From Phycisphaerales bacterium (GTDB taxonomy: Bacteria; Planctomycetota; Phycisphaerae; Sedimentisphaerales; Anaerobacaceae), in NCBI GenBank assembly GCA_003141315.1, contig PLLP01000014.1, forward strand, positions 105,803 to 138,476: a DNA stretch of 32,674 nt. Reading direction: 5' to 3'. Of the stretch, positions 1 through 32,674 are shown in pieces; positions within the stretch are counted from its first letter, which is position 1, and every line of letters starts with the position of its first letter. The notes under the pieces were generated by a model that was not told where the DNA came from, searched no databases, and was given only the letters and a program-made list of their open reading frames with translations. Made by a program: the position numbers and the translations under genes.

Positions 1-806
1 GCTTCACCCAGGACGATGCGCACATCTTCTGCTCGCCTGACCAGATTGAGAAGGAAATTATCGGCGTCATAAATCTTACCTTCGAGCTTTACGGGGCGTT
101 TGGTTTTACTGATTTGCATATCGAGCTTTCGACAATGCCAATAAAGCATATCGGCTCCGAGGAGATTTGGCAGACCGCTACCGATGCCCTTAAGAATGCC
201 CTTACTCACAAAAATATCGATTTCAAAATTAATCCCGGCGACGGCGCTTTTTACGGCCCGAAAATCGATTTCCACGTCAAGGACAGCCTCAAACGTTCCT
301 GGCAGCTCGGCACTATTCAGCTCGATTTTTCAATGCCGCAGCGGTTCGGCCTTGTTTATACCGACAGCGACAACACTGAAAAAACCCCCGTTATGATTCA
401 TAGGGCCATTCTCGGCTCGTTCGAGCGTTTCATCGGCATCCTTATCGAGCATTACGCTGCCGCTTTTCCTCTATGGCTCGCGCCGGAGCAGGCGAGAATC
501 CTGACGATTAGCGAAAAGACAAACGATTACGCGAAAACCGTTTTTGGGAAACTGTTGGCAGGGGGGCTGCGCGTCGGCATCGATTTATCCGATGAAAAAA
601 TCAACGCCAAAGTCGCAAAGGCTCACAGCGAAAAAATCCCATTTATGCTTGTCGTTGGCCCGTCTGAAGCACAGGCCGGCACCGTCAACATCAGAACCAG
701 GGGACAAAATCAGACAAAAACACTAACCATCGATAAATTTCTTGAAACGGCGAGTCAAATAATAGCAGATAAAAAAATAGAACTTTGCCCGCCGCAGGCG
801 GATTAA
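1..806 (+). CDS. thrS: Threonyl-tRNA synthetase, C-terminal part (5' cut by window)
   Basis: Class II aminoacyl-tRNA synthetase charging tRNA-Thr in the cytoplasm. The reading frame is open from base 3, beginning inside the catalytic domain with FTQDDAHIFC, a hallmark of ThrRS. The conserved HIGSEEIW and DGAFYGPKIDFHV stretches follow, then class II motif 3 (GSFERFIGILIEHYAAAFPLW) and the anticodon-binding domain. The TGS and editing domains and the start codon lie outside the window. The last codons and the stop are encoded by a CCGCC-N3-GGCGG palindrome (789-801), giving an unusual CPPQAD tail that looks added. It heads the cluster infC-rpmI-rplT-pheS, a common bacterial order. Confidence 0.97.
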   Translation, partial: FTQDDAHIFCSPDQIEKEIIGVINLTFELYGAFGFTDLHIELSTMPIKHIGSEEIWQTATDALKNALTHKNIDFKINPGDGAFYGPKIDFHVKDSLKRSWQLGTIQLDFSMPQRFGLVYTDSDNTEKTPVMIHRAILGSFERFIGILIEHYAAAFPLWLAPEQARILTISEKTNDYAKTVFGKLLAGGLRVGIDLSDEKINAKVAKAHSEKIPFMLVVGPSEAQAGTVNIRTRGQNQTKTLTIDKFLETASQIIADKKIELCPPQAD

Positions 807-860
807 TCTGTAAATTTTGTTTGAAGTATATTAACGCTTTAATTTGTTTTTTTAGAAAGG

Positions 861-877
861 AAAGGTGATTTCCAATT
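861..877 (+). promoter_or_regulatory. Shine-Dalgarno and ATT start codon of infC
   Basis: AAAGGTGA at 861-868 sits six bases before ATT at 875-877. In this frame the nearest upstream codon is a TGA stop at 866-868, so no ATG or GTG is available further 5'. Starting at ATT gives the IF-3 N-terminus (M)SKQGLRVNSAIRA. The alternative TTG at 890 has no SD at proper distance and would lose five residues that fit the family. In enterobacteria infC starts with AUU and IF-3 represses its own translation by rejecting that codon; the same autoregulation is inferred here. Confidence 0.8.
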
Positions 878-1393
878 AGCAAACAAGGTTTGAGAGTCAA
901 TAGTGCCATCAGGGCAAGCAAGGTTCGTCTTATTGACGAAGCACAGAATCAGGTGGGGGTAGTCGAAAGGCTGGCGGCCCTTAATATGGCACAGGAGGCA
1001 GGCCTTGACCTCGTCGAGGTCTCGCCCGACAGCGACCCGCCCGTCTGCCGTATAATGGATTTCGGCAAATTTATCTATGAACAGAAACGAAAACAGCGCG
1101 AAGGCCGGAAAAAAACTCATCATCATACTGACGTCATAAAGGAAATAAGGCTAAGGCCCGAAACCGACAAGCACGATATCCAGATAAAGGTCAACCACGC
1201 CCGCGAATTTATCGAAAAAGGTTATCGCGTCCAGTTCACTCTTGTTTTTCGCGGCCGGCAGTTAATGCACCAGGAGCAGGGCGTTGAAGTTATGAAAAAT
1301 ATCACGGCGATGCTAGAAGATATCGCCAAGATTGACAGCCCGGGCAAAATGGCCAACAAGAGAATGATTCTGGTCCTTATGCCGGCCAAGTAA
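875..1393 (+). CDS. infC: Translation initiation factor IF-3
   Basis: Binds the 30S subunit, blocks premature 50S joining and proofreads start codon and initiator tRNA. With the ATT start at 875 the product is 172 residues, usual for IF-3. The N-terminal domain (RVNSAIRASKVRLIDE, LDLVEVSPDSDPPVCRIMDFGKFIYE) is followed by a lysine-rich linker and the C-terminal domain (IKEIRLRPETDKHDIQIKVNHAREFIEKGYRVQ). It lies 68 bases after thrS and before rpmI-rplT, the classical arrangement. The downstream hairpin and T-tract at 1437-1473 may reduce read-through into rpmI. Confidence 0.97.
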   Translation: MSKQGLRVNSAIRASKVRLIDEAQNQVGVVERLAALNMAQEAGLDLVEVSPDSDPPVCRIMDFGKFIYEQKRKQREGRKKTHHHTDVIKEIRLRPETDKHDIQIKVNHAREFIEKGYRVQFTLVFRGRQLMHQEQGVEVMKNITAMLEDIAKIDSPGKMANKRMILVLMPAK

Positions 1394-1436
1394 TCGCCCG
1401 GTTGTTCTGTTGCCGTAATAACCGCCACCTTAATAT

Positions 1437-1473
1437 AGCGGCCTTGCGTTCGCAAGACTGCCTTTTTAATTTT
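1437..1473 (+). terminator. Hairpin with T-rich tail between infC and rpmI (attenuator-like)
   Basis: CTTGCG at 1443-1448 pairs with CGCAAG at 1451-1456, with weaker flanking GGC/GCC pairing, followed by TTTTTAATTTTTTT from 1463. It has the form of an intrinsic terminator inside a ribosomal-protein cluster. It could act as an attenuator controlling rpmI-rplT, since L20 autoregulates in other bacteria, or as a partial terminator. No L20-binding structure was proven. Confidence 0.55.
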
Positions 1474-1556
1474 TTTAAAACAGGTCTTGATTATTTCCAC
1501 AAAAACGGTAGAATCTCTCGTTTCTATTGTTAATCAATATTTTTTGGGAAAAAAGA

Positions 1557-1748
1557 ATGCCAAAACAGAAAACTCATAAAGGGCTCGCCAAAAGGGTCAA
1601 AATAACCGCCACAGGCAAGGTTAAATTCCATCGCAGCGGCGCCGGCCATCTGATGAGCAGTAAAAACTCGAAGCGCAAACGGAGAATTACCGGTACTTCA
1701 ATTATGTTTGAAACGCTGGCCCGTAAGGTTAGACTTAAACTTCATTAA
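1557..1748 (+). CDS. rpmI: Ribosomal protein bL35
   Basis: Small basic protein of the large ribosomal subunit. The start MPKQKTHKGLAKR is the conserved bL35 N-terminus, so ATG at 1557 is preferred over the in-frame TTG ten codons upstream; a weak GGGA lies seven bases before it. The product is 63 residues, close to the family's usual 64-66. The conserved core KTHKGLAKRVKITATGKVK and HLMSSKNSKRKRR is present. It is followed by 160 bp with several short GC-rich inverted repeats and no gene, then rplT. Confidence 0.96.
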   Translation: MPKQKTHKGLAKRVKITATGKVKFHRSGAGHLMSSKNSKRKRRITGTSIMFETLARKVRLKLH

Positions 1749-1908
1749 AAAACTATGTGCCTGCTTCCCGGCTTGTCCTGCTGCCCCGACTTTGTCGCGG
1801 TTGCGGCGGGCCTATCAGCTGCCGCAGCGGGCCGAAAATGTGATTGCCGCTTTCGTTGTCGAACCGCCAATCGCAAATCACTAATCATTTTTTGTAAGGA
1901 AAGCTGAT

Positions 1909-2265
1909 ATGCCAAGAGTAAAAAAAGGTGCCGCGAGGCATCGGACCAAGAAAAGAATCTTAAAGGCCATTGAAGGGCATCGCGGGGCTACGCGAACCAA
2001 TTATCGGCTCGCAAAGGAAGCCCTCGTAAGAGCCGGCGTTTATGCGCGTGCCGGAAGAAAGCAGCGAAAAAGACAATTCAGGGGCCTCTGGATTACACGC
2101 TTAAGCGCCGCCTGCAAAGCACGCGGTCTGCGATACAGCCAGATGATTCACGGCATGAAAAAAGCGAACATTACAATCAATCGTAAGATGCTCAGCGAAA
2201 TTGCGATTGCCGACCCGCCGGCCTTTGATTTAATCGTCAATGCCGTTAAAGCCGTCATCGCCTGA
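1909..2265 (+). CDS. rplT: Ribosomal protein bL20
   Basis: Large-subunit assembly protein, 118 residues, full family length. It opens with MPRVKKGAARHRTKKRILK and contains the conserved FRGLWITRLSAACKARGLRYSQMIHGMKKA block. The strongly basic N-terminal half is the extended rRNA-binding tail, and the C-terminal half is the globular domain. A clear AAGGAAAG ribosome-binding site precedes the ATG. In other bacteria L20 represses rpmI-rplT translation. The 160-base spacer before this gene could hold such a leader, but the pairing was not resolved. Confidence 0.98.
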   Translation: MPRVKKGAARHRTKKRILKAIEGHRGATRTNYRLAKEALVRAGVYARAGRKQRKRQFRGLWITRLSAACKARGLRYSQMIHGMKKANITINRKMLSEIAIADPPAFDLIVNAVKAVIA

Positions 2266-2293
2266 TAGTATTTAATCGTGGAAAGTTTTTTTT

Positions 2294-2326
2294 ACGAGCC
2301 ACGAGTAACGAGCGACGAGCGACGAA
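2294..2326 (+). repeat. Short-period ACGAG repeat in the pheS leader
   Basis: A degenerate array of ACGAG/GCGACGAG units (acgagcc, acgagta, acgagcg, acgagcg, acgaa) ends two bases before the chosen pheS ATG at 2329. It could be translated from an upstream GTG (2278), giving an arginine/glutamate-rich leader without family similarity, so it is interpreted as a non-coding leader. Similar low-complexity strings of different composition occur in other spacers of this window. Confidence 0.6.
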
Positions 2327-2328
2327 TT

Positions 2329-3318
2329 ATGCTTGACCAGTTCGAAAAATTAGGTACCGATGCCCTCGATGCGTTGAAGAAGGTTAAAGACCATGCCTCT
2401 CTCGAAGATTTTCGCATCAGGTTTCTGTCGCGCAAAGGCCTGCTTCAGGAGATGCTCAGCCAGGTCGGAAAATGTCCTTCCGACATCAAGCCCCGCGCCG
2501 GACAGCTCGCAAACAAAATCAAAAAACAGATTATAGACGCCTTTGAGCAGGCAAAGCAGCAGCTTCAGCAGCAGGGGGCTAAGCCCGCTGACCTGCCGGA
2601 TGTCACACTGCCGGGCATCCCCGTAATCGCCGGCAAAACTCATATCATTAACCAGACCATAAACGAGCTTCTGGAAATTTTCGGCAGAATGGGTTTCGGC
2701 GTTGCTTACGGTCCGGAGGTCGAGGATGAGCAGCACAATTTTATCGCTCTCAACATCCCGCCGGAACATCCCGCACGCGACCCGCTCGACAATTTCTACA
2801 TAACGGACAATATGCTCCTGCGAAGCCAGACCTCCACCATCCAGATTCGCGTTATGGAAAAGCAAAAGCCGCCAATCCGCATCGTCGCTCCCGGCAGGGT
2901 CTATCGCCCCGATACCGTCGATGCCACGCACATGTTTATGTTCCACCAGCTCGAAGCCCTCGTCGTCGATGAGGGCGTCACGATGGTCGATATGAAGACA
3001 ACGATTGACCAGTTTATCCACGCCTTTTTCGGCCCCGGCACGAAGTGGCGTTTCCGCCCCAGCTTCTTTCCATTCACCGAACCCAGCGCAGAGGTTGACC
3101 TGCTTATGGCCGACAAAGACGGCAAAGAAAACTGGGTCGAGATGGGCGGCTGCGGCATGGTTGACCCGAATGTCTTTGACGCAGTCGGCATCGATAGCGA
3201 AAAATATACCGGCTGGGCATTCGGCTTCGGCATCGAACGACTCGCTATGCGTAAATACTCCATCCCCGACATAAGGTTGTTATTCGAAAACGACCTCAGA
3301 TTCCTAAAACAATTCTAA
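2329..3318 (+). CDS. pheS: Phenylalanyl-tRNA synthetase alpha subunit
   Basis: Catalytic subunit of the alpha2-beta2 enzyme charging tRNA-Phe. From ATG 2329 the protein is 329 residues, typical for PheS. The N-terminal coiled-coil (about residues 1-90) is followed by the class II core: DEQHNFIALNIPPEHPARDP, LLRSQTSTIQIR (motif 1 region), VYRPDTVDATHMFMFHQLE (motif 2), FFPFTEPSAEVD and GWAFGFGIERLAM (motif 3). GTG at 2278 would add 17 residues encoded by low-complexity repeat and is rejected. The usual partner pheT does not follow; the next gene is convergent and unrelated, so the beta subunit must be encoded elsewhere. Confidence 0.97.
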   Translation: MLDQFEKLGTDALDALKKVKDHASLEDFRIRFLSRKGLLQEMLSQVGKCPSDIKPRAGQLANKIKKQIIDAFEQAKQQLQQQGAKPADLPDVTLPGIPVIAGKTHIINQTINELLEIFGRMGFGVAYGPEVEDEQHNFIALNIPPEHPARDPLDNFYITDNMLLRSQTSTIQIRVMEKQKPPIRIVAPGRVYRPDTVDATHMFMFHQLEALVVDEGVTMVDMKTTIDQFIHAFFGPGTKWRFRPSFFPFTEPSAEVDLLMADKDGKENWVEMGGCGMVDPNVFDAVGIDSEKYTGWAFGFGIERLAMRKYSIPDIRLLFENDLRFLKQF

Positions 3319-3459
3319 CCCCCGTAATGTGTCGTGCGTATTGCGTATTGTGGCAATGTTTCTCTGTGAAATCTGGGGTTAAATAACTTTTTGTTCTGTA
3401 TTTTCTGCGACTAAATTCATGTTGGAGTTGTGACTTGTTTTTCGAGGCAGTTTTGGCCA

Positions 3460-3744
3460 CTATGTAGTTCCCTTTATCATATAGATGATTCCGAATATAA
3501 GCCACAACAATCCAAAGCACCAGACAGGCAGGAAGAAGAGACTTCCTCCTCTGTTTGGATTCAGCCAATGGCCATTCTTTGACTTAATTCTGTATACTAT
3601 ATCAATTGCAGAGGTTATTGGGCCGGCGATAACCATCAAGAATCCTTCCTCTGTAATTCCAAGCATATATCCTATCGCAAATGCGATTCCAAAGCCAACC
3701 GCACAAAAGGCAAGTCCAAGCCAGTTAAAGATGATTACGGACAT
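3460..3744 (-). CDS. Small hypothetical membrane protein
   Basis: Not assigned to a named family. The 94-residue product has a hydrophobic N-terminal segment (about residues 4-28), a second around residues 33-50, a polar loop (YRIKSKNGHWLNPNRGG) and a C-terminal hydrophobic segment (LFFLPVWCFGLLWLIFGIIYMI). Two or three membrane passes are likely. A strong AAGGAGG lies just before the ATG on the minus strand, supporting real translation. It is convergent with pheS and has no same-strand partner close by. The flanking bases 3319-3459 and 3745-3936 show no gene, only AT-rich spacer with short degenerate repeats. Confidence 0.6.
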   Translation of the reverse strand: MSVIIFNWLGLAFCAVGFGIAFAIGYMLGITEEGFLMVIAGPITSAIDIVYRIKSKNGHWLNPNRGGSLFFLPVWCFGLLWLIFGIIYMIKGTT

Positions 3745-3936
3745 TTTCCTCCTTTATAAATTTGGAACATAATATCCAAACATATATATTGTCGTTCTAT
3801 CTTTTTACTTGTAAATCTTTTTCATTAATCTTACTGGTTTTCTCACTCGTTCAATTGCTAAATTTTATGAATTCAGGAGTAATAAGGCAAGATATTTTAT
3901 GAATAGGAAATATCTCTGTGTCTTCTGTGATTAAAA

Positions 3937-4284
3937 TTATTGTCGTCCAACGATGGCGATGCCGAGTTTGTCTGCAAGGGCTAAAGTTTCGGGTTTGTCG
4001 ATAATTATTACCTTGCCGGCCTCGACGACAAGGCACCGGCAGCCGTTTTCGGATATCGTATCTGTGCCGACGCACGGCACATCAAATCGCATATCCTGAT
4101 TTCGCTTCGCCACCTTCACGAGCGTCCAGTTGCCCCTTTTGCAAAGCGTCCCCGCCCGCTTAATCATCTCAGCTGTCCCCTCAATCGCCTCAATCGCAAT
4201 CACGTCCCTCTCCTTTACCGCAACCGCCTGGCCAATATCCAATTCGGCTACCTTTTTTGCAATCTGCCAACTAAAATATCTTCG
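3937..4284 (-). pseudogene. lpxI: 5'-truncated lpxI (UDP-2,3-diacylglucosamine pyrophosphatase) remnant
   Basis: The stretch RRYFSWQIAKKVAELDIGQAV, then IAIEAIEGTAEMIKRAG, VKVAKRNQDMRFDVPCVGTDTI and LVVEAGKVIIIDKPETLALADKLGIAIVG matches the C-terminal domain of the LpxI (DUF1009) family. LpxI hydrolyses UDP-2,3-diacylglucosamine to lipid X in lipid A synthesis. Only about 110 residues remain of a family usually near 270. The N-terminal domain is missing, and family-like sequence stops inside the 102-bp direct repeat at 4261-4362. A TTG at 4242 could start a 101-residue fragment but leaves no complete enzyme. Most likely a pseudogene; an intact lpxI or lpxH is presumably elsewhere. Confidence 0.75.
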
Positions 4285-4362
4285 CGATAAAGTTAAAAAT
4301 CTCGATTTTTCAAGACAGGTTTGATATTCTATTGGAAATGAGACTCAGCGGCGTAGCTGAGC
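4261..4362. repeat. 102-bp direct repeat, copy 1
   Basis: Aligns without gaps to 5819-5920 with 5 mismatches in 102 bases. It holds an AT-rich part, a possible promoter-like TATTCT, and ends in a hairpin: CTCAGC (4344-4349), loop GGCGTA, GCTGAG (4356-4361). In copy 2 one arm has T for C, which keeps the stem through a G-U pair. The first 15-20 bases overlap the last recognisable lpxI codons. Both copies precede a plus-strand gene, here the outer-membrane barrel gene about 195 bases downstream. Confidence 0.85.
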
Positions 4363-4363
4363 G

Positions 4364-4388
4364 TTTAATCCGCCTCTGGCGGATTAAT
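4364..4388. repeat. Palindromic REP-like element
   Basis: TTAATCCGCC (4365-4374), loop TCT, GGCGGATTAA (4378-4387) forms a perfect 10-bp stem. It lies directly after repeat copy 1. At the equivalent place after copy 2 (5921-5930) there is only a short AT-rich string before the shared ATGGGAAAT, so the palindrome looks like an insertion into copy 1. Related CCGCC-N3-GGCGG cores recur in this window. Confidence 0.7.
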
Positions 4389-4420
4389 ATGGGAAATGTC
4401 AGACAAGAAATATTTTTTGC

Positions 4421-4449
4421 TTGATTTGCATCTCTGCTGCTCCTATATT
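4421..4449 (+). promoter_or_regulatory. Sigma-70-type promoter for the outer-membrane barrel gene
   Basis: TTGATT (4421-4426), a 17-base spacer and TATATT (4444-4449). The predicted leader of about 100 bases contains a short CCTGC/GCAGG hairpin near 4495-4509 and a strong GAAAGGAG ribosome-binding site before the ATG at 4558. Called by consensus match only. Confidence 0.5.
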
Positions 4450-4557
4450 CCACAGTGCACAAGACAGGCGTGACGCTTTTGGGTGTATTACCTACCTGCA
4501 CGAGGCAGGAGTAAAAAAAGTTGTGAGTCCAAAGTAATTTTTGAAAGGAGATCGATT

Positions 4558-5382
4558 ATGGACAAAAGATTTCTTGTTGTGGGGTTAGTTATTGTGTCCC
4601 TGTGTGCAAATGTTTTTGCCTTTGTGGGGCCTCCGACTGCGGGACTCAACAAGGGTCAGTGGAGTGCCGGTTTTGACTATTCCCAGTCCAAGCAGGGCTT
4701 GGATAAAACAACGCTGGAAGGGACCTATTTTAATTTAACCACAACTGTCCCCACTTCGGACAAGGTGAAATTCGACTATCTCAAGGCCCAGCGGTATTAC
4801 GGCACCATCGGGTACGGTATCGACGACTCGTGGGAACTGAACGTAAGTTTAGGTATTGCGAATGTTAAAAGCGCATACAAAGTAGTTCCGGATGATACCG
4901 AATGGACTGATAGGAACTTCGAAAATGATTTTGCCTGGGGCTGGGGTACCAAGATTACCTTTGCCAAACAGGATAAAGTCAACTGGGGCGCTGCTGTCCA
5001 GATGAACTGGCTGGATACCGGTGTGAGCGTCGACACCCATGAGGGTGGGCATTTATACAAACGAACAATGAATCTCTCAAGCTATGACCTGTTGGTCGCA
5101 GTGGGACCGACCGTTGATATGGACGGCTGGAAGCTTTACGGCGGACCGTTTTACTACTATCTGAACGGCGATTTAGACAGCAAAGTTGTAAGATATGCCT
5201 CGGTCGGGGGCGCACTCCAATTTATTGACAAAGAGAGTGGAGACATTAGAGCAAAAGACAACTTTGGCGGTTTCATTGGTGCCCAGGTTGATATTGCTCA
5301 AAACTGTAGTGCAACAGTCGAATTTGGCTCTACTTTCAGCGACACCTGGAGTCTGGGTACTGGTATAACTTTCAAATTCTAA
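4558..5382 (+). CDS. Outer-membrane beta-barrel protein
   Basis: A 274-residue exported protein of unknown specific function. A signal peptide (MDKRFLVVGLVIVSLCANVFA, cleavage near residue 21) is followed by alternating polar/aromatic strands such as QWSAGFDYSQSKQ, WELNVSLGIANV, WGAAVQMNWL and YDLLVAVGPTVD. The chain ends GTGITFKF, a terminal phenylalanine as in proteins inserted by BamA. GAAAGGAG lies seven bases before ATG 4558, which fixes the start; the frame is open further upstream but without homologous or signal-like sequence. It is monocistronic, with its own promoter-like site and a strong terminator at 5406. Likely a small porin-like or adhesin-like barrel; no substrate can be inferred. 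Confidence 0.8.
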   Translation: MDKRFLVVGLVIVSLCANVFAFVGPPTAGLNKGQWSAGFDYSQSKQGLDKTTLEGTYFNLTTTVPTSDKVKFDYLKAQRYYGTIGYGIDDSWELNVSLGIANVKSAYKVVPDDTEWTDRNFENDFAWGWGTKITFAKQDKVNWGAAVQMNWLDTGVSVDTHEGGHLYKRTMNLSSYDLLVAVGPTVDMDGWKLYGGPFYYYLNGDLDSKVVRYASVGGALQFIDKESGDIRAKDNFGGFIGAQVDIAQNCSATVEFGSTFSDTWSLGTGITFKF

Positions 5383-5405
5383 AGTTACACGGTTGTCTAA
5401 TTTTG

Positions 5406-5444
5406 AAAGGGGATTGCTGCCGGCGGCCGCAATCCCCTTTTTTA
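5406..5444 (+). terminator. Rho-independent terminator after the barrel gene
   Basis: AAAGGGGATTGC (5406-5417) pairs perfectly with GCAATCCCCTTT (5429-5440), with an 11-base GC-rich loop and a run of T through 5442. It starts 23 bases after the stop codon of the outer-membrane barrel gene. Confidence 0.9.
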
Positions 5445-5603
5445 CGTTTCCACAACCCCTTATCATAGTCGTTCCTGAAAAAATATAATACCGGTGACAG
5501 TGGGGCTGTTGAAAAAATCCCGCATATCCGATAAGATATTATACATTGAGCGAAGACGTAATTCATTAAAAATCATTAAAGGCATGGAGGCTTGATATGA
5601 TAG

Positions 5604-5771
5604 GCAATCAAGAACGCTGCTGCAATTTTAGCCGATGCGGATGGCACGGGCGTAGTTGCTCTGGGACAGGTGGTCAACGAGTTTGTCACCACGCCTGCGT
5701 CGCTTTCCGAGGAACAGATGGCGTTGATTGCTGCGGCATTCGTCCGCCCGCGGCGGATTTCGGCGGAGTAG
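5604..5771 (+). pseudogene. Orphan 55-codon coding-like fragment
   Basis: Between TAG at 5601 and TAG at 5769 the frame reads AIKNAAAILADADGTGVVAL, then GQVVNEFVTTPASLSEEQM and ALIAAAFV. The composition is protein-like (helical, few rare residues) but there is no start codon. I do not recognise the family. The 3' end overlaps a CCGCC-CGC-GGCGG palindrome (5744-5756). Best read as the decayed remains of a gene; the bases from 5445 to 5600 show nothing recognisable. Confidence 0.3.
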
Positions 5772-5818
5772 GCCCTTACCGGCAACGCGGTGCTTTCAAT
5801 TCTTCCTGTCAAATCTCA

Positions 5819-5920
5819 AATCTGCCATCTAAAATATCTTCGCGATAAAGTTAAAAATCTCGATTTTTCAAGACAGGTTTGGTATTCTATTGGAAATTAG
5901 GCTTAGCGGCGTAGCTGAGC
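5819..5920. repeat. 102-bp direct repeat, copy 2
   Basis: Second copy of the element at 4261-4362 (97 of 102 bases identical). The hairpin arms are CTTAGC (5902-5907) and GCTGAG (5914-5919) around loop GGCGTA. The C-to-T change keeps the stem as a G-U pair on the plus-strand RNA. It is followed by ATGGGAAAT, as in copy 1 after its palindrome, and ends 38 bases before the nitronate monooxygenase start. It may supply that gene's promoter or leader. Confidence 0.85.
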
Positions 5921-5958
5921 AGATTTAAATGGGAAATTCCGGCTAAGTGGGATAAAAT

Positions 5959-7092
5959 ATGAATTTAGAAAAGATGCCAGCACTACGAATAGGCGATTTG
6001 AAAGCTGATATACCGATTGTACAGGGGGGAATGGGTGTCGGTATTTCTTTATCAGGCTTAGCCTCCACCGTTGCAAATGCCGGCGGCATCGGGGTTATTG
6101 CTACTGCCGGAATCGGTCAGTTTGAACTGGATTGGGACGCTAACTCCAGGCAGGCTGACATAAGGGCCTTGCAGAAAGAAATAAAAAAGGCAAAAGCAAA
6201 AACAGCAGGCATTATCGGCGTAAATATAATGGTTGCTCTCTCGGATTTTGATGACCTTGTTCAGTGTGCCGTCGACGAAGGCGCGAATATCCTTTTCCTC
6301 GGCGCAGGACTTCCTTTAAGGCTCCCTCGGACTTTGCCCCTCGATAGATTAGGTGAGCTGTCCACCAAATTCGCTCCTATAGTTTCTTCCGACAGGGCTG
6401 CTAAAATTATATTTAAATCATGGGCAAAACAATATTCGCACGTCCCCGACGCCGTGGTCGTCGAAGGCCCTTTGGCCGGAGGTCACCTCGGTTTCAAAAA
6501 AGAGCAAATTGATAATCCCGACTATGCGCTGGAAAAATTAGTGCCGGAGGTGGTCGCTGCGATAAAACCTTTTCAGGAACAATTCAACAAAAACATCCCT
6601 GTTATCGCCGGCGGAGGAATATATACGGGAGCCGACATCCATAAATTTATGCAGTTAGGTGCACAGGGCGTACAGATGGGAACGAGGTTTGTTGCGACTT
6701 ATGAATGTGATGCCTCGCCTCAGTTCAAGGATGCTTATTTGAAATGCAAAAAAGAAGATATTATCATAATTAACAGCCCCGTTGGACTGCCCGGAAGAGC
6801 TCTGCGCAATAACTTTCTTGACAAAGTCGCCGCTGGTGGCAAAGAAATTTTCAAATGTCCCTGGAAGTGCCTCAGAAGTTGTGATTTTAAAAATGTCCCC
6901 TATTGTATTGGCCGTGCATTGACCAATGCAAAAAAGGGCAACCTTGAAGAAGGTTTCGCTTTCGTCGGTGCCAATGCCTACAGAGTTGATAAAATCCTTT
7001 CCGTTAAAGAGCTTATTGAATCTTTAATAGAAGAATATCGCCTTAGCATCGCCAGGCCCAATGCTGGCTGCAGCGCCGACATAATCGCTTAA
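5959..7092 (+). CDS. Nitronate monooxygenase / 2-nitropropane dioxygenase family FMN enzyme
   Basis: A 377-residue TIM-barrel flavoprotein of the NMO/FabK superfamily, which oxidises alkyl nitronates or, in relatives, reduces enoyl-ACP. Visible signatures are IPIVQGGMGVGISLSGLA near the N-terminus, the active-site AGGHLGF with His176, and the phosphate-binding VIAGGGIYTGADI and GAQGVQMGTRFVATYECDAS. A four-cysteine patch (CPWKCLRSCDFKNVPYC, about residues 312-328) could bind a metal or cluster and suggests a specific subgroup; exact substrate cannot be told. The ATG follows GGGATAAAAT, with no strong SD. The gene stands alone behind copy 2 of the 102-bp repeat. Confidence 0.85.
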   Translation: MNLEKMPALRIGDLKADIPIVQGGMGVGISLSGLASTVANAGGIGVIATAGIGQFELDWDANSRQADIRALQKEIKKAKAKTAGIIGVNIMVALSDFDDLVQCAVDEGANILFLGAGLPLRLPRTLPLDRLGELSTKFAPIVSSDRAAKIIFKSWAKQYSHVPDAVVVEGPLAGGHLGFKKEQIDNPDYALEKLVPEVVAAIKPFQEQFNKNIPVIAGGGIYTGADIHKFMQLGAQGVQMGTRFVATYECDASPQFKDAYLKCKKEDIIIINSPVGLPGRALRNNFLDKVAAGGKEIFKCPWKCLRSCDFKNVPYCIGRALTNAKKGNLEEGFAFVGANAYRVDKILSVKELIESLIEEYRLSIARPNAGCSADIIA

Positions 7093-7134
7093 CCTTAACT
7101 TTGGAGGTTGGGGAAAATTTGATAGGAGTATCTG

Positions 7135-7224
7135 ATGTCATTTAAAACATTTGGTCTTTCCGACCCGCTGGCGCACAGTTGCGCACCGCCTGAAATGCTC
7201 TCTGCAAAAAAATTGTCATTGTGA
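7135..7224 (+). pseudogene. Short ORF with a DEAD-box-helicase-like beginning
   Basis: AGGAG at about 7124-7128 precedes ATG 7135. The ORF begins MSFKTFGLSDPL, the way many RhlE-type DEAD-box RNA helicases begin (MSF..LGLS.PL), then continues AHSCAPPEMLSAKKLSL and stops. No Q-motif or Walker motifs follow. A CCGCC-TAC-GGCGG palindrome (7231-7245) lies right behind it. Probably the 5' stub of a lost helicase gene, or a chance peptide; the similarity covers only a dozen residues. Confidence 0.3.
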
Positions 7225-7285
7225 GTCCGCTCCGCCTACGGCGGACCGAAGGCGGAAAGCAATCTGAAGTATTGGTTCAATACCG

Positions 7286-8779
7286 ATGAACGATTACGAG
7301 CGATTTGAAAAAATTGTATCTGCCGGCGGCGGCTGTGTCTCCATCATAACCGATGAGGAGCAATACGCCCTCGATATGGTTCGCTCAGCCGCACGGAAAT
7401 TCGGTCGAGACTTCTGGCTCTGGTCCAGCTCTGAAGGTGTCAGGGACGGCCTAAGCCTTCTCGACAACAGCCCGCCTGTCCCGAATACCATCCAGCCGGA
7501 TGCCGGTCTTTCAAATCTCGGCAAATGCAAACCCGGCTCAATTTGTGCAACCCTTGATATTTCCGAATACCTCAAATCCGGCAGACCTCTGCGAGTCCTG
7601 CGGGATATGATAGATGTCTTTTGCAGTACCGGCTCCACTCTTGTTATGATTGATAACAATGACAACTTGCCCGCTGTTATAAAATCATATTGTCAGCCTT
7701 TCGAAATCTCCTACCCCGATGAAAAGGAGCTTGAACAAATCATCCGCGATGCCGTCCTTATCAGGCACAAAAAAAAGACTATTGAGGTCGGCATTACCCG
7801 CAAAGGTCTCGACATCATCATTCGTAATCTTCGTGGCCTTACACGCAGGCAGGCAAGACAGGTCATCAACGAAACAATCACCGATAACAAAAGGTTTGAT
7901 GACAGCGATATCAATCTTATTATCTCTAATAAACGGCGTATGCTCCAAAGTTACGGCCTGCTCGAATATATCCAGACGCCGGTGGATTTAAGCGAAATAG
8001 GCGGAATGCGAAACCTCAAAAAGTGGCTAAAAATGCGCGAAAATGCCTGGAGTACGCAGGCGCAAAACGCCGCCCTTAATGCACCCAGAGGCGTCCTTGT
8101 CCTCGGCATCCAGGGCGCAGGAAAAAGCCTTACCGCAAAGGCTATCGCCACCGCCTGGCACCAGCCTCTGCTTCGCCTCGACCCCGGAACATTGTACGCA
8201 AGCTTTATCGGCGAATCAGAACGAAACCTCCGCGATGCGCTCAAACAGGCTGAAACTATGTCGCCTGTTATATTGTGGATTGATGAAATCGAGAAAGCCT
8301 TCGCCTCCGCTGCCAGCAGAAGTGTTGATGGCGGCCTTTCACAGCGAATGTTCGGCTCGTTTTTAACCTGGCTGCAGGAACACCAGCAGCCCGTCTTTGT
8401 TGTTGCTACCGCAAACGACATCGAGGCTCTGCCGCCGGAACTGCTCCGAAAGGGCAGATTCGACGAAATTTTCTTCGTAGATTTACCTACGAAAGAAGTC
8501 CGCAGCGAAATATTCTCCATTCACCTGAAAAAGCGAAATCTGGACTCAAAAAATTTTGAATTAGATAAACTCGCCTCTCTCTCTGAAGGCTTCAGCGGTG
8601 CGGAAATCGAGCAGGCTATCCTTTCAGCCTTATTCAATGCCTTTTCAGACAACAGGGCATTGTCAACAGATGATATTCTTGAACAATTGAAGACCTCGCC
8701 TCCGTTATCCGTGACGATGGCTGAGAAAGTGCAGAATCTTCTTGCCTGGGCCAAGGGCCGCTGCGTCCGCGCAGAATAA
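7286..8779 (+). CDS. Ycf46-like AAA+ ATPase
   Basis: A 497-residue cytoplasmic ATPase resembling Ycf46 of cyanobacteria and plastids. The N-terminal part (about 1-240) is the divergent Ycf46-type region predicted to be a degenerate P-loop domain. The C-terminal AAA+ module has Walker A GIQGAGKS (274-281), Walker B ILWIDEIE (D333/E334), sensor 1 in VATAND, and the arginine-finger region LRKGRFDEIFF, then a lid with GFSGAEIEQA. The sequence LLRLDPGTLYASFIGESERNLRDAL is characteristic of this family rather than FtsH. Role is poorly defined in bacteria (linked to photosynthesis/CO2 uptake in cyanobacteria). The ATG lacks a strong SD. No partner gene adjoins it. Confidence 0.85.
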   Translation: MNDYERFEKIVSAGGGCVSIITDEEQYALDMVRSAARKFGRDFWLWSSSEGVRDGLSLLDNSPPVPNTIQPDAGLSNLGKCKPGSICATLDISEYLKSGRPLRVLRDMIDVFCSTGSTLVMIDNNDNLPAVIKSYCQPFEISYPDEKELEQIIRDAVLIRHKKKTIEVGITRKGLDIIIRNLRGLTRRQARQVINETITDNKRFDDSDINLIISNKRRMLQSYGLLEYIQTPVDLSEIGGMRNLKKWLKMRENAWSTQAQNAALNAPRGVLVLGIQGAGKSLTAKAIATAWHQPLLRLDPGTLYASFIGESERNLRDALKQAETMSPVILWIDEIEKAFASAASRSVDGGLSQRMFGSFLTWLQEHQQPVFVVATANDIEALPPELLRKGRFDEIFFVDLPTKEVRSEIFSIHLKKRNLDSKNFELDKLASLSEGFSGAEIEQAILSALFNAFSDNRALSTDDILEQLKTSPPLSVTMAEKVQNLLAWAKGRCVRAE

Positions 8780-9132
8780 CCAGCTCCCGAAATACCTCGT
8801 CGACAGAATCCGTTTTTGTCCCTCAGGCACACTCTGTTTTGGTCACCATAAAACTGCGTCATATAATAACCCTTGATATGAAACTGAAAAACACTCCCGC
8901 TTTTTGGTTGAAACTATTTTTTCAAAAAATACGTATGCAGCATTAACGAATATTTTGATTTTAGGTACCTGCTTCTGAATACGGATGAAATTGCAACACC
9001 GGCAAAAATGTTTGTTCGCAGAGGAAAAAATTACCTGTTCGATTCGGTGAGGTTCCGGCCTTTGCCATTTCCAATTGTAGGTTTTGCCGCAAAAAGGCGG
9101 TTTACAGGAAAAAGGGCGGCAACAAATCGACG
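8780..9132. other. Intergenic stretch upstream of the sigma-54 promoter
   Basis: No convincing gene. Contains AT-rich sequence and, near its 3' end, the inverted pair TTGCCGC (9084-9090) and GCGGCAA (9116-9122), with a further TTGCCGC downstream at 9195-9201. The pair lies 10-50 bases upstream of the -24 element and could be a binding site for an activator, or only an RNA stem. Confidence 0.4.
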
Positions 9133-9148
9133 TGGCACAATGTTTGCA
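9133..9148 (+). promoter_or_regulatory. Sigma-54 (RpoN) promoter
   Basis: TGGCAC (9133-9138), five bases, TTGCA (9144-9148): an exact match to the -24/-12 consensus TGGCAC-N5-TTGCW including the GG and GC dinucleotides. Transcription is expected to begin near 9159, giving a leader of about 105 bases to the EF-hand gene. A sigma-54 promoter implies an AAA+ enhancer-binding activator. Confidence 0.75.
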
Positions 9149-9264
9149 GGGTTTTCTTCATTATCCTGTTGTTGCCAAACGCAGAATGTCTGTGTTGCCG
9201 CAGGTTAATAAAAATTACAACATAAGTATTACACAGATACTGATGAAGAAAGAAGGTGATAATT

Positions 9265-9789
9265 ATGACAATCAGTGGAATTGGACAGAGTATGTCGATG
9301 CAGGGCATGTATGGAATGAAGCCGCCGAGCGCGAAAGATATGGCCAGCCAGATAATGAAGGACCTCGATACCAACGGGGATGGCGTTCTGAGTGCGGACG
9401 AAATCAGCAAAGGCGGTGAACGCGCAAAGAAAATCCTCCAGGCCGACACTAATGGTGACGGCCAGGTTACCTTGGATGAGCTTCTTGCCGACATTTCAAA
9501 AAATATGCCGCCAATGCCGGGAATGCAGCCGCCGAGTGCGAGCGATATTGTCACCCAGATAATGGATGACCTCGACACCAATAAAGACGGCGTCCTGAGC
9601 GCAGACGAAATCAGCAAAGGCGGTGAACGTGCGAAAAAAATCCTCGAGGCTGACGCCAATGGTGACGGCAAAGTTACTAAGGATGAGCTTCTTGCTGACA
9701 TTTCAAAAAAGATGGCAAGTATGTCCACCTATCTGATGGCACAATCCGACCAGACAGATAAAAACTCGAGTGTTAGTGTACTTGCTTGA
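9265..9789 (+). CDS. Four-EF-hand calcium-binding protein
   Basis: A 174-residue acidic protein with four canonical EF-hand loops: DTNGDGVLSADE, DTNGDGQVTLDE, DTNKDGVLSADE and DANGDGKVTKDE. All have Asp/Asn at positions 1, 3 and 5, Gly at 6 and Glu at 12. The loops form two tandem pairs of about 65 residues (PPSAKDMASQIMKD... and PPSASDIVTQIMDD...), so the gene arose by internal duplication. The N-terminus (MTISGIGQSMSMQGMYGM) is Met/Ser/Gly-rich and is not a normal signal peptide. ATG 9265 has GAAGGTGA six bases upstream; the in-frame GTG at 9256 overlaps that SD and is rejected. Probable calcium buffer or sensor under sigma-54 control. Confidence 0.85.
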   Translation: MTISGIGQSMSMQGMYGMKPPSAKDMASQIMKDLDTNGDGVLSADEISKGGERAKKILQADTNGDGQVTLDELLADISKNMPPMPGMQPPSASDIVTQIMDDLDTNKDGVLSADEISKGGERAKKILEADANGDGKVTKDELLADISKKMASMSTYLMAQSDQTDKNSSVSVLA

Positions 9790-9804
9790 CATTCGATCAC
9801 AATT

Positions 9805-9847
9805 CTGACCCGACAAGAATTTGCCTTTTTGTCGGGTCAGTTTTTTT
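9805..9847 (+). terminator. Strong rho-independent terminator after the EF-hand gene
   Basis: CTGACCCGACAA (9805-9816) pairs perfectly with TTGTCGGGTCAG (9829-9840), followed by seven T (9841-9847). It isolates the EF-hand gene as a single transcription unit. Bases 9848-9978 after it are AT-rich and hold nothing recognisable. Confidence 0.95.
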
Positions 9848-9978
9848 AATGTTTTTTGTTTCAAAATTTTTTCGTACCTGGCCGTTGTTTTTAATGCTGT
9901 TTGACGGCAAAATATCTTTTTATTCGCGTTATAGTCGATTGTTTTGTTTTTTCTGATTTTGTCGTCTCCAGTTTTTTC

Positions 9979-10007
9979 TTGCTTTTTGCCGATAAATCTG
10001 TTAGAAT
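9979..10007 (+). promoter_or_regulatory. Sigma-70-type promoter of the 6S-like RNA
   Basis: TTGCTT (9979-9984), 17 bases, TAGAAT (10002-10007). The predicted start near 10014-10016 falls at the 5' edge of the structured RNA. Confidence 0.65.
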
Positions 10008-10014
10008 ACTTTTG

Positions 10015-10208
10015 TTGCGGGATTACCCCTGCACTGTTCGTATTGAAAATTTGATTTGAAAAAACCGATACCAGCAAACCAGGGAAATTGTGCCTTGATG
10101 AGTTGAAAAAGCCTTTAACCAAAGGACTTTCTTTCATCAACGACAATTACCCACCTTGAAATACTGGGTTTGTTCCAAACATTTTCATACGGCAGTGGCG
10201 GAGGCGAA
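10015..10208 (+). ncRNA. ssrS: 6S RNA-like structured RNA
   Basis: Non-coding, rod-shaped fold like 6S RNA, which binds the sigma-70 RNA polymerase holoenzyme. Closing stem: CACTG (10032-36)/CAGTG (10193-97), CGTAT (10039-43)/ATACG (10187-91), GAAAAT (10045-50)/ATTTTC (10181-86). Terminal arm: GGG (10082-84)/CCC (10150-52), AATTGT (10086-91)/ACAATT (10143-48), TTGATGA (10095-101)/TCATCAA (10134-40), CCTTT/AAAGG closing an AACC loop. Between them is a large central bubble. Bubble strands contain ACCGATACCA and CACCTTGAA...GGGTTTGTT, close to CCGATA...ACCA and CACCTTGAACCAAGGGTTCA of E. coli 6S RNA. It has its own promoter and terminator and a length near 190. Ends are approximate. Confidence 0.72.
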
Positions 10209-10218
10209 CCTGCACTTT

Positions 10219-10247
10219 AAAGGCCTGCTCTTTGACAGGCCTTTTTT
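10219..10247 (+). terminator. Rho-independent terminator of the 6S-like RNA
   Basis: AAAGGCCTG (10219-10227) pairs with CAGGCCTTT (10236-10244), with an 8-base loop and T run to 10247. The primary transcript would be about 230 bases and could be trimmed to the closing stem. Bases 10255-10400 beyond it contain a short degenerate CGAATCACGAG string and no gene. Confidence 0.9.
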
Positions 10248-10405
10248 ATTTTCATCCATTCTCGAATCACGAGCCGTTATTCACGAACAAAAGACTTGTT
10301 TTAAGTGTAGAAAGGGGCATAATATCCCGCAGCTTGTTTCGATAAAAAAAATTGTCTGTTTTTACGGAGTAAAATAGAATCGCTGTTGTTGAAAGCATTT
10401 TAGTT

Positions 10406-11065
10406 TTGGTCAGGTTTGATATTGCCGGTTTCCTGCGGTTTTTATCGCATCTTGAGCAAATGGTCATGTTCCAGCGTGCCTGCGTAAGAGCCGGTGTAAA
10501 CTTGACTTATACTCAGGGTTTTAATCCTCATCCGATTATTTCTCTGCCTCTGCCGAGGCCGGTAGGCGTCGAGTCGGATGACGATTTTTTCTGCCTGCGG
10601 GTTAATGGTTCTATCGAATCTTTTGATACTCAGCTTTTTCAGAACCGGCTCTCTTCGCAGCTTCCGGCAGGCTTAAAATTGCTTTCTGTAAGCGTCTCTC
10701 AATCCAAATCCCTGCCTGTGCCGCTTGCTGCTGAATTCTTAATTCCCGTCAAACACACCTTGTTAAATGACAATGCCAGGAAAGAAAAACTCAAATCTGC
10801 AATTGATAATCTCCTCGCATCTGAAAGTTTTATTGTTCAAAGGCAGGCAGCATCCAAAAAACACAGAGATAAAAAGGTTGATGTTCGCACCTTTATAGAC
10901 GATATTATGCTTAATGAGCAGGGCCTTGTCGTCCGCTGCAATATTAGCGCCGGCGGCTCAATCAGGGTTGATGAAATCCTGTTTTTATCGGGCCTTGCTC
11001 TCGATGATTTGTCAGGACCTGTGAAAAGAAATTCTGTCCGGTGGAAGCTGGACGGCTTACAATAA
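10406..11065 (+). CDS. TIGR03936 / DUF2344 radical-SAM-linked protein
   Basis: A 219-residue stand-alone member of the family that is elsewhere fused to, or placed beside, a B12-type radical SAM protein. Signatures are FLRFLSHLEQMVMFQRACVRAGVNLTYTQGFNPHPIISLPLPRPVGVES near the N-terminus. Biochemical role is not established; family members sit near RNase E/G and ribosomal genes, as here with rng directly downstream. The frame opens at 10373; no ATG fits, and TTG 10406 is the most plausible start (MVRFDIAGFLRFLSH). The expected radical SAM domain is not upstream (the 6S-like RNA is), so it must lie elsewhere or be absent. Confidence 0.8.
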   Translation: MVRFDIAGFLRFLSHLEQMVMFQRACVRAGVNLTYTQGFNPHPIISLPLPRPVGVESDDDFFCLRVNGSIESFDTQLFQNRLSSQLPAGLKLLSVSVSQSKSLPVPLAAEFLIPVKHTLLNDNARKEKLKSAIDNLLASESFIVQRQAASKKHRDKKVDVRTFIDDIMLNEQGLVVRCNISAGGSIRVDEILFLSGLALDDLSGPVKRNSVRWKLDGLQ

Positions 11066-11119
11066 GTGGTGAGCGAAGTCGAACCCAAAAAAAATAACAG
11101 CAAAAGTGAGGAAAACCAG

Positions 11120-12649
11120 ATGAGCAGGGAGATGCTTATTAATATCGCCGAAGGGCGAGAGTGCCGTATTGCCGTCGTCGATAATTCATCCCTCGAGGAA
11201 TTGTATATCGAAAGGACCGGCGCCGACAGCAAGGTCGGCAATATCTATAAAGGCCGGGTCGTCAACATCGAAGCTGGAATACAGGCTGCCTTCGTCGATT
11301 TCGGCGCAGGTAGAAATGGCTTCCTGCACATTAGCGACCTTCATCCCCGTTATTTTCCCGGTTCTCAAAAAGCGGAGCAGTCAGAAAATATCGGCCGCAG
11401 AAAAGCCCTCAAAGAAAGGCTGCCTATCCAGAAATGCCTCCACAAGGGAAGTGAAATTATTGTCCAGGTTACTAAAGAGGGCATTAACAGCAAAGGCCCG
11501 ACACTCAGCACCTATCTTGCCCTGCCCGGCAAATATCTCGTTATGATGCCCTGGATGCACAAGCAGGGCGTCTCGCACAAAATTGAAGATGAAATCGAAC
11601 GCGAAAGACTGCTGAAAATACTCGAACAAAGCAGGCTTCCGAAGGAGATCGGTTTTATTATCCGGACCGCCGCAGAAGGTGCATCGAAAAGAGATATTCA
11701 GCGGGATTTAAGATACCTCGACAGGCTCTGGTATTCAATCGACAGGCGAATCAGAAACGATAATGCCCCTGCGGAACTCTATCGCGAATCAGACCTGGTA
11801 ATCCGGACTTTGCGGGACGTTTTCAGCACCAACATCAATCAGATAGTTTGCGACTCGGAGACAATCGTTCGGAAAATCAAGGATTTCCTTGCGCAGGCTT
11901 ATCCTCGTATGAAACACCGCCTTATGTTTTATAATGAGCCGGTGCCGATTTTTAACAAATATAAAATCGAGGACGAAATCACGAAAGTTCAGTCCCGCAC
12001 CGTCGAACTTAAATGCGGCGGCTCAATCGTCATCGAGCAAACAGAAGCCCTCGTTGCCATTGACGTCAACAGCGGCAGATACCGCAAGCAGGAAACCGCG
12101 GAGCAGACTTCTTTCGCCATAAATGCTGAAGCCGCCTCCGAAATCGCCCGCCAGCTCCGGCTTAGAGACCTTGGCGGCCTGATTATCTGCGACTTCATTG
12201 ATATGCGAACAGAAAAGCACCGCCTCGGCATAGAGAAAATTTTCCGGGACACCCTCAAGGCCGACCGCGCAAAAATCAAAATCCTGCGCATCAGCAGGTT
12301 CGGCGTAATTGAAATGACCCGTCAGAGAATGCGGCCATCTCTTCAGTCAACGATTTGCCTGGTTTGCCCGCAGTGCGGCGGCTCAGGCTTTGTCAAAAGC
12401 CAGGAATCGCAGACCATCGAAATGATAAGATTGCTTCAGTTTGCCTCCTCGAAGGAGCAGGTAAAGAGGCTCGAACTTTTTGTTTCTCCTTCGGTTGCGG
12501 AGTTTCTTCAGAATGAGCAGCGCTCCGCGATTTTCCGTATCGAGCAGCAGAGCAGCAGGAAAATTACCGTTCACTCTTCCGTAAATTTCACCGGCGAAAA
12601 GTACGAGCTTGTCTGCTATAACGACCGCGGCGCCGTCGTAAAAATATAA
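11120..12649 (+). CDS. rng: Ribonuclease E/G family endoribonuclease
   Basis: A Mg2+-dependent single-strand endoribonuclease for rRNA/tRNA processing and mRNA decay. From ATG 11120 (GTGAGGA eight bases upstream) it has 509 residues, RNase G size without the RNase E scaffold tail. An S1 domain starts around residue 37 (GNIYKGRVVNIEAGIQAAFVDFG...GFLHISDL). The catalytic DNase I-like part has AIDVNSGR (D315) and CDFIDMR (D361), the two Mg-binding aspartates, and CPQCGGSG supplies the zinc-link cysteines C416 and C419. GTG 11066 would add 18 non-conserved residues. It follows the TIGR03936 gene by 54 bases and is probably co-transcribed with it. Confidence 0.95.
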   Translation: MSREMLINIAEGRECRIAVVDNSSLEELYIERTGADSKVGNIYKGRVVNIEAGIQAAFVDFGAGRNGFLHISDLHPRYFPGSQKAEQSENIGRRKALKERLPIQKCLHKGSEIIVQVTKEGINSKGPTLSTYLALPGKYLVMMPWMHKQGVSHKIEDEIERERLLKILEQSRLPKEIGFIIRTAAEGASKRDIQRDLRYLDRLWYSIDRRIRNDNAPAELYRESDLVIRTLRDVFSTNINQIVCDSETIVRKIKDFLAQAYPRMKHRLMFYNEPVPIFNKYKIEDEITKVQSRTVELKCGGSIVIEQTEALVAIDVNSGRYRKQETAEQTSFAINAEAASEIARQLRLRDLGGLIICDFIDMRTEKHRLGIEKIFRDTLKADRAKIKILRISRFGVIEMTRQRMRPSLQSTICLVCPQCGGSGFVKSQESQTIEMIRLLQFASSKEQVKRLELFVSPSVAEFLQNEQRSAIFRIEQQSSRKITVHSSVNFTGEKYELVCYNDRGAVVKI

Positions 12650-12756
12650 ATTGTGAATCGAGTATCGAATCACGAACCACAAATTGCCCTTGACTAATAC
12701 CGGCCTTTTAACGATACTACCTTTCACTTTTAAATTATTGAAAAGGATGTTCTTGC

Positions 12757-13734
12757 GTGAAATTTGACCTCGAATACGCACGGATGGTTTTTTCCGCCGA
12801 AGCTGCCGGTATCGCCTCAGTTGCGCCGGTCGTTGACCAGTCCTTCGAGATAGCTGCTGAAATGATTTATAACTGCACCGGCTCTGTAATCGTAAGCGGC
12901 ATCGGAAAGGCCGGCCTTATCGCCAGAAAAATCTCCGCTACTCTCGCCTCCACCGGTTCGCCCAGCCATTTCCTGCATCCCGCGGAAGCCGTCCACGGCG
13001 ACCTCGGCAGACTCCGCCGCGATGATATTGTTCTCGTATTGAGTTATGGCGGCGAGACCGATGAGATTATTCGCCTCATCAATCTCGTAAAGCAGTTAGA
13101 AATCAAACTCATCGCAATTACCAGCGAAAGGGATTCCTCGCTCGGCAAACACAGCGACGTTGTTTTGTGTATGGGAAAAATCGAAGAGGCCTGCCCGCTC
13201 GGCCTGGCGCCAAGCGTCTCAACCGCCTGTATGCTTGCTATCGGCGATGCACTTGCCTTTACCGTTATGAAGGCCCGCAATTTCAGCGTCGAGGATTTCG
13301 CGAGGTTTCATCCGGGCGGCTCGCTCGGCACAAAACTGCTTACCGTAGAGCAGTCTATGATTTTCAGACCCGGCGAGAAACTTCCTATCGCTTCTATCGA
13401 TGACACCATAAAAGAAATGCTTGCCATTACTGGCCCGCTCAAACGGCACGGCGCCGTGATGGTTGTTGACCGCGACGGCAGACTGGCGGGTATTATTACC
13501 GATGCCGACCTACGCCGGCTCTTTACCGCAAAAGCCTCCGCCGCCTTCGATACTAAAACCGCGGATGTTATGACCGCAGGCTGCAAAAAAATCCGCTCCG
13601 ATGCGCTCGCCTCGGAAGCAACCGCCATTTTTAATAAATACCGTATCGATGAGCTGCCCGTTGTTGATTCTGAAGACAGGCCCGTCGGTCTAATCGATGT
13701 TCAGGATATATTAACCATAAAAATTGTCGGCTGA
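12757..13734 (+). CDS. kdsD: D-arabinose 5-phosphate isomerase
   Basis: Interconverts ribulose 5-phosphate and arabinose 5-phosphate, the first step to Kdo for LPS. The 325-residue protein has the SIS sugar isomerase domain (VIVSGIGKAGLIARKISATLASTGSPSHFLHPAEAVHGDLG from residue 44; ACPLGLAPSVSTACMLAIGDALA; FHPGGSLG) and two C-terminal CBS domains (from about residue 208). GTG 12757 is the start, preceded by AAAGGA. Immediately followed by kdsC (start overlaps the kdsD end region within about 20 bases), then the LptC-like gene: a compact Kdo/LPS-transport set. The 107-bp spacer from rng holds a CGAATCACGAACC degenerate repeat at 12653-12685. Confidence 0.95.
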   Translation: MKFDLEYARMVFSAEAAGIASVAPVVDQSFEIAAEMIYNCTGSVIVSGIGKAGLIARKISATLASTGSPSHFLHPAEAVHGDLGRLRRDDIVLVLSYGGETDEIIRLINLVKQLEIKLIAITSERDSSLGKHSDVVLCMGKIEEACPLGLAPSVSTACMLAIGDALAFTVMKARNFSVEDFARFHPGGSLGTKLLTVEQSMIFRPGEKLPIASIDDTIKEMLAITGPLKRHGAVMVVDRDGRLAGIITDADLRRLFTAKASAAFDTKTADVMTAGCKKIRSDALASEATAIFNKYRIDELPVVDSEDRPVGLIDVQDILTIKIVG

Positions 13735-13755
13735 TTGTCTTTACAGGAAAGTGAA

Positions 13756-14280
13756 TTGAAAAAAAGACAGGTAAAATTTGAAGATTTACAGATTCTTATC
13801 CTCGATGTCGATGGCGTCCTCACCGATGGCACCATTGCCGTTAATCCCGACGGCCGCGAAAGTAAATTCTTTAACGCCCTCGACGGCCACGGCATAAGAA
13901 TGTGGCGAAAGGCGGGCATGAAAGTCGCATTATTAAGCGGTCGCCGTTCTGAGCCGGTTCACTTCAGGGCAGAGCAGCTCGAAATCGATTACTGCCTCGA
14001 AGATTGTATTGATAAATTGCCCCCGCTGAAAAAACTCCTCGATGATTTGAAACTCGACCCCAGCCAGACCGTCTTTGTCGGCGACGACCTGCCCGATATA
14101 CCACCGATGCGATTTGCAGGTTTTTCTGTCGCTGTTGCGAACGCCGTTGATGAGGTAAAACAATATGCTGATTTTGTCACCAGCCGTTCCGGAGGCTCCG
14201 GCGCCGTCAGGGAAGCGATAGAATTTATCCTGAAAAAAACCGGCAAATGGGAAAAACTTATGACTCGTTATATCGCTTAA
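13756..14280 (+). CDS. kdsC: 3-deoxy-D-manno-octulosonate 8-phosphate phosphatase
   Basis: HAD-family enzyme releasing Kdo from Kdo 8-phosphate. Motif I is DVDGVLTDG (nucleophile D17, D19), followed by LSGR (motif II region) and VGDDLPDIPPM (motif IV). KdsC proteins are short, capless HADs forming tetramers; 174 residues fits. TTG 13756 is preferred since CAGGAAAGTG lies at proper distance before it; TTG 13735, directly after the kdsD stop, would add seven residues. Together with kdsD it supplies Kdo, whose later enzymes (kdsA, kdsB, waaA) are not in the window. Confidence 0.95.
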   Translation: MKKRQVKFEDLQILILDVDGVLTDGTIAVNPDGRESKFFNALDGHGIRMWRKAGMKVALLSGRRSEPVHFRAEQLEIDYCLEDCIDKLPPLKKLLDDLKLDPSQTVFVGDDLPDIPPMRFAGFSVAVANAVDEVKQYADFVTSRSGGSGAVREAIEFILKKTGKWEKLMTRYIA

Positions 14281-14298
14281 GTTCAGGATGAACGTTTT

Positions 14299-16341
14299 AT
14301 GCGGTTGTCTCGTCGAAATTTATTGATTGGGTTTATATCTATCCTGCTTATCTGCGTCATTTATTTTTTCATCGGTTCGCTATCCCACAGAGAGCCTATC
14401 ATTGTCGAAAAACCTCCTCAGCTTGCTTTGCCCGACAGCAATATGCTTCGTTCCGGCCAAATCGGCAGAATCGGCGACGTCAATATTGCCGAGCTTGATA
14501 ATCCGGTATATAAACACCTTAACGAGGCCGGCGAGGTTGACAGAGAATTTACCTTCAAAAAACTCCTCCGCGCCGAAGGCGATAAATGGCTTGTGGAGAA
14601 ACCTCAAATCAGCTTTTTTAACAGCGACTTTTCCGTCGTTATGTCTGCCGATTTGGCTGACCTCCAGACCGAGACCGTCCTCAAGCAGCCCCGGCCAAAA
14701 GATGCCGCTCTTTCCGGAAACGTAATTGTTCATATTCAGCCGAAATCCTCCTCCTCTTCCCTCAGGGAAAGTTTCGTTTATCTCGATACCATTTCCTTTG
14801 AATCCGACAGCTCCCGCTCCTTTACCAGCGGCCCGGTAAAATTCGTCTCTGATAATATTCAATTGACCGGTAAAGTGATGGAATTTGTCTATAATGCTGA
14901 AAAAAGAAGACTCGAATTCCTCAAAATTGACGACCTTAACAGTCTGAAACTTACTGTTCCTGCCAAATCGCTTTTGTTTCAGCCGGCAATTGGAAACGCA
15001 GATAATACCGCATCGGCGTCTCAGCCCGCATCGTATCAAAATATGGGCAAAACCTCGCAAAATCAGGATGGAAATTTACCTGCCGGTCCGCCGAGCGGCG
15101 GACTCTTTTATCGCTGGGTCTTTAATAAGTTTGTCTCCATCGACTGCCCGAATCAGGTCGTCCTTACAGATTCCTTTTTGATTAACAATATCCTTTTTAA
15201 ACAATCCGAACCGAATACTGCATCCCCGGCAGAATCCACCGCCGAAATTAAAACTGAAACAGCCGCCAAAACTCCCAAAACAAGCAGTTCCGCAGAAATG
15301 ATGGATGTTAATATCACCTGCAAAGGCGGCATCCTTATAACCCCGATGGATTCTCCGAGATTGCCGCCATCCATCAATTCAACGGATACCGTCACCGCCG
15401 GCAGGGGACTTGCTGGTTTGGGCGACACAAAGAATAAAACCGTCATCATTGGCCGAAAACTTGTCTTTGATGCCTTCTCGAATCTTCGCGTCCTCGATGG
15501 CGATTGTTTTGCCAGAATGCCTTCCGCGCCCGGTTCTCCGGAACGCATATTTTTACTCACAGCCGGGAGAATTGAGACCGCCTTCGCGGGTTTGCCTGCT
15601 TCTCCTGTAGCGGATAAAAATGACGGTAATTCAAAAGGCAGCCTTAAATACGTTAAGGCTGATGGCGGCATCGTCCAGGTTGCCATCGAAAAGCTCGAAC
15701 AGAACAAGATTATCGGCTTCACCAAAATCAAGTGCAGCAGTTTCAATTTTGACCCCGCCAATCAGACTCTTCTCGCGACGGGTCCCGGCCTTATTGCTAT
15801 TGACAATTCCAGACTTACAAAAATGGAAACCGATGCCTTGAAGTCCTCCAAAGATACCGCCTCGAAATTCAGCCTGCAAAAACCGTGCTACGCCGTAATT
15901 GGCGACTTTGCAAGTCTTGAATATAATCTCAAAACGGGACGTATTCTGGCGCAGGCCGGCAAAAACAGAATGAACGTTGGCTTCCTGCCTATTATCGATG
16001 GCAAAGAAGGGCTGCCAACAAGGGCAACTGTCGGCAAAGTCGAAGCCAGGCTCTCGCAAACAGCCGCGGGCAAAACAGACCTTGTAAAATTGTTCGCCTC
16101 CGATGGCGTCACTTATGATGAGCAGAGTGTCACAAAAGCCGGCAAAAATAAAAACATTCAGCTTATCGGCAGCGACCTTATCTACGATGTCGAAAATCCC
16201 GCCAAACCGCTTATTACCGTCTGGGGAAACAAGTCCTGGCCCTGCTTCTTAAATGGCGTTCCCGTTGACGGAATTGAATATCAGCTTTCTACCGGCTCTC
16301 TTAAACAGACAAAAATCCGCGCTCCCGCCGTCCTCCAGTGA
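14299..16341 (+). CDS. Large LptC/LptA-like LPS-transport protein
   Basis: A 680-residue membrane-anchored periplasmic protein. One N-terminal membrane segment (about residues 9-27) is followed by an LptC-type domain: ELDNPVYKHLNEAGEVDREFTFKKL, then FVYLDTISFESDSSRSFTSGPVKFVSDNIQLTGKVMEFVYN. Later parts repeat beta-jellyroll strands of the OstA/LptA kind (for example QNKIIGFTKIKCSSFNFDPANQTLLATG and IQLIGSDLIYDVENPAKPLITVWG). Normal LptC is near 190 residues and LptA near 180, so this looks like a fused or expanded bridge that carries LPS from the inner membrane. Linkers are rich in Ser/Ala/Thr (260-300, 305-330). It follows kdsC by 18 bases; no lptB follows. Confidence 0.75.
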   Translation: MRLSRRNLLIGFISILLICVIYFFIGSLSHREPIIVEKPPQLALPDSNMLRSGQIGRIGDVNIAELDNPVYKHLNEAGEVDREFTFKKLLRAEGDKWLVEKPQISFFNSDFSVVMSADLADLQTETVLKQPRPKDAALSGNVIVHIQPKSSSSSLRESFVYLDTISFESDSSRSFTSGPVKFVSDNIQLTGKVMEFVYNAEKRRLEFLKIDDLNSLKLTVPAKSLLFQPAIGNADNTASASQPASYQNMGKTSQNQDGNLPAGPPSGGLFYRWVFNKFVSIDCPNQVVLTDSFLINNILFKQSEPNTASPAESTAEIKTETAAKTPKTSSSAEMMDVNITCKGGILITPMDSPRLPPSINSTDTVTAGRGLAGLGDTKNKTVIIGRKLVFDAFSNLRVLDGDCFARMPSAPGSPERIFLLTAGRIETAFAGLPASPVADKNDGNSKGSLKYVKADGGIVQVAIEKLEQNKIIGFTKIKCSSFNFDPANQTLLATGPGLIAIDNSRLTKMETDALKSSKDTASKFSLQKPCYAVIGDFASLEYNLKTGRILAQAGKNRMNVGFLPIIDGKEGLPTRATVGKVEARLSQTAAGKTDLVKLFASDGVTYDEQSVTKAGKNKNIQLIGSDLIYDVENPAKPLITVWGNKSWPCFLNGVPVDGIEYQLSTGSLKQTKIRAPAVLQ

Positions 16342-16364
16342 TTTTCCCCTTTGTACCTTTTTTG

Positions 16365-17048
16365 CTACTTGCAAATCTTTTGCAAATCCTCGATGGAAAG
16401 CTTTGCGAGGGTTTCGATTACCTTGTCTGCAGAGGAAAGTTCTTCGGCGTCATAAGAGTTGGTGACGGCTATTGTTTTCATACCGGCATCTTGCGCCGCT
16501 GTAAGTCCCCACTGCGAATCCTCTATCACGACGCAGTGAGCGGGCAGTATTTCAGGCCTATTTTTCTGATTCAGCTTTTGCAGCGTAAGAAGGAAACCAT
16601 CAGGGAAAGGCTTGCCGCGTTTTACCTGCTCAGCGGACACAATTATCTCGAAATATTTTCGCAAATTATTTACGTTGAGTATAGTCTCAATCTCGCCGAG
16701 CATCGCACCTGAGCAGATTGCCGCAGGTATCTTGTTCGCCTTCAAAATATCCAGAAACTCCCGCACACCGGCAATCACTCTGCATTTGGTCTTTATCAGG
16801 CTTTCAAAGGCATCCCGCTTCTTTGCAAGCAGTTCGTTTATTCCAGCCTTTACAAATTCCTTATTGGCAGCAGATTCAATTATCGCCTTGAAAAGGTCCG
16901 CATCGGTCAGCCCCAGCATCTCTTTGTAATATTGCTCTTTCGTTATCTGTATGCCGTAAGGAGCGAGTGCGATATTGAATGCCTCCAGGTGCAGCATTTC
17001 AGAATCAACTATCACACCGTCAAAATCAAATATAACCGCCCGCAGCAT
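16365..17048 (-). CDS. HAD-superfamily phosphatase, beta-phosphoglucomutase-like
   Basis: A 227-residue HAD subfamily IA hydrolase. Motif I FDFDGVIVDSE (D9, D11), a helical cap (about 17-90), motif II CSGAMLGE, motif III K in RGKPFPDGF, motif IV VIEDSQWGLTAAQDAGMK. Such enzymes act on small phosphorylated sugars or are phosphoglucomutases; substrate unknown. It is the last gene of the minus-strand etfB-etfA-acyl-CoA dehydrogenase run, 52 bases behind it, and converges with the LptC-like gene (23-base gap). A GGCACAAAGGAACAAAGG-type repeat forms its leader (17050-17085). Confidence 0.85.
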   Translation of the reverse strand: MLRAVIFDFDGVIVDSEMLHLEAFNIALAPYGIQITKEQYYKEMLGLTDADLFKAIIESAANKEFVKAGINELLAKKRDAFESLIKTKCRVIAGVREFLDILKANKIPAAICSGAMLGEIETILNVNNLRKYFEIIVSAEQVKRGKPFPDGFLLTLQKLNQKNRPEILPAHCVVIEDSQWGLTAAQDAGMKTIAVTNSYDAEELSSADKVIETLAKLSIEDLQKICK

Positions 17049-17100
17049 ACTTTGTCTCTCTGTGCCTTTGTTCCTTTGTGCCTTCGATGAGTTTCAATCG

Positions 17101-18888
17101 TTACTCGCCCGACACCGGCGGCACTAGCTTCTCATAGTCGATAAGCGTCGATTTGTCGCCCGAGCAGATTTGTTCCGCCAGTGCCGCAATCTCCGGCATC
17201 GCCTTACTGATAAACCTTCGGGCGATTATTGTTTTTCGTTCTTTCATTGAGACCGGCTCCCCTTCGCTCTGCGGCATCTGACCGGCTGCTTTTGTGCTTG
17301 CCTGCCCGCAGAATAAATAACCGCAGATTAAATCAATCGCGATATCCACAATTGCTCTGCCGTAAAGGTCCATATATTCATTGCCGTTTTCCTTGACATA
17401 AGCAATTGACCGCTTCAATTGTTCTGTCCCTGCTGTGAGTTTTTCCAGTAAATCTTTAAGGCTTTCATCGTATTGCATCGCAGCATATTCTGTAAGCAGC
17501 CGTTCTGCCGTCCCGTTGCATACCCCTCGCACCGCCGCCACGATTTGAAGCTGACTTGTCCCTTCGTAAATTGTCGTAATTCTCGCGTCCCTGTAATATC
17601 TTTCAGCCGCATAATCCCGCATATACCCGCTGCCGCCCAGAACCTGTATCGCATCATAGGCAGCCCTGTTGCACATCTCCGAGCAGTAATATTTACTCAT
17701 CGGCGTGAGCATCGATGCAAAACGCGAATACTTTTTCAGAGTATTCCGCATCTCTTTGCTTTTTTCTTTGTCCGCTGGCGGGTTTGTCTCTGAAATTTGC
17801 GTGTAATTAATTTCATAATCCACCATTACGCTCGTCTCATACAAAAGTGCGCGGCCGGTCTCGATTGCAATCTTCATATCAATCAGCATATCACGAACCG
17901 CGGGCAGTTTTTCTATCGCGACCCCGAACTGCCTTCTGCTCGCCGCATAATCCCTCGCGAGATTGTAAGCCGCCTCCGCAATTCCCATTGATTGCGCCGC
18001 AATCCCGACTCTCGCACCGTTCATCAGGCTCATCACGTAAGTGACCAGCCCCCTCTGCCTCTCGCCGATAATTTCGCAGGGCGTATTATCAAAAAATATC
18101 TCGCACGTCGGCGAGCCGTGAATCCCGAGCTTTTCTTCGAGCCTGCGTATATGAACCGTCGGGCCTCTGTCGCACACAAAAAGACTCAACCCCAGCCCGC
18201 CGCTGCGGTCAGGCTCGCTCCTCGCCAAAACCAGCAGCACTTCGCCGCACCCGTTTGTGATAAATCGTTTTACGCCGTGCAGAAACCACCTGCCGTTCAC
18301 ATCTTCAAACGCCCGCAGCTTCACCGCCTGCAAATCCGAACCTGCGTCCGGCTCCGTCAAAACCATTGCGCCGGTCACCTCGCCTTTTGCGAATTTGTGG
18401 AGATATTTCTGCTTGATTTCTTCCGATGCAAACGCGTTTATCGTTTCCGCTATCCCCTGCAGGCCGAATATGTTCATAAGCGATGCGTCCGCTCGCGAAA
18501 CTATTTCCACCGCCATCGTATAAACAACGTTCGGAAAATTCAGACCTCCGAACCGGTAGGGCAGCGTAAAACCCATTACCTCCGCCTGTGCAAGCTTTTC
18601 GAGCGATTCGCGGATTCCCTTTGCATAGCTTACCGTGCCGTCCGCATTAAGCGTGTTTCCCTCCTTATCCACCTCTTCTGCTCGCGGCGCGATAAATTCC
18701 GCAGAGAGTTGCCCAAGCGAAGCGAGAACCATTTCGTAATTCTCTATCGCCTCATTTCCATCCGCAGGCGCATAATCGAATTCCCCCGCAAAGCGGAAAT
18801 CCTCCTCCTGCAGTTTTACCACAGGCTGCAAATCAATGTGCCTGAATAAAAATTTTATATCTTCATTATCGCTGTAAAAATTCGCCAT
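17101..18888 (-). CDS. Acyl-CoA dehydrogenase (long form)
   Basis: FAD enzyme oxidising acyl-CoA to enoyl-CoA and passing electrons to ETF. At 595 residues it is longer than the usual 380, with an N-terminal extension (1-75) and a C-terminal helical domain (about 470-595), as in DmdC-like dehydrogenases. Core signatures are MVLTEPDAGSDLQAVKLRA, HGVKRFITNGCGEVLLVLAR, RVGIAAQSMGIAEAAYNLARDYAASRRQFG, IQVLGGSGYMRDYAAERYYRDARITTIYEGTSQLQ, where the glutamate of YEGTS is the catalytic base. It lies 32 bases after etfA, so it is co-transcribed with its electron acceptor. No further beta-oxidation gene is adjacent, so the acyl substrate is unknown. Confidence 0.93.
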   Translation of the reverse strand: MANFYSDNEDIKFLFRHIDLQPVVKLQEEDFRFAGEFDYAPADGNEAIENYEMVLASLGQLSAEFIAPRAEEVDKEGNTLNADGTVSYAKGIRESLEKLAQAEVMGFTLPYRFGGLNFPNVVYTMAVEIVSRADASLMNIFGLQGIAETINAFASEEIKQKYLHKFAKGEVTGAMVLTEPDAGSDLQAVKLRAFEDVNGRWFLHGVKRFITNGCGEVLLVLARSEPDRSGGLGLSLFVCDRGPTVHIRRLEEKLGIHGSPTCEIFFDNTPCEIIGERQRGLVTYVMSLMNGARVGIAAQSMGIAEAAYNLARDYAASRRQFGVAIEKLPAVRDMLIDMKIAIETGRALLYETSVMVDYEINYTQISETNPPADKEKSKEMRNTLKKYSRFASMLTPMSKYYCSEMCNRAAYDAIQVLGGSGYMRDYAAERYYRDARITTIYEGTSQLQIVAAVRGVCNGTAERLLTEYAAMQYDESLKDLLEKLTAGTEQLKRSIAYVKENGNEYMDLYGRAIVDIAIDLICGYLFCGQASTKAAGQMPQSEGEPVSMKERKTIIARRFISKAMPEIAALAEQICSGDKSTLIDYEKLVPPVSGE

Positions 18889-18920
18889 ATTTTTTTAACT
18901 CGAAACCTAAAACCAAAAAC

Positions 18921-19964
18921 TCATTTAATCCCTTTTTCACGCAGCGCCTTTATCATTCTCGGCACAATAACGTTTAAATCGCCCACAATCCTGTAATGAG
19001 CCGCCTGAAGAATCGGCGCATCAGCATCGCTGTTTATCGCTACAATCTTCTGGCTCTGGCTCATCCCCGCCTGGTGCTGAATCGCACCGCTTATCCCTAC
19101 CGCTATATAAAGGCTCGGCCTTACCGTTGTGCCGGTTTGTCCTACCTGGTATTCCTTGTCGATAAATCCCAAATCCACCGCCGCCCTCGTCGCCGCCGGC
19201 GCACCGCCAAGGCTGTTCGCCAAGTCCCAGATAAGTTTGAAATTCTCCCTGCTGCCCACGCCTGCTCCGCCCGCAACTATTATTCGGGCGGCTTTCAGGT
19301 TGACCTTCCTGGCCTTTTTTTGCTCTTCGAGAATCTCAAGCGGCACATCCGAATCGCTCAATTGCACCTTTTCCTCGATAATCTCGCCCTTACGTTTTGT
19401 GTCGGGCTGCGGCATCAGCATCACGCCTTCCCGCACAGTCGCCATTTGCGGCCACCTGTCGTAATTGATGATTGTCGCTATGATGTTTCCGCCGAAAGCG
19501 GGCCTTACCTGGAATAATAAATTCCGATGCACAATATCCGAATTTGCTACGGTGTGGTCGCCTATTTGCAAATCTGTGCAGTCCGCAGTAAGCCCTGCCT
19601 TGATTGCGCTTGCTATCCGCGGCGCAAGGTCTCTGCCCGCCGCCGTCGCACCGTAAAGGACTATCTGCGGCTTGTATTTTTCGATTAATTTGCAAATCAC
19701 CTTTGCGTAACTGTTCGTCTGGTATTTCGCAAGCAGCCCGCCTTTGGCGGCCTCTGCCGCATATACCTTGTCGGCGCCGTAATGAATAATTTTCTCAGCC
19801 AGGTTTCTTATCTTGTAACCGGGCAGCACCGCGCCCAATTTCACACTCAGCTTGTCTGCCAGCGTCCTCGCCTTGCTCATCAGCTCCAGCGACGGCTCCT
19901 CAATCCGACCGTCGTGCTGTTCGATAAAGACCCAAACCTCGCCTTTCCTGTTCACCTCTATCAT
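18921..19964 (-). CDS. etfA: Electron transfer flavoprotein alpha subunit
   Basis: FAD-binding subunit of the ETF dimer that accepts electrons from acyl-CoA dehydrogenases. The 347-residue protein has the N-terminal ETF domain (VWVFIEQHDGRIEEPSLELMSKA) and the C-terminal FAD domain, with AARIIVAGGAGVGSRENF and the hallmark VGQTGTTVRPSLYIAVGISGAIQHQAGM. Start ATG 19964 sits behind a GTAGCGTAGAGCG-type low-complexity leader (19970-20008) with no clear SD. The gene is separated from etfB by about 1.1 kb holding a foreign-looking gene, unusual since etfB and etfA normally adjoin. Confidence 0.96.
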   Translation of the reverse strand: MIEVNRKGEVWVFIEQHDGRIEEPSLELMSKARTLADKLSVKLGAVLPGYKIRNLAEKIIHYGADKVYAAEAAKGGLLAKYQTNSYAKVICKLIEKYKPQIVLYGATAAGRDLAPRIASAIKAGLTADCTDLQIGDHTVANSDIVHRNLLFQVRPAFGGNIIATIINYDRWPQMATVREGVMLMPQPDTKRKGEIIEEKVQLSDSDVPLEILEEQKKARKVNLKAARIIVAGGAGVGSRENFKLIWDLANSLGGAPAATRAAVDLGFIDKEYQVGQTGTTVRPSLYIAVGISGAIQHQAGMSQSQKIVAINSDADAPILQAAHYRIVGDLNVIVPRMIKALREKGIK

Positions 19965-20009
19965 ATTCGTCTCTCTATACCCTATACGCTACACGCTCTA
20001 CGCTACTTT

Positions 20010-20066
20010 TTATGCAATTATCTTATCTTCCAAAAGCTCGTGTATTATATCACTCATGCCCTTATC
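20010..20066 (-). pseudogene. Displaced second copy of the etfB 3' end
   Basis: On the minus strand these 57 bases read DKGMSDIIHELLEDKIIA and a TAA stop. The true etfB ends DKGVAGLIHELLEDKIIA and TGA (21113-21169). Fourteen of 18 residues agree, and both pieces have exactly the same length, but nucleotide identity is only about 36 of 57, with many differences at third positions. An in-frame TGA stands immediately before the first codon here, so it is not translated as part of etfB. It lies nine bases beyond the stop of the inserted gene and 45 bases before etfA, where the end of etfB would be expected in an uninterrupted operon. Confidence 0.8.
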
Positions 20067-20075
20067 TCATAATTC

Positions 20076-21089
20076 TTAATCATCAGTTAATTTTGCTTGT
20101 TCCGGTAAAGTGGCACGAATAGTTGCTTTTAATTTTTCCGCTGCTTCCTTGGGATTTTCTGCATCCCAGGGTATCGTCAAATGGTGGTTTGTATCAAAGT
20201 GTGTTTTGGCCTCCTCGAATTTTTTCTTTTCACAAGTGTAGATTACAGGTTTTCCAAGACCTTCGGCAAAACCAGCCTCCCAATATGCACCGGCATTATC
20301 ATGGGTAAGATCCGCGATAAGAAAACGAGATGTTTGTATTTCAACGCGTAGCCTGTCGTCGATTAGGCCAGCTCTCGGTTTCTCATTGAGTGCAAATAAA
20401 TCAAAACCGGTTTGTTTGACTGCTAGTTTGAAGGTCTCTTCAACAATCTTATCTAATTCCGGATTTTCATATTCCATTGCCATAAACGCCTTGCGACTAT
20501 CAGTGTCTCCTCGTTTAAGTTTTTCATAATATTGCCAACCCTCAAAAGAGAGTGCTACGTCATCACCCTCCGGACCACGGCTGAGTCTCGCGATTTTGCC
20601 TTGGACCAGCCCTTTACGGATAAGATAGTCTAGGGCAATCCCGAATTCTTCTGGAGTTGCGGATCCTATAATGGACATCTTGTCCTGTAGTTGAAAATTG
20701 ATATTCTCACCGGGGGCTTTTCTTCCCAGCCAGCGGACAATGTTATCTGCCTGCTCTGCGGGTTTGGGTGGCGGTTGTTTTATAATGTCGGCGACTAATT
20801 CGTCTGTAAGAAAGATTTCCTCTTTGCGTCTGATTTCGCTGGCAGATATAGCCTCGTGTTTGGTTCGAATCCAGTGGCTAAGAACAGCAATCTTTTGTTT
20901 GTTGTCCAATCGACCTATTAGCTGTGCCTTCGCGAAACTTTCCAGTAGGTAATTACCGCATCTTAGGCAGGAATATGAGTAGCCATGTGTTGAGAGGGGT
21001 TTAGTTCGGTCGTAATTTCCTGGTACCGAAATAGGAAACTGCTTTGGCTCCAAGACATCAGAATTACACACAGGACACTTGTCATTCAT
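20076..21089 (-). CDS. Zinc-ribbon protein with deoxyribosyltransferase-like C-terminal domain
   Basis: Not a recognised named gene. From ATG 21089 (AGGAG nine bases upstream) it has 337 residues. Residues 5-44 form a possible zinc ribbon: CPVC (C5, C8) and CLRC (C41, C44). The middle (about 55-195) is charged and ends in a winged-helix-like segment (EEFGIALDYLIRKGLVQGK, then VALSFEGWQYYEKL). Residues 200-337 resemble nucleoside 2-deoxyribosyltransferase/TIR-like sensor domains: KAFMAMEY, DDRLRVEIQTSRFLIADLTHDN, GAYWEAGFAEGLGKPVIY, with E271 in the catalytic position. Such domains occur in nucleotide-modifying and anti-phage effector proteins. It sits inside the etf operon, overlapping only the etfB stop by a possible GTG at 21116. 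Its role is unknown. Confidence 0.65.
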   Translation of the reverse strand: MNDKCPVCNSDVLEPKQFPISVPGNYDRTKPLSTHGYSYSCLRCGNYLLESFAKAQLIGRLDNKQKIAVLSHWIRTKHEAISASEIRRKEEIFLTDELVADIIKQPPPKPAEQADNIVRWLGRKAPGENINFQLQDKMSIIGSATPEEFGIALDYLIRKGLVQGKIARLSRGPEGDDVALSFEGWQYYEKLKRGDTDSRKAFMAMEYENPELDKIVEETFKLAVKQTGFDLFALNEKPRAGLIDDRLRVEIQTSRFLIADLTHDNAGAYWEAGFAEGLGKPVIYTCEKKKFEEAKTHFDTNHHLTIPWDAENPKEAAEKLKATIRATLPEQAKLTDD

Positions 21090-21112
21090 GATTAGTTTCT
21101 CCTGTTCGCGAA

Positions 21113-22024
21113 TCACGCGATAATTTTATCCTCAAGCAGCTCATGTATCAGTCCTGCAACGCCTTTGTCGGTCGGCTCAATATTTTTACTCTCTTTAGCG
21201 CCCAGCACAACGCTTTGTATCCGGTGAACCTTTGTAGGCGAGCCGTCCCGCCCGCACCATTTCAAATTCGCTCCGAGATAATCCAAATCCCACTGCTTTA
21301 TCAAAAGCCCCTTGCCTTCGAGCGTTTCCATTTTTCTTTCCGAAAGACTATTAATTGTACCTTTATCAGCTCCGGAATTCTCCGCTGAAACCTTCTGCCT
21401 TACCTCTGCCGGCGTAATCGCCTTTTTCCATCTCATCATTTTTTTTGCCGCCGTCGCTCTCGGCGTATTCGCCTCCGACGTCACCGTCAGCAGTATCGGC
21501 AGCTTCCCTCGCACTTTTTGCCAGCCGTTGCCAATATTCCGCCGCACCGTAATCGACTTTTCCGCAAGGTCGACAAGCTCCTCGACGTAAGTTATCTGCG
21601 GTATCCCCAATTTCTCCGCCAGTTGCGGCCCGACTTGTGCCGTGTCGCCGTCTATCGCCTGTCTTCCGCAAAGCACTATATCGTAATCTAATTTTTTTAC
21701 TCCGCAGCTCAAAATATAGCTCGTTGCCAGCGTATCGCTCGCCGCACATCGCTTGTCGGTAATCAAAATCGCCTCGTCTGCTCCGCGGTAGAGCGCTTCC
21801 CGCAGTACCGCCGCCGCTGCCGGCAGCCCCATCGTCATCACTGAAACCTTGCCGCCGAATTTATCCTTTATTTCGAGGGCTGTTTCGAGTGCATTGAGGT
21901 CTTCCGGGTTGAAAATCGCCGCAAGCGCCGCCCGGTTCACCGTTCCGTCGTCGTTCATCGCCTTGCCTGTAATCCTTTTCGTGTCAGGCACCTGCTTGAT
22001 TAAAACAACACAGTTATATCCCAC
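21113..22024 (-). CDS. etfB: Electron transfer flavoprotein beta subunit
   Basis: AMP-binding ETF partner, 303 residues, somewhat longer than the usual 250-265. N-terminal VVLIKQVPDTKRITGKAMNDDGTVNR and FNPEDLNALETALEIKD are typical, as is the ETF-beta signature region LCGRQAIDGDTAQVGPQLAEKLGIPQITYVEEL. GTG 22024 is the start, with AAGGAG before it. It is first in the minus-strand operon etfB-(zinc-ribbon gene)-etfA-acyl-CoA dehydrogenase-HAD. Its final 18 codons have a diverged twin at 20010-20066, so the present 3' end may not be original. Confidence 0.95.
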   Translation of the reverse strand: MGYNCVVLIKQVPDTKRITGKAMNDDGTVNRAALAAIFNPEDLNALETALEIKDKFGGKVSVMTMGLPAAAAVLREALYRGADEAILITDKRCAASDTLATSYILSCGVKKLDYDIVLCGRQAIDGDTAQVGPQLAEKLGIPQITYVEELVDLAEKSITVRRNIGNGWQKVRGKLPILLTVTSEANTPRATAAKKMMRWKKAITPAEVRQKVSAENSGADKGTINSLSERKMETLEGKGLLIKQWDLDYLGANLKWCGRDGSPTKVHRIQSVVLGAKESKNIEPTDKGVAGLIHELLEDKIIA

Positions 22025-22092
22025 TTACTTCTCCTTGTTTTCCTGCCATTTTACGCTTTTGCCCTTAATCCGGACAATTTTGCAAAGCCATA

Positions 22093-22120
22093 AGTCTACT
22101 GAAAATTGCTCATCAGTCAA
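22093..22120 (-). promoter_or_regulatory. Possible sigma-70 promoter of the etf operon
   Basis: On the minus strand TTGACT (22115-22120) and TAGACT (22093-22098) are separated by 16 bases, about 70 bases before the etfB GTG. The match is moderate and lies in the only non-coding gap (22025-22184) upstream of the operon. Confidence 0.4.
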
Positions 22121-22184
22121 CCTCAAATGTAATTCAACCCCTCTTTTGGTTTGACAATTTAGCCGTTTCTTTTTATATTAAAAA

Positions 22185-22535
22185 TCAATCATTCTGTCTG
22201 CTGCGGCGTCTGCGGCGTTGTTTTTGTTTGCGAATCTTGTCGGCTTTTAATGCCGCCGGACTATTAACCCCCAATTTCTGCTGCTCAATCAGCTCGCACA
22301 ATCGCTTCCTCGCATAATACCGATTCAGGGCCTGTGACCTTTCTCGTTGCATCTTCACTTCCAAGCCGGTCGGGATGTGCTTGAGGTAAACACAACTGGC
22401 GGTTTTATTCACGTTTTGTCCGCCAGGCCCTGATGAATGAAGAAATTTTTCCTGCAGGTCTGTTTCACGCAAGCCCAGCGCCGCCATTCGCGCTTCAAGC
22501 TCATCCTGCTTCTTCCGCGTTACCCCAAAGTTCAT
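22185..22535 (-). CDS. ArfB-like GGQ peptidyl-tRNA hydrolase / release-factor-like protein
   Basis: A 116-residue protein with the catalytic domain of class I release factors but no codon-recognition domain. HSSGPGGQNVNKTASCVYL contains the GGQ that triggers peptidyl-tRNA hydrolysis, and VKMQRERSQALNRYYARKRLCELI follows. The C-terminus is very basic (KADKIRKQKQRRRRRSRQND), like the ArfB tail that inserts into the empty mRNA channel of stalled ribosomes. Ribosome rescue is therefore the likely job. A start at ATG 22535 gives the normal family length. It lies 40 bases downstream of the DUF1028 gene on the same strand. Confidence 0.85.
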   Translation of the reverse strand: MNFGVTRKKQDELEARMAALGLRETDLQEKFLHSSGPGGQNVNKTASCVYLKHIPTGLEVKMQRERSQALNRYYARKRLCELIEQQKLGVNSPAALKADKIRKQKQRRRRRSRQND

Positions 22536-22575
22536 TGATGGCTCCGTGATTTAAATTGTTTTCGGCAGCCGCGAA

Positions 22576-23406
22576 CTATTTTTTTTCGTCAGTTGGTTTT
22601 TGTTCCGGCTGTGGAAAAACCTCTTTGTAGATTTCATAGATACGGCGAAGCTCCTTAATCGGCTCCGGGTTATCGTCAACTCGGATGTCGCGGTATCGGT
22701 CGTTGTAGCCGCCATAACCCCAGCCTTCCCGAACGACATAAAGTGCCGCTGATTGTCTGCCTCGCTTGTCGCCGCCGGCAGCCTGGCCTGCTTCGAGGGC
22801 GGCAATCAATCGCAACGACAATTCGCCTTTGGTATTTTCAAAAGCCTTTGCCATTTCATCAACGACCGCGGGGCCTGCAAGTATGTTGCCCTGCACGGTG
22901 TAGAATTTACCTCTATGTCCGCCTGCCCAGCTATTGCATTTATCGCCTGTAAAGTTCGCCGCTCGACCGTTGGCATCGACAATACCTATCTGGCGTGACG
23001 GGGCTTCCGCATCACCTGCCATAAGTTTCTTAATCACATCATTCGGGTCGAGACCCTGTTCAAGATATTTCAAACCCTGCGGGCCGTAAGCCGTATTGGC
23101 GTAGGACTGCGTGGCGATAGCGCCGACGCCGGCCTTCGCCCATGGCACAATCGAGCCGACCGAAACAACCTTCGATTGCACCGCGATGCCCAGCTCCTTT
23201 GTGTTCGGGTCATAAGCGACTATCGAGAACGTCGCTACCGTCGGTATCCCGATTCTGTCGGGGCTCACTGCAGGCGGCACCGACTCCTTTAATTGCATTG
23301 CTGAACTATTTTGCGCCTTTTGACATTCACAGGAGAAATTCCCAACCAACAGAAAAACCAGACAAGTCCCAACGGCGAAAATTCTGAACATTCTTGCAGT
23401 TCTCAT
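22576..23406 (-). CDS. DUF1028 family Ntn-hydrolase-like lipoprotein
   Basis: A 276-residue exported protein. The N-terminus (MRTARMFRIFAVGTCLVFLLVGNFSCE) is a signal sequence with a possible lipobox ending at Cys26. The mature part has the DUF1028 pattern: ATFSIVAYDPNTKELGIAVQSKVVSVGSIVPWAKAGVGAIATQSYANTAYG, then GLDPNDVIKKLMAGD and QGNILAGPAVVDEMAKAF. The family is predicted to adopt an N-terminal-nucleophile hydrolase fold; its substrate is unknown. GAGGAG eight bases before ATG 23406 fixes the start. It is divergent from the Agl23-like gene over a 254-bp spacer. Confidence 0.82.
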   Translation of the reverse strand: MRTARMFRIFAVGTCLVFLLVGNFSCECQKAQNSSAMQLKESVPPAVSPDRIGIPTVATFSIVAYDPNTKELGIAVQSKVVSVGSIVPWAKAGVGAIATQSYANTAYGPQGLKYLEQGLDPNDVIKKLMAGDAEAPSRQIGIVDANGRAANFTGDKCNSWAGGHRGKFYTVQGNILAGPAVVDEMAKAFENTKGELSLRLIAALEAGQAAGGDKRGRQSAALYVVREGWGYGGYNDRYRDIRVDDNPEPIKELRRIYEIYKEVFPQPEQKPTDEKK

Positions 23407-23574
23407 AATCTTTACTCCTCAAAATTGATTGCCGATATAAATTTGGAAATACATTTTTCAATTCCTGAAATATCATAGCATTGCACAGACATCTTTCAAT
23501 TGAATTATTCCGGCAGGTTTATACTGCCAGACACATTGCGTAAGTCTCTTTTGCTTTAATTAAAATAACCGTGT

Positions 23575-23603
23575 TTGAAATTCAGATGCATCCGGATTAT
23601 AAT
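23575..23603 (+). promoter_or_regulatory. Sigma-70-type promoter upstream of the Agl23-like gene
   Basis: TTGAAA (23575-23580), 17 bases, TATAAT (23598-23603), an excellent match, 58 bases before ATG 23661. The rest of the divergent spacer (23407-23574) holds a short GGCAG/CTGCC hairpin near 23512-23529 and nothing else recognised. Confidence 0.7.
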
Positions 23604-23660
23604 AACCGCAATCGGCTGGTTGAATAAATAATTGATTGACGATTATTGTAATCTTCTCGA

Positions 23661-25250
23661 ATGAAACTGCTCAAAAAATATTTTTGGTTTTTACTTGTGG
23701 CTGTATTTGCCTTGTCTTTGCGGGCGCCTTGCCTGCGGCAAAGGCCTATGCAGGCCGACGAGGCCGTCCAGGCCTTCAAATTTGGCCAATTGCTGGAGAA
23801 AAATGAATACCGTTATGACCCGGCTAATTATCACGGGCCGGCCCTGAATTATTTTACATTGATTCCTGCCTGGCTTACCGGCTGCAAAAGTTTTGCCCGG
23901 CTCGACGAAGCAGTCGTTCGCATCGTTCCGGTTTTTTTCGGCGTTCTGCTTGTCCTTTTGCCTCTGCTCATTGTCGATTGCATTGGGAAAAGGGCCGCAC
24001 TTTTTGCCGCCTTGCTTTGTGCCGTCTCTGCCGCTATGGTCTTTTACAGCCGTTATTATATTCACGAAATGCTTTTGGTTTTTTCCTCTCTTGCCCTTAT
24101 CGTTTCCGGTTATAAATTCTTCGCCACGCGGAAAATTTTCTGGGCAGCCGCCGCGGGTGCTTCTGCCGGTTTGATGTATGCTGCAAAAGAGACCTGCATT
24201 ATCGCCTTTGTCTCGATGCTTGCCTCGTTTTATATTGTGAGGTTTTTGTCGAGCAGGCACGCGCATTCTTTCTTTAAAATCAGCCCGCCCAGGCGGGTCG
24301 AACCGTTTCACTTCCTTATCGCAATCGGCACAGCTTTACTTATATCAGCGGCGTTTTATTCTTCCTTTTTCAGGCATCCATCCGTCTTCCTTGATTCCTT
24401 CGGCTCTTTCCGGAATTACCTGCTGCGGTCTGCCGATGACCCGTTTAATATTCACGCATGGTATTACTATCTGCAGCTGCTTTTCTTTCCGAAAGTCGGC
24501 GGCTTTTATCTTATGTCTGAATCTGCCATTATCCTGCTGGCGGTATGCGGCTGCATTTTATGTCTTTTCAAGAAGGACTGGACTTACGCCAATAAGCCCT
24601 TTATACAGTTCCTTTGCCTTTATACAATTTTCGTAACGATTATCTATTCGTTAATTCCCTATAAAACGCCCTGGTGTATTCTTAATTTCCTTGCCGGTTT
24701 TATTCTCCTTGCGGGTTTTGCCGCCTCAGAAGTTTTCGATATATTGTCCAAAAAAATCGGCAGGTTTGCCGCGGCCTTGCTTTTTTCTGTTTTTTTCATC
24801 TGCATCTGCGGGCAAAGTATCGCCTTAAATTTCAAATACGACGCCGACCCTGCCAATCCTTATGTTTATGCCCCGACTTCGAAGGAAATTTATTTACTAT
24901 CTGAAAAAGTGGAAAAAATCGCTTCTGCTTATCCTGACGGCCACAATATGTTTATCGAGGTCGTCTGCTCGCAGGACCACTGGCCTATTCCCTGGTATCT
25001 GCGAAAATTTACTAATGTGAGCTACTGGAAGCAGCCTGACCATTTTGTTAAACCTGCGCCGGTTATTATTGTTTCATCTGACCTTGAGGCCGATACCCTG
25101 AAAATCCTCAGTCAACAGTCAGTGCCCGGCAGCCAAAATATATATGTTTCATTATTCGATAAAAAATATATAGAATTGCGACCGGCCTTCTATATCGCCG
25201 GCCTTGTTCAAAAAGACCTTTATGAAAAAATCGCTCAACCGGCCAAATGA
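23661..25250 (+). CDS. Agl23-like membrane glycosyltransferase (TIGR03663 / GT39-like)
   Basis: A 529-residue polytopic membrane protein with about ten hydrophobic segments. After the first membrane helix comes RPMQADEAVQAFKFGQLLEKNEYRYDPANYHGPALNYFTL. The DEA motif with a following YRYDP.NYHGP is the signature of the family annotated as flippase activity-associated protein Agl23 and of GT39-type mannosyltransferases that use lipid-linked sugars. The soluble C-terminal part lies after about residue 400. It probably transfers sugars on the periplasmic side; acceptor unknown. Residues encoded at 24284-24297 (SPPRR) come from a palindrome lying in frame between helices. The alkaline phosphatase gene follows by 47 bases, likely in the same transcript. 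Confidence 0.8.
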   Translation: MKLLKKYFWFLLVAVFALSLRAPCLRQRPMQADEAVQAFKFGQLLEKNEYRYDPANYHGPALNYFTLIPAWLTGCKSFARLDEAVVRIVPVFFGVLLVLLPLLIVDCIGKRAALFAALLCAVSAAMVFYSRYYIHEMLLVFSSLALIVSGYKFFATRKIFWAAAAGASAGLMYAAKETCIIAFVSMLASFYIVRFLSSRHAHSFFKISPPRRVEPFHFLIAIGTALLISAAFYSSFFRHPSVFLDSFGSFRNYLLRSADDPFNIHAWYYYLQLLFFPKVGGFYLMSESAIILLAVCGCILCLFKKDWTYANKPFIQFLCLYTIFVTIIYSLIPYKTPWCILNFLAGFILLAGFAASEVFDILSKKIGRFAAALLFSVFFICICGQSIALNFKYDADPANPYVYAPTSKEIYLLSEKVEKIASAYPDGHNMFIEVVCSQDHWPIPWYLRKFTNVSYWKQPDHFVKPAPVIIVSSDLEADTLKILSQQSVPGSQNIYVSLFDKKYIELRPAFYIAGLVQKDLYEKIAQPAK

Positions 25251-25297
25251 ATCGAAATTCGCGCAATAAACTTTTTATATTTGGAGGTAATGTTTAA

Positions 25298-26536
25298 GTG
25301 AAGACTCTTAAGAAAAAATTCATTCTTTGTATCTTCTTTTGTCTGTTTTTTAATCTTACTGCTGTCTATGCGGCGGACGATTCGCATGAAATAGACCTTA
25401 ATGCCATTGTGGATGCGAATAGTTTCAAATATCCGAAAGACGTCAATTTGTACCCGTTAATAGATGGCAATAATGTTAAGAATGTAATTCTGTTAATCGG
25501 CGACGGTATGGGTCCGGGCATTATTGCTTCTGCCCGTGCCAAAGCGGCTTCACCCGGCGGCCTGCTGTATATGGAGCGTTTTCCTGTTATCGGAATCCAG
25601 AAAAACTATTCTGCAAATGCACTCATAACCGATTCCGCTGCCGCCGCCACTGCCCTCGCTGCCGGCCGAAAAACCAACAATCAAATGGTTGGTATCACTC
25701 CTGACGGAACAAAGTTAAAAACGATTCTCGAAGCTGCGAGAGATAATGGTTTTAAGACAGGCCTTGTCGTCACTTCCACTATAACTCATGCAACGCCGGC
25801 CTGTTTCGCCTCGCACATCTCGAATCGAGATGACGAACCGGAAATCGCAGGGCAGCTTATCGCCAATAAAGTCAACGTCTTGTTTGGCGGGGGCCGGCAG
25901 TTTTTCCTGCCAAAAAATGCTCCCGGCAGCAAAAGACCCGATAATAAAAATCTCATAAAACAGGCAGAGGATTTGGGGTATCTTTATATTCAGGATGCAA
26001 ATGGTCTCAAATTCGCAAAAGGAAAATATATCCTCGGTCTTTTCCAGCTCAAACACTTAACTACGCAGCAGCCGGAACCCTCCCTCGCGGAGCTTACAGG
26101 AAAGGCCATTGAGGTTCTTAATGAACCGGAAAAAGAATCATTCGTCGACAGGGACAAAGGCTTCTTTCTTATGGTCGAGGGCAGCCAGATTGATTTTGCC
26201 GCCCATCTGGATAATCTAAACCACACGATTCGCCAAACGCTGCTTTTCGACAGGGCGGTAAAGATGGCCGTCGATTTCGCATTAAAGGATAAACATACGC
26301 TTGTTATCGTCACCGCCGACCACGATACCGGCGGCCTTACCATCACAGGCGGCGATTTAACCGGGAAGCATCTTAAAGTAAAGTGGACGAGTCTGGACCA
26401 CACGGGCTTGCCGATAATTGTATATGCCTTCGGCCCGGCTGCTCAAACCTTTTCCGGAACTTACGATAATACTGATATACCCAAAAAAATTGCTTATTTG
26501 CTCGGCATAAAAAACTTCCCACAAAATGAAAAATAG
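25298..26536 (+). CDS. Alkaline phosphatase
   Basis: Exported metal-dependent phosphomonoesterase of the PhoA superfamily, 412 residues. The signal peptide ends near residue 26 (FNLTAVYAA). VILLIGDGMGPG gives the first metal-binding aspartate, and TDSAAAATALAAGRKT has nucleophile Ser113. HATPACFASHISNRDDE, EGSQIDFAAHLDN, TADHDTGG and SLDHTGLPI supply the remaining metal ligands. GTG 25298 is preceded by GGAGGT. It is behind the Agl23-like gene with no terminator between. No Pho box was identified, so phosphate control is not shown. Confidence 0.92.
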   Translation: MKTLKKKFILCIFFCLFFNLTAVYAADDSHEIDLNAIVDANSFKYPKDVNLYPLIDGNNVKNVILLIGDGMGPGIIASARAKAASPGGLLYMERFPVIGIQKNYSANALITDSAAAATALAAGRKTNNQMVGITPDGTKLKTILEAARDNGFKTGLVVTSTITHATPACFASHISNRDDEPEIAGQLIANKVNVLFGGGRQFFLPKNAPGSKRPDNKNLIKQAEDLGYLYIQDANGLKFAKGKYILGLFQLKHLTTQQPEPSLAELTGKAIEVLNEPEKESFVDRDKGFFLMVEGSQIDFAAHLDNLNHTIRQTLLFDRAVKMAVDFALKDKHTLVIVTADHDTGGLTITGGDLTGKHLKVKWTSLDHTGLPIIVYAFGPAAQTFSGTYDNTDIPKKIAYLLGIKNFPQNEK

Positions 26537-26576
26537 AAGTTCGATTTTCCCATCACGGGGCAGAACAACCAAACGC

Positions 26577-26606
26577 TTGACTAAAGCACATAATTTTTGA
26601 TATAAT
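26577..26606 (+). promoter_or_regulatory. Sigma-70-type promoter of the methyltransferase-permease pair
   Basis: TTGACT (26577-26582), 18 bases, TATAAT (26601-26606). A 6-bp hairpin (TATGCC-CGAC-GGCATA, 26615-26630) lies almost at the predicted 5' end of the transcript, where it could stabilise the mRNA. The leader to ATG 26693 is about 80 bases. Confidence 0.65.
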
Positions 26607-26692
26607 AAACTTTTTATGCCCGACGGCATATATTAAATTATTTGGCTAATCGAAATATCCAGATTCGATATTTATTTGAAAGAGAACAACAA

Positions 26693-27400
26693 ATGTTAAA
26701 GAAAATCACGTTAAATTTAGTTGCTGTGGTTCTTTTGGCAGGTTTTACAATTCTGCTTGTGCAGTGTGTCGAAAGCAACCACAAAGACCTTCAGCGCCAG
26801 ATAAAATCAACCGGCACATCCGGGCAATCTTCGACGGCAGCCGTACAGGCGGAAATAAAACCAAAAAAATTACACGACCCGGACGTTGGCCCGGTTCCCA
26901 CACCGCAGGACGTGGTTGAGAAAATGCTGGAGGTGGCAAAGGTCAAAAAGACTGATTTAGTCTACGACCTTGGCTGTGGTGATGGCCGGATAGTGGTGAC
27001 TGCCGCCAAAAAATACGGCTGTAGGGCTGTTGGCTACGACATCGAATACGACAGGGTCAAAGAATCTCTTGAAAATGTAAAAAAGAATCACGTTGAAAAC
27101 CTCGTCACAATTGAGCAGCAGGATATCTTTACTCTTGACCTTAGTAAAGCGGATGTAATTACTCTTTTTCTGCTTCCGGAACTCAACGTAAGGCTTATCC
27201 CCCAGCTTGAAAAACTCAAACCCGGCTCCCGGATTGTATCACAGGAATTTGACATGGAAGGTGTCGAGCCGGATAAGATTGTGACGATTGTCTCGAACGA
27301 AACAAATGCACCGCATTTGATATACTTGTGGACAACTCCGCTTAAAAAGCAGGCCAAAATCGATAAACCTGAGAAATCGATTAATGACAGCAACTCCTAA
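26693..27400 (+). CDS. Membrane-anchored/exported class I methyltransferase
   Basis: A 235-residue SAM-dependent methyltransferase with an N-terminal export signal (MLKKITLNLVAVVLLAGFTILLVQC), whose LLVQC resembles a lipobox. After a Ser/Thr/Gln linker comes VGPVPTPQDVVEKMLEVA, then motif I VYDLGCGDGRIVVTAAKK, AVGYDIE (SAM ribose contact), QDIFTLDLSKADVITLFLLPELNVRLIPQL and LKPGSRIVSQEFDMEG. This resembles lysine methyltransferases of the FAM173/DOT1-like group. ATG 26693 (GAAAGAGAA before it) is preferred over TTG 26642, which would bury the signal. Its end overlaps the permease start by 17 bases, implying coupled translation. A SAM enzyme outside the cytoplasm is odd; it may simply face the cytosol. 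Confidence 0.75.
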   Translation: MLKKITLNLVAVVLLAGFTILLVQCVESNHKDLQRQIKSTGTSGQSSTAAVQAEIKPKKLHDPDVGPVPTPQDVVEKMLEVAKVKKTDLVYDLGCGDGRIVVTAAKKYGCRAVGYDIEYDRVKESLENVKKNHVENLVTIEQQDIFTLDLSKADVITLFLLPELNVRLIPQLEKLKPGSRIVSQEFDMEGVEPDKIVTIVSNETNAPHLIYLWTTPLKKQAKIDKPEKSINDSNS

Positions 27401-28715
27401 AAAGGAATTATCGCTTTTTGATTCCACATCCATAATTGTTGGTATTATTATCGGTGCCGGAATCTACCAGATGGCGCCGACAATAGCAAAGGGGGCGTTT
27501 TGCTGGTGGGGGGTGTTGTTGATTTGGGCCGCCGGCGGCATTCTTTCATTGTGCGGCGCAGCCTGTTATGCAGAGCTGGCTACCGCGTATCCTAAAGAGG
27601 GCGGCGACTATGTATATTTAAGCCGCTCTTATGGAAAATGGGCGGGATTTTTATTCGGCTGGGCGCAGCTTACCATTGTCAGACCCGGCGACATTGCCAT
27701 TATGGCCTTTGCCTTTGCCACCTACGCGCGCGCGGTCTATGACCCTTTTATTAACCACCCCGCATCCGCATATAGTCAGCAGATTTTTGCTGCTGGCGCT
27801 GCTGCGATTCTGACAGCAATCAATATTCTCGGCGTCAAGGAGGGTAAGTGGGTGCAGAATATTCTTACCGCTGTCAAGGCACTGGGGCTTTTGGCTATTG
27901 TAGGGGTGGCTTTTGTCTCACCTGGTAATCCTGTTAATACCGGCTCCTTCGGTTCGATTCCGGTAAGCCTTGCTCTTATTTTTGTTTTATTTACTTATGG
28001 CGGCTGGAATGAGATGGCTTATGTCGCTGCCGAGGTAAAAAATCCCAACCGCAACATTACCCGCGCTCTGCTCTTCGGCACCGCGGCGGTCATTATTCTT
28101 TACCTGCTGGTCAACGGCGCTTTCCTTTACACTCTCGGTTTTAACGGCCTGGCAAATTCACAGGCAGTCGCAGCCGACAGCATTGCTACCGTTTTTCCAA
28201 AAAGTGCAGGCTCGCTTATAAGTGCGTTGGTCTGTATCTCCGCACTCGGAGCTGTTAACGGCCTCATCTTTACCGGCGCTCGTATTTCTTATGCTATGGG
28301 TGCTGAGCATCCTGCATTTGGCATTCTCGGCAGGTGGCACAGGCTTACAGGAACGCCTGCCTGGTCACTTTTGGTGCAGGGGGTTATTGCTATTACACTC
28401 ATTCTTGCTTTCGGGTCCTTTGTCGATACGATTCTTTATACAGCCCCGGCGGTCTATGCCTTTTATCTGGCAAGCAGCTTGTCCGTGATTGTTCTCAGGA
28501 AGAAGGAGCCTGATGTCGAGCGTCCTTATCGTGTGACCGGCTACCCCTTCACGCCCGTAATCTTTTCTGCTGTCTGTGCGATTCTAATCTATAGTGCCGT
28601 CGCGTATGCTGCTGTGAATAAGCCCGTAAGCCTCGTTGTCCTGCTGGCTACGCTTTTAGCCGGTCTGCTCGTGTACAGGCTTGAACGCTTTTTCTCTCCG
28701 GCTAACCTTCGCTGA
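27384..28715 (+). CDS. APC-family amino acid permease
   Basis: A 443-residue transporter with about 12 membrane helices. The N-terminal SIIVGIIIGAGIYQMAPTIAKG is the substrate-binding GxG region of APC/LAT-type permeases. CYAELATAYPKEGGDYVYLSRSYGKWAGFLFGWAQ is the conserved helix 2-3 region, and later FVLFTYGGWNEMAYVAAEVKNPNRNITRALLFGT is typical of LAT-like exchangers. Substrate is probably an amino acid; not narrower from sequence. It overlaps the methyltransferase by 17 bases in another frame and converges with the tRNA gene at 28765. Confidence 0.9.
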   Translation: MTATPKKELSLFDSTSIIVGIIIGAGIYQMAPTIAKGAFCWWGVLLIWAAGGILSLCGAACYAELATAYPKEGGDYVYLSRSYGKWAGFLFGWAQLTIVRPGDIAIMAFAFATYARAVYDPFINHPASAYSQQIFAAGAAAILTAINILGVKEGKWVQNILTAVKALGLLAIVGVAFVSPGNPVNTGSFGSIPVSLALIFVLFTYGGWNEMAYVAAEVKNPNRNITRALLFGTAAVIILYLLVNGAFLYTLGFNGLANSQAVAADSIATVFPKSAGSLISALVCISALGAVNGLIFTGARISYAMGAEHPAFGILGRWHRLTGTPAWSLLVQGVIAITLILAFGSFVDTILYTAPAVYAFYLASSLSVIVLRKKEPDVERPYRVTGYPFTPVIFSAVCAILIYSAVAYAAVNKPVSLVVLLATLLAGLLVYRLERFFSPANLR

Positions 28716-28764
28716 CGTTTCCGTGAGCAGCGGACTCTATTTTTGTTTGCTTTGCCAATCAAAA

Positions 28765-28839
28765 TCGGGGCGAGTGGACTTGAACCACCGACCTTTGGAC
28801 CCCCAGTCCAACGCGCTAGCCAAACTGCGCTACGCCCCG
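28765..28839 (-). tRNA. tRNA-Pro (anticodon GGG)
   Basis: Read on the minus strand from 28839: acceptor CGGGGCG (28833-28839) pairs with CGCCCCG (28766-28772). The D-arm has AGTTTGGCTAG. Anticodon stem TTGGA/TCCAA encloses loop CTGGGGG, giving anticodon GGG. The T-arm has GTTCAAGTC. Discriminator base is A (28765), and CCA is not encoded. A well-spaced promoter lies directly upstream. Confidence 0.95.
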
Positions 28840-28847
28840 GTAATCGT

Positions 28848-28876
28848 ATTCTAACTTATCCGGCAGTGCAAAACAA
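28848..28876 (-). promoter_or_regulatory. Promoter of tRNA-Pro
   Basis: On the minus strand TTGTTT (28871-28876), 17 bases, TAGAAT (28848-28853). The -10 element ends eight bases before the first base of the tRNA, so the transcript starts almost at the mature 5' end. Confidence 0.6.
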
Positions 28877-28917
28877 GCATTCATTAGCCGGTAATTTTTG
28901 TCGTCCTGAAACAAGCA

Positions 28918-29475
28918 TCAGGCTGGACTATCTAACGGCTCTAAGACATCCGTATCAATTTCAATGCTCGCAGCCTGGCCAAGCATATCTACCTGCAGCA
29001 CCAATCTTGCCGCTGCCCGGTTTTTTATGACAATACCTGACAGGCCCGCCAGCGGCCCGCCTGTCACCCTGCACCGCTGACCAACCTGCATATAATCGTG
29101 CGGCGTCAAATCGGCGCCGGCTTTTATCGCCTGCTCAATCTGCGACAATTCTTCCACTAATTTTGTCTGGTTTTTTACCTCGATGCAATTGGCGACACGA
29201 TTTGTCTTTAATACCTCAAGCCTCGCCGGCTCATCACCGCAGAAAAACAGGTATCCTCCGAATAACGGCAAAAGCGACCGCTGCTTTCTGCCTTTGCTGA
29301 AGCCGACCTTCCACTGCATCGGCAGAAAATAGCTCACGTTTTTTCGCGCAAGCTGATTTGCCAGTGCCTTTTCGTTGCGGCTTTTGGTATGCGCCACCCA
29401 CCACTGCCCGGAAAAATCGCGCAGCGGCTTTCCTTCAGGCCACGACAGCGGCGGGTTTTCACTTTCCTTCAGCAC
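28918..29475 (-). CDS. NusG-like transcription antiterminator (RfaH/UpxY type)
   Basis: A 185-residue NusG paralogue that would bind RNA polymerase and help it through long polysaccharide operons. The NGN domain starts at about residue 24 (QWWVAHTKSRNEKALANQLARKNVSYFLPM) and includes SLLPLFGGYLFFCGDEP. The KOW motif is at VGQRCRVTGGPLAGLSGIVIKN near residue 130. It is shorter and more divergent than housekeeping NusG and not near secE/rplK. GTG 29475 has AAGGA upstream. It sits 28 bases after a UDP-HexNAc dehydrogenase, typical of specialised NusG proteins tied to capsule/exopolysaccharide genes. Confidence 0.85.
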   Translation of the reverse strand: MLKESENPPLSWPEGKPLRDFSGQWWVAHTKSRNEKALANQLARKNVSYFLPMQWKVGFSKGRKQRSLLPLFGGYLFFCGDEPARLEVLKTNRVANCIEVKNQTKLVEELSQIEQAIKAGADLTPHDYMQVGQRCRVTGGPLAGLSGIVIKNRAAARLVLQVDMLGQAASIEIDTDVLEPLDSPA

Positions 29476-29503
29476 CGCGGGATTCCTTTCCAGGTCTTTT
29501 CGG

Positions 29504-30817
29504 CTATGCCTTCACTATTTTTTCTCTGCCGCTCTTTACGCCCGCAGTTGCATTTCGCGAATCGACCACCATCTTTGAATTGTTCACTATCCACTGATAA
29601 TCATAACAGGTGTGGTCGGTTGAAATCACCACAACGTCATAGCCTTTCAGCATCTTCGTCGAAAGCTTTTTGCTCTTCATCTGCAAATGATGCTGCCTCT
29701 GTTTTATCGAATGCGGCACATAGGGGTCGTTATAATCAACCTTGGCGCCTTTCTTTTCCAGAAGCTCAATCAGTTCTATCGATGGTGACTCCCGCAGGTC
29801 GTCTATATCTTTTTTGTAAGCAAGCCCGAGCACCAGCACCTTCGAGCCTTTGAGGCTTTTCTTTCTTTCGTTGAGGGCATCCATTGTTTTTGCTATTACG
29901 TAGTGTGGCATATTCGTGTTGATTTCGCCGGCCAGCTCGATGAATCTCGTCGCCATCCCGTACTGTCTTGCCTTCCAGGTCAGATAAAACGGGTCAATCG
30001 GTATGCAGTGTCCGCCGAGGCCCGGCCCTGGATAAAACGGATTGAATCCGAACGGTTTGGTCTTCGCCGATTCTATTACCTCCCAGACGTCAATTCCCAT
30101 CCGGTCAAAAACCATTTTCAATTCGTTGACCATTGCTATATTGATGCAGCGATAGACGTTTTCCAGTATCTTCGTCGCCTCTGCCACTTCCAGCGTCGTC
30201 ACCGCCACAACACGATTTATCGCCGCCCCATACATCTGGCAGGCCATCTCTTTGCACTTTTTTGTCAGGCCGCCGACGACTTTTGGTATCGTCTTTGTCG
30301 TAAAATACTTATTGCCCGGGTCTTCTCTTTCCGGCGAAAATGCCAGGTGAAAATCCACTCCCGCTTTCAGCCCGCTTGTTTCCAGAATCGGTATCATTAC
30401 TTCCCTTGTTGTTCCGGGATATGTCGTGCTTTCCAGTGAAATCAGTTGACCTCGCTGGATATATTTCGAAATGGTCTCTGTGCTTTTGACGATATACTGC
30501 ATATCCGGCTCACGGTTTATTGTGAGCGGTGTCGGCACGCATATAATTACCGCATCGACCTCTTTTATGCGTTTCATATCGCACGTCGCCTCGAACAATC
30601 CGGATTTTTTCATCTTGGCAACATCCGAATGCGGTATATGCTTGATTATGCTTTTGCCGGAATTTAGCACCTTGACTTTCTGGGCGTCAATGTCGAAACC
30701 CACCACGGATAACCCCGCCGACGTGAATTCTCGCACCAAAGGCAATCCCACATAGCCGAGTCCCAATACGCCTATCACTGCCTTTTTCTCATTTATTCTT
30801 TTTTCCCAGTCTGTCAT
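29504..30817 (-). CDS. UDP-N-acetyl-hexosamine 6-dehydrogenase (WbpA/WecC family)
   Basis: NAD+-dependent four-electron oxidation of a UDP-N-acetylhexosamine to the uronic acid, a precursor of surface polysaccharide. The 437-residue protein has the Rossmann motif IGVLGLGYVGLPLVREF at the N-terminus, VIICVPTPL, LESTTYPGTTREV, the central LAFSPEREDPGN and AEATKILENVYRCINIAMVNEL, and the catalytic GLGGHCIPIDP with Cys271. The C-terminal domain follows (VLVLGLAYKKDIDDLRESPS). The TTYPGTT form is nearer the UDP-GlcNAc/ManNAc branch than UDP-glucose dehydrogenase. It has its own strong promoter and a 100-base leader, and precedes the NusG-like gene. Confidence 0.92.
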   Translation of the reverse strand: MTDWEKRINEKKAVIGVLGLGYVGLPLVREFTSAGLSVVGFDIDAQKVKVLNSGKSIIKHIPHSDVAKMKKSGLFEATCDMKRIKEVDAVIICVPTPLTINREPDMQYIVKSTETISKYIQRGQLISLESTTYPGTTREVMIPILETSGLKAGVDFHLAFSPEREDPGNKYFTTKTIPKVVGGLTKKCKEMACQMYGAAINRVVAVTTLEVAEATKILENVYRCINIAMVNELKMVFDRMGIDVWEVIESAKTKPFGFNPFYPGPGLGGHCIPIDPFYLTWKARQYGMATRFIELAGEINTNMPHYVIAKTMDALNERKKSLKGSKVLVLGLAYKKDIDDLRESPSIELIELLEKKGAKVDYNDPYVPHSIKQRQHHLQMKSKKLSTKMLKGYDVVVISTDHTCYDYQWIVNNSKMVVDSRNATAGVKSGREKIVKA

Positions 30818-30922
30818 AGCACCTGCTCCAAAATAAAGTTATAGAAAAATTCTGCAAAACCACACACCTTTTACTGCCCCAACCCTGAAAAGTCCGGATT
30901 AAATCGTTATTTTGAAAGTGTT

Positions 30923-30951
30923 ATTCTACTTAAATTTGGCCGGATTGTCAA
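30923..30951 (-). promoter_or_regulatory. Sigma-70 promoter of the dehydrogenase-NusG unit
   Basis: On the minus strand TTGACA (30946-30951), 17 bases, TAGAAT (30923-30928), near consensus. It begins just downstream of the manA stop. The predicted leader (about 30818-30916) is roughly 100 bases; no riboswitch was recognised in it. Confidence 0.75.
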
Positions 30952-30959
30952 AAAAAATC

Positions 30960-31904
30960 TCAAATCATCACCGTAAGGTATTCGGTCTTCTTCACAAAAA
31001 CCATAGTCCCCTCATAATCGGCGGGTATCAATAAACAATCGCCTGCCTTAAATTCCTCACTTTTTCTGCCGGCTGATTTTATCCTGCCGCTGCCGCCTGT
31101 TATGATTATCGCCTTCATTTTTCCAGCGGCAAGCAGCAGTTCGCTTTCCCTCGCCGCCTGACCTTTATCGACCTTGAAGTATTTGCTATCGACCAGCCTG
31201 CCGGTTGTTGCTGCCGGCAATTCTTCAGGACTTTCAAAGTGAATACTTTCCATCGCCTCTTCGATATGAAGCGGCCTCGGGTTTCCTTTGTCATCGAGAC
31301 GGTTGAAATCATATACCCTGTATGTCGTATCCGATGGCATCTGAATCTCTGCGATTATCAGCCCCGCTCCGAGCGAGTGAACCGTCCCCGCAGGCAGATA
31401 ATGGCACTCGCCCGCCTTTACATATACCTTCTGCAAAAGTTCCTCCACGTTTCCTTTTTTTATCGCTTTTGCAAATTCGTCTTTTGTGACTCCTTTTTTC
31501 ACTCCCTTATATATAAAAGCGCCCGGTGCCGCCTCGACAATATACCAGCACTCCGTTTTCGGCTCGCCTTTGCCCATTCTTTTGCAGGTCTCTTCATCCG
31601 GGTGAACCTGGACACTTAATATATCTTCAGCGTCGATAAACTTTATCAGCAGGGGGAACGGCAGCTTAAAATTTGCATCGCCGGTTATTTCCTTTGGAAA
31701 TTTCCTTATCGCTGCATTCAGCGTCAGTCCTTTAAGTTCGCCATTTATTATTACAGACTTATCTACCGGCAGGTCGGTTAATTCCCAGCTTTCGCCGATT
31801 TTTTCGCCCGCGGGCAAATCTTTACCTAAAATATCATGGAGTTTCTGCCCGCCCCAGATTCGCTGCTTGAAAATCGGCTCAAATTTAAGTGGATACGCTT
31901 TCAT
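30960..31904 (-). CDS. manA: Mannose-6-phosphate isomerase, class I
   Basis: Zinc enzyme interconverting mannose 6-phosphate and fructose 6-phosphate, feeding GDP-mannose and glycan synthesis. From ATG 31904 it has 314 residues, beginning MKAYPLKFEPIFKQRIWGGQKL, the standard start of this family. Zinc ligands are visible in LSVQVHPDE and KTECWYI, and in the cupin AGTVHSLGAG. The catalytic arginine region is QMPSDTTYRVYDFNR. GTG 31946 would add 14 non-conserved residues; AGAGGA directly abuts the ATG, a poor spacing, so the start is slightly uncertain. It lies upstream of the dehydrogenase on the same strand, consistent with surface-sugar synthesis. Confidence 0.93.
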   Translation of the reverse strand: MKAYPLKFEPIFKQRIWGGQKLHDILGKDLPAGEKIGESWELTDLPVDKSVIINGELKGLTLNAAIRKFPKEITGDANFKLPFPLLIKFIDAEDILSVQVHPDEETCKRMGKGEPKTECWYIVEAAPGAFIYKGVKKGVTKDEFAKAIKKGNVEELLQKVYVKAGECHYLPAGTVHSLGAGLIIAEIQMPSDTTYRVYDFNRLDDKGNPRPLHIEEAMESIHFESPEELPAATTGRLVDSKYFKVDKGQAARESELLLAAGKMKAIIITGGSGRIKSAGRKSEEFKAGDCLLIPADYEGTMVFVKKTEYLTVMI

Positions 31905-31961
31905 TCCTCTATTGTAACCAATCAGTCGTTCCTGTCCATAAGGCACCCACTCAGTTTTTTC

Positions 31962-31991
31962 TTGACTTGAGGGGATAGAAACAAGTATAAT
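31962..31991 (+). promoter_or_regulatory. Sigma-70 promoter of the GLUG-repeat gene
   Basis: TTGACT (31962-31967), 18 bases, TATAAT (31986-31991), close to consensus, 30 bases before ATG 32021. It points away from manA (divergent pair). Confidence 0.7.
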
Positions 31992-32020
31992 ATTTAAGGA
32001 TTTTTTTAATGAGGTGGAAA

Positions 32021-32674
32021 ATGAAAAAACACTCAGTTCTCAGTCTGGCAATAATCGCTTTATTGGTATGTACAGCCGCTGAAGCCAAATACAGCGGCGG
32101 CGCCGGCGAGCCGAACAACCCATACCAAATCGCCGATGCCAATGACTTGCTGGCTTTGGGCGCCAATACGGCGGATTATGACAAGTTCTTTATCCTGACG
32201 GCGGATGTTAATTTGGCAGGGCAAGTCTTTATGAAGGCAATCATTGGAAGTACTGCCTTTGCAGGGACGTTTGATGGCAATGGCCATAAAATCACTCATT
32301 TTACAAACGGAGGCTTATTTGGCGTCAACCACGGCTCGATTAAAAACCTCGGCCTTGAGAATTTTACTGTAAGCGGTTCTGCATTTGTCGGCGGGCTGGT
32401 GGGATACAACGGCTACAGTATCAGCAATTGCTATTCGACAGGTACGGTCAGCGGTGGTTCTAATTCTTCTTATGTCGGCGGTCTGGTGGGATGGAACGGC
32501 GACAACGGCAATATCAGCAATTGCTATTCGACAGGTGCCGTCAGCGGTTCTGACAGTGTCGGCGGTCTGGTGGGATACAACGGCTGCTCCAACAGCAATA
32601 TCAGCAATTGCTATTCGACAGGTACGGTCAGCGGTTCTGCATTTGTCGGCGGTCTGGTGGGATACAACGGCTAC
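32021..32674 (+). CDS. Secreted GLUG-motif repeat protein (3' cut by window)
   Basis: At least 218 residues and open at the window end. A signal peptide (MKKHSVLSLAIIALLVCTAAEA) is followed by KYSGGAGEPNNPYQIADANDLLALG, common at the start of planctomycete GLUG and pectin-lyase-like surface proteins. A parallel-beta-like region comes next (FAGTFDGNGHKITHF, GLFGVNHGSIKNLGLENF). From about residue 118 there are GLUG repeats of 28-29 residues, each with VGGLVGYNG...ISNCYSTGTVSG; four begin before the window ends. ATG 32021 has GAGGTGG close upstream; the in-frame ATG 32009 has AAGGA upstream and is an alternative. Likely a long cell-surface or extracellular adhesin or carbohydrate-active protein; the C-terminal domain is not visible. 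Confidence 0.85.
   Translation, partial: MKKHSVLSLAIIALLVCTAAEAKYSGGAGEPNNPYQIADANDLLALGANTADYDKFFILTADVNLAGQVFMKAIIGSTAFAGTFDGNGHKITHFTNGGLFGVNHGSIKNLGLENFTVSGSAFVGGLVGYNGYSISNCYSTGTVSGGSNSSYVGGLVGWNGDNGNISNCYSTGAVSGSDSVGGLVGYNGCSNSNISNCYSTGTVSGSAFVGGLVGYNGY
32387..32674 (+). repeat. In-frame tandem GLUG-encoding repeats
   Basis: Units begin at 32387, 32474, 32558 and 32645 (steps of 87, 84 and 87 bases, all multiples of three). Long stretches are nearly identical in DNA, for example GTCGGCGGTCTGGTGGGA and ATCAGCAATTGCTATTCGAC, so they arose by recent duplication or are kept alike by recombination. They vary mainly in the short linker after NG. Confidence 0.9.

Follow-up and report, generated by a model that had tools for sequence, protein, structure and literature searches.

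A conserved sigma-54 promoter element precedes a single-gene unit for a predicted four-EF-hand calcium-binding protein in a planctomycete and its relatives

To our knowledge, bacterial calcium signalling offers few clear cases in which a calcium-binding protein is the dedicated output of a regulated switch. A locus of a flagellated Phycisphaerales bacterium (assembly GCA_003141315.1, contig PLLP01000014.1, positions 105,803 to 138,476; the whole stretch of 32,674 nucleotides that was analysed is called the window below) raises the question of whether a small EF-hand protein is produced in this manner, and in response to what. The preliminary description had placed an exact TGGCAC-N5-TTGCA site about 130 bases 5' of the gene, and this is what we find: the -24/-12 element TGGCACAATGTTTGCA is an exact consensus match on the forward strand at 9133-9148, it begins 132 bases before the ATG at 9265, and its GG (9134-9135) and GC (9146-9147) are 10 bases apart, the canonical spacing of sigma-54 promoters with the TGGCAC/TTGC consensus. 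Within the window it is the sole exact match to TGGCAC-N5-TTGCW, and the whole genome of 2,347,534 bases holds only nine, this one included; a control pattern (reversed, uncomplemented) matched once there. Looser matches are at chance level (a scan of the window allowing up to two mismatches found 12 sites versus 17 expected), so the case rests on exactness, on the genome-wide comparison and on conservation. Judging from sigma-54 geometry, transcription would start near 9159 and produce a 5' untranslated leader of about 106 bases (9159-9264, +).

The gene itself (9265-9789, +, stop codon TGA at 9787-9789) was delimited from its open reading frame, Pfam matches and the starts of its homologues, which begin at the equivalent methionine and thereby support ATG 9265; a ribosome-binding site, AAGGTGA, can be read 5 bases before it (9253-9259, +). 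The protein of 174 amino acids scores well above the cut-offs of several Pfam EF-hand models and has four 12-residue loops that fit the canonical DxDxDG pattern with glutamate at position 12: DTNGDGVLSADE at residue 35 (9367-9402, +), DTNGDGQVTLDE at residue 61 (9445-9480, +), DTNKDGVLSADE at residue 104 (9574-9609, +) and DANGDGKVTKDE at residue 130 (9652-9687, +). They form two EF-hand pairs that arose by internal duplication (50 of 60 amino acids identical), and at the DNA level 150 of 180 bases are identical within window positions 9322-9708, which suggests a fairly recent event. By sequence, the nearest proteins of solved structure are calcium binders of the EF-hand type, and this protein would be expected to bind calcium; a single-sequence AlphaFold model (mean pLDDT 45.6) was too weak to use. 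No Sec signal, that is, no hydrophobic stretch of the Sec type, is apparent at the N-terminus. The simplest reading of its role is that of an inducible calcium buffer or sensor.

Downstream, an intrinsic terminator (9805-9847, +) consists of a 15-pair stem with 7 GC pairs followed by TTTTTTT, so that the description of a four-EF-hand protein with a strong terminator of its own is confirmed on both counts. The gene is monocistronic, the next feature being a 6S (SsrS) RNA gene at 10023-10208 (+), located between this terminator and a DUF2344 gene (Rfam score 61 bits, gathering threshold 46). A tRNA gene was also noted elsewhere in the window (28765-28839, -). A structured leader RNA was considered and rejected, given that the fold of 9159-9300 is not unusual (z = -0.74), and Rfam gave no match in the leader region 9159-9264.

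Further evidence for sigma-54 control comes from the homologues. A search covering 161 genomes of the same order recovered ten intact members with the conserved N-terminus, the window included; a frameshifted copy (G102) and a decayed gene (G064) were left out of this count. A -24/-12 site with at most one mismatch lies within 200 bases upstream of the start codon in eight of the nine other homologous genes, at distances of -67 (genome G036, TGGCACTTTTTTTGCT), -72 (G139, TGGCATAAATTTTGCA), -105 (G065), -112 (G030, CGGCACAGGAGTTGCA), -120 (G109), -123 (G061), -125 (G062) and -140 (G063), the sample being small and the intact homologue of G089 (L105), which has no such site in that interval, being the exception. 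First-order Markov resampling of the upstream stretches gave 0.028 such genes on average, with a maximum of 2. The preliminary description had named absence of the site before orthologous genes as evidence against its proposal, and conservation is instead what was found. Several carriers are near relatives (G061, G062, G063 and G065 belong to one genus, and G030 and G109 to another), so the number of independent events is lower than eight; counting the window, the sites cover five genera, drawn from three families of this order. Because the gene neighbours vary between carrier groups, conservation of the promoter is not a passive consequence of conserved surroundings. Signal-peptide EF-hand proteins from elsewhere had no comparable enrichment of -24/-12 sites upstream, and 392 genomes across the phylum yielded no additional member with the conserved N-terminus. 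Two further matches were not counted: that of G108 (L116) differs at the N-terminus and lacks a site, and that of G112 (L112, contig C401) is of a beta-proteobacterial type and was set aside as suspected contamination, its contig probably being foreign to a genome of this order.

The host appears equipped to use such a promoter. It encodes a single RpoN (Sigma54_DBD, E = 4e-53, open frame of 503 amino acids) and five proteins with strong Sigma54_activat matches (207-246 bits): a pair within a large cluster of flagellar genes on contig C12, a GAF-type activator on C20 beside a region that reads as ammonium-transporter/PII-like, and two of the response-regulator type, on C14 and on C8, the latter some 30 kb away from the EF-hand gene. 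Together with the site kept before homologues, these components make sigma-54 control of the four-EF-hand gene well supported as far as genome comparison goes. The company that the site keeps points the same way. Inspection of the genes downstream of the other eight exact sites placed five of these sites at flagellar genes or adjoining them: one heads a flgB-flgC-fliE-fliF series, a second precedes fliK, a third flgD-flgE, a fourth lies before a TPR gene that has fliD on one side and an activator gene on the other, and a fifth before a glycosyltransferase gene adjoining flgL-flgK. Since at least three of the eight stand directly before flagellar operons or genes, the motif marks plausible working sigma-54 promoters. 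Of the remaining three, one is intragenic (C18:51173) and the others precede dnaK and a TPR lipoprotein-like gene. That motility and chaperone genes should be under sigma-54 control agrees with a published survey of Planctomycetota sigma-54 regulons; the dnaK site (host genome G000, C12:167757-167772, L025) fits the enrichment of chaperone genes reported there, and calcium is not mentioned in the main text of that survey (PMC12316311).

Which activator, and hence which signal, would serve the EF-hand gene? The preliminary description had listed nitrogen status, motility, envelope stress and development as candidate cues, and the flagellar genes downstream of other sigma-54 sites give motility some standing. 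Flagellar sigma-54 promoters in four genomes have in common the element TATAGAAnCCTkACr, located some 103-115 bases upstream of the -24 element, with scores of 15-20 bits (the host's own flgB promoter and C12:10601, and the flgB-side promoters of G061, G063 and G030; L020, L021, L185, L187 and L189), which makes it a candidate enhancer for a flagellar activator. The same element scored no better than background in any of the nine EF-hand promoters that carry a site, and on this point the motility cue finds no support. The EF-hand promoter of the window has a different candidate enhancer (UAS) at 9082-9095 (+), where a 13-base palindrome, TTTTGCCGCAAAA, which occurs once in 214 kb of the host's own sequence, overlaps the 12-mer TTGCCGCAAAAA (9084-9095). 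This 12-mer recurs exactly in the EF-hand promoter of G036 and in these two genomes only, at -49 in the window and -48 in G036 relative to the -24 element; the two organisms belong to different families and their homologous proteins are 57% identical. With the flagellar element missing from the EF-hand promoters and TTGCCGCAAAAA kept in two genomes, the activator is probably other than the flagellar one, the shared 12-mer being modest evidence of a separate regulator.

We therefore favour, with a probability of roughly 0.7, the reading that the gene is a lone member of the sigma-54 regulon which, probably through a non-flagellar activator, produces a soluble four-EF-hand calcium buffer or sensor when a signal is present. 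RpoN-containing RNA polymerase would occupy the -24/-12 element (9133-9148). An NtrC-type activator that is probably distinct from the flagellar one would bind upstream, at the candidate site 9082-9095, and would open the promoter when its own signal is present. As the predicted leader (about 106 bases) leads into just one gene before the terminator, the switch would yield a single product, a small acidic protein with four EF-hands and no Sec signal. Its two EF-hand pairs would bind calcium, and it could act as an inducible soluble buffer or sensor. Maintenance of the promoter before relatives in other genera, despite their differing neighbours, makes it very likely that production of the protein is induced on demand by a specific signal.

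The alternative that survives best, and that we still regard as unlikely, places the gene within the flagellar regulon, expressed along with the hook and rod genes, its product being a calcium-dependent protein of motility or one associated with the flagellum. It draws on the sigma-54 sites before flgB, fliK and flgD in the host's own genome and in carrier genomes, and on short matches, such as AAAGGCGGTT, common to the window and the flgB promoter of G036, which may indicate a component shared between EF-hand and flagellar promoters. Each of the 10 carriers has FliD, compared with 113 of the 161 genomes searched in the order, a weak association (Fisher p = 0.034, uncorrected for kinship), and G064, where the EF-hand gene is decayed, has no detected FliD in a genome that is only 75% complete. 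However, the flagellar element at about -105 stays at background in the nine EF-hand promoters, which led us to reject membership by way of a common upstream element, although the flagellar promoters of G036 and G139 also have no clear copy of it. Moreover, in none of the carriers examined does the EF-hand gene have flagellar genes as its neighbours, and it is missing from most flagellated genomes of the order. Certain beta-proteobacterial relatives (L151-L155, L165, L167-L169) have small EF-hand proteins beginning MSxIxxI, and most of the corresponding genes are preceded by a TTTAC-N5-TTTAC box (CpxR-like on the other strand), also found upstream of the L112 gene, together with G[AC]CGATA. 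We rejected this group as a second witness: G[AC]CGATA, present upstream in 10 of 16 relatives versus 0.24 expected, resembles a sigma-28 -10 element and could equally be a sigma-70 -10 element, and most of the genes have the TTTAC-N5-TTTAC box. FliD is found in 14 of the 16, compared with 99 of 150 (p = 0.09).

Rather improbable is a second alternative, by which the product is a secreted calcium-binding protein exported by a non-Sec route such as the flagellar type III export gate, in the manner of XopAW-like proteins. The N-terminus is conserved (M[DET][IV]xx[ILV]) and yet contains no hydrophobic Sec-type signal, and the top NCBIfam match is the XopAW family (NF041410), aligned from near the start in some homologues. 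EF-hand repeats, the lack of a Sec signal and, in some members, a similar short N-terminus are indeed common to both groups. Nevertheless, all scores fall between 26 and 75 bits (61.4 for the window protein and at most 75 for its homologues) against a curated cut-off of 120, so that membership was rejected; cross-matches of this kind arise from EF-hand repeats alone, as with lanmodulin, and the locus has no type III effector context. Finally, that the -24/-12 match arose by chance and that the gene is served by an ordinary sigma-70 promoter is very improbable. In its favour, two-mismatch sites do not exceed chance frequency, one exact site out of the nine is intragenic, and a sigma-70-like site, TGGTCA-16-TATAAT, lies further upstream at 8840-8867; against it stands the conservation before eight of nine homologues, far above expectation.

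Compared with described systems, the promoter resembles known RpoN promoters dependent on enhancer-binding proteins in its exact -24/-12 consensus and spacing, in the presence of RpoN and NtrC-type activators, and in its candidate upstream palindrome, and differs from them in that its target is a lone EF-hand gene. That this pairing is unusual, as had been proposed, is in part borne out: the open-access literature on EF-hand proteins with sigma54/RpoN and flagella or Planctomycetes contains no description of it in this group. There is, however, a precedent in Bradyrhizobium DOA9, where a 2026 study lists an EF-hand gene as down-regulated in an rpoN mutant, an RpoN dependence similar to that proposed here in a host of a different phylum (PMC13207237). 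The periplasmic CaBP of Caulobacter is likewise a small bacterial protein with several EF-hands and a link to regulated gene expression, but it carries a Sec signal peptide, its EF-hands number three, and its connection is to sigV rather than to sigma-54 (PMC13171946).

As a by-product, the analysis lists sigma-54 promoters of a poorly studied group in usable form and adds a candidate enhancer for its flagellar promoters. More broadly, a sigma-54 promoter kept across genera before a monocistronic EF-hand gene makes it possible to test the idea of a calcium-binding protein as a dedicated output. It is tempting to go further and propose, as a tentative extension that we consider somewhat doubtful, a lineage-specific module in which a dedicated non-flagellar NtrC-type activator switches on a lone calcium-binding protein through sigma-54, possibly followed by its release by a non-Sec route. 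If true, this would mean that these bacteria shift their calcium buffering or signalling on one specific cue.
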